Origin: Anaerovibrio lipolyticus LB2005
GTDB lineage: Bacteria; Bacillota; Negativicutes; Selenomonadales; Selenomonadaceae
Reading direction: 5' to 3'
Length of the DNA stretch: 64,000 nt
NCBI RefSeq assembly: GCF_000621545.1
Contig: NZ_JHYA01000001.1
Location: 276,872 to 340,871, forward strand
Position 1 is the first letter of the stretch; every line of letters starts with the position of its first letter. Positions 1-64,000 of the stretch are shown here, piece after piece. The notes below the pieces were generated by a model. The model searched no databases, had not been told where the DNA came from, and saw nothing but the letters and a program-made list of their open reading frames with translations. The position numbers and the translations under genes were made by a program.

Positions 1-297
1 GGCAATATGCTTTCTGAATGGCTTCATTTCTGAGCTGTGGGTATAATACAGTCCCATGCCCATACGGCTCATGGACTCCTCCTTGTCATCGCGGAATCTC
101 TCCACATCACATACCAGACGGTTAACCCTCAGATTGACCATTTCCGCCTCACAGGCAAAGAGCTCATTGCAATACCAGTCTGTCATTACCAGCATTTCGT
201 GGCTTAGCACCTCTAAATCATAGTCTGGGATATACGCCTCTGGAATGTACAAGGATGCGTGTGGTACATGAATTACTACATTTTCTAACATTTTCAT
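1..297 (-). CDS. N-formylglutamate amidohydrolase-family protein, N-terminal part (cut by the window edge)
   Basis: My translation of the minus strand from 297 gives about 99 residues running off the left edge. The N-terminus (VVIHVPHASLYIPE), DWYCNELF at about residue 41 and VNRLVCDVERFRDD at about residue 60 match the FGase/HutG-like family, zinc hydrolases that remove the acyl group from N-formylglutamate and related compounds. Two in-frame ATGs (297 and 291) compete. The AGGAG Shine-Dalgarno ends 3 nt before the first and 9 nt before the second, so 291 may be the true start. A SAM riboswitch and terminator lie directly upstream, which is unusual for this family. The true substrate is unknown; hydrolysis of an N-formyl or N-acyl amino acid linked to methionine metabolism is only inference. 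Confidence 0.8.
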   Translation of the reverse strand, partial: MKMLENVVIHVPHASLYIPEAYIPDYDLEVLSHEMLVMTDWYCNELFACEAEMVNLRVNRLVCDVERFRDDKEESMSRMGMGLYYTHSSEMKPFRKHIA

Positions 298-336
298 CGT
301 CTCCTTTTGTTCTGTAAACCAAAAAGAGACGCAATG

Positions 337-361
337 AAAAAGCCCATCGTCTTGATGGGCC
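337..361 (-). terminator. Intrinsic terminator of the SAM riboswitch
   Basis: On the minus strand, GCCCATC-loop-GATGGGC is followed by TTTTT. The 5' arm (CCCAUCAA, 359-352) can instead pair with UUGAUGGG at the 3' edge of the aptamer (386-379), a classic antiterminator/terminator choice. SAM binding would be expected to switch the downstream gene off. Confidence 0.85.
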
Positions 362-365
362 CGAT

Positions 366-478
366 TTACTTTATCCTACCCATCAATCAAGCTTTAGCAC
401 CTTGCCACGTTTTCACCCGTGGCAGGTTGCTGAAGGGTCATCGAGCTTGTCTCTCGCCTTCTCTTTATGGTTAAGAAT
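366..478 (-). promoter_or_regulatory. SAM riboswitch (S-box-like)
   Basis: The minus strand carries the S-box core: AGAGAAGGCGAGAGAC, then GAUGACCCUUCAGCAACC, a hairpin (GCCACG/CGUGGC), and AAGGUGCUAA. CAAGC and GCUUG pair as P2, as in known S-boxes. The P1 closing helix is less clear than usual. The element sits between the dinD-like gene and the amidohydrolase and reads toward the latter. Assignment to SAM-I rather than another member of the SAM clan is tentative. Confidence 0.8.
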
Positions 479-595
479 ATATTTAATTATCTTGTTGCCT
501 ATACGGCAGTTATAGTGTAGCAAATCTTATATTTTCCGTCATTAAAGCGATATTAAAAATTCCTTTCAATTATTTCAGCATTTCTGCCCTGTTCT

Positions 596-1498
596 TCAAC
601 TTCCATCGCCATCTGAGTTTTCTTCCTCTATGACGGTATTAGCACTGGCTTCAATCATTTGTGTAACAACGTGATTTAACTCCGATGCCTTTTTGCTAGT
701 AATAACCGATTTGCCTGTTCCCTCTTCAATAGCCTTCCTTGCATCGCCAGCCACCTTGCCACCTCGCTTAGCTACAGAAACATTTTGAGCAAGTCCAGAT
801 GGTTTTTCTGCTTCCGAAAATTCTTTGGCAGCCGTTTCTGCAAGCATATTTATAACTAATTCAGTTGTACTCATATTGTCCCGAAGGCTTTCCTTTTTTA
901 GTCCTTTTAGATTTTTGTACTGACGGGTAGACATCCCACTCCACGCTCTTGTAAGTTCATCGGTAAGTACAGCATATTCTTTGCCCTGCTTTATCCCACG
1001 CTCTTTCCATTCATCCGTTAGTTCCTTGCGGGCACTGATTGCCATAAGTCGCTGATTGATCCACTCTTTGGTATATCCCTTTCGTTCATAGGTAACCACC
1101 AATCTATCAGCTATAAGCTCCGGATCGATGGTTTCATCAATACGCTCTTTACCCACCTGGGCCAGCCATAATTTAAACGGTTCTGCCTTTTTCGATGGTA
1201 TTGACTGTATAATACGCAGCAGCTGTTCTGTATTTGCCACATCAGTACGTCTACGCTTACCATCGGCGGCTTTTAATTTCAACTGCTTACAATTTGTAAG
1301 CAGTTCATCTGCGCCCTCTTCACTAAGTCTTTTCTTCAAAACAGCCCAATACGTACTGGCGTGTCGTGCATCAGGTTGTTCTGTTAACACCCGCACCACA
1401 TCCACAATAGAAAAATACCATTCTTCCTCCGCCTCATTCCAAGCAGTGCGAATAGGCTGGTCCTCAAACAGTTGCATATTTTCCATTTCTTCACTCAT
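596..1498 (-). CDS. Bro-N domain protein, DinD-like
   Basis: A 300-residue protein. Residues about 10-110 form a Bro-N domain (WYFSIVDVVRVLTEQ, then HASTYWAVLKKRL), a DNA-binding fold common in phage antirepressors. Residues 120-300 resemble the DNA-damage-inducible protein D group (IADRLVVTYERKGYTKEWINQRL; a C-terminal SVAKRGGKVAGDARK segment). It stands alone, with its own promoter at 1555-1584 and no phage genes nearby. The promoter spacer holds a 12-bp SOS-like near-palindrome (1563-1574), consistent with damage induction. The first ATG is used, but its Shine-Dalgarno is weak, so a start a few codons later is possible. Function in this family is poorly known. Confidence 0.75.
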   Translation of the reverse strand: MSEEMENMQLFEDQPIRTAWNEAEEEWYFSIVDVVRVLTEQPDARHASTYWAVLKKRLSEEGADELLTNCKQLKLKAADGKRRRTDVANTEQLLRIIQSIPSKKAEPFKLWLAQVGKERIDETIDPELIADRLVVTYERKGYTKEWINQRLMAISARKELTDEWKERGIKQGKEYAVLTDELTRAWSGMSTRQYKNLKGLKKESLRDNMSTTELVINMLAETAAKEFSEAEKPSGLAQNVSVAKRGGKVAGDARKAIEEGTGKSVITSKKASELNHVVTQMIEASANTVIEEENSDGDGS

Positions 1499-1554
1499 TA
1501 TCCGTTTCTGCCTTTCTTACGTCCTCAAAACAGAACAACAATTCTTTTATCTCT

Positions 1555-1584
1555 ATTATATAAAACACATATTCTATAAATCAA
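1555..1584 (-). promoter_or_regulatory. Sigma-A promoter of the dinD-like gene with SOS-like operator
   Basis: TTGATT (1579-1584), an 18-bp spacer and TATAAT (1555-1560). The spacer contains GAATATGTGTTT (1574-1563), which matches the Firmicute LexA box GAACATATGTTC at 9 of 12 positions. Confidence 0.7.
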
Positions 1585-1610
1585 GTTTTTTATCAGAAAT
1601 ATGCAATTTC

Positions 1611-1652
1611 AAAAAATACCCTGTAGCTTCAATTACAAAGCTGCAGGGTATC
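1611..1652 (-). terminator. Terminator downstream of the MBL hydrolase gene
   Basis: On the minus strand ATACCCTG-C-AGCTT pairs with AAGCT-A-CAGGGTAT, followed by a run of T. It ends the rel-MBL unit. Confidence 0.85.
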
Positions 1653-1674
1653 TTGCGTATAAATTATCAATTTT

Positions 1675-2298
1675 TCAGAAAAATGGATTTGTTTCCCGCT
1701 CTATTCCCATGGTAGAAGCCGGGCCGTGGCCTGGGAAGACCTTGGTGGCGTCGGATACCTTGGCCAGTTTATTGCGGATGGAATCCAGAATATCCTCGGT
1801 ACTGCTGCCAGGGAAATCCGTACGGCCGACAGAGCCCGCAAAGAGGGTATCCCCACTAAATAAGGCACCGCCCCCATAGAAGCACACACCGCCTGGTGTA
1901 TGTCCCGGAGTATGGATAACCTTAAGACTACAGCCGCCAAAGGAAATATTGTCACCATCCTTCAGCAGCACATCCGCCTCTTCCATTTCTCCCGGTGCAC
2001 CTACAAATGCCGACAAATTCTTCTTGGCATCTGTCAGCATTTCCCCATCATCCTCATGGATTGCCACAGGCACATTCAGGGCTTTCTTTACCTTGTCCAG
2101 CCCCCCGATATGGTCGAAGTGGCCATGAGTCAAAGCAATCAGCTTCACCTCTACACCTATTTCCTTAATGGCAGACAATATCTTCTCCGGGTTTCCGCCG
2201 GGATCAATTACCATTCCCTCATTTGAGTCGATATCTTTAAGGATATAGCAATTGGCGGCCACCGGGCCCACCTCAAAGCTCTTTACAGAAAAATCCAT
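1675..2298 (-). CDS. MBL-fold metallo-hydrolase (glyoxalase II-like)
   Basis: About 207 residues with the metallo-beta-lactamase signature THGHFDH (H58, H60, D62, H63 from the chosen start), then HTPGHTPGG, SGDTLF and PGHGP. The family (YcbL/YqgX type) hydrolyses thioesters such as S-lactoylglutathione or unknown small molecules using a di-metal centre. An open frame extends to an ATG at 2316 that overlaps the rel stop codon, but a GGAGG lies 10 nt before the ATG at 2298, so I take the later start. It is translationally coupled to rel and both end at the terminator at 1611-1652. Substrate unknown. Confidence 0.88.
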   Translation of the reverse strand: MDFSVKSFEVGPVAANCYILKDIDSNEGMVIDPGGNPEKILSAIKEIGVEVKLIALTHGHFDHIGGLDKVKKALNVPVAIHEDDGEMLTDAKKNLSAFVGAPGEMEEADVLLKDGDNISFGGCSLKVIHTPGHTPGGVCFYGGGALFSGDTLFAGSVGRTDFPGSSTEDILDSIRNKLAKVSDATKVFPGHGPASTMGIERETNPFF

Positions 2299-2315
2299 AG
2301 ACTGCGAACCTCCCA

Positions 2316-4616
2316 TCAGTCATTGCGCTTATCCGGGTTGCTGGTCATGGCACGGCTTACGCTATATATATCCTTCAGGCGGCGGATTTTCGCCATAATC
2401 TGTTCCACCTGAGAAGTGGCATGGACCTCAATACCCAGAATAATCATGGAAGTCTTGTTGTTACGGTTAGTCTTGGCATTTACAGAGGAAACATTAATCT
2501 TCATTTCTGTAGGAACTGCCAAAATGCTTGCCAAAATACCAGGATTGTCATTGCAATGTATCTCAATTTCTACTGTGTAATCACGGTCAAGACCCACATC
2601 CCAGTTTACGGCAATAACTCTGGTGGCCGCATCGCTGGTAACTGCCACATTCGGACAATCCGCACGATGAACGGATACGCCACGCCCTTTGGTAATAAAG
2701 CCAGTAATAGGGTCCCCCGGAATCGGGTTACAGCACTTGGCAAGGCGCACCAACATGCCGCCCTCACCCTCAACCAAAATACCATGGCTGGCCCTGGATT
2801 TCTTGGAGGAGCCCTGCCCCTGAGGACGCTTCAGCTTCTCCAGCATTTCAGAAACATCCTGTGGAGTATTCTCCTTCACCAGCTTTTTATGCAGCTCGAT
2901 TAGCTTGGCAATAACGCCGCTAACGGTAACACCACCATAGCCAATGGCTGCCAACAGGTCCTCGGAATTGTTTATATTAAATCTAAGGCAAACCTCATTA
3001 AGCCACTCATCACGCAGAAGGTCCTTAGGGTCATAGCCCAGCTTCTTGCCTTCCTTCTCCAAAAGCTCTTGGCCCTTGGCTACATTTTCCTCGCGGCGCA
3101 CTTTCTTGAACCAGCCGCGAATCTTGCTTCTGGTATCTGATGCCGCCACAATGTTAAGCCAGTCACGGCTTGGTCCCTGATTGGCCTTGTTGGTAATAAT
3201 AGAAACGATATCACCATTTTTCAGCTTGTACTCCAATGGCACGATCTTGCCGTTTACCTTGGCTCCAACGCAGTGGTGACCGATTTCCGTATGAATTCTA
3301 TAGGCAAAATCAATTGGCACGGACCCCTTTGGCAGGTCAATAACATCCCCCCGTGGAGTAAATACAAACACCTCATCGGAGAAAATATCCATCTTTAGGG
3401 CCTGAATGTATTCACTTGGGTCATTAAGCTCCTGCTGGAGATTTACCATCTGACGCAACCAGGACAGCTTCTTGTCATAATCATTGGCCGCAGTGGCTCC
3501 CCTGCCATTTTCCTTGTACTTCCAATGTGCCGCAACACCGTACTCGGAAATCTTGTGCATGGCAAAGGTACGAATCTGAATTTCCAGCGGAAAGCCACGG
3601 GTCATAACAGTGGTATGCAGGGACTGATAGCCATTGGATTTCGGCATGGCAATATAATCCTTGAACCGCCCCGGAATTGGCTTCCACATGGCATGGATAA
3701 CGCCAAGAACCGCATAGCAGTCCTTAACGCTCTGCACCAACACCCTGATAGCTGACAGATCATAAATTTCACTTATGTCCTTATTATCCCGCTTCATCTT
3801 GCGGTAAATGCTGTAAAAATGCTTGGCACGACCGCTGATTTCCGCCTTTATACCGCTTCTTATGAGCTTGGTATGAATCTGTAAAATAGAATCCTCAATA
3901 AAACGCTGACGCTCCTGCCGCTTTTGCTTGACCTTTTCCACAAGATCATAGTAATGCTCCCGGTCAAGATAGCGCAGGCACAGATCCTCCAGCTCCCATT
4001 TAATGCTGGAAATACCCAGACGATTGGCCAAAGGTGCATATACCTCAATGGTTTCCCGGGCAATACGCTGTTGTTTTTCCTCCTTCACGAATTTAAGGGT
4101 ACGCATATTATGAAGTCGGTCCGCCAGCTTTATGATAATTACGCGAATATCCTTGGCCATGGCCAAAAACAGCTTACGGTAGTTCTCTGACTGCTGCTCC
4201 ACCTTGGACTGGAATTTAATCTTGCCCAATTTGGTAACACCATCAATCAGCATGGCAACCTCAGGCCCAAACATTTCCTCCATCTGCTTAATATCGTAGA
4301 TGGTATCCTCCACCACATCATGTAGCAGAGCTGCTGTAATGGTTACGGCATCAATCTGAAGCTCTGTGAGTATTTTGGCCACACAGAGAGGATGTATAAT
4401 ATATTCTTCACCAGAAGCCCGTTTCTGGCCCTCATGGGCCGAATGAGCCAGTTCATAAGCCCTGCGGACAAGGTCCACATCCGCATTAGGCTGATATTTC
4501 AACAACGCATTAATAATATCATCAATTGTAACATCCGCCGTTGCACCGGCTGGAACTGGGGTATAAATATCCACATTTACAGAAGTTGAATTGGCATCCA
4601 TTGTCATCACCGCCAT
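2316..4616 (-). CDS. relA: Bifunctional (p)ppGpp synthetase/hydrolase Rel
   Basis: A 766-residue RelA/SpoT homologue. The order is an HD hydrolase domain (H99, D100 in LLHDVVEDT), a synthetase domain (RFKD at 317-320, the motif of bifunctional enzymes; then YIAMPKSNGYQSLHTTV), a TGS domain (VFVFTPRGDVIDLPKGS) and a C-terminal ACT domain. Both catalytic halves look intact, so it should make and degrade (p)ppGpp. Three ATGs lie within the first six codons (4616, 4607, 4601). GGTG sits 6 nt before the third, so the start may be slightly shorter. Its stop overlaps the following MBL frame. Confidence 0.96.
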   Translation of the reverse strand: MAVMTMDANSTSVNVDIYTPVPAGATADVTIDDIINALLKYQPNADVDLVRRAYELAHSAHEGQKRASGEEYIIHPLCVAKILTELQIDAVTITAALLHDVVEDTIYDIKQMEEMFGPEVAMLIDGVTKLGKIKFQSKVEQQSENYRKLFLAMAKDIRVIIIKLADRLHNMRTLKFVKEEKQQRIARETIEVYAPLANRLGISSIKWELEDLCLRYLDREHYYDLVEKVKQKRQERQRFIEDSILQIHTKLIRSGIKAEISGRAKHFYSIYRKMKRDNKDISEIYDLSAIRVLVQSVKDCYAVLGVIHAMWKPIPGRFKDYIAMPKSNGYQSLHTTVMTRGFPLEIQIRTFAMHKISEYGVAAHWKYKENGRGATAANDYDKKLSWLRQMVNLQQELNDPSEYIQALKMDIFSDEVFVFTPRGDVIDLPKGSVPIDFAYRIHTEIGHHCVGAKVNGKIVPLEYKLKNGDIVSIITNKANQGPSRDWLNIVAASDTRSKIRGWFKKVRREENVAKGQELLEKEGKKLGYDPKDLLRDEWLNEVCLRFNINNSEDLLAAIGYGGVTVSGVIAKLIELHKKLVKENTPQDVSEMLEKLKRPQGQGSSKKSRASHGILVEGEGGMLVRLAKCCNPIPGDPITGFITKGRGVSVHRADCPNVAVTSDAATRVIAVNWDVGLDRDYTVEIEIHCNDNPGILASILAVPTEMKINVSSVNAKTNRNNKTSMIILGIEVHATSQVEQIMAKIRRLKDIYSVSRAMTSNPDKRND

Positions 4617-4648
4617 TCAATACACAAATTTTAGTCAAACTTTTATTA

Positions 4649-4654
4649 ATTATA
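4649..4654 (-). promoter_or_regulatory. Possible -10 element upstream of rel
   Basis: GCTATAATTAA on the minus strand, 33 bp before the rel start. No good -35 hexamer is seen at the right distance. Confidence 0.4.
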
Positions 4655-4720
4655 GCATATTTTCATAATTCTCTATACATAAAAATAGCTACAATCCTCT
4701 ATTTTCCTCTTTTTTCGTAA

Positions 4721-4750
4721 AGGAAAGGGAATAGCTCTTAGCTATCCCCC
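4721..4750 (-). terminator. Terminator downstream of recJ
   Basis: GGGGATAGCT-AAG-AGCTATTCCC on the minus strand, followed by TTTCCTTT. Confidence 0.75.
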
Positions 4751-4775
4751 TGCTTAAATCATATAATTATCCAAA

Positions 4776-6755
4776 CTATTCATTAAGACGGCAAAAGGTC
4801 TCAGAATCCTGTAAATTCATCTTGCCAGTACCTTCTACCAAGTGACACACACCAGCATCATCCACACTCATCAATCCCAGCTCCTGAAATATTTTTAATC
4901 CATATTCAGCAGCCTTGGTCTCTGACTGCCTGCCATCCATGCGCATTCTCATAGCCAGCCAGGCAGGATCCATTAATACGGGCTTTTCTTCATCATGACA
5001 CTGTTTGAGAAACAGATACAGCTCCTTTAGAAATTCCCTGTCAACACTGATAGGCTTTTCATCATCCAAAGGGGTGTCCAGACTTCTTATTATACACTGA
5101 AGGTTGCGATTGCCTTCCCATTCGTTTATTCCCAGCTCATAAACAAGATTCTGGGGCTGAGAATTCATTTTATCCAAATCCTCATTCATATTGAAGGCCA
5201 CAGCCTTTACATAGCGATTACCATCTGTGATGCTAAAACGCATGTGGCGATTTTCTATACCCATATAAGAGGCATACGCAGTCCTGACCCCCTTACAGCC
5301 GAATAGCGGACTGTCGTTTTTCATACCGCAGGGCTCCAGCAATGCCAGCTCATCTACCATTTCCATGGTAACATCCAATGGGGAAATCTCCTGATCCAAT
5401 TCATAAAAGGGAATATATTGCTCTGCTGTCATCTGGCGCTTGGCCTCAATCTCCATAAGCCGTCTGAACTCAGGAATATTTTCTTCTTTAATGGTGAGAC
5501 CTGCCGCCCCTTCATGGCCACCGAACTGTACCAGCACGTCCTTGCAATTTTCCAGTGCCTCATAGAGGTTAAAGCCCTCTATACTGCGGGCAGACCCCTT
5601 TCCTATGCCATCCTTCAGGCTGATAACAATAGTAGGCTTATAATACTTGGAATCCAGTCCCGCTGCTGTTAGTCCAATAACACCATGATGCCAGTTCTCT
5701 CCAGCTACTACCAGCACACGTGTATTGTCCACGTCCACACCCTTAAGCTGTTCCTCGGCCTCCAGCTGCATATCATCCTTCAGCTTTTTACGCTCTTCAT
5801 TAATACCATTAAGCTCCAAAGCTATAGCATCTGCTTTGGTACTGTCCACAGCAGTCAGAAGGTCAACTCCCAGGGTTGCACTGCTAAGTCTCCCTGCCGC
5901 ATTAATGCGTGGTGCCAGCATAAAGCCCACCACCATACTGGTAACCGGCTTGCCAAGACAGCCAGCTGCCTCCAGCAAGGCCTTTACCCCCACCATATTG
6001 GAGTTTTCTATAGCCTTTAATCCCAAACTCACAATACGTCTGTTTTCGTTGGTAAGGGGCACCGCATCGGCCACCGTCCCCAGGGCCACCAGCTCCAGGC
6101 CACGATCATTGAGAGGCTCTCCCTTTATTCTTTGCCAAAGGGCCTGACACAGCTTAAAGGCAATGCCAACGCCTGCCAGCTCCGGGCATGGATACTTGGA
6201 ATCCTTTCTGTGTGCATCCACCACTGCCACAGCCTGGGGAAGCTCATCCCCCGGAAGATGGTGATCCGTAACGATAACATCCATTCGCCCGGCTACAGCC
6301 TTTATTTCCTCCACGGATTTAACACCGCAGTCCACAGTAATGAGAAGGTCTATCCCCCTATTAACCAATTTCTCCATGGCTTCAGCATGAAGACCATAGC
6401 CCTCTGTGAGCCTGTCAGGAATATAGTAGTCAACCTTCACTCCCAGTTCCTTGAAGGTAATCATCAATAGGGAGGTAGCGGTAATTCCATCGCAATCATA
6501 ATCGCCATAGATGGCAATTCTTTCCTTTTTTTCAATAGCATCAGCTATACGCTCTATTGCCTTATCCATATCCGGCAACAAATAGGGATCACAATATTCA
6601 AACCGTTCAGGGTGAAGGAATATTTCTCCCTTTTCCCTGGTATCAATTCCCCGATTTATCAATGCTCCTGCCAGTAACTGTGATATACCCAACTTAGCCG
6701 CCAGTTCGGCGGTTCTTTCCCCGGAATAGGGCTTAATTCTCCATTTTTTTAGCAT
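4776..6755 (-). CDS. recJ: Single-stranded-DNA-specific exonuclease RecJ
   Basis: About 659 residues. Recognised by YGDYDCDGITATSLL near residue 70, the DHH motif in IVTDHHLPGDELP, and the DHHA1 motif GGHEGAAGL near residue 400. RecJ degrades single-stranded DNA 5' to 3' in recombination and mismatch or base excision repair, in the cytoplasm. The open frame extends to a TTG directly abutting the Shine-Dalgarno (AGGAG), so the ATG nine bases downstream (6755) is the start. It has its own terminator. The C-terminal about 120 residues are longer than the minimal RecJ core, as in many Firmicutes. Confidence 0.95.
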   Translation of the reverse strand: MLKKWRIKPYSGERTAELAAKLGISQLLAGALINRGIDTREKGEIFLHPERFEYCDPYLLPDMDKAIERIADAIEKKERIAIYGDYDCDGITATSLLMITFKELGVKVDYYIPDRLTEGYGLHAEAMEKLVNRGIDLLITVDCGVKSVEEIKAVAGRMDVIVTDHHLPGDELPQAVAVVDAHRKDSKYPCPELAGVGIAFKLCQALWQRIKGEPLNDRGLELVALGTVADAVPLTNENRRIVSLGLKAIENSNMVGVKALLEAAGCLGKPVTSMVVGFMLAPRINAAGRLSSATLGVDLLTAVDSTKADAIALELNGINEERKKLKDDMQLEAEEQLKGVDVDNTRVLVVAGENWHHGVIGLTAAGLDSKYYKPTIVISLKDGIGKGSARSIEGFNLYEALENCKDVLVQFGGHEGAAGLTIKEENIPEFRRLMEIEAKRQMTAEQYIPFYELDQEISPLDVTMEMVDELALLEPCGMKNDSPLFGCKGVRTAYASYMGIENRHMRFSITDGNRYVKAVAFNMNEDLDKMNSQPQNLVYELGINEWEGNRNLQCIIRSLDTPLDDEKPISVDREFLKELYLFLKQCHDEEKPVLMDPAWLAMRMRMDGRQSETKAAEYGLKIFQELGLMSVDDAGVCHLVEGTGKMNLQDSETFCRLNE

Positions 6756-6884
6756 CAAAACCAACTCCTATAACTATTACCTAAAAAACTTCGAGAAAAC
6801 TTTTCAAAATCCTCTTTTGTGTGCAAAACACCCGGGAGTCAGTTTTCAATACATAATTCACACAAAATCATCAGCCCTTACACG

Positions 6885-6913
6885 AAAAAGGAGCCCCATA
6901 ACTTGGAGCTCCA
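6885..6913 (-). terminator. Terminator downstream of the cobalamin adenosyltransferase gene
   Basis: GGAGCTCC/GGGGCTCC stem on the minus strand (8 bp with one G-U), followed by TTTTT. Confidence 0.85.
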
Positions 6914-6918
6914 ATTTT

Positions 6919-7416
6919 TCACCGATTTTCCTCAAGTCTCATAAGTACGAAGCACAGGTCTGAAACCCTGTTAATATATAATCTGTCACTGTCGTGGACT
7001 ATCTCCTGCTCCGCCAGGTCCAAAATAGCCCTTTCAGCTCTCCTTATAAAGGTTCTGGCCAGATCTAAGCAGGATCCTCCCTGGGATTCTCCCGCAATCA
7101 GAAACTCATGCAGAGGCGGCAGCTTTGCCTCAATACCGTCAATTATTGACTCCAGTTCATTCACATGTTCATTGGTAATCAATGGCTCCTGATCCAGGGA
7201 GGCCAAATCTGCCATGAGCAAGCCGTTGTTTTTCTGAAGCTTCAGGATAATTTCCTTCACCTCATCATTTTTACAAAAGGCTCTTGCCATACCAAGGGCT
7301 GAACTTACCTCATCAATAGTACCGTAGGCTTTCACCCGCAGGGAATTCTTCGCAACGCGCTGACCTGTATAAAGGCCAGTTGTTCCCTTATCGCCGGTTT
7401 TGGTATAAACACTCAT
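6919..7416 (-). CDS. PduO-type ATP:cob(I)alamin adenosyltransferase
   Basis: A 165-residue protein with the family's N-terminal nucleotide-binding motif YTKTGDKGTTGL, AYGTIDEVSSALG, and the C-terminal FIRRAERAIL and LYINRVSDL segments. The enzyme transfers adenosyl from ATP to cob(I)alamin to make coenzyme B12. A GAGGAGG precedes the ATG. It lies just downstream of ndk (stop at 7465) and ends at a terminator, so the two are probably co-transcribed. It fits with the B12-riboswitch transporter operon about 35 kb away and implies a B12-using cell. No riboswitch is seen here. Confidence 0.94.
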   Translation of the reverse strand: MSVYTKTGDKGTTGLYTGQRVAKNSLRVKAYGTIDEVSSALGMARAFCKNDEVKEIILKLQKNNGLLMADLASLDQEPLITNEHVNELESIIDGIEAKLPPLHEFLIAGESQGGSCLDLARTFIRRAERAILDLAEQEIVHDSDRLYINRVSDLCFVLMRLEENR

Positions 7417-7464
7417 AACTTCATAGCCTCCTCTTTCACATCTCTTATGCCTGTCCCATACTTA

Positions 7465-7881
7465 TCAGTCAAAAATCTCAGTAGCACTAAAGTATAAGGA
7501 AATCTCTCTTGCTGCACTCTCCGGTGAGTCGGAAGCATGAACTGCATTGCGGCTGCCACTGGAAGCATAGAGCTTGCGGATAGTTCCCTCATCAGCATCT
7601 GCCGGATTAGTTTTACCATTAATCTTGCGTACATTGGCAATAGCATCCTCACCAGCCAATACCATGGCAATAATCGGACCGGAGGTCATAAAGCCTACCA
7701 GATCATCATAATAAGGACGACCAATATGCTCCACATAGTGCTGGGATGCCAGCTTTTCATCCATCTGAAGCATCTTAACAGCCAAAACCTCCAGGCCCTT
7801 TTCCTCGTAAATCTTGAAAATATCACCAATGTGATGTGCCTTCATGGCATCTGGCTTAATGAGTACCAATGTCTTTTCCAT
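7465..7881 (-). CDS. ndk: Nucleoside diphosphate kinase
   Basis: 138 residues, the usual length for this family. TLVLIKPDAM at the start and the active-site NAVHASDSPE (phosphorylated histidine) near residue 115 are diagnostic. It balances NTP and dNTP pools by transferring the gamma-phosphate between nucleotides. An AAAGGAG precedes the ATG. It is followed closely by the cobalamin adenosyltransferase gene. Confidence 0.97.
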   Translation of the reverse strand: MEKTLVLIKPDAMKAHHIGDIFKIYEEKGLEVLAVKMLQMDEKLASQHYVEHIGRPYYDDLVGFMTSGPIIAMVLAGEDAIANVRKINGKTNPADADEGTIRKLYASSGSRNAVHASDSPESAAREISLYFSATEIFD

Positions 7882-7926
7882 CTTGAAACAATTCTCCTTT
7901 TAAATACCTCAATTTTTGATTTGCTT

Positions 7927-8451
7927 TTACAAATCCTTTAAATCCTTACTATACACCTTGGCAAGATCACTGTGGGCATCAGCAGACTCCTGAAGAGCAT
8001 TAATTTCCTCTTCTGTGAGAGGGCGTATCAGCTTAGCAGGATTGCCATATACCATAGAATTTGGTGGGATTTTCTTATTCTGTGGAATAAATGAGTTTGC
8101 ACCAATAATGCAGTTTTCGCCAATCTCAGTGTACCCCATAATCACTGTTCCCATACCAATAAGACAATTATCATTTATCTTGCTGCAATGTACCACCACA
8201 TTATGGCCAATGGTAACGTTGTTGCCGATAATTGTCGGAGTATCCCACATGGTATGAATGGTACAGTTGTCCTGAATGTTAGAGTTGTTGCCAATAACCA
8301 CCTTGTTAATATCCCCACGGACAACGGAACTGAACCAGACACTGCTGTTATCGCCGATTTTAACATCACCGGCCACCGCAGCATTTGGTGCGACGTAAAC
8401 ATTCTTACCTAGCTCAGGCTTTTTTTCAGCCAACGCAAAAACATTTCCCAT
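7927..8451 (-). CDS. Gamma-carbonic anhydrase-family (left-handed beta-helix) protein
   Basis: About 174 residues of hexapeptide-repeat beta-helix (VYVAPNAAVAGDVKIGDNSSVW, NIQDNCTIH, TIGHNVVVH, CLIGMGTVI, NPAKLIRPL). The metal-ligand histidines of the gamma-carbonic anhydrase/YrdA group appear in IHT, GHN and VVHC. Members are carbonic anhydrases or proteins of unknown activity. The frame is open back to a TTG at 8481, but GGGAGG followed by seven bases and ATG at 8451 marks the true start. It sits 45 bp upstream of ndk. Enzyme activity is inferred only from family. Confidence 0.88.
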   Translation of the reverse strand: MGNVFALAEKKPELGKNVYVAPNAAVAGDVKIGDNSSVWFSSVVRGDINKVVIGNNSNIQDNCTIHTMWDTPTIIGNNVTIGHNVVVHCSKINDNCLIGMGTVIMGYTEIGENCIIGANSFIPQNKKIPPNSMVYGNPAKLIRPLTEEEINALQESADAHSDLAKVYSKDLKDL

Positions 8452-8510
8452 AAAAATACCTCCCTCAAGATGTATCCTCAATTAATTATAACAAAGTTGT
8501 CATACAAATT

Positions 8511-9743
8511 CTAGTCTTTCAGCCATTGTGCACAAGCCCTGACCCGCTTTTGCCATAGCCAATCCCCCAGTGCCTTTCCCCGAACTCCCTCAGGAGCCAT
8601 ATTTCCATCAATGGATAAAAGCACATCTCTAAGCTCTGTATAACGCTCCAGATATTTCGGAAGCTGTCCATGGTCAGCCCTTATAATATGGCAAAAATCT
8701 TCAGGGGGAAGATAACTGGACATTTTGTGCAAATGAAGAATCAGTTCTGTTATTTTCCCCGGCTTTTGCATCAACGGGGCCCGCATGTGCTCCTCAATAA
8801 CCAGACTACCTGCCCGTATCCACTGATTGGGAAATTTAGCCCGTTTATTCCAGCTCTTAAGGACATCCAGCCCCTTTTTTTCATGGTCATAATGATGGGG
8901 CAGCATTTCTTTTGTAGTAACACCTTTTCCAATATCGTGAACAAGGCCCGCAAAAACGGCCACCACATTGTCAGTGGAGGCTGCCACCTTATCTGCCACC
9001 AACATGGTGTGATTGTAGGCATCTCCCTCCGGATGAAAATCCACAGGCTGAGTCTTGCCAATGAGTGCATAAATCTCAGGAAACAGGGTTTCCAAAAGCT
9101 CTGACTTGCTAAGAACTTGAAAGAACACTGATGGCTTGCTGGATTCCAATGCCTTCTTCAGCTCCCCAAAAATTCTTTCCGAAGGCTCCCCCATTAATTC
9201 CTCCCGGCAGCCCATCATGGCATCTATAAGCTCTTCTGAAACCTCAAAGCCCAGCTGAGTTGCCTGCCGTGCAACTCTTAAAGCCCGCACCGGATCCTCG
9301 GAAAAATGCTTTGATATGGGGCGCAGTATTTTATCCTCAATATCCCGTCTGCCACCATATAAATCAATGATATTTCCAGTAAGCACCTCCATGGCTATAC
9401 TGTTCACTGTGGTATCACGCCTGTAAAGGTCATCCTCAATGGTAATATCCTCATGGGCCACTATTTCAAAGCCTGTATATCCTGTGCCAACCTTTCGTTC
9501 CTTTCTGGCAAAGGCCACCTCACAGCTTATCCCGTCTATTTTTACAAGGAAAACCGGAAATGCATTACCTATGAGCTTGGCATCAGGAAAGCATATTGCA
9601 AAATTTTCCTTGGATAAGCCCACCACCACATAATCCTTGTCATGGGGATCCTTGCCCATGAGCTTGTCACGGACCCAGCCTCCCACTATATAAAGAGTTC
9701 CCCCGGCATCTCTTATCTGTATGGCAAATTCATTTTCTGTCAT
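8511..9743 (-). CDS. cca: CCA-adding tRNA nucleotidyltransferase with HD domain
   Basis: 410 residues. The N-terminal class II nucleotidyltransferase domain has GGWVRDKLMG and DKDYVVVG (catalytic acidic pair), RRDTTVNSIA, then a poly(A)/CCA-polymerase RNA-binding segment (EDPVRALRVARQA). An HD domain follows (FAGLVHDIGKG, IRADHGQLP). It adds or repairs the CCA end of tRNAs; in related enzymes the HD domain has phosphatase or phosphodiesterase activity. The layout is closer to the multifunctional proteobacterial-type enzyme than to the Bacillus type. It appears monocistronic or read with the genes below. Confidence 0.93.
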   Translation of the reverse strand: MTENEFAIQIRDAGGTLYIVGGWVRDKLMGKDPHDKDYVVVGLSKENFAICFPDAKLIGNAFPVFLVKIDGISCEVAFARKERKVGTGYTGFEIVAHEDITIEDDLYRRDTTVNSIAMEVLTGNIIDLYGGRRDIEDKILRPISKHFSEDPVRALRVARQATQLGFEVSEELIDAMMGCREELMGEPSERIFGELKKALESSKPSVFFQVLSKSELLETLFPEIYALIGKTQPVDFHPEGDAYNHTMLVADKVAASTDNVVAVFAGLVHDIGKGVTTKEMLPHHYDHEKKGLDVLKSWNKRAKFPNQWIRAGSLVIEEHMRAPLMQKPGKITELILHLHKMSSYLPPEDFCHIIRADHGQLPKYLERYTELRDVLLSIDGNMAPEGVRGKALGDWLWQKRVRACAQWLKD

Positions 9744-9814
9744 TTATTCACCGCCCCAGCTCTATTATCTTTTAAAATTCGTTGTTTTACCTAAAATTCC
9801 TGCATAACTGCACC

Positions 9815-9847
9815 AAAAAACTGCCGTAACCATGTCACAGCAGTTTC
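9815..9847 (-). terminator. Terminator downstream of thrB
   Basis: AAACTGC-T-GT ... AC-G-GCAGTTTTTT on the minus strand, 19 bp past the thrB stop. Confidence 0.85.
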
Positions 9848-9865
9848 CACATTGAAACTCATTTT

Positions 9866-10783
9866 CTATTCAATAAGGCGAGCCCCTTCTTTATCAATAT
9901 CAAGAATCATATAAGCGGACTCCACATTATTCGCCTTAAAGGCTCTCTGCATAGCTTCAGCTACACTTCTCTCATTACCGGAGGCAAGAGCCATAAGGCA
10001 TGGACCAGCCCCGCTGAGAAACGCCCCCAGAGCTCCTTCCTTTCTGGCGGCCTTAAACACATCATACATTCCTGGTATAAGCTCAGCCCGATAAGGCTGG
10101 TGAAGAGCATCATCAAAGGCATTTCTCAGAAAATGTCTGCTCCCCTTTATAAAAGCCGCTATCATCATGGCCGTACTACCAATATTGACTATAGCATCAG
10201 CCCGATCCACCTTCTCCGGCAACACTTCTCTGGCCGCCTTGGTAGGCAAAAAGAAATCCGGAACCACAACCACCATCTTAAAACGAATCTTTGGAATAAA
10301 TCTAAAGGTTTCCGGCCAGCCATTTCTCACGGTGCTTATGGTCATACCGCCAAAAATAGCCGGTGCCACATTATCGGGGTGTCCCTCAATATCCGTAGCT
10401 ATTTTTAATAGGTCACGATTCTTTAACGGATTCCCCAAAGCCTCATTAGCTGCCTTAATACCGCCAACGATGGCAGTAGCACTGCTTCCCAGGCCTCTGG
10501 AAAGGGGCACATGGTTATCCATCACAATTCTGGCACCCTTAAATTCATCGGCACAGCCCACTCTGCGAAGTACCTTCTGAATTGAACGCCATACAATATT
10601 GCGGGAGGTTCTGGGAATATTTTCCGCACCCTCACCGTGAATCTCAATCTCCAGACCTTCCTCCCTAAGAAGTGTAAGCTCCAGATCGTTGTAGCAGGAG
10701 CATGCTATTCCCAAAGTATCAAAGCCCGGCCCCAAATTTGCCGAAGTTCCCGGAACTCTTACTTTAACTGTCTTTGCATCCAT
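9866..10783 (-). CDS. thrB: Homoserine kinase
   Basis: 305 residues, a GHMP-family kinase with PGTSANLGPGFDTLG at the N-terminus and the ATP-binding PLSRGLGSSATAIVGG near residue 95, plus the C-terminal SGAGPCLMAL. It phosphorylates L-homoserine to O-phosphohomoserine on the way to threonine. TAGGGGG precedes the ATG. It is 24 bp downstream of hom and is the last gene of the operon, ahead of the terminator at 9815-9847. No threonine synthase is in the window. Confidence 0.96.
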   Translation of the reverse strand: MDAKTVKVRVPGTSANLGPGFDTLGIACSCYNDLELTLLREEGLEIEIHGEGAENIPRTSRNIVWRSIQKVLRRVGCADEFKGARIVMDNHVPLSRGLGSSATAIVGGIKAANEALGNPLKNRDLLKIATDIEGHPDNVAPAIFGGMTISTVRNGWPETFRFIPKIRFKMVVVVPDFFLPTKAAREVLPEKVDRADAIVNIGSTAMMIAAFIKGSRHFLRNAFDDALHQPYRAELIPGMYDVFKAARKEGALGAFLSGAGPCLMALASGNERSVAEAMQRAFKANNVESAYMILDIDKEGARLIE

Positions 10784-10807
10784 AACATTGCCCCCTAATA
10801 AATTCCA

Positions 10808-12097
10808 TCAGTCTCCCTCAACACGAATAATATTGCAGATTTTATCCACAACCGAGAGACTACGTAAAAGCTCTGCAGCTTTTTCCAGCTTTTTATGCTT
10901 TACCACATGGGTAACAGCCACAATCTCCGCATGATTATTTACCATACGGGTCTGAATAACAGATTTTAGGCTTACCTCGCTGTCGCCAAAGGCTGTAGCA
11001 ATTGCCGCCAGAACCCCCGGCTCATCATCCACATGGAGACGAACGTAATAAGAGGATTCCGTATCCGCCAGAGGGCAGATTTCCCGCTTATTATAGCAGG
11101 TGCAACTAACCACAGCAGAATTCCCCATAACCATATTACGGGCAACTGCAATAATATCAGCCAACACAGCAGAAGCCGTTGGCAGGGAACCAGCACCTCG
11201 ACCATAAAACATGGCATCTCCAATGGCATTGCCCCTAAGGAATATTGCATTGAATACATCATTAACTGATGCCAATGGATGAGTCTGTGGTAAAAATACA
11301 GGATGAACCCGTACATTAACTCCCTTGTCGCCATAATCCTTGGCCACAGCCAACAGCTTTATGACATAGTCCAGCTGCTTGGCATAGGCAATATCGGCAG
11401 CCTCGATTTTGGTAATGCCCTCCACGTAAACGCTGTCCAGATGAATTCTCGTATTAAAGGCAATGGATCCCAAAATAGCAGCCTTTCTAGCTGCATCCAT
11501 ACCCTCCACATCAGCCGCTGGATTAGCTTCAGCATATCCCTTGGCCTGGGCCTCCTTTAGCACTTCATCATAATCACTACCATCCTGGGTCATCTTTGTA
11601 AGCATATAATTGGTGGTGCCATTTACAATACCCATAATGGAACTGATTTTATTGCCGGTAAGACATTGCTTTAATGGGGTAATAATTGGAATACCGCCAC
11701 CTACGCTGGCCTCAAACATAAAGTCCACCTTATTGGCCTCCGCGGCAGAAAACAGCTCCTCCCCGGACTGGGCCACAGCATCCTTGTTGGCAGTTACCAC
11801 ATGCTTACCAGCCTTCATGGACTTTACCATGTATTCAATGGCCGGATGAAGTCCACCCATGAGCTCAACTACAATACTGATATCAGGGTCATTTAGTATT
11901 TCATCAATGCTATCAGTAATCTTGATGCCATCGAGATTTTCCCGTTTCTTGGTCAAATCCCGAACCAAAACGGTTTTAATGCCGATTTCGCAGCCCACGC
12001 GCTGCTCGATATCCCTTACATTTTTCTTTAAGACCTCAACAACTCCGGATCCTACAGTACCGGAGCCCAACAGTCCAATCTGAATTTTTTTCCCCAT
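10808..12097 (-). CDS. hom: Homoserine dehydrogenase
   Basis: 429 residues: NAD(P)-binding GLLGSGTVGSGV at the start, the catalytic domain (NGTTNYMLTKM, YAEANPAADVEGMDAARK) and a C-terminal ACT domain from about residue 350 (YYVRLHVDDEPGVLAAIA), the usual site of threonine feedback. It reduces aspartate semialdehyde to homoserine, the branch to threonine and methionine. It is flanked by the UPF0735 ACT protein (19 bp upstream) and thrB, forming a threonine operon driven by the promoter at 12622-12650. Confidence 0.96.
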   Translation of the reverse strand: MGKKIQIGLLGSGTVGSGVVEVLKKNVRDIEQRVGCEIGIKTVLVRDLTKKRENLDGIKITDSIDEILNDPDISIVVELMGGLHPAIEYMVKSMKAGKHVVTANKDAVAQSGEELFSAAEANKVDFMFEASVGGGIPIITPLKQCLTGNKISSIMGIVNGTTNYMLTKMTQDGSDYDEVLKEAQAKGYAEANPAADVEGMDAARKAAILGSIAFNTRIHLDSVYVEGITKIEAADIAYAKQLDYVIKLLAVAKDYGDKGVNVRVHPVFLPQTHPLASVNDVFNAIFLRGNAIGDAMFYGRGAGSLPTASAVLADIIAVARNMVMGNSAVVSCTCYNKREICPLADTESSYYVRLHVDDEPGVLAAIATAFGDSEVSLKSVIQTRMVNNHAEIVAVTHVVKHKKLEKAAELLRSLSVVDKICNIIRVEGD

Positions 12098-12115
12098 AAA
12101 GCCCTGTTACTCCCC

Positions 12116-12571
12116 TCACGCCTGAGCCTGGCCAAGAACCTCTAATCTCTTTACTCCATCAACCATACGGAGCTTATCAAGCAGGGCCTCCAGATCTACA
12201 GACAGATTTACAGTTTCAATGGAAACAGTAGCATTAGCCACACCCTGAAGAGGAATTCCCTGGTTAATGGTAAGAACGCTGCCAGAGTCATTGGAAATAG
12301 TATTGAGTACACTGGAAAGAACGCCCTTCTTGTGCTCCAAAAGGAAGGTCAGGGTAACAATCTTGTTCTGACTTGCCTCATAGAATGGGAATACATAGTC
12401 CTTATACTTGTAATAAGCGCTGCGGCTAAGCTCCATCTTTTCAACAGCCTCATTAATAGTGCGGGCATTTCCACGCTTCAGCATTTCCTTAACCCGAATG
12501 GTCTTCTTTATTGCTTCTGGCAAAATTTCTTCTCTAACAAGGAAAAATCCGCTTTTCTCTTTTGATGTCAT
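12116..12571 (-). CDS. UPF0735 family ACT-domain protein (PheB-like)
   Basis: About 151 residues: a helical N-terminal region resembling a helix-turn-helix (EAIKKTIRVKEMLKRGNARTI, MELSRSAYYKYKD) and a C-terminal ACT domain (IVTLTFLLEHKKGVLSSVLNTI). This family often precedes hom and may sense amino acids or regulate, but its role is not settled. A frame is open to an ATG at 12616, but GGAGG with a seven-base gap selects the ATG at 12571. It is the first gene of the hom-thrB operon, which suggests a regulatory part in threonine or homoserine metabolism. Confidence 0.88.
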   Translation of the reverse strand: MTSKEKSGFFLVREEILPEAIKKTIRVKEMLKRGNARTINEAVEKMELSRSAYYKYKDYVFPFYEASQNKIVTLTFLLEHKKGVLSSVLNTISNDSGSVLTINQGIPLQGVANATVSIETVNLSVDLEALLDKLRMVDGVKRLEVLGQAQA

Positions 12572-12621
12572 ATTTTTTCCTCCGTACACTATAAGTGGAT
12601 ATATTTCTACATACAAGGGAT

Positions 12622-12650
12622 ATTATACACTGTATCCTCTGAGATGACAA
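12622..12650 (-). promoter_or_regulatory. Sigma-A promoter of the threonine operon
   Basis: TTGTCA (12645-12650), 17-bp spacer, TATAAT (12622-12627). Transcription should start near 12615, giving a short leader with no visible attenuator or T-box. Confidence 0.85.
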
Positions 12651-12671
12651 TAGTATTTTCGCCCAAAACGT

Positions 12672-12709
12672 AAAAATGGGTACTCATAATACATACGAGC
12701 ACCCATTTT
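12672..12709 (-). terminator. Terminator downstream of plsY
   Basis: AAAATGGGTGCTC and GAGTACCCATTTTT pair on the minus strand, closing the long operon above. Confidence 0.8.
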
Positions 12710-12727
12710 GTCTACATATCAAATACA

Positions 12728-13333
12728 TTATTTAGCGGCTTTAATCTTACTCTCCGTACCATTCAGGAGACGTTCAATATTTGATTTATGACGATAAATA
12801 ATAAAGATTGCCGCCAGGGTACCAAAGCCGATATAAACCATAGGCATATCGAAAATAAGGGCAAGAATCGGCACCAGTGCCGCGCCCACTATAGAACCTA
12901 AGGATACATACCGGGTTACAAAGACAATTGCCAGCCAAACCAAAAATACGATGGCCGCAACCACTGGCATAAGCATAATAAGAACTCCCAAACCAGTGGA
13001 CACACTTTTTCCGCCCTTAAATTTGAGAAAAAGTGACCAGGAATGGCCTACAACGGCCAAAATTCCACAAATAACACCATACTCAGGATGATCAGGGAAA
13101 CCGCCGGCATAATAAATACCCAGACCTGCTCCCAAAAAGCCCTTCAGCATATCCAATACAAAAATGGATATGCCCGCAGGCTTGCCAATAGTTCTCCAAG
13201 CATTGGTGGCACCAATATTTTTACTGCCATGCTCCCTAAGGTCAACTCCCCAAATAGCCTTTCCTAAAATAAGACCATTTGGAATAGAACCAATTACATA
13301 GCTTAATACACAAGCAATTATCAGCTCCAGCAT
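12728..13333 (-). CDS. plsY: Acyl-phosphate:glycerol-3-phosphate acyltransferase PlsY
   Basis: 201 residues, an integral membrane protein with about five helices and the family motifs IGSIPNGLILGK, HGSKNIGATNAWR and FKGGKSVSTGLG. It acylates glycerol-3-phosphate with acyl-phosphate, the first step of phospholipid synthesis. The ATG shares a base with the der stop codon (TGATG), so translation is coupled. It is the last gene of a run from the pseudouridine synthase down to the terminator at 12672-12709. Confidence 0.96.
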   Translation of the reverse strand: MLELIIACVLSYVIGSIPNGLILGKAIWGVDLREHGSKNIGATNAWRTIGKPAGISIFVLDMLKGFLGAGLGIYYAGGFPDHPEYGVICGILAVVGHSWSLFLKFKGGKSVSTGLGVLIMLMPVVAAIVFLVWLAIVFVTRYVSLGSIVGAALVPILALIFDMPMVYIGFGTLAAIFIIYRHKSNIERLLNGTESKIKAAK

Positions 13334-14664
13334 CAGATATCCTCCTCTTCCTTACGACCACGAACAATCAGCTTCAACGGCGTGCCCTCAAAGCCAAAGC
13401 TCTCACGGAGACGATTCTCCAAAAATCTCAGATAAGAGAAGTGCATAAGCTCCGGATCATTTACAAACACGATGAACTTAGGAGGCCTAATATCCGCCTG
13501 AGTCATGAAATAAATCTTCAGCTGCTTGCCCCGATGGGATGGTGGCGGATTTACAGAAACCGCATCACGAATAAGCTCATTCAATACACTGGTCTGAATG
13601 CGCATGGACTGCTGATCAGCCACATACTTTACCAGCTCCACAATACGAGGAATACGCTGATGGGTCAGGGCAGAGGTATACAGAACCGGTGCATACTGCA
13701 AAAAGCCAAGCTCATCACGAAGGTCCTCAGTAAATCTCAAGGTGGACTTATCATCCTTGTCAGGGAAAATATCCCATTTATTTACAATAATTACCACGCC
13801 CTTGCCAGACTCATGGGCATAGCCGGCAATTTTCTTATCCTGCTCGGTAATACCCTCAAAGGCATTAATAACCATAAGAACCACATCGGCGCGGTCCACA
13901 GCACGAAGGGAACGCATTACACTATAACGCTCAACTGCTTCATCAATCTTTCCCTTGCGACGCATACCGGCAGTATCAATAAGCATAAACTTGTTCCCAT
14001 CGGACACAAAATGGGTATCAATGGCATCTCTGGTTGTACCGGCCACATCACTTACGATAACCCGTTCCTCGCCAATGAGTGCATTAACAATGGAGGATTT
14101 GCCCACATTTGGACGGCCGATAACAGCAATACTGATTTCATCCTCTTCCTTTTCCTCATAATCATTCTTAGGGAAGGATTCCACCACAGCATCCAAAAGA
14201 TCACCAAGGCCAAGAGCATTGGAAGCAGAAATACCAATAGGGTCACCAAGGCCCAAATTATAAAATTCGTAGATATTGGCTTCCAGCTGAGGACTGTCAA
14301 TCTTATTAATGGCCAAAACCACCGGCTTCTTGGCGGAACGCAGCATGTGTCCCACTTCTTCATCAGCAGAGGTTAGGCCTACACGACCATCCACCACAAA
14401 TACAATAACATCAGCCTCCTCCATGGCAATCTTTGCCTGCTGGCGCATGGAGCGGAGTATCTGATCGCTTTCATCAAATTCAATACCGCCGGTATCAATC
14501 ATGGTAAAGGTATGATTGAGCCATTCAGCATCCATATATATGCGGTCTCTGGTAACACCTGGCATATCATCAACTATGGATACCCGGCGCTTGCCAATCT
14601 GATTAAATAAAGTGGACTTGCCCACATTCGGGCGTCCAACGATAGCTACTATAGGCTTACTCAT
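13333..14664 (-). CDS. der: Ribosome biogenesis GTPase Der
   Basis: About 443 residues with two tandem G domains (GRPNVGKSTLFNQ near residue 8, DTGGIEF; GRPNVGKSSIVNA near residue 185, DTAGMRRKG) and the KH-like C-terminus. It acts in 50S subunit maturation. The open frame extends 22 codons upstream, but GAGGAGG followed by eight bases selects the ATG at 14664. The start overlaps the end of the DUF512 gene by eight bases (ATGAGTAA), a coupling arrangement. Confidence 0.97.
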   Translation of the reverse strand: MSKPIVAIVGRPNVGKSTLFNQIGKRRVSIVDDMPGVTRDRIYMDAEWLNHTFTMIDTGGIEFDESDQILRSMRQQAKIAMEEADVIVFVVDGRVGLTSADEEVGHMLRSAKKPVVLAINKIDSPQLEANIYEFYNLGLGDPIGISASNALGLGDLLDAVVESFPKNDYEEKEEDEISIAVIGRPNVGKSSIVNALIGEERVIVSDVAGTTRDAIDTHFVSDGNKFMLIDTAGMRRKGKIDEAVERYSVMRSLRAVDRADVVLMVINAFEGITEQDKKIAGYAHESGKGVVIIVNKWDIFPDKDDKSTLRFTEDLRDELGFLQYAPVLYTSALTHQRIPRIVELVKYVADQQSMRIQTSVLNELIRDAVSVNPPPSHRGKQLKIYFMTQADIRPPKFIVFVNDPELMHFSYLRFLENRLRESFGFEGTPLKLIVRGRKEEEDI

Positions 14665-16060
14665 TGTTGTGGCCTCCTCTCTTGGTATATGCAGCATTAC
14701 TCTGCCACATATAAGCAGCTGCCTCACCATCTACTCCCTGGTAATTTTCAAAATCGGTAAGGGCATTGAAATAGTCCTTGCCATCACCTACTGTCTCCAC
14801 ACGACCATGGAACCAGCTCTTGAAATCATCCAGCGAAACATCATCTAAAAATATATTATCTCCAGCTCTAAGGGCAGACTCAGGAATCAAAATCCCGTCA
14901 AAGGTCTCCCCTAAAGAATCCATTGCACTTTTCATATCATGGGCAGTCAACAGCCCGGATACATTTACTGTGGTTCCAAAGTGGTTATTAGGAACCGGAA
15001 CTATGGTAACCTCAAGATTTCCCACTGCCAGCTCATCTGCCAACTTTCTGAACATTGGTGCCACAGCAGTTCCTGTCATAACTGCCAGCCTGATTTTATT
15101 ATCATAGCCCTTTGACTGAAGCTCAGTATCATTACGGGCAGAGGAAAACTCCTCCATAAAATTACGGGCCAGACCTATACCATTATCCAGCTGTGGAAAC
15201 CCATCGTAAACTTCTGCAGGAGGAACCTCTTTTCCTGCCAAAAAATAGAATTCGTCACCTAAATATACAAAGGTTCTGCCTGTAGCCTCACGTTCCTGCT
15301 TCTGGAACTTTTCCACTTGTTCAATCACCCTTAGGGCGCTTTCCCTATCAAATCCCTTTAAAGGGTATTTATCCTGTCGAAACTTTGTAAGTCCCACGGG
15401 AACAATAGCCATGGACAGGGCATGTGGCTTTCTTGCCAGAATATCCCGTATGGATCGGTCCAATTCCTCACCGTCATTAAGGTCACGGCAAAGTACAATC
15501 TGGGTGTGATACTCCACGTCAGCCTTCTCCAGCTTATCCAGCTGGGTCATCAGATTACCCGCCGTCTTGCAGCGAAGTATCTGACATCTTAGCTCCGGAT
15601 TGGTACACTGGACAGAAACAAACAATGGTGACAAATGATATTGCTTTATACGCTTAAAATCATTGTCCACCATATTGGTCATTGTAACAAAATTGCCATA
15701 TAAAAATGACAGACGATAGTCGTCATCCTTTATATTTAAAGTCTCACGCATACCGGGAGCCACCTGGTCCACGAAACAAAAATAGCAGTTGTTGGCACAC
15801 TTGCGGATACCATCAAATACTGCAGATTCGAACTCGACCCCCAGCTCCTCATCGTAATCCTTGTCAAATTCCAGCATTTCCTGATCGCCATTCTCATGCT
15901 CGACCAGCATATCTATTTCTTCATCAGCGAAGGCAAAGCTAAGGTCTATAATGTCCCGGAGCTTCATACCATTCACTTCGATTATCTTGTCTCCCGGAAC
16001 CAGCTCCAGCTCCTCAGCCAGACTACCAGGCTCCACGGACAGTATTTTACCGTAGCCCAT
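14657..16060 (-). CDS. PDZ-radical SAM DUF512 protein
   Basis: 467 residues. An N-terminal PDZ-like segment (ILSVEPGSLAEELELVPGDKIIEVNG), a cysteine cluster C-ANN-C-YF-C near residues 88-95 suggesting an iron-sulfur radical SAM centre, a TIM-barrel-like middle, and a C-terminal DUF512 domain. The family is conserved in Firmicutes, usually next to der, and has no proven function. AGGAG lies five bases before the ATG. Conserved linkage with der suggests a housekeeping, perhaps ribosome- or cofactor-related, role; that is inference. Confidence 0.9.
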   Translation of the reverse strand: MGYGKILSVEPGSLAEELELVPGDKIIEVNGMKLRDIIDLSFAFADEEIDMLVEHENGDQEMLEFDKDYDEELGVEFESAVFDGIRKCANNCYFCFVDQVAPGMRETLNIKDDDYRLSFLYGNFVTMTNMVDNDFKRIKQYHLSPLFVSVQCTNPELRCQILRCKTAGNLMTQLDKLEKADVEYHTQIVLCRDLNDGEELDRSIRDILARKPHALSMAIVPVGLTKFRQDKYPLKGFDRESALRVIEQVEKFQKQEREATGRTFVYLGDEFYFLAGKEVPPAEVYDGFPQLDNGIGLARNFMEEFSSARNDTELQSKGYDNKIRLAVMTGTAVAPMFRKLADELAVGNLEVTIVPVPNNHFGTTVNVSGLLTAHDMKSAMDSLGETFDGILIPESALRAGDNIFLDDVSLDDFKSWFHGRVETVGDGKDYFNALTDFENYQGVDGEAAAYMWQSNAAYTKRGGHNNE

Positions 16061-16106
16061 ACATTCTCCTGTTTTTCTTTTATATATAAATATCTAATTA
16101 AACTGT

Positions 16107-16136
16107 AAATAGGGAGTGATGAAATCATCACTCCCC
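16107..16136 (-). terminator. Hairpin downstream of rpsA (terminator-like)
   Basis: GGGAGTGATGA-TTT-CATCACTCCC on the minus strand. The trailing sequence TATTTAC is only moderately T-rich, so partial read-through into the DUF512-der-plsY genes is plausible. Confidence 0.65.
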
Positions 16137-16183
16137 AATAATAATCATTATACAGTTAAAGCCCAAGGCCGTAATCTATATGA

Positions 16184-17266
16184 TTACTCAGCCTCGTTGG
16201 ACTCGCCAGCCTGCTTAATGCTGAGAGAAATACGCTTTCTGTCAACATCGATGTTCAGGATCTTAACAGTAACCTTGTCACCGATAGCAACTACTTCATC
16301 AGCGCTCTTGATACGTCTGTCAGCAAGCTCACCCATAGGAATGAGACCATCGAGGCCCTGCTCAATGCGCATGAAAGCACCGAAAGCCTTCAGGCCAACG
16401 ATCTCACCAGAGATAATATCGCCAGCATTGTACTTCTCAGCCTTAACTACCCATGGATCTGGCATGGTGTCCTTAACGCTCAGGGAAATACGAACCTTGC
16501 CATCCTCAGTCTCAGCAATGCTCTTAATCTTAACGTCAAGCTCCTGACCCTCTTCCAGAACATCTGCTGGATCCTTAACACGGTTCCAGGAGAGATCGGA
16601 AATGTGAACCAGACCATCGATACCACCGATATCGATAAACGCACCGTAGTTAACCAGTCTCTTAACAGTACCCTTAACTACATCGCCTTCCTTAACATTC
16701 TCCAACCAGGACTTGAGCTCAGTCTCAAGAAGCTGACGACGGGAGAGAACCAGACGCTGCTTAGCTGGATCCAAATCAATTGGAACAACCTTTACAGTCT
16801 GGCCAACATACTTGGAGAGATCCTTAACAAAGTTAAGCTCAATCTGGGATGCTGGGATGAATGCACGAACGCCGAGAGCGCGGGCAACCAAACCGCCCTT
16901 AACAACCTGAGTAATCTCAGCCTCGATTGGCTCAGCCTTCTCAACGATGCCATCAAGCTCCTTCCAGGATGCAAGACGATCAGCCTTAACCTTGGAAACA
17001 GTGAGGCCATTCTCGCCGCCCTTGGCAACTACGAGAACCTCAATAACATCATCAACCTTAACAATGTCCTTTGCGGACTCAGGAGCAGGCTCAGCAAGCT
17101 CAAACTTGGAAATTGGAACATCGTTCTTGTTACCCTGGATGTTAACGATTGCTTCGCTATCATTTACTGCAACAACTGTAGCCTTAACTAAATCGCGCTC
17201 ATGTATCTCCTTCATAGAATCTTCTGCTGCTAACCAAGCTTCCATTGAATTCATTTCTTCTGACAC
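16184..17266 (-). CDS. rpsA: Ribosomal protein S1-like RNA-binding protein (four S1 domains)
   Basis: 360 residues with four S1 repeats beginning near residues 20, 105, 190 and 275 (for example VKGTVKRLVNYGAFIDIGGIDGLVHISDLS and ISGEIVGLKAFGAFMRIEQGLDGL). It probably helps mRNA binding or translation. The start is a GTG ten bases after AAGGAGG. This start lies inside the 3' end of ispH, giving a 16-bp overlap in the -1 frame. In several relatives the two proteins are a single IspH-S1 fusion, so this arrangement may be a split or an ancestral form of it. Confidence 0.92.
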   Translation of the reverse strand: MSEEMNSMEAWLAAEDSMKEIHERDLVKATVVAVNDSEAIVNIQGNKNDVPISKFELAEPAPESAKDIVKVDDVIEVLVVAKGGENGLTVSKVKADRLASWKELDGIVEKAEPIEAEITQVVKGGLVARALGVRAFIPASQIELNFVKDLSKYVGQTVKVVPIDLDPAKQRLVLSRRQLLETELKSWLENVKEGDVVKGTVKRLVNYGAFIDIGGIDGLVHISDLSWNRVKDPADVLEEGQELDVKIKSIAETEDGKVRISLSVKDTMPDPWVVKAEKYNAGDIISGEIVGLKAFGAFMRIEQGLDGLIPMGELADRRIKSADEVVAIGDKVTVKILNIDVDRKRISLSIKQAGESNEAE

Positions 17267-18078
17267 TTTTTATAAACCTCCTTGATAATCCAGTCCGGTG
17301 TAGAAGCACCAGCTGTGATACCAATTTTTTTAATTTTATCAAACCAATCGTCACGAAGCTCATCTGCTGTTTCGATGTGGTAAGTTTTGCATTTATCACC
17401 ACAAAGCTGTGCAAGCCTTGTAGTGTTGGCGCTGTTCTTGCCGCCAATAACAATCATCAGATCAACCTCTGTTGCCAGCTTCATAGCTGCTGACTGACGC
17501 TGATCCGTAGCTGTACAGATAGTTCTCAGTATCTTCATGTCGCTGGACTTATCCAAAAGCCGTTCAACAATCAGCTTAAATTTTGGAGCAGAGAAGGTTG
17601 TTTGAGCAACAATACCCAGCTTGCCATACTTTGGCAATGCATCGGCCTCTTCCTCTGTCTCAATGGCAACAGCTCCATCACCGGCCCATTCGATAATGCT
17701 CTTTACCTCCGGGTGGCGCTTTTCACCAATAATAACTACCTGATATCCTTCATCAGCAAGCATTTTGGCTGATGACTGGGCTTTACGGACATGGGGACAT
17801 GTGGCATCCACCATATTAAGTCCCATGGCTTCAACACGGTCATAAACATCAGGCCCCACTCCATGTGATCTGATGATAATGGTCCCTTCCTTGACTTCAT
17901 CAAGGGAATCCACCGTTCCAACGCCATTTCCCGCAAGCTTTGCAACCATCTGGGGATTATGAATAATTGGGCCAAGTGTATTTGTCACCTGGCCTGGAGC
18001 CGCTGAATCCTCTGCCAGCTGTATAGCTCTCTTTACGCCATAACAAAAGCCCAGGTTGTCTGCAAGGATTACTTCCAT
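17251..18078 (-). CDS. ispH: 4-hydroxy-3-methylbut-2-enyl diphosphate reductase
   Basis: 275 residues. Contains NLGFCYGVKRAI (first cluster cysteine), IRSHGVGPDVYD, DATCPHVRKAQ (second cysteine) and KNSANTTRLAQLC, as in IspH, the [4Fe-4S] enzyme that makes IPP and DMAPP in the last MEP-pathway step. An AAGGTG precedes the ATG. The last codons overlap the start of rpsA. Confidence 0.96.
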   Translation of the reverse strand: MEVILADNLGFCYGVKRAIQLAEDSAAPGQVTNTLGPIIHNPQMVAKLAGNGVGTVDSLDEVKEGTIIIRSHGVGPDVYDRVEAMGLNMVDATCPHVRKAQSSAKMLADEGYQVVIIGEKRHPEVKSIIEWAGDGAVAIETEEEADALPKYGKLGIVAQTTFSAPKFKLIVERLLDKSSDMKILRTICTATDQRQSAAMKLATEVDLMIVIGGKNSANTTRLAQLCGDKCKTYHIETADELRDDWFDKIKKIGITAGASTPDWIIKEVYKKCQKK

Positions 18079-18145
18079 AACATATCACCTTGTATGCTGA
18101 TTATTATTATTTACCCAACATACCCATACAGTATATCATTATTTT

Positions 18146-18748
18146 TCAAGCTTGGCTATTCATTTTTATTAAATTATCAATTTTCTCCATAATTTTTTTA
18201 GAAAAATCAGCCAAAGCTTCCTTATCATTGTGTTTTCCTTCAAAATACATTGGCTCTCCATAAATAATTTGGAGCTGTGGCAAAAAGCCTCCGTTTTGAA
18301 GGATTTTATTTGTGCCAATAATAGCCGTTGGCACCACAGGAACCTTAGACATAGCTGCCAAAAGGGCCACTCCGGACTCAGCCTTGTGGGTTTTGCCGTC
18401 CTTACTGCGGGTTCCCTCTGGAAATACCCCCAAACAAAGGCCCTGCTTTAAAATCCCCAAAGCAGTTTTTATGGCCCCCCTATCAGCGGCACCACGCTTC
18501 ACAGGGAAAGCATACAGACTCCTGATTATTGCCCCGGCAATGGCGGGCTTAAACAGCTCCTCCTTTGCCATGTAGGCAACTGGCCGCGGCATATATGTTC
18601 CCACAATTGGGGGATCCCAGTTACTAAGATGGTTGGCAGCCATAATCATGCCGCCCTCCATGGGAACATTTTCCTTGCCCATAACCTTTGGACGGAACAA
18701 AATACCAAATAATATCTGAAATATAACCTTTAATATACTGTAAAACAT
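18146..18748 (-). CDS. plsC: 1-acyl-sn-glycerol-3-phosphate acyltransferase
   Basis: About 200 residues. An N-terminal hydrophobic stretch, then the acyltransferase motifs NHLSNWDPP (HX4D-type catalytic motif), KRGAADRGAI, and FPEGTRSKDG. It should acylate lysophosphatidate to phosphatidate at the membrane. The frame is open back to a TTG at 18769, but AGGTGATGAG before the ATG at 18748 fits better. That ATG lies a few bases past the cmk stop, so the genes are coupled. Confidence 0.92.
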   Translation of the reverse strand: MFYSILKVIFQILFGILFRPKVMGKENVPMEGGMIMAANHLSNWDPPIVGTYMPRPVAYMAKEELFKPAIAGAIIRSLYAFPVKRGAADRGAIKTALGILKQGLCLGVFPEGTRSKDGKTHKAESGVALLAAMSKVPVVPTAIIGTNKILQNGGFLPQLQIIYGEPMYFEGKHNDKEALADFSKKIMEKIDNLIKMNSQA

Positions 18749-18752
18749 CTCA

Positions 18753-19409
18753 TCACCTGCATCTGTCAAGAATAGCCTTAACTACTTCCTCAATGCTCAT
18801 ATCACTGGTATCCAGAAGCTCTGCATCCTCCGCCTGAACCAACGGGGAAATTTCGCGTTCGCTGTCAGCCTTGTCACGGGCAGCAATCTCCTCCTGGAGC
18901 TTTTTCAAATCCACGTCATAGCCCTTGGCCTTCATTTCCTTGTAACGGCGGTCAGCACGTTCCTCAATGGAAGCTGTAAGGAAAATCTTAATATCTGCAT
19001 TTGGCAAAACATTGGTGGCAATATCACGGCCATCCATGATAACTGAGCCCTGGGTAGCCATCTTACGCTGCAAATCTGTGAGTCTTTCGCGTACTGGTCC
19101 AAGGGCAGCCACCTGGGAAACGATGCCGGTTACCTCTGGTGTACGAATTTCAGATGTTACCTCTGTGCCATCTACAAAAACCCTGGTTTTTCCCTCTTTA
19201 TAATCGAGAACAATATCAATATCCTTAACCACATCATTAATCAGAGCATCCGTTACGGTCTTTCCCTGCTGAAGGCTCTTCCAGGCCACAGCTCTGTACA
19301 TGGCACCAGTGTCAATATATGTGAATCCAAGCTCCTTTGCTGCCATCTGAGCAACAGTGCTCTTGCCTGCTCCTGCAGGGCCATCAATTGCAACTACTAA
19401 TTTTTTCAT
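18753..19409 (-). CDS. cmk: Cytidylate kinase
   Basis: 218 residues with the P-loop IDGPAGAGKST at the N-terminus, DTGAMYRAVAWK, and DGRDIATNVLPNADIKIFLTA. It phosphorylates CMP and dCMP. The order aroA-cmk-plsC-ispH-rpsA is a common Firmicute arrangement. Confidence 0.97.
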   Translation of the reverse strand: MKKLVVAIDGPAGAGKSTVAQMAAKELGFTYIDTGAMYRAVAWKSLQQGKTVTDALINDVVKDIDIVLDYKEGKTRVFVDGTEVTSEIRTPEVTGIVSQVAALGPVRERLTDLQRKMATQGSVIMDGRDIATNVLPNADIKIFLTASIEERADRRYKEMKAKGYDVDLKKLQEEIAARDKADSEREISPLVQAEDAELLDTSDMSIEEVVKAILDRCR

Positions 19410-19436
19410 TTACCATTACCTCATTTTTAATAATTT

Positions 19437-20735
19437 TTATTTTGTTAATCTATCCAGCTCTTCATAGAAATCAGGATAGGAAATATCCACACAATCCGGA
19501 TTCTGAATCTCCACCCCTGCCCCGGCAATACCCAATACTGCCAGACACATGGCCATACGGTGGTCATCATAGCTAAAGCACTCCGCCATCTTAGGAATAC
19601 TGCCCCCATGAATAATCAAGCCGTCTTCCTTGCCTTCGATATTGCCTCCCAGCTTGGTAAACTGGTCACAGATAGCCTCCAGTCGGTCCGTTTCCTTGAC
19701 CCGAAGCTCCCCGGCCCCAGTAATAATTGTATCACCCTCAGCAAACATGGCTGCTACAGCAATAATAGGTATCTCATCCACCAAACGTGGGATAATATCT
19801 GCTCCAAAGCTGGTGCCATGAAGCTTGGCATATTTCACCAAAATATCTGCCACCAGTTCGCCACCGCTCTTGCGCTGGTTCTGAATTGTAAGATCAGCTC
19901 CCATATCCTTCAGTACATCTATTATGCCTGTTCTGGTTTCATTGATGCCCACATTTTTCAAAAGGAGCTCACTACCCGGAATAATGGATGCTGCCACCAG
20001 CCAAAAAGCTGCAGAGCTAATATCCCCCGGCACTACCAGCTCCTTTGGAGCAACCAGCTTGTCAGGTGCCGTTATAGTAATGCTGGTCCCCTCATATTTC
20101 AGCTTTACACCAAAGGCCTCCAGCATAAGCTCTGTGTGATTTCTGGAAGGATATGGCTCCACTACAGTGGTTTCTCCCTCTGCAAAAAGTCCCGCTAAAA
20201 GCATGGCGGACTTCACCTGGGCACTGGCCACAGGCATATTATATTTATACCCCTTCAGCTTCCCGTCCACGGGAACTATGGTAATAGGCAATTTTGTATT
20301 ATCTGCCCTGCCCACTATATGGGCCCCCATCTGACTCAAGGGCTTGATAACCCGTCCCATTGGCCGTTTATGCAAGGAGCTATCCCCTGTAAACACTGAC
20401 ACAAATTTTTGTGGGGCCAGCATACCCATCATAAGGCGGAGAGTTGTACCAGAATTTCCCGCATCCAGAATAGTGGCCGGCTCCTGCAAGCCATGAAGGC
20501 CATTACCTTTTACAATAAGCTCAGTATCGCTTATTATATCCACCTTGGCCCCCAGAGCCCGCATAACGCCTACAGTAGACAGGCAGTCTGCTGAAGGGAG
20601 AAAATTTGTAATATGTACAGGAGTATCACCCAAAGCGGAAAACATTACACTTCTATGGGAAACGGACTTGTCCCCCGGAATTATAATCTCGCCCCGTAAT
20701 GCCTTTAAGGCCTTATTTATAACTCTATTTCCCAC
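19437..20735 (-). CDS. aroA: 3-phosphoshikimate 1-carboxyvinyltransferase (EPSP synthase)
   Basis: About 432 residues. GDKSVSHRSVMFSALG, DAGNSGTTLRLMMG, and the C-terminal VKETDRLEAI and YDDHRMAMCLAV mark EPSP synthase, which joins shikimate-3-phosphate and PEP in chorismate synthesis. The frame is open well upstream, but GGAGGAG followed by TAAGCAA and a GTG at 20735 is the best start and lies 4 bp past the stop of the flavoprotein gene. Confidence 0.95.
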   Translation of the reverse strand: MGNRVINKALKALRGEIIIPGDKSVSHRSVMFSALGDTPVHITNFLPSADCLSTVGVMRALGAKVDIISDTELIVKGNGLHGLQEPATILDAGNSGTTLRLMMGMLAPQKFVSVFTGDSSLHKRPMGRVIKPLSQMGAHIVGRADNTKLPITIVPVDGKLKGYKYNMPVASAQVKSAMLLAGLFAEGETTVVEPYPSRNHTELMLEAFGVKLKYEGTSITITAPDKLVAPKELVVPGDISSAAFWLVAASIIPGSELLLKNVGINETRTGIIDVLKDMGADLTIQNQRKSGGELVADILVKYAKLHGTSFGADIIPRLVDEIPIIAVAAMFAEGDTIITGAGELRVKETDRLEAICDQFTKLGGNIEGKEDGLIIHGGSIPKMAECFSYDDHRMAMCLAVLGIAGAGVEIQNPDCVDISYPDFYEELDRLTK

Positions 20736-20739
20736 TTGC

Positions 20740-21990
20740 TTACTCCTCCTCATCATTCCATACGGACCAGTTACCCGCTGCTGCCCCCATCGAAAAGGCC
20801 GCCTGTAAATTATAGCCCCCGGTGTAGGCATCCACATCCACCACCTCACCGGCAAAATACAGATTCTTTATCAGCTTGGACTCCATGGTCTTTGGATTAA
20901 TTTCCTTTACATCAACGCCTCCGGCTGTAACAATAGCCTCCGCAATAGGCCGTGTTTTGGTTACAGTTACCAGCAAGCCCTTTAATACATTTACAAGACG
21001 ATGGCGCTCCTCCTTGGTGATGGAATTCACCATTCTGTCCGGCTCAATATATGCTCCGTCAAGGACCGGTGGAATTAACCTTCCCGGCAATAAATCCTTT
21101 AGGGCATTCTTCATTTCCTTACGCTGGTATTTCTCAAAATCCCTTAAAACTCTGGCATCCAGCTGCTCGAAGGTAAGGGCTGGCTTCAGATCAATCATCA
21201 GCTCCACAAAGCTGTCTTCATCCAACAGCTGGGCAGTTTTACGACTAAGGGATAGAATTATAGGACCGCTGACACCAAAATGGGTAAACAGCATCTCCCC
21301 AAACATATCCGTTATTCTCTTTTCATCAGCGAAAAGAGTAACCCGAACATTTTTTAGTGACAAGCCCTGTAAATCCTTAACCCATTCCTCCTCCAATTCC
21401 AGTGGAACCAAAGCTGGAAGGGGTGTCACCACCTTATGGCCGATTTTATCCGCCATTTTATAGCCATCCCCTGTGGAGCCAGTGCCAGGATAGGATGAAC
21501 CGCCTGTGGCAATAATTACCGCCTCTGCCTCGAATTTTTGTCCATCATCAGTTTTCACACCCACAGCTTTATTATCCTGTACCAATATATCTGAAACCTT
21601 CACATCAGTGTACAGCTTTACTCCCAGCTCATGAAGCTGAAGCACCATGGCATCCACCACATCGGCGGCCTTGTCGCTGACTGGGAACACCCTGCCTCCC
21701 CGCTCCACCTTGGTGGGCACCTCGATTCCATTAAAGAAATATTGCACATCCTCATTGTCAAAGGCCCGAATACAGCTGTTCAAAAACTTGCCATTACCAG
21801 GGATATTCTTTATCAGCTCAGGGATCTCCGCCACATTGGTAATGTTGCAGCGACCCTTTCCAGTTATTAGCATTTTCTTGCCGGCCCGCTTCATTTTTTC
21901 CAACAGCACCACACTGGCACCGTTCTCCGCCGCCTTTATGGCCGCCATCATGCCAGCGGGACCTGCTCCAACAACAACAATTTTATCCAT
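20740..21990 (-). CDS. HI0933/YhiN-family FAD-dependent oxidoreductase
   Basis: About 416 residues. FAD-binding VVGAGPAGMMAAIKAAENGASV at the start, GKGRCNITN, ATGGSSYPGTGSTGDGY and AGEVVDVDAYTGGYNLQAAFSMG near the end are typical of the family. The reaction is not established for most members. The open frame reaches a TTG at 22014, but AAGGTG with a six-base gap marks ATG 21990, which overlaps the stop of the pseudouridine synthase gene by 8 bp. Confidence 0.92.
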   Translation of the reverse strand: MDKIVVVGAGPAGMMAAIKAAENGASVVLLEKMKRAGKKMLITGKGRCNITNVAEIPELIKNIPGNGKFLNSCIRAFDNEDVQYFFNGIEVPTKVERGGRVFPVSDKAADVVDAMVLQLHELGVKLYTDVKVSDILVQDNKAVGVKTDDGQKFEAEAVIIATGGSSYPGTGSTGDGYKMADKIGHKVVTPLPALVPLELEEEWVKDLQGLSLKNVRVTLFADEKRITDMFGEMLFTHFGVSGPIILSLSRKTAQLLDEDSFVELMIDLKPALTFEQLDARVLRDFEKYQRKEMKNALKDLLPGRLIPPVLDGAYIEPDRMVNSITKEERHRLVNVLKGLLVTVTKTRPIAEAIVTAGGVDVKEINPKTMESKLIKNLYFAGEVVDVDAYTGGYNLQAAFSMGAAAGNWSVWNDEEE

Positions 21991-22723
21991 TGGTTGCACC
22001 TTGCTTTCCCGCAATATGCTTTAGCATTGACAATTCGTCGGTGGTAAGCTCACGATACTTTCCCCGACTAACCCCCTCCAGAGTTAGCCCTCCAAAGGCA
22101 ATACGCTTTAAGGCGGTAACCTCGTGACCAACTGCGCTAAACATTCGTCTCACCTGACGGTTACGGCCCTCATGGATTACCACCTTAACCTTGGACCAAT
22201 GCCCCTGCTCATTATATTCCACCAGCTTTGCCTCCGCTGGAGCTGTCATGCCGTCCTCCAGCTTGATGCCACTACGGAATTTCTGCAGTGTTTCCGGGGT
22301 AACCATGCCTCTCACTTTAGCAAGATAGGTTTTCTTTACCTCATAACGGGGATGCAGCAAACCGTTCATCAGCTCACCATCGTTTGTCAGCAATAGCAAG
22401 CCTTCCGTATCGTAGTCAAGCCGACCGATAGGGTAAATGTATTCCTGCACATCCGCCAGCAGATCAACCACCGTTTTCCTGCCCCTATCATCCTTTACGG
22501 TACTCAGATATCCCTTTGGTTTATTCAATAAAAAATACAGCTTGGCCTTTTCCTTACCAATGGCCACGCCGTCTATAGCTATTTCATCAGTTTCATCGGC
22601 CTGAATGCCCAGCTCTGTAACCACCTGGCCATTAAGACTTACTCTGCCTTCTTTAATCAGCCGCTCAGCCTCACGACGGGATGCCGCCCCAGCCCGACTG
22701 ATAAGTTTTTGTATCCGTTCCAT
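21983..22723 (-). CDS. Pseudouridine synthase (RsuA/RluB family)
   Basis: About 246 residues. An S4 RNA-binding domain (RIQKLISRAGAASRREAERLI) then the catalytic domain with GRLDYDTEGLLLLTNDG (catalytic aspartate) and HEGRNRQVRRMF. It modifies a uridine in rRNA, most likely 23S (RluB-like), from sequence style. A TTG precedes the ATG; AAGGAG nine bases upstream favours the ATG at 22723. First gene of the minus-strand housekeeping run. Confidence 0.93.
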   Translation of the reverse strand: MERIQKLISRAGAASRREAERLIKEGRVSLNGQVVTELGIQADETDEIAIDGVAIGKEKAKLYFLLNKPKGYLSTVKDDRGRKTVVDLLADVQEYIYPIGRLDYDTEGLLLLTNDGELMNGLLHPRYEVKKTYLAKVRGMVTPETLQKFRSGIKLEDGMTAPAEAKLVEYNEQGHWSKVKVVIHEGRNRQVRRMFSAVGHEVTALKRIAFGGLTLEGVSRGKYRELTTDELSMLKHIAGKQGATNG

Positions 22724-22822
22724 CAATAGACACTCCTTCTTTATGATTAAAACACAAAGGCCAAATGCTGTCTAGTTTAAATTCATGTGCAATATGAAAA
22801 TCCCCTGCAGTAAAATGATAAC

Positions 22823-22851
22823 TTTATTATTATTAAGAAAATTGATATAAT
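22823..22851 (+). promoter_or_regulatory. Possible sigma-A promoter of the U32 gene
   Basis: TATAAT at 22846-22851 with a weak TTTATT 17 bp upstream. Confidence 0.45.
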
Positions 22852-22914
22852 GAATCGGTATGCAAAAAATATTGCGTTATATAAAAAGGTTATTTATATA
22901 AAGGAGAGCACAAG

Positions 22915-24864
22915 ATGATTTTAAACCGTAAATCAGTGGAACTTTTGGCCCCGGCCGGCAACTGGGATGCCCTGGTGGCAGCCGTGGAAGCTGGTGCCGA
23001 TGCTGTTTATCTCGGTGGCAAGCATTTCAACATGCGTATGCACCGCAATAAGGAAACAAACTTTGACGATGAGATGCTGAAGAAGGCTATTGAATATACC
23101 CATGCCCATGGTGTTTGTCTCTATATCACTCTTAACAACCTTATCAGTGATGATGAAATTGAGCCTTTAAAGCAGTATCTTGCTTATCTGAATGAAATCC
23201 GCCCGGATGCAATTTTGGTGCAGGATTTTGCCGTGCTGGAAATTGCCAAGGAAATGGGCATCACCATTCCGTTCCATACCTCAGTAATGATGAATACCCA
23301 TAACGAGCACGCCATCAAAAAGCTGAAGGAATATGGCATTACCAGAATCGTTGTGGGCCGTGAAATGACCCTTTCCGAAATGTCCCTTTTCAAAGAAAGA
23401 ACAGGGCTGGAAATCGAGTATTTCATGCATGGTGATATGTGTATCGCTGAAAGCGGTCAGTGCATCCATTCCGGAGTGCTCTTTGGACAGAGTGGCAACC
23501 GTGGCCGTTGCCTGAAGCCTTGTCGTTGGGCATACAAGCTCATTGACGAGGAAACCGGGGAAATTCTTGATAAGGACGACCAGCACGACTACAAGCTAGC
23601 TCTCAAGGATATGTGTATGTACAGAAACATCCCTGAGCTCATCCAGGCTGGTGTATTCTCCTTTAAAATTGAAGGTCGTATGCGCCCAGCTGATTTTGTA
23701 CGCCGCATTGTGGCCACCTACAGAAAGGCTATTGATGCCTATATTGAGGACCCTTATGGATATCAGGTGGATGAAGAGGGCTGGCAGGACCTTTACAAGA
23801 ACCGGGCCCGTGATTTTACTACCACCTTTGCTTTGGGACAGCCTGATGCCAGCGATATCGGCTTTGATGGCTCCCGTGAGCCACGTTTCTTCAGTGATGC
23901 TGTAGAAGAGGCTGGTTTCCAGGATGAAATTTTAAAGGCTGAGCCAGCAATTAATAAGGAAAACAAGGGCAAACGTCAGCTGGCCGTACAGGTGGCAGAT
24001 ATTGCTTCCGTGGAGGCTGCCTGCTCCAATGGTGCTGACATCGTTTATTTATCCGGTGAAGCCTACAAGCCAAAGAAGCCTTGGTCACTTAAAAATGTGG
24101 CAAAGGCCATTGAAATCGGCAAAAAATACAACGCCAAAATCGTTATTGGTACCCCACGCACCACCATGCGCCGTGAATGTGGCGAACTGGAGCAATATCT
24201 TAAGGCAGTCAATGAACTAAAGCCAGCCGGCGTGCTGGTAAGCAATCTGGGCTCCTTAAAGCTGGCCCAGGAGTGTACTAATTTACCGGTACAGGCGGAC
24301 TTTTCCTTCAATCTCTTTAACCATAAGGCTGCCAGCTTTATGAAGAAGAACGGCATATCCATGGGTACTGCTTCTCTGGAGCTTTCCTTTGCCCAGGTGA
24401 AGAATCTTGTGGAACAGTCTGAGCTTCCTATTGAGATTATCGTTCACGGCTCCTACGAGTCCATGATCTGTGACCACAATTTTGCCGCCATGATTCTTCC
24501 ATACAAGCATTTGATTAACCCTGAGTTTGTAAATCGCCATTATGCCTTAAAGGATACTGCAGGCGGTGTTCATCCACTTCGTATGGACCAGTTTGGTCGC
24601 AACCATATTCTCTTTACCAAGGATTTGTGCTACTACCCATATCTGGAGAAATTCAACGGCGTAGCTGCCTTCCGCATTGAGGCCAAGGACTATGCGCCAG
24701 AGCTGGTGGCAGAGCTTACCAAGGCATACCGCACTGCTCTTGATAATCTGGATGCCGGCAAGCCAGCCTTTGATGAAGAAACCTTCAAGAAGCTGCAGGA
24801 GTCCGGTCCTAGAAAGCTGGGTATCGGTGTATATCGATTCCGCCAGTCCCAGGATTCACTCTAA
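22915..24864 (+). CDS. Peptidase U32-family protein (RlhA/TrhP-like)
   Basis: 649 residues. Two U32-like halves: LLAPAGNWDALVAAVEAGADAVYLGG at the start; the signature EYFMHGDMCIAESGQCIHSG near residue 170, followed by GRCLKPCRW, forms a cysteine cluster. The second half starts near residue 365 (VQVADIASVEAACSNGADIVYL). Family members were named as collagenases, but characterised bacterial ones hydroxylate rRNA or tRNA, with the cysteines implicated in an iron-sulfur centre. AAAGGAG precedes the ATG. It opens the only plus-strand stretch of the window. Confidence 0.92.
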   Translation: MILNRKSVELLAPAGNWDALVAAVEAGADAVYLGGKHFNMRMHRNKETNFDDEMLKKAIEYTHAHGVCLYITLNNLISDDEIEPLKQYLAYLNEIRPDAILVQDFAVLEIAKEMGITIPFHTSVMMNTHNEHAIKKLKEYGITRIVVGREMTLSEMSLFKERTGLEIEYFMHGDMCIAESGQCIHSGVLFGQSGNRGRCLKPCRWAYKLIDEETGEILDKDDQHDYKLALKDMCMYRNIPELIQAGVFSFKIEGRMRPADFVRRIVATYRKAIDAYIEDPYGYQVDEEGWQDLYKNRARDFTTTFALGQPDASDIGFDGSREPRFFSDAVEEAGFQDEILKAEPAINKENKGKRQLAVQVADIASVEAACSNGADIVYLSGEAYKPKKPWSLKNVAKAIEIGKKYNAKIVIGTPRTTMRRECGELEQYLKAVNELKPAGVLVSNLGSLKLAQECTNLPVQADFSFNLFNHKAASFMKKNGISMGTASLELSFAQVKNLVEQSELPIEIIVHGSYESMICDHNFAAMILPYKHLINPEFVNRHYALKDTAGGVHPLRMDQFGRNHILFTKDLCYYPYLEKFNGVAAFRIEAKDYAPELVAELTKAYRTALDNLDAGKPAFDEETFKKLQESGPRKLGIGVYRFRQSQDSL

Positions 24865-24865
24865 T

Positions 24866-24916
24866 CGACCTCATCCGAGCGCTACGCTCCCACCTTCCCT
24901 ATAGGGGAAGGCTTTC
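24866..24916. repeat. REP-like double-hairpin intergenic element
   Basis: Between the U32 and aminotransferase genes: GAGCG-CTA-CGCTC followed by CCTTCCC-TATA-GGGGAAGG and CTTTC. The form resembles short dispersed repeats I recall from Negativicute genomes. The second hairpin could also act as a weak terminator for the U32 gene. Confidence 0.6.
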
Positions 24917-24956
24917 AATTCCTAAATATTTTTTTAATTTATAGGAGGTATTGATA

Positions 24957-26255
24957 ATGTCATTGGAAAAGCCTATTGGTCCTGAGGCCATTTTGGAAAA
25001 AAAGAAGAAATACATCATGCCTTGTCTGGCTCATTTTTACAAGGAGCCACGTCAGTTTGTAAAAGGCGATATGCAGTTTTTGTACGACAGCGAGGGACGC
25101 AAATATCTTGATATGTTCGCTGGTGTATCCGTTATGAACTGCGGTCACTGCAACCCTGAAATTCTCGAAAATGTGGTAAAGCAGGTCCAGTCCCTGCAGC
25201 ATGTCTGCAATATTTATCTCACTGAAAATTTCGTTAATCTGGCTGAAAAGCTGGCCGAGGTTACACCTGGTGACTTGCAGAAAACCTTTTTCTGCTCCAC
25301 TGGAACCGAGGCCAATGAAGGTGCCATGCTATTGGCTTCCATTTATACAGGCAACGACGAGTTTATCAGTCTGAGAAACGGCCTCCATGGCCGTACCAAG
25401 CTCACCATGAGTGTTACTGGTATTCAGATGTGGCGTACTGATCCTCATCCATGTGGGGGTATTCACTTTGCTCCAAATGCTTATTGTTATCGCTGCCCGT
25501 TGGGGAAAAAATATCCTGAATGTGATTTGGCCTGTGCCAATGCTGTTGAGGACTTGATAAAATATTCCACCAGTGGCCATCCAGCGGCCATGATTGCTGA
25601 GCCTATTCAGGGAAATGCGGGTATTGTAACGCCTCCAAAGGGATACTTTAAGCGTGTTAAGGAAATCCTTGAAAAGTACAATGCTCTCCTTATTATTGAC
25701 GAGGTGCAGACAGGATTTGCCCGTACTGGCAAGATGTTTGCCATTGAAAATTTCGATGTGGTGCCTGATATTATGACCATGGCCAAAGCCCTTGGTAATG
25801 GTGCTCCAATTTCTGCCTTCACTGCATCTGCCAAGATTGCAGATACCTACACCAAGCCAGGTGCCTCCACTCTTGGTGGCAACCCTGTATCCTCCATTGC
25901 CGGTCTTAGCGTTATTAACTACATTCAGGAGCATAATCTCATGCAGAATGCCCAGGAGCGTGGCCAGCAGCTATATGATGGTCTGGTTGAGCTTCAGAAG
26001 AAGCACCCTATCATTGGTGATATCCGTGGTCTGGGGCTCATGCGTGGTGCAGAATTTGTCCATGCTGACAAGAGCCCGGCTCCTGAGGAGCTGGATATGG
26101 TTCTTGAAGAAATGAAGGACCGTGGCTTTATTATCGGCAAGAATGGTATTGAGAGAAACGTTATGGCCTTCCAGCCACCATTGGTTGTTACTGAGGAAGA
26201 CATCAATAATGTCTTAAATGCTCTGGATGATGTTTTAACAAAACTAATTAAGTAA
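24957..26255 (+). CDS. Class III (AGXT2/omega-type) aminotransferase
   Basis: 432 residues, PLP enzyme. FFCSTGTEANEGAMLLA, a cysteine-bearing YCYRCPLGKKYPECDLACA typical of the AGXT2-like branch, DEVQTGFARTGKMFA, and TMAKALGNGAPIS with the PLP lysine. Likely acts on an omega- or beta-amino acid or alanine/glyoxylate; the substrate cannot be fixed from sequence. AGGAGG lies eight bases before the ATG at 24957; an in-frame TTG at 24951 is too close to it. Confidence 0.9.
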   Translation: MSLEKPIGPEAILEKKKKYIMPCLAHFYKEPRQFVKGDMQFLYDSEGRKYLDMFAGVSVMNCGHCNPEILENVVKQVQSLQHVCNIYLTENFVNLAEKLAEVTPGDLQKTFFCSTGTEANEGAMLLASIYTGNDEFISLRNGLHGRTKLTMSVTGIQMWRTDPHPCGGIHFAPNAYCYRCPLGKKYPECDLACANAVEDLIKYSTSGHPAAMIAEPIQGNAGIVTPPKGYFKRVKEILEKYNALLIIDEVQTGFARTGKMFAIENFDVVPDIMTMAKALGNGAPISAFTASAKIADTYTKPGASTLGGNPVSSIAGLSVINYIQEHNLMQNAQERGQQLYDGLVELQKKHPIIGDIRGLGLMRGAEFVHADKSPAPEELDMVLEEMKDRGFIIGKNGIERNVMAFQPPLVVTEEDINNVLNALDDVLTKLIK

Positions 26256-26280
26256 ACTGATATCAATTTAATAAACACGC

Positions 26281-26329
26281 AAAAATCCCTGCCAAGAAGG
26301 ATTAACATTCCTCCCTGACAGGGATTTTA
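26281..26329. terminator. Bidirectional terminator between convergent genes
   Basis: AAAATCCCTG ... CAGGGATTTT with A-rich and T-rich flanks on both sides, serving the aminotransferase (+) and the FIST-GGDEF gene (-). Confidence 0.85.
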
Positions 26330-26353
26330 ATATGCCCGTAGATATTATTTGAT

Positions 26354-28114
26354 TTAAATCACCGTTACACAATTCTTGCCGCCCTGATTCTTTGATTTAT
26401 ACATAGCTGCATCAACCCGCTGAAACAGGGATAGAATAGTATCATCCTTGGCAGCTGCCGTAATACCGATGCTCACCGTCACATTCTTCACCTTAAATTG
26501 TGACGTCAAGCCCATAATTTTACTTCTGATACGCTCGGCCACATTAGCGGCCACATCCACATTACAATTATTAAAGACAATTATAAACTCATCGCCACCC
26601 CAACGGCCTGCCCTGTCCGTGGCGCGAATATTCTGTTTAATGAGATCAGCCACACTCTTAAGGACCTCATCACCAGTACCGTGGCCCAGGGTATCATTAA
26701 TGCTCTTGAAATTATCTATATCCAGCATCATGATTGAAACTGAATTTCCCGATAATTGACATCTGTATAAAGAATTCGCCATTTCAGATTCCAGCTCGCC
26801 ACGATTGAGAAGATTGGTGAGAAAATCGATTTTGGCAATATCATAAAGGCGTCTGTTGCTTTCCTCCAGCTCGTTGGACACAGCCTGTACAAAATGCATC
26901 ATGTGGCTCAGTACACTGTTTTGATGCTCCAAGCGGATTGGCTGCATTGATTCATCATTACTGGATATAACCTCATGGCCGCCCTCCCTGAATCCGATTA
27001 TGGAAAGGCACATGTTATTGAGGTATATATCTCCCCCTGGGGTTCTCATGTATTCGCCGGAGGCGTAAATCCCCGTGGAAGGAACGCCCTTGCGGCAAGC
27101 CTCCAATTCCTGGTTAACATCCTTATGAAGATGAATATTTCTTGCCCAGCAGCTTACAGCAAATATCCCCTCAGGATTAAATCTGATCATTTCCATCTGG
27201 ATATTGCGGGCCTCTTGAATAATAACAGCCGGATCACCATAGCACAAGCGAATCATATCACCTACAACGAAATCAGCCCCATAGCTGGCACTGCCATCCT
27301 TATCAAGTCGTCTTGGCAGTCTGGACAAAAAGGCCCCATTTCTGATAATTGAAAATGGAAACGCCACCGCTTCACTTAAAAACTCATCATTCCAATTGGT
27401 AATGCCCAAATATTTCTCATAAATTGTCCGGACAGGCACATCATCTATTTCACAAATAGTATGATAATTATCCAATCTGGTCACGGTCATAGTCTTGCCT
27501 AATGGCTTCCAGCCACTACCATAGCCAACATGAACATTTAAGGATTTGCCATTAAAGGCTACCATTACATGTCCCCTATGGATGACATCATCACCAGTAA
27601 AAACAAAGCCCTGGCCAGCCGGAGTTGTACCATCATCCACCACTCCACCAAAGAATACTACCTCTGGTGGCAACTTAGATATTTCCTCGAAGAAAGGCAT
27701 TGTATTAATGGCATAGCCGGCAGTGAGCATCTCCACTGCAGCCAAATTATCCACCTTGGTCAATTTTTCCAAGGTTTCCACACCGATTTCCTTACTTTTA
27801 TCATCATCCCAAAATACCGGGAAAACTTCAATCTGTCCTTCTTTAAACACAGAAAAAGTCAAGGAAATGCCATAATAATTAATGACACCAGCCGTAATCA
27901 TAGCCGATGCTGTTCCACCGGCGATTTTAGCCTCAGGTAACACTTCCCGTACCTTTTGAATTAAATCTGGAACCTTATCCTTTAAATGGATATTGGCATA
28001 AATCGTAACCAGCACACAGGAATACTCCCCCATGCCAGCTAGCTGACTGGAAAATTCATCCACTTTATTAAAAAATGACTGTACATCTTCGCATAAATAC
28101 GGAATGTGCTTCAT
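26354..28114 (-). CDS. FIST-GGDEF protein (putative diguanylate cyclase)
   Basis: About 586 residues. FIST N and C sensory domains (about residues 20-380: VTIYANIHLKDKVPDL, GGTASAMITAGVINYYG, FFGGVVDDGTTPAG, VGDMIRLCYGDPAVI), a linker helix, and a GGDEF domain. The active site RWGGDEFIIVF is intact (GGDEF starts near residue 506), and an inhibitory I-site RATD lies five residues before it. So it probably makes c-di-GMP in response to a small ligand bound by FIST, a domain proposed to sense amino acids. No transmembrane segment is apparent. GGGGTGA before the ATG at 28114 selects this start; the frame extends to 28216. Confidence 0.88.
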   Translation of the reverse strand: MKHIPYLCEDVQSFFNKVDEFSSQLAGMGEYSCVLVTIYANIHLKDKVPDLIQKVREVLPEAKIAGGTASAMITAGVINYYGISLTFSVFKEGQIEVFPVFWDDDKSKEIGVETLEKLTKVDNLAAVEMLTAGYAINTMPFFEEISKLPPEVVFFGGVVDDGTTPAGQGFVFTGDDVIHRGHVMVAFNGKSLNVHVGYGSGWKPLGKTMTVTRLDNYHTICEIDDVPVRTIYEKYLGITNWNDEFLSEAVAFPFSIIRNGAFLSRLPRRLDKDGSASYGADFVVGDMIRLCYGDPAVIIQEARNIQMEMIRFNPEGIFAVSCWARNIHLHKDVNQELEACRKGVPSTGIYASGEYMRTPGGDIYLNNMCLSIIGFREGGHEVISSNDESMQPIRLEHQNSVLSHMMHFVQAVSNELEESNRRLYDIAKIDFLTNLLNRGELESEMANSLYRCQLSGNSVSIMMLDIDNFKSINDTLGHGTGDEVLKSVADLIKQNIRATDRAGRWGGDEFIIVFNNCNVDVAANVAERIRSKIMGLTSQFKVKNVTVSIGITAAAKDDTILSLFQRVDAAMYKSKNQGGKNCVTVI

Positions 28115-28262
28115 ATAATTCACCCCAAAATCAGACAATGGTGCCATTGACAAAATTATACCATAAGATATTAGTTCACTGCGAGGAAAGATTTTTAAAA
28201 ATTTAAAGAGAAACATTTATTATGTAAACATAAAATAATCAGCACTTTTGTTTGCAGAACAC

Positions 28263-28290
28263 TTGCAATAGAACATATATATGATATACT
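28263..28290 (+). promoter_or_regulatory. lexA promoter with GAAC half-sites
   Basis: TTGCAA (28263-28268), 16-bp spacer, TATACT (28285-28290). Three GAAC half-sites surround it (28257, 28271, 28300); the central GAACATATATAT matches 9 of 12 positions of the Firmicute LexA box. Autorepression is likely. Confidence 0.65.
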
Positions 28291-28325
28291 ATAGGTACAG
28301 AACTATTATGTAAGGAGTGTGACTA

Positions 28326-28940
28326 ATGGGACGTAAACGCTGTGCCGATGAGCGCATGAGCCAAATTTACAAGTACATCAAGGAATTTCTTTTATCAAAG
28401 GGCTATCCGCCTTCTGTTCGCGAGATAGGCAAGGCTGTTGGACTTAAATCATCCTCCACCGTACACGGATATCTCAATCAATTAGAGGATGCTGGGCTGA
28501 TTCGCCGTGATCCGACCAAACCTCGTGCAATTGATCTTTTGGAGGACAAGCCTTGGGAACGTACTGTCAATGTTCCGTTGGTTGGTGCAGTAACCGCCGG
28601 TACTCCTATTCTGGCGCAGGAAAATATTGAGGAGGTCTTTGCTTTCCCACAGAACCTCCTGGGTACCACGTCAGAAACCTTTATGCTGAAGGTTGACGGT
28701 GAAAGCATGATTAATGCCGGCATATATGATGGCGACTATATCATGGTCAAGCAACAGAGCACTGCAAATAACAGTGATATTGTGGTGGCATTGGTAAATG
28801 GAGAAGCCGCCACCGTAAAACGCTTCTTCAAGGAAAAGGATTGCATCCGTCTACAGCCAGAGAATGACTCCATGGAGCCTTTCTATGAAAAGAACGTAAC
28901 CATCTTGGGAAAGGTAATCGGCATCTATCGCCAAATGTAA
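28326..28940 (+). CDS. lexA: SOS transcriptional repressor LexA
   Basis: 204 residues. An N-terminal winged-helix domain ([25 protein letters not shown]), the self-cleavage site A91-G92 (VTAGTPIL), catalytic Ser127 ([10 protein letters not shown]) and Lys165 (AATVKRFF). All residues needed for RecA-stimulated autocleavage are present. AAGGAGTGTGACTA precedes the ATG. Its own promoter carries GAAC-type motifs, and a similar motif lies in the dinD-like promoter at 1563-1574. Confidence 0.97.
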
Positions 28941-28966
28941 ATCCAAATTCAACCCGCTTTATGCAA

Positions 28967-28999
28967 AGAGAGCAACCCGTGAGGCTGCTCTCTATTTTT
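28967..28999 (+). terminator. Terminator downstream of lexA
   Basis: AGAGAGCA ... TGCTCTCT followed by ATTTTTA. Confidence 0.88.
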
Positions 29000-29083
29000 A
29001 TGTCTAAAATTTAATTTTTAAATTTATTATTTGTTTTCGCATGGGACGTATTTGCCAATCAGTTTCACTTCTTGGATATGTCC

Positions 29084-30328
29084 TCAGCGGTCAATGTCCT
29101 CAATAGCCTGGGCTGCACCCATAATGCCAATTACAGCATGCTCGAAGGTGACGCCCCCCTGCATATATACGTTGTATGGAGCACGCATTGGGCCATCAGC
29201 ACTAAGCTCTATGGATGCCCCCTGTACGAAGGTACCTGCCGCCATAATAATCTGGTCCTCATAGCCTGGCATATCCCATGGCTCAGGAGCGGCAAAGGAA
29301 TCCACCGGTGAATACTTCTGAATACCCCCGCAGAAGGCAATGAGATTTTCAGGAGTATCCAGCTGTACAGCCTGAATAATATCTCCACGCACATCAGTAG
29401 GCAATGGCAGAGTTTTATATCCCAATTTACTGAACAAACCAGCAGCAAATACTGCACCCTTTATAGCCTGAGCCACCACATGAGGAGCCATAAAGAAGCC
29501 CTGGAAAATCATGCGGTTATTTGCCAGAGATGCTCCCAGCTCGTCACCCATACCTGGGGAAGTCATTCTGTAGGAAGCCAGCTCCACCAACTCGTCCTTG
29601 CCACAGATATAACCGCCGGTAAGGGCAATACCGCCACCCGGGTTCTTGATAAGGGAGCCCGCCATGATATCTGCGCCCACCTGTACTGGCTCTCTTGTAT
29701 CCACGAATTCACCGTAGCAGTTATCAACAAAGCACACACAATCAGGCTTAATACGATGCACCTCAGCACAAATAGCCTCAATATCATCAATGCTCAATGG
29801 ATCACGCATGGAATAGCCACGTGAGCGCTGGATAAGCACCATCTTGGTATCCGGTGTCAGCTTACCCTCAATTCCAGCCATATCTACCTTGCCATCCACC
29901 ATATCAAGCTCATCGTATTTTATTCCAAATTCCTTTAGGGAGCCCTTGCTCTCAGAAGCATAGCCGATTACAGTCTGCATAGTGTCGTATGGAGCACCGG
30001 TAATGGACAGCAGCTTATCACCGGGACGCAGAATACCAAAAAGTACAGTAGCCAAAGTGTGGGTACCGGATACAAACTGGGTACGAACCAAAGCCCTTTC
30101 TGCCCCAAACACCTTGGCAAACAGCTCGTCTGCCTTCATACGGCCAACATCACTATATGCGTATCCCGATGTAGTATTGAAATGTGATTCCCCCACCTGA
30201 CACTCCCGCATAGCATCCAATACCTTTAAAGTATTGGCCTCAGCAATAGAGTCAATACGATCAAACATAGGCTGACTTTCAGCCAACACCTGCTTTTTTA
30301 ATTCAATTAATTTCTCAGAAAATGCCAT
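29084..30328 (-). CDS. Methionine gamma-lyase-family PLP protein (YnbB/aluminium-resistance family)
   Basis: 414 residues. PLP fold type I; SHFNTTSGYAYSDVGR near the start, VRTQFVSGTHTLATVLFG, CFVDNCYGEFVD and AGSLIKNPGGGIA with the PLP lysine. The family lies beside hflX in many Firmicutes, as here (hflX stop is 22 bp upstream of this start). Described as Cys/Met metabolism or aluminium resistance; the reaction is unproven. Confidence 0.9.
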   Translation of the reverse strand: MAFSEKLIELKKQVLAESQPMFDRIDSIAEANTLKVLDAMRECQVGESHFNTTSGYAYSDVGRMKADELFAKVFGAERALVRTQFVSGTHTLATVLFGILRPGDKLLSITGAPYDTMQTVIGYASESKGSLKEFGIKYDELDMVDGKVDMAGIEGKLTPDTKMVLIQRSRGYSMRDPLSIDDIEAICAEVHRIKPDCVCFVDNCYGEFVDTREPVQVGADIMAGSLIKNPGGGIALTGGYICGKDELVELASYRMTSPGMGDELGASLANNRMIFQGFFMAPHVVAQAIKGAVFAAGLFSKLGYKTLPLPTDVRGDIIQAVQLDTPENLIAFCGGIQKYSPVDSFAAPEPWDMPGYEDQIIMAAGTFVQGASIELSADGPMRAPYNVYMQGGVTFEHAVIGIMGAAQAIEDIDR

Positions 30329-30349
30329 TATATATAAATACTCCCTAAA

Positions 30350-32158
30350 TTAAATTTCATATTGCTTATATGTTTCAGCATCGGTTACAGGAAGCTCAAC
30401 CTCCAATACCGTGCCCTTTTCATCATAATCTGTTTTAAGAACATTGCCATCTTCATGGAGACGGGTGATCACATTTCCTTCAGTATATGGAATGCACAAT
30501 TTTATAATCACCTTCCCCTGATTAAAGAAGGAGGCCAGCTTGTCCCTCAGCTTTTGCAAGTCCTCGGATTTTTTGGCAGAAATAACAACACCTTCACGGC
30601 CCTGCAGCATCCGCTGGGCATCAAAATCAGTGCCACCCTTTTCCATTAGCCTGTCAGCCTTGTTAAACACGAAAATGGCAGGCTTTTCCTTTGCCCCGAT
30701 TTCATCCAGTACCTTAATAACGGCCTTTATTTGCAGCTCGTAATTAGGGTCGCTGGCGTCTACCACGTGGACCAGCAAATCTGCCTCTGTGGTTTCCTCA
30801 AGAGTTGCTTGAAAAGCGCTTACCAAGGTATGAGGTAATTTCTGAATAAAGCCTACAGTATCTGTAAGAAGAATCTGAAGCTTTTCATCCAGATCCACCA
30901 GACGGGTAGTAGGGTCAAGGGTGGCAAACAGCTTATCCTCAGCCAAAACATCAGAATCTGACAAAGCATTGAGGATAGTGGATTTGCCTGCATTTGTATA
31001 TCCCACCAAGGCCGCAGAAGCCAGTCTTGACTGTTTGCGCTGATTACGATGTAGCTTGCGCTGATTTTTCAGCTTCTTAAGCTGTTCCTCCAAATCGTGG
31101 ATTCGCCCATGTATCCGACGACGGTCCATTTCCAGCTTGGTTTCACCAGGACCACGGGTACCTATACCGCCGCCCAGTCTGGACATAACCAGTCCCTGGC
31201 CGCCTAATCTTGGCAGATTGTACTTCAGCTGAGCCAGCTCAACCTGTAATTTGCCGGCACTGGAACGGGCCCGCTGGGCAAAAATATCCAATATCAGAGC
31301 TGTCCTGTCCACCACCCGAAGGCCGGTGCTTAGCTCTAAATTACGCTGCTGGGATGGGGAAATTTCGTCATCAATCACCAGCAGGTCCGCCTCCACATTC
31401 TGGGCCAGCATGGCGATTTCCTCCACCTTGCCCTTTCCAAGAAAATAGGCATTATCCGGCTTGTCCTTGTTCTGGATAACCTCACCCACTATTTCTGCCC
31501 CAGCAGTTTCCACTAAGCCACGAAGCTCCGCCAAAGAGTCCTCCACCTGCCAGTCATCCCTGCGGGAGCTGAAGGCTACACCAGCCAAAATAGCCTTTTC
31601 TGTATGTTCCTCCGTGTCCTTAAGGCGATTCTTCCCCAGTGCATTATTTACCAGCACAATAAGCTGAACCAAATCAATATTGTTCAGCTCCTTCAATGGC
31701 AGCTCCTTGGTACCACTTACCATATAACCGCCATCCTCAGTCAGCTCACCGTTAAGAAAGGCCAGACTGCCATAAATTTTATTGTCCTTTTTGAGACCAA
31801 TGGCCACCATGCAGTCAAATCGCATACTCCTAAGGGAGGACAAATCTGGGGCCGAAAGTCTTGTATCAGCACTGGGATGGGTATGAACACAGCGAATACC
31901 AGATAAGCGGATGGCGCTTCTCTGCTTAATATCCGGCAGCTCCACAGTGGCATCATCACCAATGGAAACCTGCACTACAGTTCCCTTGCGGTTAATGTAC
32001 ACTGCCACCTCACGGCCCAAAATCCCCGTAAGCTCCAGCATTTTTTCCGCTGCCTCCCGGGTAATAATCTGTCCCTGGGGAATTTCCAATTCATAAAGGG
32101 CCTCCAACTCCTGGATAACCCCTGATTTTATGTTGTCCAGCTTACCATTTACAACCAT
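30350..32158 (-). CDS. hflX: GTPase HflX with N-terminal JAMM-like domain
   Basis: 602 residues against about 420 in the core family. The HflX core runs from about residue 188 (AILAGVAFSS) through ISPSQQRNLE, the conserved GGIGTRGPGETKLEMDRRR, and the G domain (GYTNAGKSTILNAL at about 386, DTVGFIQKLP, NKAD). It is a ribosome-binding GTPase that can rescue stalled ribosomes. The first about 150 residues contain a complete JAMM signature: E50, then H92-x-H94, seven residues, S102, two residues, D105. This pattern is typical of zinc isopeptidases of the MPN/JAB fold. AAGGTG precedes the ATG. Domain activity is inference. Confidence 0.92.
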   Translation of the reverse strand: MVVNGKLDNIKSGVIQELEALYELEIPQGQIITREAAEKMLELTGILGREVAVYINRKGTVVQVSIGDDATVELPDIKQRSAIRLSGIRCVHTHPSADTRLSAPDLSSLRSMRFDCMVAIGLKKDNKIYGSLAFLNGELTEDGGYMVSGTKELPLKELNNIDLVQLIVLVNNALGKNRLKDTEEHTEKAILAGVAFSSRRDDWQVEDSLAELRGLVETAGAEIVGEVIQNKDKPDNAYFLGKGKVEEIAMLAQNVEADLLVIDDEISPSQQRNLELSTGLRVVDRTALILDIFAQRARSSAGKLQVELAQLKYNLPRLGGQGLVMSRLGGGIGTRGPGETKLEMDRRRIHGRIHDLEEQLKKLKNQRKLHRNQRKQSRLASAALVGYTNAGKSTILNALSDSDVLAEDKLFATLDPTTRLVDLDEKLQILLTDTVGFIQKLPHTLVSAFQATLEETTEADLLVHVVDASDPNYELQIKAVIKVLDEIGAKEKPAIFVFNKADRLMEKGGTDFDAQRMLQGREGVVISAKKSEDLQKLRDKLASFFNQGKVIIKLCIPYTEGNVITRLHEDGNVLKTDYDEKGTVLEVELPVTDAETYKQYEI

Positions 32159-32172
32159 AAATCACCTTAAAA

Positions 32173-33174
32173 TCATCTGTTAATGATGTTTTGAATATTT
32201 TTCAGGGTAATGGACATGGAACCGTCCTCCTCCTTGAAAAATTCCACAAAATCTGTATTTTCAAAATAATCAGTAGGAATAGTAATCTCAATCCCTGTAT
32301 CAGTGCTGAGCTTATGCTTTTTCATCTTTTTCAGGGTAGCCTCCTGATTTACCTCCACAGGCTCCGAAAAACCGGCTGTTTCAATAGCGTGATTGTAGTC
32401 AGCCGCCATGGAAGGATTATCCTGGAACACCTCACGGCCAACAGCCACAGGATCCAGTACAGCATCCTTTTCCATATTTTCAGCAATGAAGTTCTTTACG
32501 GCAGTAACTGCTGCTACCTCATCCTGGCAATAGGCTTCAGTGACCTTCTTCACTGCCTTGTTGATTTCCTTTATGGTCTCAGCGGGAGACGGGGTCTGGG
32601 CACATTCCAGAAACAATTCGGGAATAAGATATATGCTATTGCCATCCACATTGTATTTTCGCGACTTGGAAAGAATTTCCATGGTCTCACAGTTAATAAA
32701 AACGAATTCGTCAATTTTCTGGGTAAGGCCAGGAAGAATAGCATAATTATTAACCAATTCAGTGGATACCTTGCCATTTTCATCCACATTAATCTGATGT
32801 ACATAGCCCTGATGATTGTTGCATTTAAAGATAACCAAATATCTTGTTTCATCAATGCGGGCATCACATATAAGCAAATCCGTGGATGAAACGGCCTCTG
32901 CTGTGGTCAGTACCTTATAAAGAGCCCCTGCCACCTGACGGGAAAAATCTATAAATTCCATTTCCCCGCCAATATAGCCATCAAGCATAACCTTAAATTC
33001 GCTGTTGCCATAGAAGCTGCCCTTCTTGGCGTCCTGGCTGGAAATGGTCTTTTCCACATGCTTAATGAGAAACTCCGCTGTAGCCTCATTCATTTCCAAC
33101 AAGTCGTCTGAAAAAACCTCATTGGATTCATTTACATCTAAAATATGAAGAATAGCCTTTTCAATAACAACCAT
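32173..33174 (-). CDS. Nucleoid-associated protein (NdpA/YejK, NA37 family)
   Basis: 333 residues. The N-terminus (KAILHILDVNESNEVFSDDLLE) and FLIKHVEKTISSQDAKKGSF match the 37-kDa nucleoid-associated family, as do TRYLVIFKCNN and the C-terminal GIEITIPTDYFENTDFVEF. Members bind DNA and are spread among Gram-negatives and Firmicutes; their role is unclear. GAGGTG precedes the ATG. The gene sits 15 bp upstream of hflX and downstream of the DUF554 terminator. Confidence 0.85.
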   Translation of the reverse strand: MVVIEKAILHILDVNESNEVFSDDLLEMNEATAEFLIKHVEKTISSQDAKKGSFYGNSEFKVMLDGYIGGEMEFIDFSRQVAGALYKVLTTAEAVSSTDLLICDARIDETRYLVIFKCNNHQGYVHQINVDENGKVSTELVNNYAILPGLTQKIDEFVFINCETMEILSKSRKYNVDGNSIYLIPELFLECAQTPSPAETIKEINKAVKKVTEAYCQDEVAAVTAVKNFIAENMEKDAVLDPVAVGREVFQDNPSMAADYNHAIETAGFSEPVEVNQEATLKKMKKHKLSTDTGIEITIPTDYFENTDFVEFFKEEDGSMSITLKNIQNIINR

Positions 33175-33185
33175 ATTTTCACCTC

Positions 33186-33216
33186 AAAAAAGAAGCTGCT
33201 GTATTTCACAGCAGCA
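33186..33216 (-). terminator. Terminator downstream of the DUF554 gene
   Basis: GCTGCTGT-GAAAT-ACAGCAGC on the minus strand followed by TTCTTTTTT. Confidence 0.9.
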
Positions 33217-33264
33217 CCAAAATAGCTATATCATTTTATCACGATGGGAATTTACACGCAACTT

Positions 33265-33954
33265 TTAAAAGCCGGCAAAAATCCAATAAAGTACAGGTGC
33301 CACCAGCAGGGACGGCAAATAATCCAGCACCTTTATTTTTGTTAAATTAAGCATATTTAGGCCGATAGCCAAAATCAGCAGACAACCTGTGGATGATATT
33401 TCAGCAATAAGCTCATCTGACAGAAAGGGGGAAATATATTCCGCCAACAATACAATACCGCCCTGAAAGAAAAAGGTAAAGGCCGCTGAGCCCATAACAC
33501 CTATTCCCATGGTAGCAGTAAACATAATCCCCGATACAAAATCCAGCAATGACTTGGTGTACAGCATGGCAAAATCGGCTCGCAGCCCAGCATTTAGGGA
33601 GCCCACAATAACCATGGCCCCAACATTCATAATCAGGCAGGATGTAACAAAGGCATTGGCCATCCTAGCCGCTTCACCGGCACCGGCAAAATGGGCCGTA
33701 ATGCGGGCAGCTGCCCTATTTATCCGGCCATCAAGGTCACATAATTTTCCTATAAATACACCTATTACAACCGCCACAATCAACAATAATATATTTTTTT
33801 CCACAATGGCCCCCTGAATGCCGATAACCACAGTACATAGACCAAGGGCTTCCATAATGGCATCAGAAATCCGCTGAGGAATCCCCTTTCTCAGAACCAA
33901 TCCGATAAGAACACCAATGATAATGGCAACAGTGTTTACAATAACAGCAAAAAT
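33265..33954 (-). CDS. DUF554 membrane protein, apparent AUU start
   Basis: About 229 residues with six or seven transmembrane segments; RKGIPQRISDAIMEALGLC and MNVGAMVIVGSLNAGL mark DUF554 (YdfK-like), a family of unknown transport-like function. The first ATG/TTG-type start (33900) would delete the first helix. The same frame continues upstream for 18 codons, encoding FAVIVNTVAIIIGVLIGLVL, and stops at an in-frame TGA. The only start-like codon there is ATT at 33954, nine bases after GAGGAG. I therefore annotate an AUU start, which is rare. Confidence 0.75.
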   Translation of the reverse strand: MFAVIVNTVAIIIGVLIGLVLRKGIPQRISDAIMEALGLCTVVIGIQGAIVEKNILLLIVAVVIGVFIGKLCDLDGRINRAAARITAHFAGAGEAARMANAFVTSCLIMNVGAMVIVGSLNAGLRADFAMLYTKSLLDFVSGIMFTATMGIGVMGSAAFTFFFQGGIVLLAEYISPFLSDELIAEISSTGCLLILAIGLNMLNLTKIKVLDYLPSLLVAPVLYWIFAGF

Positions 33955-34019
33955 GAGATATCACTCCTCAAAAACTTACAACTGCCACTATTTTAGCACT
34001 TAGACAAAATATATTACAG

Positions 34020-36881
34020 TTAATTGTTTCTAAACTTCTCCAAGGTGGACATCAACACCTCTACATTTATAGGCTTACCTATATGGGCATTCATGCCGGA
34101 CTCCTTGGATTTTTGAATATCCTCTGCAAAGGTATTGGCCGTCATGGCAATAATCGGTATACTCTGGGCATCTGACTTATCAGCCTTTCTTATCTGCACA
34201 GTAGCCTCATAGCCGTTCCACTCCGGCATCATAATATCCATCAAAATGGCATCAAAGGTACCAGATGGCTTTTCCATGAAAATGTCATAGGCCTCCCGAC
34301 CATTTCCTGCCTTAGTCAATATGGCTCCTGCATCCTCCAATATCATGGTGACAATTTCCATATTCAGCTCATTGTCTTCTACCACCAGAATCCGCATCCC
34401 CTCAACGGACTTGTCGGATTTCTCTGTCTCCTCATGTTCTTCTGAAACATGATGGTTAATCTTAAATGGCAAGGTCACTCCAAAGGTAGTACCATGTCCC
34501 ACCAGGCTGTCCACCACAATCTTGCCCTGCATCTTATCCACCAAAGCCTTAACAATGGCCATACCCATACCAGTACCCTGATAACGGCTGCGGGCATCGT
34601 CCTTTTCCTGGGTAAATGGCTCAAAGATGTGACGCAAAAACTCCTCGCTTATGCCAATACCGGTATCCTCTACAAAAATATCATAGGTCACCGTATCCTC
34701 ATCCTCAAAGCCAAGCTGAGCAGAAATATCAATGCTGCCGTTAGGTTTATTATACTTGATGGCATTATTTATTAAATTCATCATTATTTGCTTGAAATGC
34801 AATGGACTTCCAATAACATCAGGATATTTCATGCCGCCATTGTCATTATACTTGATGGTAATTCCATTCTCTCGTGCTCTTATACTGCAAATAGCGATTA
34901 CTTCTGACATAAGCTCTTCAATATTGAATGGATCTTCAGCCAATTCAACATTGTCACTTTCCAGCTTGCTCATATCAAGGACATCGTTAATGAGGCTCAA
35001 CAAATGGTTGGCCGCTACCTTGGCCTTAACTCTGTTGGCAATTAACAGCTCCACATCATCAGGATGGCGATCAGCAATTTCCATAAGACCAATAATACCA
35101 TTTAAAGGCGTCCGTATATCGTGGGACATACGGGAAAGGAATTCTGATTTTGCCTTGCTGGCCCTTTCTGCCTTTTCCAAAGCCCTTTCCAAATCACGAT
35201 GCTGTTTTTTCTCAGTCTTTACCAGCTCCTCATTACGTTTAAGCTGTATATCCACTTCCGCCTTGGCCCGCTTCAGTCCAGTAAGGTATGCGTACAATCC
35301 GCACAAAACCAGAATGAAAATCAAGCCACCACTAAATATGAATATAACACTATTATCCCTTATAAAATCCTCAAATGTATACTTGGTATTGGACTGTATA
35401 TACTTAAATACATAATCAGAAACCACAGATTTATCAATCAGAGCAATTCCTCTGTTAAGTATTGAAAACAGCTCCGAATGATTTCTTGGCACACAGATAC
35501 AGTAGGACAGGCTGGTGCCTAAAGGCATTGTTTTTATATTGTGATACTTGTAATCATTCAGCCGGTCCTGCAGGAACAATGAGGACATAATCGTACAGGT
35601 AGCATCCCCGGACAGTATGGCATCAAAACACTGTTCCACACTGTCATAATGCTTAATTTCACTATCCTTATATGGCTTCAAGACCTTTTTTATTGGATTA
35701 TGGTACAAGCCAATCGTGGCGAAGGTTTTATCCGAATATTCCCCTCTGTACGCCACATTCATAGGAACGCTCAGGATTTCTGAGGTATAGCTGAATTGAT
35801 TATCCTCGCTGTAACGCACATCTCCAAAGGCGGGGAAGGACATATCAATCTCATTGCGGGCAAAGCCCTGCATCATATCCCCTAGGGAATCGTACGCCAC
35901 ATACTCTATGGTTACCTTATCTTCAATATTGAGATTTTTCAATATCATATTAAATACGTCTGTGATTACACCGGTCGGGGAACCATCGCTTTCCTGCCCA
36001 CAAAACGGCATATAGTCCTTAAAATAACCCACCCGCCATAGCTTATGATTACTGAGCCACTTGCTCTCCTCATCGGAAAGGGTACTATTAATCAGGGTAG
36101 CGCCATAATTATTAAGCTGCAATTTCTTTATAAAGAATGGATCAGCCCTGTCAATATCAGTCAGAGCATAATTCAGCTCATACAGCAAATCCGGTTTATT
36201 TTTATTGACAGCCAAATAGAACGGTTCCTGCCCCACCTTAACCACTGGTGCATAACCGGCATCCACCTTAATATTATTATCTGTTGCTACCACGCCATCA
36301 AGAAGACCGGCTGCAAAATCCTTATCCCTTTCATTAAAGCCATCATAATAAATAATATCTAAATCGACATGATTCCTCGCCGCCCACAGCTCCAAAAAAT
36401 AAGTCATTCGATTATTCTTGATACCACCTATTTTTTTACCATTCATAGTGGAAAAATCATAGGCGTTCATGGTTTGGCTACTGTCATGCTGAAAAACCCA
36501 ATAATTATCTGTACCCATAGGATAGTCTGGAAACAGCATAGACTTTTTGCGTTCTTCGGTAACAGATACACCAGCCATCAGGTCTATTTCGCCATTTTGC
36601 AGCTTTTCAATAAGCTCCGGCCATTCGCCATCGACAAATTCATAGTCCCAGTTGGTATAATTAGCCACTCTGAAGAGGTACTCATAACAATAGCCACTTC
36701 TTACCCCATCACTATCCGTTTCCTGGAATCCATAGCTATCGTACCAGCCTACCTTCACTACCTTTGTATGCATATTCCCGGCGGAATAAGCTGTCAATGG
36801 AAGACCAATAACAAAAAGGTAAAAAAAGCTAATTACAGCGGCAAACAGCCTTATGAATTTTTTATTTAACATATTTATCAT
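34020..36881 (-). CDS. Hybrid sensor histidine kinase with two solute-binding domains
   Basis: 953 residues. Signal/anchor segment (residues 9-34); two periplasmic-type SBP_bac_3 domains (about 40-265 and 275-500); a transmembrane helix at 512-535; a coiled-coil linker; HisKA with H587 (SRMSHDIRTPLNG); HATPase (NLINNAIKYN, EDTGIGISEEF, GTGMGMAIVK); and a receiver domain with D882 (AILMDIMMPEWNG). It resembles the EvgS/BvgS layout without PAS or Hpt domains, so an external phosphotransfer partner is expected. It is transcribed alone; AGGTGA precedes the ATG. Likely senses an amino acid-like ligand outside the membrane. Confidence 0.93.
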   Translation of the reverse strand: MINMLNKKFIRLFAAVISFFYLFVIGLPLTAYSAGNMHTKVVKVGWYDSYGFQETDSDGVRSGYCYEYLFRVANYTNWDYEFVDGEWPELIEKLQNGEIDLMAGVSVTEERKKSMLFPDYPMGTDNYWVFQHDSSQTMNAYDFSTMNGKKIGGIKNNRMTYFLELWAARNHVDLDIIYYDGFNERDKDFAAGLLDGVVATDNNIKVDAGYAPVVKVGQEPFYLAVNKNKPDLLYELNYALTDIDRADPFFIKKLQLNNYGATLINSTLSDEESKWLSNHKLWRVGYFKDYMPFCGQESDGSPTGVITDVFNMILKNLNIEDKVTIEYVAYDSLGDMMQGFARNEIDMSFPAFGDVRYSEDNQFSYTSEILSVPMNVAYRGEYSDKTFATIGLYHNPIKKVLKPYKDSEIKHYDSVEQCFDAILSGDATCTIMSSLFLQDRLNDYKYHNIKTMPLGTSLSYCICVPRNHSELFSILNRGIALIDKSVVSDYVFKYIQSNTKYTFEDFIRDNSVIFIFSGGLIFILVLCGLYAYLTGLKRAKAEVDIQLKRNEELVKTEKKQHRDLERALEKAERASKAKSEFLSRMSHDIRTPLNGIIGLMEIADRHPDDVELLIANRVKAKVAANHLLSLINDVLDMSKLESDNVELAEDPFNIEELMSEVIAICSIRARENGITIKYNDNGGMKYPDVIGSPLHFKQIMMNLINNAIKYNKPNGSIDISAQLGFEDEDTVTYDIFVEDTGIGISEEFLRHIFEPFTQEKDDARSRYQGTGMGMAIVKALVDKMQGKIVVDSLVGHGTTFGVTLPFKINHHVSEEHEETEKSDKSVEGMRILVVEDNELNMEIVTMILEDAGAILTKAGNGREAYDIFMEKPSGTFDAILMDIMMPEWNGYEATVQIRKADKSDAQSIPIIAMTANTFAEDIQKSKESGMNAHIGKPINVEVLMSTLEKFRNN

Positions 36882-36981
36882 GAAGTATCACCTCATATAA
36901 ATGTCACAAAGGTATACCTACCTTCATTACATTTCGACAAAGCACCTTTTTTGTCCTTCTTTTCAACAAATTAAAATATAT

Positions 36982-37026
36982 AAAAAAGCGATTCCCAGGG
37001 AGACAGCACTTCCAGGAAATCGCTTT
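36982..37026 (-). terminator. Terminator downstream of the orphan gene of the CobW cluster
   Basis: AAAGCGATTTCCTGG ... CCTGGGAATCGCTTTTTTA on the minus strand. Confidence 0.85.
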
Positions 37027-37063
37027 ATCCAGCATTGATGCGATTTAATAAATAATAATAAAT

Positions 37064-37744
37064 TTACTTTGTGGCTCGTTGACGGATTTCCCGCAAGCGA
37101 TCCACCATGTGAGCCCTCAACTTTTCCTCCAGCTCCTCCAGATTTTTGGAGTCAAAGGTGTAATTCATTTCCGGAATATTTTTGATACGGGCCTCACCAA
37201 AGAATTCACTGCGGAATTCATTATAATAAATGATGAAGTTGCTCTCAATATCAAAATCCGAATAATCAAATACTATATAGGAGCCATTTAGTACCCGAAC
37301 CATTTGTGTGGGATTAATAAACAGCTTATAGCCCTCCAGCTCCTCCGGCAAAATATCCTTATAGTCCCATTCAGTAATATTAAGAGCCTTGGTCACATAG
37401 CTTATGGAATCAGGATTATATATAGCCAGATCATGAACAGCGGATTCCAGGTAATTTTTCAGATGCTGCTCAAATTCACTGAAGGAAGCGGTAATAAACT
37501 GCATCAGACAAAACTCTGTAAGCCCCCGTCGAATTTTCAGTTTATATTCCTTTGTTTCCTGATGATAATACGCCACAAGGCCCAGATGCTTCTCCTCATT
37601 TACATAGGAAAAGAGCTCAAAGGTATCCCCTACCTCCTCATAGCGTTTAGTATAGACCAGGTCATACATTTCCTTAGGCAGCTCATCAAGATACGCCCAA
37701 TCAGCAGTTTCCTGCTGTATTTTTTCCAAAACATCAGGCTTCAT
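37064..37744 (-). CDS. Uncharacterised protein in the CobW cluster
   Basis: 226 residues, not recognised. Acidic and tyrosine-rich, no signal peptide or membrane helix. Soluble alpha/beta pattern; C-terminal coiled-coil-like stretch (LEELEEKLRAHMVDRLREI). It starts 19 bp after the CobW-like gene and shares its terminator, so it belongs to the same transcription unit. I cannot assign a function. Confidence 0.8.
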   Translation of the reverse strand: MKPDVLEKIQQETADWAYLDELPKEMYDLVYTKRYEEVGDTFELFSYVNEEKHLGLVAYYHQETKEYKLKIRRGLTEFCLMQFITASFSEFEQHLKNYLESAVHDLAIYNPDSISYVTKALNITEWDYKDILPEELEGYKLFINPTQMVRVLNGSYIVFDYSDFDIESNFIIYYNEFRSEFFGEARIKNIPEMNYTFDSKNLEELEEKLRAHMVDRLREIRQRATK

Positions 37745-37762
37745 AAGTATAACCTCTACAGC

Positions 37763-38728
37763 TTAATTAAAGTACACAATAGTGTCTTCAGGCTTCTTTT
37801 CTTCAGTGAAGGCCTCCACCTTCATCTTAAGGGTGTCAATCTCACCATTGCTGTCATACTTCACATGTATAACGCCAGTTACCTTGCCCCACTTACGCTC
37901 ATTCTTTCTATGATTAAGCTGTTTGAAGGGCGCACCGGTACCGGATATTCCCAAAAACATCATATCATCGGCACAGCAGGCCATACCTACACGACCTACA
38001 CCATAATGAATGACCCCATCCTTTTGGGCAGAACAGAGATAGCCGTCAAAAATGATACGCTTCTTGTCATAGTGATCAGGGTGGTCCTGCATATCTACAA
38101 ACCAAGCGCCATAGTCATCCAGCTCCAGTTCAATCTCATCCTTGTCAATGGAAAATGGCAGCTCTGGCTCCTCCTCCACAAAATCCTCCAGATCAGATTC
38201 AAAAATAACCTGTGCACGGCGATTTACCACCCGGACATTACGACGAATGTCCTGCTGACGGGTTTCGTGGTCACAACGGTTGAATATAATCAGCTCGCAA
38301 TAACGGAACAAATCCACAAAGCGATCCTTCATATTCTTTTGGTAAACCTCGAAGGTCTCTGCATTAACCATGCCGATATTCTGGAAATCAAACCATTCCT
38401 CCGGAAGGGGAATGTTCATATAATCTCCCGCATTCCACATACCATTGGCCTCAATTAAGACGCTGGAGGGATTGTATTTTTTCTGAAGCTCCTGATAAAA
38501 CTCAGTGGAAAGCTCCTCCACATCCTCTACCACAATAATCTTGGAATGACTTTCCTGTAGAAGCTCCTCGTCAATTTCTTCCTCGCCTTCCTCACCTAAG
38601 ATAATTAGGTTACACTCGGCTTTGGCGAACTGATTATTCTGTAAAAAGTCCTTGATTACACTGGTCTTTCCACTTTCCAACAGACCCATAAAGTAATACA
38701 CAGGAACATTTGGTTTTTCTTTGCTCAT
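37763..38728 (-). CDS. Divergent CobW/G3E-type GTPase lacking the CxCC motif
   Basis: 321 residues. P-loop GLLESGKTS at residues 15-23 and an NRCD-type guanine-recognition motif (IIFNRCDHETR) suggest a G3E GTPase. The CxCC metal motif that follows the P-loop in CobW proteins is absent and replaced by an acidic stretch (GEEGEEEIDEE). The C-terminal half (GYLCSAQKDGVIHYGVGRVGMACC) is unlike the usual CobW_C and has its own Cys-Cys pair. It sits 24 bp downstream of the CobW gene. May act as a partner or regulator of the first GTPase; that is inference. Confidence 0.8.
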   Translation of the reverse strand: MSKEKPNVPVYYFMGLLESGKTSVIKDFLQNNQFAKAECNLIILGEEGEEEIDEELLQESHSKIIVVEDVEELSTEFYQELQKKYNPSSVLIEANGMWNAGDYMNIPLPEEWFDFQNIGMVNAETFEVYQKNMKDRFVDLFRYCELIIFNRCDHETRQQDIRRNVRVVNRRAQVIFESDLEDFVEEEPELPFSIDKDEIELELDDYGAWFVDMQDHPDHYDKKRIIFDGYLCSAQKDGVIHYGVGRVGMACCADDMMFLGISGTGAPFKQLNHRKNERKWGKVTGVIHVKYDSNGEIDTLKMKVEAFTEEKKPEDTIVYFN

Positions 38729-38752
38729 TATTTATCTCCCAATTAAGATATA

Positions 38753-39892
38753 TTACTCACCAAGGAAAAGCTCCTTCAAGCTGCCTTCCTGCAGTTTGCT
38801 GCCAATAACGCAGAAACGGCCGGTATAATCAGCCGCACCGGTTACTACGCTGCTCTCTCCCGGTACATAGTTGAAATGGAGCCACTCCCCATCGTTGGCG
38901 GACATAACAATACCCTTTGCCCTGAGGATAACACCATACTCGTCAGCATTAACCAGCTCTGCCAAAATATCCTTAAGCTCATCGATGGTGAATTTCTTGG
39001 TGGTTTCCTGCCCCCAGCTGCCAAATACATCATCTGCATGGTGATGATGGTGATGATCGTGATCATGATGATGGTGCTCATGGTCATGGTCGTGACAGCC
39101 ACAATTAGGGTCATCACATTCATGGTCATGGTCGTGATGATGTTCATGCTCATCATGGTGGTGATGCTCATGGTCATGATGATGATTGTGATCGTGATCA
39201 TGATGTTCATGCTCATGACACCCACATTCAGGATCATCACACTCGTGGTCGTGATGGTGGTGATGATGATGCTCCTCAGCCACCTCATCCACATTCAATA
39301 ATTCACTGTGATGCAGGGCATCCAAAATCTGCTCGCCGGAAATTTTATCCCAAGGAGTTGTTACGATAGGAGCCTTTGGATTATGCTCACGGATAATATC
39401 AATGGTTTCCTGGAGCTTCTTCTCATTTACATCCTGGCTGCGGCTGAGAACAATGCAGTCAGCGTGAGCAATCTGATCAATGAAGAACTCACCATAATTT
39501 CTGGCATACATCTTGCATTTCTTGGCATGAACCACTGCAATGCTGCCCTCAATTACCACGTCATCATTGCAGACCTTGGAAACAGCAATCTTTACATCAG
39601 ACAGCTTGCCTACACCAGATGGCTCAATGATAATCCGGTCAGGATTATAGGTTTCCATAACCTGCTTTAAGGACTCCTCAAAGTCACCTACCAAGGAACA
39701 GCAGATACAGCCAGAGTTGATCTCCTTGACCTGAACGCCTGCTTCCTTCATGAAGCCGCCATCAATAGCAATCTCACCGAACTCATTTTCAATAAGGCAA
39801 ATCTTATCGTTAAAGCCCTCATTGATGAGCTTCTGAATCAAAGTTGTCTTACCGGCACCTAAAAAGCCGGAGAATATATTAATTTTAGTCAT
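38753..39892 (-). CDS. CobW-family G3E GTPase with histidine-rich metal-binding segment
   Basis: 379 residues. P-loop GFLGAGKTT (residues 9-17), CxCC metal motif at C62/C64/C65 (NSGCICCSLVGD), IIEPSGVGKLSDV, and a C-terminal CobW_C domain. Residues 208-285 are mostly His, Asp and Glu and contain two copies of a HECDDP-x-CGCH unit. That makes a large binding site for zinc, cobalt or nickel. The family includes metallochaperones for B12 enzymes, nitrile hydratase and zinc proteins. First of the three-gene cluster; GGAGG precedes the ATG. Metal identity cannot be told from sequence. Confidence 0.92.
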   Translation of the reverse strand: MTKINIFSGFLGAGKTTLIQKLINEGFNDKICLIENEFGEIAIDGGFMKEAGVQVKEINSGCICCSLVGDFEESLKQVMETYNPDRIIIEPSGVGKLSDVKIAVSKVCNDDVVIEGSIAVVHAKKCKMYARNYGEFFIDQIAHADCIVLSRSQDVNEKKLQETIDIIREHNPKAPIVTTPWDKISGEQILDALHHSELLNVDEVAEEHHHHHHHDHECDDPECGCHEHEHHDHDHNHHHDHEHHHHDEHEHHHDHDHECDDPNCGCHDHDHEHHHHDHDHHHHHHADDVFGSWGQETTKKFTIDELKDILAELVNADEYGVILRAKGIVMSANDGEWLHFNYVPGESSVVTGAADYTGRFCVIGSKLQEGSLKELFLGE

Positions 39893-39999
39893 TCTGCAAA
39901 ACCTCCATTGTATGATACAAAACTAAAGGAAGTCTTCACGTCACCGCAAAAACAACCTGTAATATTATACATCATTTGCTCTTTTTTTTCCATGAAATC

Positions 40000-40030
40000 A
40001 AAAAGGAGTCAGCAATTGCTGACCCCTTTA
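40000..40030 (-). terminator. Terminator downstream of cstA
   Basis: AAGGGGTCAGC-AATT-GCTGACTCCTTTTT on the minus strand. Confidence 0.9.
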
Positions 40031-40057
40031 TTGTTTTCGTCATGTATTATTCAATGT

Positions 40058-41494
40058 TTACTCCTTGGCACGAAGGACCTTTGTGGTAAACAAAATAACG
40101 CATACAACAGCAAAGGCAATACCAACAGGATAGCTGATTTCAGTTCCCAGCTGTAAGCCTTCCTTGGCCTGTAGTATATAGGTACAGGTTACAGCCGACA
40201 TAAAAGTAGCTGGTATAGCTGCCATTAACCAGGCATTGCTGCCCTTTTTCATTCTGTACAGATAGGTTGCACCGGTCCACAGAACAATCATGGCCAAAGT
40301 CTGGTTAGTCCAGGAGAAGTATCTCCAGATAATATCAAAGTTCATCTGGGACAAAACACCACCCACTGCCAAAAGTGGAACTGCAAAGAGCAAACGCTTT
40401 ACAGCCTTGGACTGGGAAACACCAAACCAGTCAGCCAAAGTAAGACGGGCACTACGGAATGCGGTATCACCAGAAGTAATCGGGCAAGCAATTACACCCA
40501 GCATAGCCAGGGTTGCACCTATGTAACCAGTCATACTGCCGTCGCCGCCCATAAAGCCAACGCAAATATCATATACCACGGTACCAGCACCGCCAGCCTT
40601 CATGGCTGCGGCCAAGCCACCAGTGCTATCATAGAAGGTTACACCAGCTGCAGCCCAAATCAAGGCAATAATACCCTCAGACACCATGGCTCCATAAAAT
40701 ACAGGGCGACCAAGGCGCTCAGTGGTAAGGCAACGGGACATAATTGGTGACTGGGTAGAATGGAAACCGGAAATAGCTCCGCAAGCCACTGTAATGAACA
40801 TCAATGGCCAAATAGGCATTGCATCACCCTGTGGATGCAGATTTGCCAGCTGCATTTCCGGCATGGTATGACCGCCAACCCCCATGAGCATACCAGCCAT
40901 AATGCCCAGTGCCATGATAATAAGGCAGGCACCAAACAGTGGATAGAAACGTGCAATCAAAGTATCAATTGGCAACAAAGTAGCCAGGAAATAGTACAAC
41001 AATACACATGGCAACACAACCGTTACCGCTACACCTGTCAGTTTGGCCAAGAGGCCTGCAGGTCCTGTCATAAATACAGTACCAACCAATACCAAAAGGA
41101 CAACGGAGAACACACGCATAATGAACAGCATTGTGCCTCCCATGTGATGTCCTACTACCTCGGAAATACTCTTACCATCCTCACGCAAGGAGATCATTCC
41201 TGACAGATAGTCATGAACACCACCTGCAAAGATAGTACCTAATACTATCCAAAAGTACACGGAAGGTCCCCAAAGAGCGCCCCCCAAGGCGCCAAATATT
41301 GGACCAAGACCAGCAATATTTAACAGCTGAATCATGAAAACCTTCCAGGTAGGCAAAGGAATATAATCCACGCCATCATTGTGAACTGTTGCCGGAGTGG
41401 GATTATCAGTAGGACCAAATATGTTGTCCACTATCTTGCCGTAAACGACATATCCCAAAATCAGTGCAGCCAGCGCACACAAAAAAGTAACCAT
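40058..41494 (-). CDS. cstA: CstA-family carbon starvation/pyruvate transporter
   Basis: 478 residues, a membrane protein of about 13-14 helices. PTWKVFMIQLLNIAGLGPIFGALGGALWG, FAGGVHDYLSGMISLREDG and SGFHSTQSPIMSRCL are family hallmarks. It imports pyruvate or peptides under nutrient limitation in known members. It is single-gene with its own terminator; GAGGGAGAG lies before the ATG. Confidence 0.94.
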   Translation of the reverse strand: MVTFLCALAALILGYVVYGKIVDNIFGPTDNPTPATVHNDGVDYIPLPTWKVFMIQLLNIAGLGPIFGALGGALWGPSVYFWIVLGTIFAGGVHDYLSGMISLREDGKSISEVVGHHMGGTMLFIMRVFSVVLLVLVGTVFMTGPAGLLAKLTGVAVTVVLPCVLLYYFLATLLPIDTLIARFYPLFGACLIIMALGIMAGMLMGVGGHTMPEMQLANLHPQGDAMPIWPLMFITVACGAISGFHSTQSPIMSRCLTTERLGRPVFYGAMVSEGIIALIWAAAGVTFYDSTGGLAAAMKAGGAGTVVYDICVGFMGGDGSMTGYIGATLAMLGVIACPITSGDTAFRSARLTLADWFGVSQSKAVKRLLFAVPLLAVGGVLSQMNFDIIWRYFSWTNQTLAMIVLWTGATYLYRMKKGSNAWLMAAIPATFMSAVTCTYILQAKEGLQLGTEISYPVGIAFAVVCVILFTTKVLRAKE

Positions 41495-41650
41495 ATACTC
41501 TCCCTCTCTTTCCCTATTACTTCTCCACCTGCTCTTTGTATTTTACAGGTACAAGTTAATTATGGCACAAAATTCAGAATATTTAAATCTTTTTTTGAAA
41601 AAAATGTAACAATTCTTTTTATCAAACGTGAAAAATCTATTTATTAAAAT

Positions 41651-41675
41651 AAAAAGGACTGCCGAAGCAGTCCAA
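41651..41675 (-). terminator. Terminator after the MATE gene, end of the B12-controlled operon
   Basis: GGACTGC-TTCG-GCAGTCC followed by TTTTTATTTT on the minus strand. Confidence 0.93.
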
Positions 41676-41692
41676 ATTTTATATGGAATTTA

Positions 41693-43048
41693 TTATGTTT
41701 CCTCAACTGTTTGCAAATACCACTTTTCCCTTTTCTGCAACCGCCATAAGAGGAAGCTGGCACATATTGCCCGGGTTGACTGATCCAAGGCCAAAGCTAT
41801 CCAGGCACCTACCAGTCCCATATCCAGGTAATACAGAAAAAAAGCAGTGATTATTGGTCGCAACACCGTGATACTTACAAATGAGTATATGGCCACATGT
41901 GCTGATTTGCCAGTACCCCGCAGAATACCGGCACACACCATCTGCTGAGCTTCAGGAAAGCTCACCAAAGCCACTATAAGCATTACAATGCTCCCCAATG
42001 GAAGCAAGGATACATCATTTGTATATAGTGAGAATATTTCTTCCCGGAAAAATGCTGTCAGCACAAAGGACACCATTGAAAAGATGGCACTCCATTTAAT
42101 GCTTACTGACAAAGAGCTTTTCCATTCAGCCATATCCTTGCGCCCCTTGGCATGGCCAGCCATAACCGTGCTACCCTTGCCCAGCCCTCCTGCAAAGCAA
42201 TAATAAAAATCGCAGAAGTTCATGCATATAGCATGAATAGCGTAAGGAATCATTCCCAGCTCTGCCACCATACGGGTATAGATTACCATACCTATACGTT
42301 CAAAGCCCTGCTCGGAAAAAACGCTGCCAAATAACGGCATAAAGTACTTGAAGTATATTCTGTCGGGAATAAATCCACCACTCTTTAGTATTCCCGCCTT
42401 CCACAGCATCCAGACAGTATAACTCAGAGTATAGACAGTTCCCACCAAGGTACCTATGGCCGCCCCCCTGACTCCCATGGCAGGGAAAGGACCCAGTCCA
42501 AAAATCAACAGGGCATTAACTATAACATTTATGATATTCCCCTGAAGATTTGTTTTCAGTACAATGGAGGTTTCTCCAAAGCCCAGCTGAATTGCCTGTA
42601 AAACAGCTGTGATAGAGGTCAGATAAACTGCCCCCAATGCTATCCAGGCGTAATCCAGGGCCAGCTGCAAATAATGCTGCTCTGCCCCCATCCACAATAG
42701 CAGTTGGGGAAGATAGGCAAAAAATATTATGTGGAGCACCAACATAATAATTGCCCCTAAAAACAGGGACTGGCGCAATACACGCCCTGCCCGCAGCAAT
42801 CTTCCGCCACCAAAATATTCTGCCGTCAGTAAAGTAACTGCCGCAGCCAGTGATCTGGCCACAGTAAGCAGCATCATTCGGGGCTGAGTAAATATACTGA
42901 CAGCGGCAATGGCTGATGCTCCCAGCACGCCGACCATAATCAGGTCCACATTGCTCAGGAGTATCATAAATACCCCCTCCATAGCCGCTGGCAGTGATAT
43001 CTTAAGGTATTTACGATCCATTGAGGATGAAAAATATCTTTGAAGCAT
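41693..43048 (-). CDS. MATE-family efflux transporter
   Basis: 451 residues, about 12 transmembrane helices in two halves (LSNVDLIMVGVLGASAIAAVS; GGLGKGSTVMAGHAKGRKD). MATE proteins export drugs, metabolites or dyes in exchange for Na+ or H+. It lies 38 bp after the second ATPase gene, with no terminator or clear promoter between, so it is most likely transcribed from the cobalamin-riboswitch promoter. The next element is the terminator at 41651-41675. A role in exporting a corrinoid or metal-binding compound is only a hypothesis. Confidence 0.92.
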   Translation of the reverse strand: MLQRYFSSSMDRKYLKISLPAAMEGVFMILLSNVDLIMVGVLGASAIAAVSIFTQPRMMLLTVARSLAAAVTLLTAEYFGGGRLLRAGRVLRQSLFLGAIIMLVLHIIFFAYLPQLLLWMGAEQHYLQLALDYAWIALGAVYLTSITAVLQAIQLGFGETSIVLKTNLQGNIINVIVNALLIFGLGPFPAMGVRGAAIGTLVGTVYTLSYTVWMLWKAGILKSGGFIPDRIYFKYFMPLFGSVFSEQGFERIGMVIYTRMVAELGMIPYAIHAICMNFCDFYYCFAGGLGKGSTVMAGHAKGRKDMAEWKSSLSVSIKWSAIFSMVSFVLTAFFREEIFSLYTNDVSLLPLGSIVMLIVALVSFPEAQQMVCAGILRGTGKSAHVAIYSFVSITVLRPIITAFFLYYLDMGLVGAWIALALDQSTRAICASFLLWRLQKREKWYLQTVEET

Positions 43049-43086
43049 ATAAAACTCGCTGAAAAACTTACACTAGCTTATTGGAA

Positions 43087-43875
43087 TCAGTGAACAGAGA
43101 AAACAGCATTCAACAAATCCCGGGTATATGGATGAGTTGACTCAGCCAATTTATCTCCGTCCAACTGCTCCATTACTGTTCCCTTTTGCATAACTACTAC
43201 CTTATGGCTAAACAGACTAACCAGGGCCAAATCATGGCAGATGAAAATATAGGTAATACCCTTTTCCTGCTGCAATTTTACAAGTAGCTTAATGATACTG
43301 TCCTGAACAGACACATCCAAGGCACTGGTCGCCTCGTCACAAACAATTACCTCAGGCTCCAAAGCCAAAGCACGGGCAATGGCCACACGCTGACGCTGGC
43401 CACCACTCATACTATGTGGATAACGGTTTACAAACTCCACAGGCAAATCCACCTGACGTAACAGCTCCTTAGCCCGTTCCTCCACTTCCCCCTTACTGAT
43501 AATACCAAAGCTTCTGAGGGGTTCACATATAAGGTCCTTAACCTTCATTTTCGGATTAAAGGCTGTAGCCGGATCCTGAAAAACCATTTGAATATGACGA
43601 TAATTCTGGCGTTTTTCCTTATTGCTCAGTTTAGTAATATCCTGGCCATGGAACATTACACGGCCGGAGGTAGGTTCATGGATGCCCATTATGGTCTTAA
43701 CCAGCGTGGACTTTCCACACCCTGACTCACCTACAATAGCTGTTGTCTTCCCCTTGGGAATATCAATACAGATATCATTGCAGGCCCGCAGTACATTACC
43801 ATCAGACAGCTTAAACTCCTTGGTAATATGTTCAATGCTCATGAGACAATCATTAGTATTATTCTGCTCAGACAT
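43087..43875 (-). CDS. Nickel/peptide-type ABC transporter ATP-binding protein (NikE/DppF-like)
   Basis: About 262 residues. Walker A GESGCGKST, signature MSGGQRQRV and Walker B VIVCDEATSALD, in the DppF/NikE branch. The frame is open upstream but GGAGG with eight bases before ATG 43875 selects the start, which overlaps the stop of the preceding ATPase gene by eight bases. Works with the other ATPase and two permeases. Confidence 0.94.
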   Translation of the reverse strand: MSEQNNTNDCLMSIEHITKEFKLSDGNVLRACNDICIDIPKGKTTAIVGESGCGKSTLVKTIMGIHEPTSGRVMFHGQDITKLSNKEKRQNYRHIQMVFQDPATAFNPKMKVKDLICEPLRSFGIISKGEVEERAKELLRQVDLPVEFVNRYPHSMSGGQRQRVAIARALALEPEVIVCDEATSALDVSVQDSIIKLLVKLQQEKGITYIFICHDLALVSLFSHKVVVMQKGTVMEQLDGDKLAESTHPYTRDLLNAVFSVH

Positions 43876-44656
43876 AACGCTTGCCTCCAATCGTTGGCAC
43901 TGAAGCCAGCAAAGTTTTCGTATAATCGCTCTGTGGATTGGTAAGGATATCCTTGGCGTTGCCGTATTCCAGCACCCGTCCGCCGGCCATAACCATGAGT
44001 TTGTCCGACATATAGGATGCCACACCGAGATTATGGGTCACCATAATCATAGCAGTACCAGACTCCTTTACCACCTGCATCAGTTCCTTTACTATCTGGG
44101 CCTGTGTGGTTACATCAAGAGCCGAGGTAGGCTCATCCGCCAGCAAAAGCTGGGGATGAAAAGTTATTGCCATAGCAATACCTACCCTCTGGCGCATACC
44201 ACCAGAAAGCTCGAAGGCATAGGAGGAAAGTATATTTTCAGCATTGGGAAGATGCATCCGCTTGAGTATCTCAACGGCCTTGGCATCTGCTTCCGAATCG
44301 CTCATATCACTATGAAGCTGAATATACTCTCTAAACTGATGACCTATAGTTTGAACGGGGTTCAGCATATTGCCTGAATCCTGGAAAATCATGGAAATAT
44401 CCTTGCCTCGCAGTTCACGCCACTCCTTAAGGGAAAGGGCCTTTAAATCCCTTCCCTTAAAGTTGAGGGTTCCCTTGCTCACATGGCCGTCTCCAGATAG
44501 CAGCCCCAGGATTGAACGGATAACTGTTGTTTTACCGCTGCCGGATTCACCAACAATAGTCAGAATTTCACCTTCATTTAAAGATAATTTTACATTTTCT
44601 ACTGTCGGAGTATTGTCTCCATAGGTGATATCCAGGTCATTTATTTCTAGTAACAT
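43868..44656 (-). CDS. Nickel/peptide-type ABC transporter ATP-binding protein (NikD/DppD-like)
   Basis: 262 residues. Walker A GESGSGKTT, signature LSGGMRQRV, Walker B LLLADEPTSALD, and a C-terminal oligopeptide-type extension. Starts 10 bp after the binding-protein gene. Powers uptake together with its overlapping partner. Confidence 0.94.
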   Translation of the reverse strand: MLLEINDLDITYGDNTPTVENVKLSLNEGEILTIVGESGSGKTTVIRSILGLLSGDGHVSKGTLNFKGRDLKALSLKEWRELRGKDISMIFQDSGNMLNPVQTIGHQFREYIQLHSDMSDSEADAKAVEILKRMHLPNAENILSSYAFELSGGMRQRVGIAMAITFHPQLLLADEPTSALDVTTQAQIVKELMQVVKESGTAMIMVTHNLGVASYMSDKLMVMAGGRVLEYGNAKDILTNPQSDYTKTLLASVPTIGGKRYV

Positions 44657-44666
44657 GGATTGCTCC

Positions 44667-46256
44667 TTACTTGGATGCTGGCTTAATCAGACTGGTAATC
44701 CAATAATAATCGGAAGGGAACATCTTTACACCAGACAACGCATTGTTAAAGATAATGTTGGTCTGAGGGTAACCCAGGAACAGAGCTGCACCATCATCCA
44801 TGATCATCTGCTGAATCTCAATGATGAGCTGACGACGCTTCTGCTTATCAAACTCTACAGACAAAGCATTGAACTTGGCATCAAGAGCAGGATTGCTGTA
44901 GCCGGAACCATTCTGAGGATTGTCACCGTTAATGTTGGACTTCCAATACCAGGAGAGATAAATCTCAGGATCACCGGTATTAGCTGTAGTAATATTGGAA
45001 ATCAACAGGTCATACTCACCCTTGATACCCATCTGGTCAACCAGATTATAATCTACACTCTTAATGTTAATATCAAAGCCCAGCTTCTTCAAATCTGCCT
45101 GTACTGCCTCTGCATAAAGAGGTAACTCAGCACGGCTGTTATAAACCACAAAATCCAGCTTTAATGGCTTACCATCCTTATCCAGGATACCATCACCATT
45201 AGTATCAGTCCAACCAGCTTCCTTCAGGAGCTGAGCAGCACGCTCCGGATTATAAGCATTAGGATCCTTTAACTGATCAAAGCCATAATCCATGGATGGT
45301 GGTACTGGTGCCTTACCTGGGAGGAAGGTACCCTTTAACAATACCTTATTATAGGTTTCACGATCGCAGCCACAAATCAAAGCAGCACGAACCTTAGGAT
45401 CCTTCAAAATACCCTTCTGGTTCAGACGGGCCAAAACGGTACGCAGTGAAGAAATTTCATCAATTGTGAAGCTATTATTACCGCGGAAGGAATCCATGTC
45501 ACCAGCCGCAATATTTACAGCCATATCCACATCACCGGACTGGAGAGCCATAGCGCGGGTGTTAGGATCATCAATGGATGGAATCTCAACGGTATCAAAT
45601 GGAACCTCGCCGCCCCAATAATTAGGGTTCTTCTTCATTACGGATTTTTCCTTTACGAAGGATTCAACCATATATGGACCGGTGCAGATTGGACCCTCCT
45701 TGGAGAAATCACGGCTGCTCTCTGCAGTTGTATCAACAATGATAAACAAAGGATCAGCCAGGAAGCCAGCCATATTAGGGGTTGGCTTATCAGTGGTAAT
45801 AATAAGGTTCTGACCCTCTGCCTTAATGGAAGTATACTTAAAGAAGGTAGCGGCACGGCTATTCTTGGCAAATGCCCGCTCGATAGAAGCCTTTACAGCC
45901 TCGGCAGTCAATGGATTACCATTGGAGAACTTTACACCATCGCGAATCTTAAAGGTCCAGGTCAGCTTATCATCACTAACCTTCCACTCCTCAGCCAACC
46001 AAGGCTGAACATTCATCTTCTCATCAAACTTGGCAAGACACTCACCTAAGCCATAACGCATAACAACCCAACCAAAGAAGTTCTCAGTTGGCTCCAGGGT
46101 ATCAGCAAAGTTGGTAACACCAACCTTCAAAACGCCCTTATTAACGGCATCACTACCGGCAGAACCACCGCAACCAGCGATTACTACTGCAGCCATAGCA
46201 GTACACAATCCCACACTGATGGCTTTCCAGATTTTCTTTGTCCTGAAAAAATTCAT
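44667..46256 (-). CDS. ABC transporter solute-binding lipoprotein (NikA/OppA-like)
   Basis: About 529 residues. A basic N-terminus, a hydrophobic segment and lipobox VIAGC, so the protein is anchored by a lipidated cysteine. The rest is an SBP_bac_5 domain (EEWKVSDDKLTWTFKIRDGVKFSNG). The frame is open to 46280, but AAGGA with an eight-base gap favours the ATG at 46256. The family binds nickel chelates, peptides or haem; the B12 riboswitch suggests cobalt or a corrinoid, which is inference. Confidence 0.93.
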   Translation of the reverse strand: MNFFRTKKIWKAISVGLCTAMAAVVIAGCGGSAGSDAVNKGVLKVGVTNFADTLEPTENFFGWVVMRYGLGECLAKFDEKMNVQPWLAEEWKVSDDKLTWTFKIRDGVKFSNGNPLTAEAVKASIERAFAKNSRAATFFKYTSIKAEGQNLIITTDKPTPNMAGFLADPLFIIVDTTAESSRDFSKEGPICTGPYMVESFVKEKSVMKKNPNYWGGEVPFDTVEIPSIDDPNTRAMALQSGDVDMAVNIAAGDMDSFRGNNSFTIDEISSLRTVLARLNQKGILKDPKVRAALICGCDRETYNKVLLKGTFLPGKAPVPPSMDYGFDQLKDPNAYNPERAAQLLKEAGWTDTNGDGILDKDGKPLKLDFVVYNSRAELPLYAEAVQADLKKLGFDINIKSVDYNLVDQMGIKGEYDLLISNITTANTGDPEIYLSWYWKSNINGDNPQNGSGYSNPALDAKFNALSVEFDKQKRRQLIIEIQQMIMDDGAALFLGYPQTNIIFNNALSGVKMFPSDYYWITSLIKPASK

Positions 46257-46295
46257 TTTTTTCATCCTTTCCATTTTCATATAACATAATATGAA

Positions 46296-47195
46296 TCAAG
46301 TCTGACGTGGATCTAAAATATCCCGCAAACTATCTCCCCAAAGATTAAAGATGGCTACCACAATAAATATAGCCATACCAGGATACACCATGAGCCAAGG
46401 GGCTGTCTGTATATACTGACGACCCTCGTTAAGCATCAGACCCCACTCAGGAGTTGGCGGCTGAGCACCGAAGCCCAGGAATGAAAGTCCGGCTATTTCC
46501 ATCATCATGGTACCGATATCCATGGCAGCAGTAATAACTACCATTGGCAGGGTATTAGGCAAAATATGCTGCCAAATTATCATCTTGGTACTGGTACCAC
46601 ACAGCTGAGCAGCAGTAATAAAATCCTGATTGCGGATTTTCAATACCAAGCTGCGCACCAATCGGGCATATTTAGCCCAGCTTACCACGCACAGAGCCAA
46701 TATTGTATTAATAACACTTCCACCCATGATACCGGCTATAGCAATGGCCAAAACGATACCTGGGAAGGACAGCATCATGTCAGTAAACCGCATGAGCACC
46801 ATTTCAATCTTGCCACCGAAGTAGCCAGCCATGGTTCCCACAAAGGTACCTACCACAGCTACCAGCACCACCAGACAGATAGTCATAAATAATGAGGTTT
46901 GGGTACCACAAATAATTCTGGATAGGGTATCACGGCCCATCTTATCGGTTCCCAACAGATGCTCAGCGGAAGGCGTCTGCAACGCATTCTTCATTTCCCC
47001 CACCAGTGGGTCCTGAGGAGCAAGCCAAGGTGCAAAAATAGCTACCAATATAATCAATACTACCAAGGCAGAATATATTGAAAACTGTTTATTGGCTTTA
47101 ATTCTGGACATTAAATTACTATCAACATCCATATTAATGTCCATATTGACATTACTAACCCCATGTCCATGGGAAAAAGTCTTAGTATGAGCCAT
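46296..47195 (-). CDS. Nickel/peptide-type ABC transporter permease (NikC/DppC-like)
   Basis: 299 residues. A histidine-containing N-terminal tail (KTFSHGHGVSNVNMDINMD), then transmembrane segments with the EAA-like loop (TAAQLCGTSTKMIIWQHILPN). GTDKMGRDTLSRII is typical of DppC/NikC. It overlaps the stop of the upstream permease by one base. The short His-rich tail is odd for a permease and could bind metal. Confidence 0.94.
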   Translation of the reverse strand: MAHTKTFSHGHGVSNVNMDINMDVDSNLMSRIKANKQFSIYSALVVLIILVAIFAPWLAPQDPLVGEMKNALQTPSAEHLLGTDKMGRDTLSRIICGTQTSLFMTICLVVLVAVVGTFVGTMAGYFGGKIEMVLMRFTDMMLSFPGIVLAIAIAGIMGGSVINTILALCVVSWAKYARLVRSLVLKIRNQDFITAAQLCGTSTKMIIWQHILPNTLPMVVITAAMDIGTMMMEIAGLSFLGFGAQPPTPEWGLMLNEGRQYIQTAPWLMVYPGMAIFIVVAIFNLWGDSLRDILDPRQT

Positions 47196-48130
47196 TATCT
47201 TGCCTCCTTTTTGAGTCGAGGATCAAGCCATGAATATGACATATCTACCAATAGATTTATCACCATATAAACAATGGCAATCCAAAGTACAAAGCCTTCA
47301 ATTAGAGGATAATCACGCATGGAAATAGCCCGCACTGCCATATTTCCAATTCCTGGCCAGGAGAAGACCATCTCAATAACGGCCACACCACCTAAAAGCC
47401 ATCCAATGGACATGCCCAACAGAGTAATTAGAGGTAAAATCGCATTTGGCAGCACATGCTTCCATAAAATTGTGGTTTCTGAAAGGCCTCGTGCTCTGGC
47501 CCCTACCACATAATCATGATTTAACTCCTCTAAGATTACGGTGCGCACCTGGCGCATGTATTTTGAAGACATATAAATTGCCAATGTAAGAGCAGGCAGG
47601 ACAATTCCCGCTGCGGTTACTTCAGACTGGGCAATTGGAAACAAGCGTAGCTTCAATCCAAAGAAATAAAGCAGCAGCAAGCCTATCCAAAAGCTAGGCA
47701 TGGACACCCCGATAAAGGAAAGGCCTCTGACAATATAATCAGGCAGCTTATTACGCTTTACTGCCGACCATATACCAAGGGGCAAGGAAATAATCAGCAC
47801 AAATATAATTGTGACTACAGCCAACAGCAGGGTCCCGGCAAAGCCCTCCAGCAGCTTATCCACCACTGGCTTTTTCGCCGAATAGGACATGCCCATATCT
47901 CCGTGGAGCACACCTCCGGCCCAATTTACATACTGCACCAAGAACGGTTGATCCAACCCTAAATCATGTCGGGTCTGTTCCACCAGCTCAGCAGATACCA
48001 CTGTATCTGCCGTCTCCAGCAGCATAGATACAGGGTCTCCTGGTGCCAACCAGGTCAGACAGAAGGTGAGAAAGCTAACTCCAATTAAGGTTCCCAGCAT
48101 CTGCAATAATCGTCCTACAATCCTTTTCAA
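47195..48130 (-). CDS. Nickel/peptide-type ABC transporter permease (NikB/DppB-like), UUG start
   Basis: About 311 residues, six transmembrane helices; LTWLAPGDPVSMLL, the periplasmic loop, and YVVGARARGLSETTILWKHVLPNA. The annotated-looking longer frame (to 48190) runs through the terminator hairpin. The true start is a TTG at 48130, seven bases after AAGGAGAGG. It is the first gene of the cobalamin-riboswitch operon. Confidence 0.92.
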   Translation of the reverse strand: MKRIVGRLLQMLGTLIGVSFLTFCLTWLAPGDPVSMLLETADTVVSAELVEQTRHDLGLDQPFLVQYVNWAGGVLHGDMGMSYSAKKPVVDKLLEGFAGTLLLAVVTIIFVLIISLPLGIWSAVKRNKLPDYIVRGLSFIGVSMPSFWIGLLLLYFFGLKLRLFPIAQSEVTAAGIVLPALTLAIYMSSKYMRQVRTVILEELNHDYVVGARARGLSETTILWKHVLPNAILPLITLLGMSIGWLLGGVAVIEMVFSWPGIGNMAVRAISMRDYPLIEGFVLWIAIVYMVINLLVDMSYSWLDPRLKKEAR

Positions 48131-48156
48131 AAAAAATCCTCTCCTTGTCAAAGCAT

Positions 48157-48188
48157 AAAAAAAGCCTGTCTGCAACGCACAGACAGGC
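48157..48188 (-). terminator. Terminator of the cobalamin riboswitch
   Basis: GCCTGTCTG ... CAGACAGGC followed by TTTTTTT on the minus strand. An earlier CCUGUCUG (48219-48212) can pair with the 3' arm and prevent the hairpin, so the switch works by attenuation. Confidence 0.9.
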
Positions 48189-48261
48189 AAAGAGATTTCA
48201 GACCAAAATACCAGACAGGTACCCCTGAAATATCCAACCTCCCTGTCGCTCGCAGGTAATA

Positions 48262-48452
48262 ATGGTGAATGCTAATCAGGCAGTTCTTCTGGCTCCAGGT
48301 CATCATGAATGTTGTGCCTTCCCAAAGAAGCTTGTCCTTCTTCAGTGACTGGATAGCTCAAATCCTATCCGTACAACATCACTCTCTGTTACAGTGGCGG
48401 GACCGCTTCGGCTTATACCGAATTCCCTATTAAGTCTTTCGACACCCGATTC
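48262..48452 (-). promoter_or_regulatory. Cobalamin (B12) riboswitch
   Basis: On the minus strand the conserved AAAGACTTAATAGGGAA, GCGGTCCCGCCACTGTAA, GGGAAGGC, and GATGACCTGGAGCCAGAAGA blocks appear in the order known for B12 riboswitches. The following stretch to the terminator at 48157-48188 holds alternative pairings. The 510 bp between nikB-like and rpsI are thus explained by promoter, riboswitch, terminator and the rpsI terminator. Confidence 0.95.
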
Positions 48453-48482
48453 TCTATATACATTTTTTAGTGAAACATTGGT

Positions 48483-48512
48483 AGTATAGCATTTTTAATC
48501 ATTATTTGTCAA
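48483..48512 (-). promoter_or_regulatory. Sigma-A promoter of the B12-controlled operon
   Basis: TTGACA (48507-48512), 18-bp spacer, TATACT (48483-48488). Start expected near 48476. Confidence 0.88.
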
Positions 48513-48592
48513 ACGATTTTATGCTATCATTCTAAGCTTATTGTCCTAGAGTAATTATATATTTTTTGTTAAAAAATATTATAATTACATTC

Positions 48593-48623
48593 AAAAAGCC
48601 CTGTGGTATAACCACAGGGCTTT
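48593..48623 (-). terminator. Terminator downstream of rpsI
   Basis: AAAGCCCTGTGG-TTATA-CCACAGGGCTTTTT on the minus strand. Confidence 0.95.
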
Positions 48624-48640
48624 GTTTCGATAATATGAAA

Positions 48641-49054
48641 TTATCTCTTGGAGAACTGGGACGCCTTACGGGCCTTCTTGAGACCGTACTTACGACGCTC
48701 TTTCTCTCTAGGGTCACGAGTTACGAAACCAGCCTTCTTCAGTGCTGGACGAAGATCGCCATCGAGAACCATAAGTGCACGGGTAATGCCATGACGGATA
48801 GCGCCTGCCTGACCGGAAGCACCGCCGCCCTTTACATCAGCGATTACATCATACTTATCAACAGTCTCAGTCAGCTCCAAAGGCTGTCTTACGATCAGCT
48901 CAAGAGTCTTGAGACCAAAATACTCATCCATTGCGCGACCATTGATGGTCACCTTGCCTTCACCTGGAACAAGACGAACTCTTGCAATGGAAGACTTTCT
49001 GCGGCCTGTGCCGTAGTAGCTAGCTAATGCCATTTTAAATGTTCCTCCTTCCAA
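48641..49054 (-). CDS. rpsI: Ribosomal protein S9 (uS9)
   Basis: 137 residues, typical length with a slightly longer N-terminus. [23 protein letters not shown] and the C-terminal [24 protein letters not shown] are diagnostic. Its tail reaches the P-site tRNA in the 30S subunit. Starts 3 bp after the rplM stop. The internal ATG ([10 protein letters not shown]) is the more usual start; the frame begins at MEGGTFK, where GGAGG lies, so the shorter product is likely. Confidence 0.97.
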
Positions 49055-49057
49055 GTA

Positions 49058-49516
49058 TTAGCGAATGTTCAGCTTGAGCTCTTCTGGCTGCTGTGCAGCA
49101 TGAGGATGCTCGGAACCAGCATATACATTCAGCTTTCTATACATCTGCTCACCAAGACGGTTGTGTGGAAGCATACCACGGATAGCCTTCTCAACAACGC
49201 GAGTTGGGAACTTCTCCATCATCTGACCAGCTGGGGTGAAAGTAGTTCCACCAGTGTAACCGGAATGACGGAAATAAATCTTATCAGTTAACTTCTTACC
49301 AGTGAATACAACCTTCTCTGCATTGATAACGATAACGAAATCACCACAATCAACATGTGGAGTGAAGGTTGGTTTATGTTTACCGCGAAGAACTTTTGCA
49401 ACTTCAGCAGCTAATCTACCTACAGTCTGACCTTCAGCGTCTACAACATACCATTTACGCTCTACGTTCTGAGCATTTGCCATAAACGTTGTCTTCATGC
49501 GATATATCCCTCCCAT
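49058..49516 (-). CDS. rplM: Ribosomal protein L13 (uL13)
   Basis: About 147-152 residues. [38 protein letters not shown] and GMLPHNRLG are diagnostic. The frame begins [11 protein letters not shown]; the second ATG (49498) follows GGGAGG and is probably the real start. Transcribed with rpsI from the promoter at 49609-49637. Confidence 0.97.
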
Positions 49517-49529
49517 AAATTTTAATTTT

Positions 49530-49602
49530 TATTTTTCTAATTTGGGTTGTGAAGTGTAGTCGGCCTCCGGGGCTAATGGAAGCGGCTCTACAAAGCCTCA
49601 CT
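49530..49602 (-). promoter_or_regulatory. Possible L13 leader (autoregulatory 5' UTR)
   Basis: The transcribed leader (from about 49602) contains AGUGAGGCUU...GAGCCGCUUCC and GCCCCGGAGGC structures ahead of rplM. Position and size fit the Firmicute L13 leader class, but I cannot align it to the model. Confidence 0.4.
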
Positions 49603-49608
49603 TGAACT

Positions 49609-49637
49609 ATTTTACTCAAGTTTCCATAGGAAGTCAA
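49609..49637 (-). promoter_or_regulatory. Sigma-A promoter of rplM-rpsI
   Basis: TTGACT (49632-49637), 17-bp spacer, TAAAAT (49609-49614). Confidence 0.85.
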
Positions 49638-49766
49638 GCATTTTCTTGTCGACCTGATAAGAAGCCGAAGAAAACGCCTCACCTGTTATCCACAGAATAT
49701 CTGTGAATAAAATAGCTTATGCCCGAATATAATACAATATTTTGGAGTACCATTTCAACTACTTTT

Positions 49767-50597
49767 TTAAAGTTTTATGATTTTTCCCTTGGTGATTATG
49801 TCAGCGTCTTTCAAGTTATACACTTCATCAAAGAGTTTCATGTGGAAGGTTCCAGGGCCATCACTTACCTGTTCTGCCTTTTCCCCGGCAATCCCCAAGG
49901 TTATGGCTCCAAGCAAGGCAGCCATCAATGGGTTACCACTTGGAAGCAGGGCAGCTACCATGGCATTTAGCATACATCCTGTTCCAGTAATATTTCCCAG
50001 CATAGGAACACCATTGTGCACCATATAGGAATTCTCCCCATCTGTGATAAAATCTATAGGACCACTTACCAGAAGTACCGCGGAATGCTCTTTGGACCAC
50101 TGGCCTAAAAATTTTGCATACTCGTCTATATTCTGTTCATCTATAAGCTGCTCCTTATTGGCTTCCACCCCGGAGCTACGGCATTCTATACCACAGGTGG
50201 AAAGAATCTCAGTAATATTGCCCTTCAACACAGCAGGCTTATATTTATTGATAAACTCCTGCAGAAAGTTTTTCCGTAATGTACTGCAAGCGGCACCAAC
50301 TAAATCAATTATTATCGGAACACCATGATCTCTGGCAGCAGCCGCTGATACCCCCATGGCCAGCAATCTGTCCCTTGTTATTGAGCCTAAATTTAAGCAT
50401 AGGGCATTGGCCACAGAGGTGATTTCATCCACCTCCTCCGGATGCTCAGCCATCATTGGCCGACCACCAAGAGCCAATATCATATTTGCGCAATCATTAA
50501 TGGATATTGGATTGGTGATACAATGAATCAGAGGACTGGTTTTCCTGATAAAGTGGCTCACTTCCAGTATCTCTTGGGAAATCTTGTGATTTATCAT
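49767..50597 (-). CDS. thiM: Hydroxyethylthiazole kinase
   Basis: 276 residues. PLIHCITNPISINDCANMILALGG at residues 22-46, NAVAL/DPVG-like region and GTGCMLNAMVAALL with the conserved cysteine mark ThiM, which phosphorylates thiazole alcohol (HET) to HET-P for thiamine salvage. GGGAG lies nine bases before the ATG. Its first 101 bp overlap the 3' end of thiW in another frame. No convincing terminator follows. Confidence 0.95.
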   Translation of the reverse strand: MINHKISQEILEVSHFIRKTSPLIHCITNPISINDCANMILALGGRPMMAEHPEEVDEITSVANALCLNLGSITRDRLLAMGVSAAAARDHGVPIIIDLVGAACSTLRKNFLQEFINKYKPAVLKGNITEILSTCGIECRSSGVEANKEQLIDEQNIDEYAKFLGQWSKEHSAVLLVSGPIDFITDGENSYMVHNGVPMLGNITGTGCMLNAMVAALLPSGNPLMAALLGAITLGIAGEKAEQVSDGPGTFHMKLFDEVYNLKDADIITKGKIIKL

Positions 50598-51111
50598 AGG
50601 TTCTCGCTCCCAGCTTCTTTTGAATTTCAGTCAAGGTGTTGTTTTTCTTCAGGGCAGTAAGGAAAATAAAGGCAATAGAGCCTCCTATAAGGGTACCCAT
50701 AATGAATGATGGCACATAGAACATCCAGGTCAGTCCTGTGCGACCAACTAAAAATGTCATTACAGGGTAGGATACAATGGCACCTATAATTCCAGTTCCA
50801 ATAACTTCACCCAGGACGGCGCCTATAAGCTTACCCTTAGTCATTCTATATAACAGTCCGGATAAGGTTGCTCCAAATATGGCCCCCGTCAAGGCCAAAG
50901 GAGGTATCCCCATTACAACCATCCTAATGATACCTATAATAAAGGCACAGGTAAAGGCCTCTACCGGTCCCAGCATAACAGCACACACAATATTAATGAG
51001 ATGAGCCATAGGACACATGCCTTCAACCCGCAATATAGGTGAAATAACAACTCCTAAACCGATCATCATGGCCATAAAGACCATCCTTAAAATTTTCTGG
51101 TGATTTGACAT
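50497..51111 (-). CDS. thiW: Thiazole-precursor transporter ThiW
   Basis: 204 residues; five or six transmembrane segments with MVFMAMMIGLGVVISPILRVEGMCPMAHLINIVCAVMLGP at the start, as in the ThiW energy-coupled S-component-like family that imports the thiazole moiety. The family is usually about 165 residues. Here the last about 35 residues (KSQDFPRDTGSEPLYQENQ...) are polar and lie over thiM, probably a read-on past an ancestral stop. The ATG follows directly a run of seven T of a hairpin, so initiation is under leader control. Confidence 0.92.
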   Translation of the reverse strand: MSNHQKILRMVFMAMMIGLGVVISPILRVEGMCPMAHLINIVCAVMLGPVEAFTCAFIIGIIRMVVMGIPPLALTGAIFGATLSGLLYRMTKGKLIGAVLGEVIGTGIIGAIVSYPVMTFLVGRTGLTWMFYVPSFIMGTLIGGSIAFIFLTALKKNNTLTEIQKKLGARTYDKSQDFPRDTGSEPLYQENQSSDSLYHQSNIH

Positions 51112-51170
51112 AAAAAAACTTCACTCCTTTAGCTAAATTCCCCGGGATTTCAGCTGCAGTCAGTGAAGTG
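51112..51170 (-). terminator. Terminator-like hairpin with embedded inner hairpin, overlapping the thiW ribosome-binding site
   Basis: ACTTCAC (51169-51163) pairs with GTGAAGT (51124-51118), followed by seven T that abut the thiW ATG. Inside lies AGCT-G-AAAT ... ATTT-AGCT (51155-51131). The 3' arm contains the GGAG ribosome-binding site. The layout, an aptamer-like internal fold inside a terminator stem, recalls HMP-PP (thiS motif) riboswitches, but I have not matched that consensus. Confidence 0.6.
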
Positions 51171-51187
51171 CTTATTTATAAACATAA

Positions 51188-51290
51188 ATAGACAGTCATA
51201 CAGCATAAAATCTGCCGAGGCAGGCGGTCGAAGCTCACTAGCTTCCTCTCAACCCGAAACACGGGCTCCCTCGCTATACATCTGTCTGTC
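51188..51290 (-). promoter_or_regulatory. Divergent TPP-riboswitch-like aptamer upstream of thiW-thiM
   Basis: The minus strand has the 5' half of a TPP aptamer: GAGGGAGCCCG ... CGGGTTGAGAGG, a P3-side hairpin (AAGCT-AGTG-AGCTT), then CGACC. Outer strands AGACAG/CTGTCT and GTATAGC/GCTGTAT close it. The pyrophosphate-sensing half, normally ACCTGATC...TAATGCCAGCGTAGGGA, is replaced by CCTGCCTCGGCAG and TTTTATGCTGTATGA. So it may be a degenerate TPP switch or a variant ligand specificity. Confidence 0.6.
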
Positions 51291-51318
51291 AAAAAATCGA
51301 AGGCGCTCCCCTACGATT
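51291..51318 (-). other. Hairpin with U-tract at the start of the thiW leader
   Basis: AATCG-T-AGG ... CCT-T-CGATT followed by TTTTTT on the minus strand, lying between the promoter and the TPP-like aptamer. It looks like a terminator but would precede the aptamer. It may be part of the switch or a transcription pause site. Confidence 0.45.
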
Positions 51319-51340
51319 TCATTAGTTTAACGACACTTTT

Positions 51341-51369
51341 AGTTTAAATTCTTCTGTTAAATTTGTCAA
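51341..51369 (-). promoter_or_regulatory. Sigma-A promoter of thiW-thiM
   Basis: TTGACA (51364-51369), 17-bp spacer, TAAACT (51341-51346). Together with the elements at 51112-51318 it explains the 308 bp between cheV and thiW. Confidence 0.87.
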
Positions 51370-51375
51370 TGTAAA

Positions 51376-51408
51376 ATAAAAATAACTCCCGCCCAAGGGC
51401 GGGAGTCT
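51376..51408 (-). terminator. Terminator downstream of cheV
   Basis: ACTCCCGCCC-TT-GGGCGGGAGT followed by TATTTTTATTTT on the minus strand. Confidence 0.95.
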
Positions 51409-51419
51409 TTGCTTTAATT

Positions 51420-52349
51420 TTATTCTTCCGGTTTCTTGTAGTTGAACACAAGCTCATCGATAAGACCAATCAGCTGATTAATCTCCGGCTTGCTAATCTG
51501 TCCATTTGCACCAAGCTGTTCACCCTTACGGCGCATTTCCTCACTAATGAGGGAGGAGAACAGAATAAACGGAATATTGGCATATCTCTGATCTTCACGA
51601 ACCAGCTTCAGGAGGCGATGACCGTCCATCTGTGGCATCTCAATATCGGAAATAATAACACGAACCTGATCCTCAATAGGAGCATTCTTGTCAATACCAT
51701 CAGACAGATACTTCCAGGCATCAGCACCATTATTAAAGTCACGAACATATCTATAGCCGGACTCATGGAGAGTGGATACCAACAGTTCACGAAGCAATGG
51801 AGAATCCTCTGCACATACAACATGTACATTGTTTCTCTTTGCCTTAACATCCACTGTAGCATCTTCAAAGGTGGTGAGCTTCTGATTAATTTCAGGATTA
51901 ATCTCGGCAATAATTGTCTCGAAGTCCAGCAGGAGAATAATCTTGCCTTCCATCTTGATGATACCAACTACACGGGACTGATCGCCAACCTCAGGAGATG
52001 GCTCCATGTTCTTCCAGGAAATACGGTGAATACGGGATACACTGTCTACCAGGAAGCCGATATTATAATTGTTAATTTCGGTAACAATTATATTCTTTGG
52101 CTCATCAGGAGTCTGGACATTAAGACATCTTGGCAGATTAACCAACGGAATAGCCTTACCACGCAAGGTAAACAGGCCATCTACATAAGGATGGGCCTGA
52201 GGCATCTCAGTAACAGGAGTGCGGGTAATAACCTCGCGAACCTTTGCTACGTTAATACCATAGTTAACCTCACCAATATTAAACTCTACAATCTCAAACT
52301 CATTAGTACCGGTCTCTAAAAGAATACCCTTCTTCTCTTCAGTTGCCAT
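51420..52349 (-). CDS. cheV: Chemotaxis protein CheV
   Basis: 309 residues: a CheW-like domain (residues about 12-155: FEIVEFNIGEVNYGINVAKVREVI, FTLRGKAIPLVNLP) and a receiver domain (about 170-300: VVCAEDSPLLRELLVSTL, VIISDIEMPQMDGH with the phosphorylatable aspartate, LFSSLISEEM). CheV couples chemoreceptors to CheA and adapts the array. Implies a motile, chemotactic cell although no flagellar genes are in view. Single-gene with its own terminator. Confidence 0.95.
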   Translation of the reverse strand: MATEEKKGILLETGTNEFEIVEFNIGEVNYGINVAKVREVITRTPVTEMPQAHPYVDGLFTLRGKAIPLVNLPRCLNVQTPDEPKNIIVTEINNYNIGFLVDSVSRIHRISWKNMEPSPEVGDQSRVVGIIKMEGKIILLLDFETIIAEINPEINQKLTTFEDATVDVKAKRNNVHVVCAEDSPLLRELLVSTLHESGYRYVRDFNNGADAWKYLSDGIDKNAPIEDQVRVIISDIEMPQMDGHRLLKLVREDQRYANIPFILFSSLISEEMRRKGEQLGANGQISKPEINQLIGLIDELVFNYKKPEE

Positions 52350-52506
52350 TCAATCGCCCCCATAATATCTATTTTCCCACAAAACACGCGGGAAACATTC
52401 ACTATACAAACCTAAATAATTAGTTACTACAATACACAAAATTACTATATACTGTAATATTCGTTATTCATAAACTAATTCCTGCTAAAGATACAGAAAA
52501 ACTTTT

Positions 52507-53379
52507 TTATTTCAAAAAAGTCCAGCCGTCCCGTTCTTCTACCAGCCCATCCTTCATCAATCGACCCAGTGCTCTCTTAAATGCAGCCTTGCTTATATTA
52601 AATTTTCCCTTAATAAGCTCCGGCGAGCTCTCATCGGAATATGGCATTTTTCCCTCATGATTCTGTAGGAACATCAGCAGCTTATCAGAATCTGAATTCA
52701 TTGCCTTTTCCTTTGCCTCCCTGAGAGAAGCATTTAATCTGCCATCCTGACGGATATAGATAACCCTGGCCGTAATTTCCTCACCGACCCGCGGACGGTA
52801 AGGGGCCTCCTGATGAGGAATAAAGGCAATGTAACGCTCCTTGGTCAGCATAAATATACCACTATCGGTAATATTATATATGGAACCGGATATTTCCTGC
52901 CCCTTATGGACACTTTTATCTGCCTTTACAGAGGCCCGGCGTATTTCGTCTTCTACCTTCATGGTCACAGCCAAACGTCCTGATTTATCAGTATACAGCT
53001 TTGCCCATACCACTTCACCAACCTGAAGGTTGCCACGCATACCAGCAAAAGGCATAAATATACCACGCTCGGCCCCCACATCAAGGAAGGCACCATCCTT
53101 GGACACATTGATTACCTTCAATCTGGCAATCTGTCCCTCCCGCATTTTGGGAACCCGCATACTGGCAGTAAGACGACGTTTAGGGTCAAGATACAAAAAT
53201 ACCTTTACTTCATCTCCCACCTTTACCTCTGATGTTTGCTGAGTCTTATGAAGCAAAATATCATCATTGGTATTGCCAGTCTCCGCATCCAGGAACACGC
53301 CCATTTCTGACTCACGGACTGCCTTAAGGGTCACAACGGTACTAGGTCCGTATTTCTTACGTGGTTTTTCCCTTTCCAT
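52507..53379 (-). CDS. S1-domain RNA-binding protein, CvfB-like
   Basis: About 290 residues with several S1/OB repeats (EMGVFLDAETGN, RLKVINVSKDGAFLDVGAERGIFMPF, SGSIYNITDSGIFML) and a C-terminal winged helix (ISKAAFKRALGRLMKDGLVEE). This is the CvfB/YitL layout, linked to virulence-gene and RNA control in other Firmicutes. The start at 53379 lies just past the rsfS stop, with GAGGAC formed by the last rsfS codons. Confidence 0.9.
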   Translation of the reverse strand: MEREKPRKKYGPSTVVTLKAVRESEMGVFLDAETGNTNDDILLHKTQQTSEVKVGDEVKVFLYLDPKRRLTASMRVPKMREGQIARLKVINVSKDGAFLDVGAERGIFMPFAGMRGNLQVGEVVWAKLYTDKSGRLAVTMKVEDEIRRASVKADKSVHKGQEISGSIYNITDSGIFMLTKERYIAFIPHQEAPYRPRVGEEITARVIYIRQDGRLNASLREAKEKAMNSDSDKLLMFLQNHEGKMPYSDESSPELIKGKFNISKAAFKRALGRLMKDGLVEERDGWTFLK

Positions 53380-53380
53380 A

Positions 53381-53731
53381 TTAGTCCTCATATACTGTCA
53401 GCTCTGCATCGCCCCAAAGGCTTTCCAGAGAATAATACTCACGGCTTTCCTGAAGGAATATGTGGGCTACACAGTCACCATAATCCAAAAGCACCCACTC
53501 AGCCTCCCTATAGCCTTCACGATGCAGCATATCATGGCCTGCCTCGTGTAGCTGTTCTTCAATATTATCAGAAATAGCCTTTACCTGGGTGGTACTATTA
53601 GCTGAACAAACTACAAAATAATCGGTGGCCGGACTAAGCTCGGTCATGTTCATCAGTACCACATCACGGGCTTTCTTATCATCGGCGGCCTTTGCGATAG
53701 CATTGGCTAATTCTAATGAAGTTTTGTACAA
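53381..53731 (-). CDS. rsfS: Ribosomal silencing factor RsfS
   Basis: 116 residues. ARDVVLMNMTELSPATDYFVVCSANSTTQVKAI and EWVLLDYGDCVAHIFLQESREYYSLESLW are the family core. It binds L14 and blocks 30S-50S joining when nutrients are low. The start is a TTG seven bases after AAGGAGG. Confidence 0.96.
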   Translation of the reverse strand: MYKTSLELANAIAKAADDKKARDVVLMNMTELSPATDYFVVCSANSTTQVKAISDNIEEQLHEAGHDMLHREGYREAEWVLLDYGDCVAHIFLQESREYYSLESLWGDAELTVYED

Positions 53732-53752
53732 ATCAATTCCTCCTTGTATTGG

Positions 53753-54763
53753 TTAATCGTCTCCTCCAGATTCCTCCTGAGGAAACAGTTCATCTATCAA
53801 TTCAGTGGTTTTCACCGGATTATAAATCCAGCTTCCATCATGCTGTAATTCCCCCGGCAAAATTGTCACAACAGGTTTTGTCCCCTGCATATTTGTCAAC
53901 AAACTGGCAAAATGACCTGAATCGAAGGCCTCTATACTGGATTTTATGCGCTTATCACATATTTCCACCAGCTCCGGAATCTTCGAAAGGCTGTCCGGCT
54001 CCATGAGCTTGCCACAGAAAGCCTTCAAAAATTTTTGCTGACGCATGCTGCGTCCATAGGCCCCCAGATCATCACTGGCAAATCGCAGATACTTTTGAGC
54101 CATATCCCCTTCCATGTGCTGTATGCCCTTTGGAATGTGGATGTATAAATCTCCCTCTGGATCATCATAATTAAGGTCATTATCAACGTAAATATCAATG
54201 CCGCCCATTACATCCACAACCTCAGCCAAAGCCTCGGTATCAATAGCGACATAATGGTGAAGGGTTATCCCCAGATTTTTGGACACCGTCTGCTCCATAA
54301 GGGGAATTCCTCCATAATAATAGGCATTATTAAGTGGCTCAGGAGCATTGCGACCCTGAATATTCACCATGGTGTATCTTGGAATGGTGATGAATCTAAC
54401 TTCTCCCGTATTATGCTTAAAGCTCATAATAATAACGGAGTCCGCCGACTGACCACTATCCTCCTTACCAGGATCAAGGCCCAACACCAGAATATTGGTA
54501 TATCCATCAAAACGGGGATCAAAGCTGGCTGCCCGCAAATCTTTCCTTTGCTTGTAGCCATCATATATTTCCATGTAAACAGCCATTCTCTGGCTTCCCC
54601 AATGGTATATCTGCATGGATAACCAGCCCACCCCAGTAAGAACTACCATAACTATAAGGGTAGCCATAAAAATTCTTACTATTTTAACATTACGCTTACG
54701 GCGCTTCTGGGCTTGTTTTTGTTTAATTCTTTCTCTTGTCTCACTATATGGCTTTTTGCTCAT
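53753..54763 (-). CDS. LytR-CpsA-Psr family protein
   Basis: 336 residues. A basic cytoplasmic tail, one transmembrane helix (residues 29-52), then an extracytoplasmic LCP domain (NILVLGLD, DSVIIMSF, DVMGGIDIYVD, RSMRQQKFLKAF). LCP enzymes attach polymers to the cell wall. The usual IPRDT motif reads IPRYT: the Asp that helps bind metal and pyrophosphate is a Tyr. Gene order YqeK-LCP-RsfS is common. The Shine-Dalgarno is weak. Confidence 0.92.
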   Translation of the reverse strand: MSKKPYSETRERIKQKQAQKRRKRNVKIVRIFMATLIVMVVLTGVGWLSMQIYHWGSQRMAVYMEIYDGYKQRKDLRAASFDPRFDGYTNILVLGLDPGKEDSGQSADSVIIMSFKHNTGEVRFITIPRYTMVNIQGRNAPEPLNNAYYYGGIPLMEQTVSKNLGITLHHYVAIDTEALAEVVDVMGGIDIYVDNDLNYDDPEGDLYIHIPKGIQHMEGDMAQKYLRFASDDLGAYGRSMRQQKFLKAFCGKLMEPDSLSKIPELVEICDKRIKSSIEAFDSGHFASLLTNMQGTKPVVTILPGELQHDGSWIYNPVKTTELIDELFPQEESGGDD

Positions 54764-54772
54764 ATCTTATGC

Positions 54773-55345
54773 TCATTTCTTGAGTTTTAAAAGAATCTCA
54801 TTTCTGGCAACAACAGTATCAGGGTGTATCAGGTGATTTTTGTTCAATACAAATTCTATGGACTGAGACAAGCCTGCCAAAACCATTTCATCAAGGCTAA
54901 CAGTTTTGGAAAGCTCCCGCAAGTGCTCCACTGCCGGATAATCCCTGGCCGGCTCAATCATATCTGCAAAATATATAATCTTATCCAAATCTGTCATTGC
55001 TGCTCCACCAACAGTATGGCGATAGATAGCCTGGGCTATCTCCTCATCCTCCACACCGTATTCTTCCCGAATAAGCTCGGCTCCAATGTAGCCATGCAAT
55101 AACAGAGGCATGCTTTTTTCCACCTCGCCGTATGATATATGGCGCTTATCTGCTTCACTTATCAGCTGTTCATTGGGATACTGACGGGCACAGTCATGGA
55201 GAAGGCCAGCAATTCTCGCTTTTTCAACATCGACACCAAACCGCTCTGCCAGATACACTGCCGACTCAGCCACACCTACAGAATGAATAAATCTGGTGGC
55301 TTTTAATCTGCTTTGCAGCTTGTCCTTCATCTCATCATAAGTCAT
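54773..55345 (-). CDS. yqeK: YqeK-family HD-domain Ap4A hydrolase
   Basis: About 190 residues. HSVGVAESAVYLAERFGVD and GLLHDCARQYP (HD motif), GYIGAELIREEYG and AIYRHTVGG are typical of YqeK, which cleaves Ap4A symmetrically. The frame is open to a TTG at 55387, whose first residues look like RCPFCG by chance; AGGT before ATG 55345 is preferred although weak. Follows nadD. Confidence 0.92.
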   Translation of the reverse strand: MTYDEMKDKLQSRLKATRFIHSVGVAESAVYLAERFGVDVEKARIAGLLHDCARQYPNEQLISEADKRHISYGEVEKSMPLLLHGYIGAELIREEYGVEDEEIAQAIYRHTVGGAAMTDLDKIIYFADMIEPARDYPAVEHLRELSKTVSLDEMVLAGLSQSIEFVLNKNHLIHPDTVVARNEILLKLKK

Positions 55346-55410
55346 ATCAAATCTATACCTGCTAACACCACAAAAAGGACACCGCAAAACGATATCCCAT
55401 TTTATGGTCT

Positions 55411-56025
55411 TTAATCTTTATATAGGCCTTCTTTATATATATACTGCTCCACACATGATGGCACAATATATTTAATGGAATAGCCTTTTTTTATGCGATT
55501 TCTGATATCCGTGGAAGATATTTCCAGCTCCGGAGTTTCCAGCCGATGAATCTTCCTTTTGCCAAGCTCCCCAAAGGACTCTTTAATCTGATTTACATCT
55601 GGAAGACAGCCCTGACGGGATGCGCCAATAAAATGGCACAACTCCAACAGCTCATCTATGCGGTCCCAAGTATGAATTTCCTGAATGGCATCCGCACCAG
55701 TTATAAAAAAGAACTCTGTCCCCTTGCCATACTGGGTTATAAGCTGGGATATGGTATCAATGGTATAGGATGGTCCAGGACGGTTCATCTCTATGTCAGA
55801 TACCTCAAAATTAGGGTTGGAGCAAGTCGCCAGCACCGTCATTACATATCTGTGCTTGGCCATGGTAACACTCTGTTGCTGCTTATGCGGTGGCACAGCA
55901 GCCGGTATAAAGATAACCTTATCCAGATTATACTCATCGCGAACTGCCTCAGCAGTCATGAGATGCCCCACATGAATAGGATCAAAGGTACCTCCCATGA
56001 TGCCCAAACGCTTCTTTTTACCCAT
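55411..56025 (-). CDS. nadD: Nicotinate-nucleotide adenylyltransferase
   Basis: 204 residues. GIMGGTFDPIHVGHLMTAEAV at the N-terminus (nucleotidyl-transfer HxGH motif) and the C-terminal LETPELEISSTDIRNRI (SSTxIR motif). Converts NaMN to NaAD in NAD synthesis. AGGAG precedes the ATG and overlaps the stop of a small upstream gene. Confidence 0.97.
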   Translation of the reverse strand: MGKKKRLGIMGGTFDPIHVGHLMTAEAVRDEYNLDKVIFIPAAVPPHKQQQSVTMAKHRYVMTVLATCSNPNFEVSDIEMNRPGPSYTIDTISQLITQYGKGTEFFFITGADAIQEIHTWDRIDELLELCHFIGASRQGCLPDVNQIKESFGELGKRKIHRLETPELEISSTDIRNRIKKGYSIKYIVPSCVEQYIYKEGLYKD

Positions 56026-56034
56026 AATACGCTC

Positions 56035-56184
56035 CTACAATAAACTTAATAGAAAAACCGCTACAACGCAAACAAAAATTATTATAGCAATTCCTCGGGC
56101 ATAATCAAGTATATCATGTCTGCCCTTTTTTGTATCGTAATACTGCCCAATTGTTTTTAAATATCCTTTAATTAATCGAATCAA
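56035..56184 (-). CDS. Small membrane protein between proA and nadD
   Basis: A 49-residue frame not long enough for usual ORF calling. It starts with TTG overlapping the proA stop (TTGA) and ends with a TAG that overlaps the nadD Shine-Dalgarno. An amphipathic, basic N-terminal half (IRLIKGYLKTIGQYYDTKKGR) is followed by one transmembrane helix (IAIIIFVCVVAVFLLSLL). The tight packing on both sides supports coding. Function unknown. Confidence 0.6.
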   Translation of the reverse strand: MIRLIKGYLKTIGQYYDTKKGRHDILDYARGIAIIIFVCVVAVFLLSLL

Positions 56185-57440
56185 CGGATTTGTCCATCTC
56201 CATTAATAAGATACTTGGTACTGGTCAGTGCCACCAAGCCCATAGGACCACGGGCATGGAGCTTCTGGGTACTGATACCGATCTCAGCGCCAAAACCGAA
56301 CTCACAACCATCAGTGAATCTGGTGGAGGCATTGACATAAACAGAAGAAGCATTTACACGACGCTGGAAAAGGCGTGAATTAGTCAAATTCTCAGTTACA
56401 ATGGTTTCAGAATGACCTGTGTTGTACTTATTGATATGCTCAATAGCCTCGTTAACATCTGCCACCACCTTCACGGAGAGAATCAGATCACCATACTCAG
56501 TGCTCCAGTCTTCCTCAGTGGCTGGAACCATATCTGGAACAATATCCAAGGATGCCTTACAGCCCCGGAGCTCAGTATTCTTCTCCTTCATAGCCTTTGA
56601 CAGCATAGGCAAAAACCTTTCTGCTACATTCTTATGCACCAGAAGGGTTTCCATAGCATTACATACTGAAGGTCTGGAGGTCTTGGCATTCACTGCAATC
56701 TTAAGGGCCATATCCAAATCAGCACTCTCATCTACATAAGTATGACATACTCCAGTACCAGTTTCAATAACGGGCACGGTACTATTTTCCACCACAGTCT
56801 TAATAAGACCCGCGCCGCCTCTTGGGATAATAACATCCAAATAATTGTTGAGCTTCAGCATAATATTTACAGCTTCACGATCCACAACATCCACAAACTG
56901 GATAGCCCCATCCGGAATACCGGCACCATAAGCAGCCTTCTGCAAAAGCTCAATAATGGCAATATTGGAATTAATGGCCTCAGAACCACCACGAAGAATA
57001 ACAGCATTACCAGATTTAATACAAAGGCCTGCTGCATCGGAGGTAACATTTGGTCGGGCTTCATAAATCATACCCACTACTCCCAGAGGAACCCGCACAC
57101 GGCGAATTTCCAGGCCATTTGGGCGAATGGTGGAATAATCACCCTCGCCTACAGGATCAGGCAAAGCAGCTGCCTGCCGAAGGCCATCTGCCATACCCCC
57201 AATACGTTCATGGGTAAGAAGCAATCTATCCAGATATGATTTCTTTACGCCCTTTTCCTCTGCCAAAGCCATATCCTTTTTATTGGCTTCAATAATAACA
57301 TCGTCATGTTTCTCCAGCATATCCGCCATGGCCAATAATGCCTTGTTTTTTGTATCCGTCGAAACCAAAGTCATGGCATCAGCAGCCTTCACCGCCGCCT
57401 CTGCCTTGGAAACCATAATTTTCTGCAAATCCACTGCCAT
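56181..57440 (-). CDS. proA: Gamma-glutamyl phosphate reductase
   Basis: 419 residues, an aldehyde-dehydrogenase-fold enzyme. VPLGVVGMIYEARPNVTSDAAGLCIKSGNAVILRGG, the catalytic cysteine in TGTGVCHTYVD, and the C-terminal HARGPMGLVALTSTKY. Reduces glutamyl phosphate to the semialdehyde for proline synthesis. Co-transcribed with proB. Confidence 0.97.
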   Translation of the reverse strand: MAVDLQKIMVSKAEAAVKAADAMTLVSTDTKNKALLAMADMLEKHDDVIIEANKKDMALAEEKGVKKSYLDRLLLTHERIGGMADGLRQAAALPDPVGEGDYSTIRPNGLEIRRVRVPLGVVGMIYEARPNVTSDAAGLCIKSGNAVILRGGSEAINSNIAIIELLQKAAYGAGIPDGAIQFVDVVDREAVNIMLKLNNYLDVIIPRGGAGLIKTVVENSTVPVIETGTGVCHTYVDESADLDMALKIAVNAKTSRPSVCNAMETLLVHKNVAERFLPMLSKAMKEKNTELRGCKASLDIVPDMVPATEEDWSTEYGDLILSVKVVADVNEAIEHINKYNTGHSETIVTENLTNSRLFQRRVNASSVYVNASTRFTDGCEFGFGAEIGISTQKLHARGPMGLVALTSTKYLINGDGQIR

Positions 57441-57467
57441 TACCTCCCTGCTATTTGGTGGTAAACC

Positions 57468-58592
57468 TTAAATCATAAGAACCATATTATCACGATGAAT
57501 AACCTCATCATGGTCATTATCCGGGAGAAGGACCTTAAACTCATCAGTTTTTAGTCCCTTAATCTTCTCCAGATCATTTCTATCAAAATTAATGACTCCA
57601 CGGGCAATTTCCTGGTAGTCCTCGGTCAGTACCCGCACTGTATCGCCAATGGTATATTCGCCCTCAGACTGCTTAATACCTGCTGCCAGCAAGCTGGACC
57701 CTGATTTTAAGGCCCTTACACAGCCTGCATCCACTACCAGATCACCGCTGATACGCTTTCCAAAGGCCAGCCAGCCCTTTCGTGCCTTTAGATGAGCCTC
57801 CTTTGGTGGAAATACTGTTCCCACATTCTCACCATCAATAATTCGACGTATTATACCCTTTTCGCTGCCAGAGGCAATACACATGGTAACCCCTGAAGCC
57901 GTGGCAATCTTGGCCGCCTCAATCTTGGTGGACATGCCACCGGTTCCCATGGCAGACCCCGCTCCCCCGGCAATCTGCTCAATATGGGGAGTAATTTCCT
58001 TTATCTCATGAATAAGGGTAGCCGATGGATCCTTGGAAGGATTTCCCGTATATACCCCATCAATATCAGACAGGATAATAAGCAAATCCGCATCCACCAA
58101 TGATGCAACCATGGCTGAAAGATTATCGTTATCTCCAATCTTAACCTCATCCACAGCTACCGCATCATTTTCATTAATGATAGGTACCACACCCATTTTA
58201 AGCATGGTGAGAAGTGTATTGCGTGAGTTATTGTACTGCTTGTGCTGCACATAATTATCGCGGGTCAAAAGCACCTGCCCGGCCACCTGACCATATTCAG
58301 CAAAGAGCTTATCATATATATGCATGAGCATTCCCTGGCCAACAGCAGCCAACGCCTGCTTCTCCTTCACCCCGGAGGGGCGTTCACTCAGGCCCATACG
58401 AACCACACCAGCACCAATGGCACCAGAGGAAACCAGAATAACATCCTTGCCCTGGCTGGAAAGATCTGCCAGCTCACGGACCAGCTGCTCTATTCTATAA
58501 AGGTTAAGCTTGCCGTTATCATAAAGGAGAGTGCTTGTACCCACCTTCACAACAATACGGCTGGCGCTTTTTATATGCTCACGAGTCTCCAT
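57468..58592 (-). CDS. proB: Glutamate 5-kinase
   Basis: 374 residues. RIVVKVGTSTLLYDNG, VSSGAIGAGVVRMG, FGDNDNLSAMVA-like region (KIGDNDNLSAMVASL) and GTGGMSTKIEAAKIA form the kinase; a PUA domain follows from about residue 278. First step of proline synthesis, normally feedback-inhibited. GAGG eight bases before the ATG. Confidence 0.97.
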   Translation of the reverse strand: METREHIKSASRIVVKVGTSTLLYDNGKLNLYRIEQLVRELADLSSQGKDVILVSSGAIGAGVVRMGLSERPSGVKEKQALAAVGQGMLMHIYDKLFAEYGQVAGQVLLTRDNYVQHKQYNNSRNTLLTMLKMGVVPIINENDAVAVDEVKIGDNDNLSAMVASLVDADLLIILSDIDGVYTGNPSKDPSATLIHEIKEITPHIEQIAGGAGSAMGTGGMSTKIEAAKIATASGVTMCIASGSEKGIIRRIIDGENVGTVFPPKEAHLKARKGWLAFGKRISGDLVVDAGCVRALKSGSSLLAAGIKQSEGEYTIGDTVRVLTEDYQEIARGVINFDRNDLEKIKGLKTDEFKVLLPDNDHDEVIHRDNMVLMI

Positions 58593-58624
58593 AACCCAAA
58601 CCTCACTTTATTTTGCCAGTCAAA

Positions 58625-58930
58625 TTATTTTGGCAGCTCAATTTTAGGGGAATCAAAATTACGCTTAAACAAAAGTCCGTTATGACCAATAATCTGAACA
58701 AGGTCAGAATTGGTACGCTCTGCCAGCATAGTGATAGCAGATTCAGGATCATCCATGCAGTTCTGAAGTACACGCACCTTCACCAGCTCACGCTTCTTGA
58801 TAGCCTCTGCTGCGGACTGAACCACTGTAGGACTTACCCCTTCCTTGCCAATCATAACAACCGGATCCATGGTCATTCCCATGGAACGCAGAAATCTTTT
58901 CTGCTTGCCGGTTAATGTATTCTTTATCAT
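58625..58930 (-). CDS. yhbY: Ribosome assembly RNA-binding protein YhbY
   Basis: 101 residues, a CRM-domain protein (LTGKQKRFLRSMGMTMDPVVMIGKEGVS, with GKEG matching the GxxG loop). Associates with pre-50S particles. AAGGAG precedes the ATG. 15 bp downstream of obgE. Confidence 0.95.
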   Translation of the reverse strand: MIKNTLTGKQKRFLRSMGMTMDPVVMIGKEGVSPTVVQSAAEAIKKRELVKVRVLQNCMDDPESAITMLAERTNSDLVQIIGHNGLLFKRNFDSPKIELPK

Positions 58931-58944
58931 ATATAGTTATCTCC

Positions 58945-60234
58945 TTAATCCCGATACTCGAATTCCATTTCGCCGATTCTTACAGTATTGCCTTCCTTAA
59001 TACCGCGCTCAATGAGCTTCTTGTCAATGCCCTTGATTCGCCAGATATACTGGAAGCGTCTGATGGCCTCGTCGTTGCCGAAATTAGTCATGGCCACCAG
59101 CTTATCAAGTGACTTGGAGCTTACAATGAAATCACCTGCATCATTACGGGTAATAGTAACCTTATCAGGATCCTCTTCCTTGGCATCATATACCTTAACG
59201 CCCTCTTCCACATCCGGCTCCTCAACGTATTCGTCAAGAACCTGGGCCACACGCTGAATAAGCTCCTTTGTTCCCTGACGGGTAGCTGCAGAAATAGGGA
59301 ATATTTCAATGCCCTCTTTCTCCGCCAATTCCTTAAGGCGCTCAAAGTTCTCCTGAGCTCCTGGCAAATCCATCTTATTGGCCGCCAAAATCTGTGGACG
59401 ACGGGCAATTTTTTCGCTATAAATCTTCAGCTCTTTATTAATCTTATAATAATCCTCAACTGGATCACGGCCTTCCACACCAGAGGCATCCACGATATGA
59501 ACAATAACCTTGGTACGCTCCACATGGCGAAGGAAATCGTGGCCAAGGCCAACGCCCTCAGAGGCACCGTCAATAAGCCCCGGAATATCAGCCATTACAA
59601 AGGTACGCTCATCATCAATATCACCAACGCTTACCACACCCAGTACAGGGGTAATGGTGGTAAAATGATACTCGGCAATCTCTGGACGGGCTGCAGAAAC
59701 AGCAGCCACCAGACTGGATTTACCCACGCTTGGATAGCCTACCAGCCCCACGTCAGCCAGCAGCTTCAGCTCCAAAATCAAGTTACGGCTTTCACCAGGC
59801 TCACCCAGCTCTGCAAATGTAGGGGCACGATTGGCACTATTGGCAAACTTGGCATTGCCACGGCCGCCACGGCCACCCTTGGCAATAACAGCCTCCTGCC
59901 CAATTTCAGTAAGATCTGCCAAAATTTCTCCAGTATCAGCATCCTTGACCAAGGTCCCCTGAGGAACTTTAATAATACAAGGGGGTGCGTTATGACCATA
60001 CTGATTTTTAATATCGCCATTCTCACCGTTCTTGCCCTGGAATTTTCTGTGATAACGGAAATCCAGCAGAGTATTCATATTATTATCAACAACAAAGACA
60101 ATATCAGCACCACGGCCACCGTCACCGCCGGATGGACCGCCCTTGGCAACAAATTTCTCACGCCGAAAAGCTGACTTGCCGTTACCACCGTTGCCGGCAG
60201 TAACCTTTATGGTAGTTCTATCTATAAACTGCAT
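58945..60234 (-). CDS. obgE: GTPase ObgE/CgtA
   Basis: 429 residues. The glycine-rich Obg fold (residues 1-157: GNGGNGKSAFRREKFVAKGGPSGGDGG), a G domain (GYPSVGKSSLVAAVS, DIPGLIDGASEGVGLG) and the C-terminal OCT domain. Acts in 50S assembly and stress control. Its own promoter and a palindrome lie at 60264-60333. Confidence 0.97.
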   Translation of the reverse strand: MQFIDRTTIKVTAGNGGNGKSAFRREKFVAKGGPSGGDGGRGADIVFVVDNNMNTLLDFRYHRKFQGKNGENGDIKNQYGHNAPPCIIKVPQGTLVKDADTGEILADLTEIGQEAVIAKGGRGGRGNAKFANSANRAPTFAELGEPGESRNLILELKLLADVGLVGYPSVGKSSLVAAVSAARPEIAEYHFTTITPVLGVVSVGDIDDERTFVMADIPGLIDGASEGVGLGHDFLRHVERTKVIVHIVDASGVEGRDPVEDYYKINKELKIYSEKIARRPQILAANKMDLPGAQENFERLKELAEKEGIEIFPISAATRQGTKELIQRVAQVLDEYVEEPDVEEGVKVYDAKEEDPDKVTITRNDAGDFIVSSKSLDKLVAMTNFGNDEAIRRFQYIWRIKGIDKKLIERGIKEGNTVRIGEMEFEYRD

Positions 60235-60263
60235 AAGCCTCTCCTTAATAAAAGTGACCCAAA

Positions 60264-60316
60264 GTAATGTATAAAAAGCTGGTATTGTATACCAATGCCA
60301 GCTTTTTATACATTAC
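60264..60316. repeat. 53-bp near-perfect palindrome in front of obgE
   Basis: GTAATGTATAAAAAGCTGG and its complement pair over 19 bp, extended by four more pairs around one mismatch, with a 5-nt loop. In the minus direction the inner part GCTGG...CCAGC is followed by TTTTT, a terminator-like core. Confidence 0.85.
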
Positions 60317-60333
60317 TCAATTTAATCAATCAA
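60305..60333 (-). promoter_or_regulatory. Sigma-A promoter of obgE, overlapping the palindrome
   Basis: TTGATT (60328-60333), 17-bp spacer, TATAAA (60305-60310). The -10 lies in one arm of the palindrome. Confidence 0.65.
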
Positions 60334-60342
60334 ATAAGCAAA

Positions 60343-60382
60343 TAATAAAATATACCTGCGCCTATGTGAAGACGCAGGTATT
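60343..60382 (-). terminator. Terminator downstream of rpmA
   Basis: ATACCTGCG ... CGCAGGTAT followed by ATTTTATTATTT on the minus strand. Confidence 0.85.
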
Positions 60383-60391
60383 TTCTACTAA

Positions 60392-60691
60392 TTACATAGC
60401 AGCTTCGTCAACTGCATAAACGCTAACCTGACGGTTATAACGACCCTTGCGCTCGAAAGCTACACGGCCATCAATCTTAGCGAACAGGGTATCGTCCTTA
60501 CCAATACCAACATTGGTACCTGGGTGGAAATGAGTTCCACGCTGACGAACCAGAATGCTGCCTGCAGTTACAACGGTGCCAGCCTGCTCCTTAACACCAA
60601 GGCGCTTTGCCTCAGAGTCACGACCATTACGGGTGCTGGACACACCTTTCTTATGTGCGAAAAGCTGTAAATCAAAAGTGAACATTAACAT
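60392..60691 (-). CDS. rpmA: Ribosomal protein L27 (bL27) with cleavable N-terminus
   Basis: 99 residues. [22 protein letters not shown]: the FDLQLF-A segment is the Firmicute N-terminal extension that Prp removes, leaving AHKKG at the ribosomal A/P-site region. The ATG at 60691 shares a base with the prp stop; the ATG at 60685 has better spacing from AGGAGG. Confidence 0.97.
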
Positions 60692-61104
60692 TACACCTCC
60701 TGATCCTGTTGAATCTCAAAAATGTGCACCCCGTCGAGATCATTCTCTCGGATTCGTTCATCGTAGATGTCATAAAGTCCAATAAGCATTGTCTCTAATA
60801 GTGCATCAGTTATATCATCGAGGTCAGTAGTAAGCCTTACCTGTAAGTCACCTGGCGCAACCTTATACTTAAGATAAGCAGATAAGCTATCCGGATTGCT
60901 CCTGGAAAGATTATGAAGCCGCATGAGGTGCTCACCCAAGCCCTTTAACGTAGTCTGTGCCAATACGGAAACGCCGGCACACACAATGCTACTCCCCCGC
61001 TGACCATGATGGCCAGCAACGGTGTAACCGAAAATTCTGTCCTCTTTATTTCGGTAAACGGTAATTTCGATACCACCGTCCACCTTCTGTCTGTCACGTC
61101 TCAT
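60691..61104 (-). CDS. prp: Ribosomal-processing cysteine protease Prp
   Basis: About 137 residues. [23 protein letters not shown] carries the catalytic His and Cys pair of Prp (YsxB), which trims L27. Located between rplU and rpmA as in other Firmicutes, matching the cleavable L27 here. The start is uncertain: ATG 61104 lacks a good Shine-Dalgarno and a GTG at 61083 is an alternative. Confidence 0.93.
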
Positions 61105-61168
61105 AGGAAATACCAACAACAATAAATACCATACAACGACTAACAGAACTAAAAGTCATTGCTTACGA

Positions 61169-61480
61169 TTAAGCCTCGATCTTCTCGATAACAACCTTAG
61201 TGAATGGCTGACGATGGCCCTGACGCTTGCGGTAGTTGGACTTAGCCTTGTACTTAAATACCAGGATCTTCTTGTCCTTGCCCTGAGCTTCTACCTTAGC
61301 AGTAACCTTAGCACCCTCAACAACTGGCTTGCCAACAACAACCTCGTTATCCTTTACAACAGTCAGAACCTGATCAAAGGTAACAGCCTCGCCCTCAGCA
61401 GCCTCAATCTTCTCAACAGTGATAACATCGCCTTCAGCAACCTTATACTGCTTGCCACCAGTCTTGATAATTGCGTACAT
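61169..61480 (-). CDS. rplU: Ribosomal protein L21 (bL21)
   Basis: 103 residues. [20 protein letters not shown] and [22 protein letters not shown] are diagnostic. GGGAGG precedes the ATG. First gene of the rplU-prp-rpmA operon. Confidence 0.98.
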
Positions 61481-61494
61481 TCATTTACACCTCC

Positions 61495-61588
61495 CTATAA
61501 TTTACTCGCCAATTACGGTACAGCCTAAGCTGTTTACAAGAACCTCACTGTGCGGTTTGGGAAAGCGCATACCTATTGCGCTTACGTT
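61495..61588 (-). promoter_or_regulatory. Likely L21 leader (5' UTR)
   Basis: About 90 nt transcribed ahead of rplU contain AAGCGCAAUAGGUAUGCGCUU, then CCGCACAGUGAGGUUCUUGUAAACAGCUUAGGCUGUACC. Position and form fit the ribosomal L21 leader class; not checked against a model. Confidence 0.55.
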
Positions 61589-61593
61589 TAAAT

Positions 61594-61622
61594 ATACTAT
61601 CATAAAGCCCATACTTAGTCAA
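61594..61622 (-). promoter_or_regulatory. Sigma-A promoter of rplU-prp-rpmA
   Basis: TTGACT (61617-61622), 17-bp spacer, TAGTAT (61594-61599). Confidence 0.8.
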
Positions 61623-61623
61623 C

Positions 61624-61666
61624 AAAAAAATAGCACGGAAATCACTAAAATTTCCATGCTATTTCA
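61624..61666 (-). terminator. Terminator downstream of the NCS2 permease gene
   Basis: AAATAGCA-T-GGAAAT ... ATTTCC-G-TGCTATTTTTTT on the minus strand. Confidence 0.9.
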
Positions 61667-61705
61667 TAATTTTATATTGCAGCCATTAAAGGCAAAAAGC
61701 CATCA

Positions 61706-63085
61706 TCAAACGTAAATATATTTTAATATGAAGATAACAGCCAAAATATACATTACTGGGCTAATGGATTTCTTTCTGAAATCGCCAGACAACACATTGA
61801 TTACAACGTAAGAAATGAAGCCCATAGCAATACCCTCAGAGATGGAGTACATAAATACCATGGTTACAGTAGCAATGTATGCAGGGAATGCCTCAGTAAG
61901 ATCAGTAAAATCAATCTTGGTAAGGGAGCTTACCATAAGGAAACCTACTACAATCAGAGCAGGTGCAGTAGCAAATGCTGGGATTGTAAGGAACAATGGT
62001 GCCAGGAACAAGCTCAAAACAAATAAGCCAGCCACAGTCCATGCAGTAAGACCAGTACGACCACCAGCACTTACACCAGCAGAGCTCTCTACATAAGTAG
62101 ATACAGTGGAAGTACCAAGAACCGCACCAAGAGAAGTAGCCAAAGAATCTGCCAGAAGAGCACCCTTTATATTAGGAAGGCGACCATCCTTATCCAGCAT
62201 ATCAGCCTTGGAAGCTACACCAATGAGAGTTCCAAGAGTATCAAAAAGGTCTACAAACATGAAGGCCAAAATAACAGTAAGGAAGTTAAAGCTCCAGATA
62301 CCGGAGAAATCAACCTGCATAAGAGTTGGGGAAAGATCTGGAATGCTGATTCCCTTGGAAAAATCAGGAATCGTAGAGAACATGCCCATCTCTGGGTTAG
62401 GAATATAAATCCCAGTAACCTCACAAATCATACCAAGAATCCATGTAAAGAGAATACCCCAAAGGATATCACCAGGGACCTTCTTATGAATGAGAACAGC
62501 AATAACCAAAATGCCGATTAAAGCAAGTACAGCACCAATACCAGTAGTATAGAAAGTGCCGTCAGCAAGAGAAGACTTAAATGGGAAAATTGAAACCAAG
62601 GTAGGGCTATCAACTACCAGCTTAGCGCTCTGCATACCGATAAAAGCAATGAAAAGGCCGATACCAGCAGTAACACCCATTTTAAGTGAGGTTGGCACAC
62701 AGTTGAAAATTGCCTCTCTCACCTTAGTAAGGGACAATATAAGGAAAATAAAGCCTTCAATAAATACTGCGGCCAAAGCCACCTGCCAGGAATACCCCAT
62801 AGCACCACATACAGTAAATGCAAAAAAGGCATTCAGGCCCATACCAGGTGCCAGTGCAAAAGGATAGTTGGCAAAAACAGCCATAAAGATAGTACCGATG
62901 GCAGAACCAATAGCTGTAGCAACAAATACAGCACCAGCATCCATACCAGTTGTGGAAAGAATACCAGGGTTAACTGCCAAGATGTAAGCCATTGTCATAA
63001 AGGTGGTAAGACCAGCAACCATCTCGGTGCGGACGGTAGTACCATTTTCCTTCAGATGAAACAGCTTCTCGAGAGTTTCACTCAT
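61706..63085 (-). CDS. NCS2-family purine permease (AzgA/PbuG-like)
   Basis: 459 residues, about 13-14 transmembrane segments. GLTTFMTMAYILAVNPGILS, YPFALAPGMGLNAFFAFTV, DLFDTLGTLIGVASKA and ESSAGVSAGGRTGLTA are typical of the AzgA branch, proton symporters for adenine, guanine or hypoxanthine. AGGAGG precedes the ATG. A -10-like TATAAT lies at 63126-63131. No purine riboswitch is seen in the leader. Confidence 0.95.
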   Translation of the reverse strand: MSETLEKLFHLKENGTTVRTEMVAGLTTFMTMAYILAVNPGILSTTGMDAGAVFVATAIGSAIGTIFMAVFANYPFALAPGMGLNAFFAFTVCGAMGYSWQVALAAVFIEGFIFLILSLTKVREAIFNCVPTSLKMGVTAGIGLFIAFIGMQSAKLVVDSPTLVSIFPFKSSLADGTFYTTGIGAVLALIGILVIAVLIHKKVPGDILWGILFTWILGMICEVTGIYIPNPEMGMFSTIPDFSKGISIPDLSPTLMQVDFSGIWSFNFLTVILAFMFVDLFDTLGTLIGVASKADMLDKDGRLPNIKGALLADSLATSLGAVLGTSTVSTYVESSAGVSAGGRTGLTAWTVAGLFVLSLFLAPLFLTIPAFATAPALIVVGFLMVSSLTKIDFTDLTEAFPAYIATVTMVFMYSISEGIAMGFISYVVINVLSGDFRKKSISPVMYILAVIFILKYIYV

Positions 63086-63186
63086 TTTTCATCCTCCTAA
63101 AAAATAATAAAGAAAAAACAAATATATTATACCCTAAGCAGTAATAAAAAACTATAAAAATCTATATTTTATGCATAAAAATACAT

Positions 63187-63219
63187 AAAAAAAGAACTTT
63201 CAGATTTCTCTAAAAGTTC
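63187..63219 (-). terminator. Terminator of the rRNA-tRNA operon
   Basis: GAACTTT ... AAAGTTC followed by TTTTTTT on the minus strand, 11 bp after tRNA-Ser. Confidence 0.88.
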
Positions 63220-63229
63220 AAATATCCAA

Positions 63230-63318
63230 TGGCGGAGCAGAGAGGATTCGAACCTCCGCAGCCTTGCGACCCTAACGATTTAGCAAACCGTCCTCTTCAG
63301 CCTCTTGAGTACTGCTCC
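63230..63318 (-). tRNA. tRNA-Ser (GCU)
   Basis: Acceptor GGAGCAG/CTGCTCC, anticodon loop TTGCTAA with GCT, long variable arm, TTCGAATCC and an encoded CCA end. Confidence 0.97.
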
Positions 63319-63339
63319 AAATCATATTAAAAACAAAAA

Positions 63340-63415
<76 letters not shown>

Positions 63416-63421
63416 GTAATA

Positions 63422-63498
63422 TGGGGCGATCGGTGGGGATCGAACCCACGCATGCTGGAGCCACAATCCAGTGTGTTAACCACTTCACCACGACCGCC
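63422..63498 (-). tRNA. tRNA-His (GUG)
   Basis: G-1 base opposite C73, acceptor GCGGTCG/CGATCGC, anticodon loop TTGTGGC, T-loop TTCGATC, encoded CCA. Confidence 0.98.
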
Positions 63499-63506
63499 AT
63501 ATTGTA

Positions 63507-63622
63507 ACCGGCAACTTCCTATCCTCCCAGGCCGTCTCCAGCCAAGTACTTTCGGCGTTTATGTGCTTAACTACTGTGTTCGGAATGGGAACAGGTGGGA
63601 CCACATAGCCATCATCACCGGA
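63507..63622 (-). rRNA. rrf: 5S ribosomal RNA
   Basis: The minus strand holds GATGGCTATGTGG, CCCACCTGTTCCCATTCCG, GAACACAGTAGTTAAGC and GGCTGGAGACGGCCTGGGAGGATAG, the 5S core, closed by CCGG ends. Lies between the 23S end and tRNA-His. Confidence 0.96.
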
Positions 63623-63700
63623 TATACAATTTTTTGAAGACATTTTTAAATGTGCCTCCAAAACTATACAGAAACAAGAACCATCTTAGTAAGCGCTTTT

Positions 63701-64000
63701 TAAGTTAAGCCCTCGACTTATTAGTACTGGTCCGCTTCACATGTCACCACGCTTCCACTTCCAGCCTATCTACCTCATCGTCTATAAGGAGTCTTACCAG
63801 ATTACTCTGTGAGAGATCTCATCTCAAGGCGGGTTTCACGCTTAGATGCTTTCAGCGTTTATCCCTTCCGAACGCAGCTACCCAGCTGTACAACTGGCGT
63901 CATAACTGGTACACCGTTGGTTCGTCCACTCCGGTCCTCTCGTACTAGGAGCAGCTCCCTTCAAATCTCTTACGCCCGCGATGGATATGGACCGAACTGT
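63701..64000 (-). rRNA. rrl: 23S ribosomal RNA, 3' end (partial)
   Basis: The minus strand holds the 3' domain VI of 23S rRNA, including CTCCTAGTACGAGAGGACCGG (the sarcin-ricin loop) and ending TACTAATAAGTCGAGGGCTTAA. It continues past the right edge. The exact 3' end is approximate. Confidence 0.97.

Follow-up and report, generated by a model that had tools for sequence, protein, structure and literature searches.

A long form of HflX with a predicted JAMM metalloprotease domain in Anaerovibrio lipolyticus and other anaerobic bacteria

The hflX locus

The window analysed here is a stretch of 64,000 nucleotides from Anaerovibrio lipolyticus, whose genus belongs to the Negativicutes within the Bacillota, and its reverse strand encodes a long form of HflX. 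In this protein of 602 amino acids a JAMM domain and HflX form one reading frame, with around 185 extra N-terminal residues preceding HflX proper. The assignment to HflX comes from the TIGR03156 equivalog profile, which matches residues 188-543 at 470.3 bits (the cut-off being 216.75), and from the domain order, in which PF13167 is followed by PF16360 and then by MMR_HSR1. The preliminary description had placed about 150 residues ahead of HflX; the extension itself is borne out, while its length is greater, with TIGR03156 starting at residue 188 and PF13167 at residue 206. The 2.68-Mb source genome holds a single PF13167 match, namely this gene, and over the first 190 residues the nearest named database proteins are those of Anaerovibrio, at 96% and 93% identity. 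Family membership suggests that the protein splits ribosomes with GTP.

29084..30328 (-): PLP enzyme of the methionine gamma-lyase family (PF06838, profile match), 21 bases downstream of hflX
30350..32158 (-): hflX, long form, 602 aa (open reading frame; TIGR03156 GTP_HflX, 470.3 bits)
30659..31015 (-): GTPase domain PF01926 (MMR_HSR1), residues 382-500, profile match
31037..31273 (-): HflX middle (helical) domain PF16360, residues 296-374, profile match
31277..31543 (-): HflX N-terminal domain PF13167, residues 206-294, profile match
32173..33174 (-): NA37 nucleoid-associated protein (PF04245, E 3.3e-40), 14 bases upstream of hflX

The neighbourhood was compared across 81 loci, comprising the window and 80 of its 333 relatives, with the proviso that some flanks end at contig ends. 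A relative of the PF06838 gene is found in the flanks of 38 of these loci, window included, and the 22 largest neighbour clusters do not contain the NA37 gene. What we take to be a SpoVK-like gene lies upstream in 20 loci, and in 17 the opposite strand carries a presumed LexA-like gene, both named from reading the sequences. Such an ordinary hflX setting suggests a resident hflX rather than a mobile copy.

The JAMM signature and the predicted fold

The JAMM motif is defined, in the part of PMC300881 consulted, as EXnH[S/T]HX7SXXD. The extension of the window protein contains this motif with exact spacing, since HTH is followed by seven residues, a serine, two further residues and an aspartate, just as had been described. 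The full pattern appeared in only 11 of 200,000 shuffles of the protein, and hflX is its sole carrier among the 342 open stretches of at least 60 aa in the window. The corresponding positions, together with the structural elements predicted around them, are as follows.

31613..31624 (-): low-confidence linker between the JAMM domain and HflX proper, residues 179-182 (pLDDT below 50, model residues 175-178)
31673..32074 (-): predicted MPN/JAMM-fold core, residues 29-162 approximately (AlphaFold2 model and VIA-align matches)
31844..31846 (-): D105, predicted zinc ligand (sequence position)
31853..31855 (-): S102, predicted oxyanion-stabilising serine (role by analogy, PMC300881 in part)
31877..31879 (-): H94, predicted zinc ligand (sequence position)
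31883..31885 (-): H92, predicted zinc ligand (sequence position)
31898..31960 (-): flexible loop before the H-x-H strand, residues 67-87 (pLDDT 67 and 66, model residues 61-80)
32009..32011 (-): E50, predicted general acid-base glutamate (role by analogy, PMC300881 in part)

The AlphaFold2 model of the N-terminal part, in which model residue n corresponds to protein residue n+4, is MPN-like, and the structural alignments agree: most VIA-align matches to JAMM proteins span model residues 24-25 to 157-161, or approximately residues 28-165. The flexible loop at residues 67-87 presumably sits where JAMM deubiquitinases have a substrate-side insertion. The full-length model has a pTM of 0.60, and with a linker of pLDDT below 50 it gives no placement of the JAMM domain on the ribosome. 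At the profile level the domain resembles the proven JAMM members sst2 and AMSH-LP, with E values of 2.4e-4 to 7.6e-4. Against Prok-JAB (PF14464) it scores 14.1 bits at full length and 16.6 bits as a domain alone, compared with a curated cut-off of 25, and for this reason it is not filed under that family. The window protein has no match to RadC (PF04002) in a list reaching to E 10, from which the HMMER filters drop most matches above 0.1. The sequence itself establishes the residues, their conservation and the fusion; the fold, the zinc binding and the activity of the domain are predicted properties.

Conservation and dead-site versions

A similarity search made without a motif filter returned all five residues in 30 of 30 loci, the window's included. 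They are likewise present in all 81 proteins of the named set (the window and 80 of 333 relatives), three of whose frames fall short of full length; as these 80 were gathered by patterns covering either the E or the HTH stretch, S102 and D105 alone are wholly independent tests there. A sample of 199 genomes across the phylum gave 41 family-model matches, of which one (G100) is RadC by sequence, leaving 40; a 41st carrier (G150) was added after being recognised by eye among the long HflX frames. The site is intact in 35 of these 41 carriers. The JAMM identity proposed in the preliminary description is supported, through an MPN-like model and through residues that are conserved in most of the long forms examined. 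Its further suggestion, that a protein on stalled ribosomes would be cut, is more tentative.

The remaining six carriers, which belong to four families, have a degenerate site. Two (G152 and G179) have lost both histidines and retain the glutamate, serine and aspartate, and four (G117, G039, G177 and G150) have lost most motif positions. A search with the G039 protein brought up eight homologues. Names are available for five, namely Candidatus Frackibacter, Acetohalobium arabaticum, Selenihalanaerobacter, Sporohalobacter and Fuchsiella; Acetohalobium belongs to the order Halanaerobiales. The H-x-H pair is present in none of the eight, and the NRRGEV and RLSG(L/I)RC stretches are present in every one, suggesting that the fold, and possibly a binding face, is retained without catalysis. 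Dead-site JAMM domains on HflX (loci L144, L145, L148, L149, L150 and L152; proteins P0184-P0191) are thus seen in the Halanaerobiales (family f40) and three further families, forming a bacterial parallel to MPN-minus subunits.

These degenerate lineages indicate that catalysis is not the sole possible use of the domain, and they bear on the main rival explanation, in which the MPN fold merely aids docking or splitting, as the mycobacterial extension or dead MPN- subunits do, and catalysis is irrelevant. The persistence of degenerate copies in 6 of 41 genomes, with both stretches kept throughout the homologues of one of them, fits this explanation, as does the structural role in rRNA disordering given for the mycobacterial extension in the accessible part of PMC12493154. 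Against it, every catalytic residue, the glutamate and serine included, is kept in 35 of 41 carriers despite only 26-54% identity between the domain of the window and those of the first 29 relatives. On balance we regard a purely structural role as unlikely, albeit one to be taken seriously.

Distribution and history

HflX, detected by PF16360, is present in 157 of the 199 genomes of the phylum sample, and the 40 domain-bearing genomes all fall within these 157, making up a quarter of them. In a class sample of 120 Negativicutes genomes, HflX is found in 91 and the domain in 88, with both in 87, such that long HflX is the usual form of this class. HflX lacks the domain in four genomes of the class sample (G303, G217, G218 and G265). 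One of these, G303 (L213), is a congener of the window's species. Its HflX is short and, in the frames read, shows no sign of JAMM, so the domain can be absent close to the window's species; together with the dead-site lineages this short form also indicates that a cell can manage without catalysis. The domain occurs without HflX in G300 only, where it is in broken pieces. In that genome (L220) the JAMM part lies in broken frames at a contig end and no PF16360 match exists elsewhere; hflX here is eroding or misassembled.

Named carriers among the 80 of 333 relatives include Sporomusa, Pelosinus, Caloramator, Anaerobacterium, Succiniclasticum and Anaerovibrio slackiae. These 80, retained from a contig scan, all belong to the Bacillota (35 in Negativicutes, 29 in Clostridia and 16 without a class). 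Beyond this phylum the sole matches found were in Fusobacterium vincentii and F. animalis, in two records of a plasmid collection, and both proteins carry NREINIAID and HTHPGGNPHLSSVD. These hflX genes, with an intact JAMM motif, lie at L212:3004-4806 (218,756 bases) and L211:3001-3537 (2,108,235 bases) and are filed as plasmids; the latter record is, from its size, probably a chromosome. Phage records gave no domain match at E <= 0.001.

An HflX-core tree was built on 80 rows: 34 with an intact site, 6 with a degenerate one, and 40 taken from the 116 sampled genomes whose HflX has no detected domain. It shows scattered domain presence, with 16 changes, of which the starred branches force only 2 under the intact label; the deeper branching is weak, and the rows L006 and L012 are badly truncated. 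Our tentative reading of this pattern is one old fusion followed by repeated losses. Among 62 proteins that were candidate stand-alone relatives, the 8 inspected did not establish a free-standing JAMM family: P0122, P0124 and P0125 run, it seems, into a different frame inside HflX, P0152 and P0183 resemble partial HflX, and P0132 is broken off. The other two, P0142 (201 aa, on 17 contigs) and P0156 (on 7 contigs, 186 aa), have the JAMM domain and stop before or at the HflX start, and are either cut HflX genes or a free form.

A proposed role on the ribosome

What might a metalloprotease domain do on a protein that splits ribosomes? The HflX of Staphylococcus aureus binds the intersubunit space and splits both 70S and hibernating 100S ribosomes, according to the part of PMC7196661 consulted. 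The only mapped N-terminal extension that we found in the literature, as far as the sources were accessible, is that of mycobacterial HflX, which follows uL16 and H38 as far as the junction of H69-H71 (PMC12493154, in part). We consider it rather likely that the JAMM-fused HflX is an active zinc hydrolase carried by HflX to the ribosome. With GTP bound, HflX would dock in the intersubunit space of a stalled or idle ribosome, in the manner of the HflX proteins that have been studied. The JAMM domain on its flexible tether would thereby come to lie at the subunit interface and may cut a protein tail or a side-chain link of a ribosome-bound protein during splitting. One candidate substrate is a hibernation factor, for instance long HPF. 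Lineages that keep the domain without the H-x-H pair would have a docking or splitting role only.

Gene content offers a partial check on such partners. Of the 35 intact carriers, 34 have long HPF (PF16321), the exception (G076) being a draft that is 95% complete, and all 35 have an RqcH-type NFACT protein (PF05833), with that of G090 a partial match in a short frame at a contig end. Being present nearly everywhere, both are compatible partners that do not discriminate between readings.

Three further explanations change the target of the domain. In the first, the bond that it hydrolyses on the 50S subunit after splitting is not a peptide bond but, for example, the ester of peptidyl-tRNA. We know of no JAMM enzyme that cleaves peptidyl-tRNA, and this route appears improbable, even though a figure legend in the accessible part of PMC7196661 marks the peptidyl-tRNA hydrolysing factor of these disassembly pathways as unknown and a loop of the HflX helical domain reaches the peptidyl transferase centre (PMC12493154, in part).

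In the second, the domain strips ubiquitin-like modifiers of the ThiS/MoaD type from ribosomal proteins. In structure the domain comes nearest to PfJAMM1, for which a structure with SAMP2 is available too, and 26 of the 35 intact carriers have a PF02597 match. Archaeal and Thermus JAMM enzymes do remove modifiers of this type from their targets. No match at E <= 0.001 was obtained in the other 9 intact-site genomes (G000, G029, G083, G053, G182, G170, G156, G023 and G106), which include the window's own 100%-complete genome, so that ThiS/MoaD proteins are not the general substrate and the explanation becomes very improbable; modifier families outside PF02597 are possible targets.

In the third, the domain trims the N-terminal leader of bL27, whose tail is near the HflX site. 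The bL27 protease is Prp, which is found in 29 of the 35 carriers. The leader is present in all four Prp-positive genomes inspected, and in all five Prp-negative ones bL27 reads from MAHKK without a leader (a tenth genome, G125, gave no bL27). This contradicts bL27 trimming in the inspected genomes and leaves hardly any probability that this is the job of the JAMM domain. The bL27 gene of the window itself (60425-60658, (-)) has a Prp-type leader, MFTFDLQLF, before AHKKG.

Returning to the zinc hydrolase carried to the ribosome, a more ambitious version, which we put forward tentatively, is that a widespread anaerobe-type HflX is a ribosome-triggered metalloprotease. Its docking and splitting would deliver the JAMM domain to one specific protein bound to the ribosome, rescue or wake-up would be made irreversible by proteolysis, and the halanaerobial MPN-minus versions would serve in docking only.

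Novelty and significance

HflX and JAMM are both known families, and the novelty is in their fusion with a conserved active site, of which we found no description in the open-access PMC literature; the term 'HflX' is absent from PMC1779556 (term search). The parts of the literature consulted describe HflX purely in terms of ribosome splitting, and no study of a proteolytic step in the ribosome rescue of these anaerobes was found in the open-access PMC literature. If the JAMM domain works, such a step belongs to the way in which a large group of anaerobes, extending to Fusobacterium, rescues its ribosomes. The dead-site versions would then provide a natural control with which to separate splitting from cutting.

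Comparison with known systems

The canonical short HflX (TIGR03156) shares with the window protein the GTPase, N-terminal and middle domains and the frequent PF06838 neighbour, and differs in having no counterpart of the N-terminal residues with the JAMM domain. The five top-scoring solved HflX chains are all short forms of 418-483 residues, of which those of 418-426 residues are, we believe, the E. coli and Listeria proteins. Mycobacterial HflX also has an N-terminal addition, although at 39-58 residues it is far smaller than the predicted folded domain of the window protein, and the accessible part of the source mentions no protease domain (PMC12493154). The same 2025 review, in part, reports extended HflX in Clostridium and Paenibacilli too, naming no protease.

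RadC (PF04002) provides the best Foldseek match of the window domain (2qlc_A), and 8 of 30 JAMM-HflX domain sequences match that family at E <= 0.1; a RadC-like protein at L151 has HNHP where the window protein has HTHP. With the MPN+/JAMM metalloproteases PfJAMM1, AfJAMM, Rpn11, CSN5 and AMSH/sst2 the window domain shares the exact motif and the predicted fold, and with AMSH/sst2 profile similarity as well. Unlike these enzymes it is fused to a ribosome-splitting GTPase, has no evident ubiquitin-like partner and has an activity that is putative. If the proposed role is true, the long HflX would be a bacterial counterpart of Rpn11-like systems, in which JAMM cleavage is coupled to an NTPase machine.
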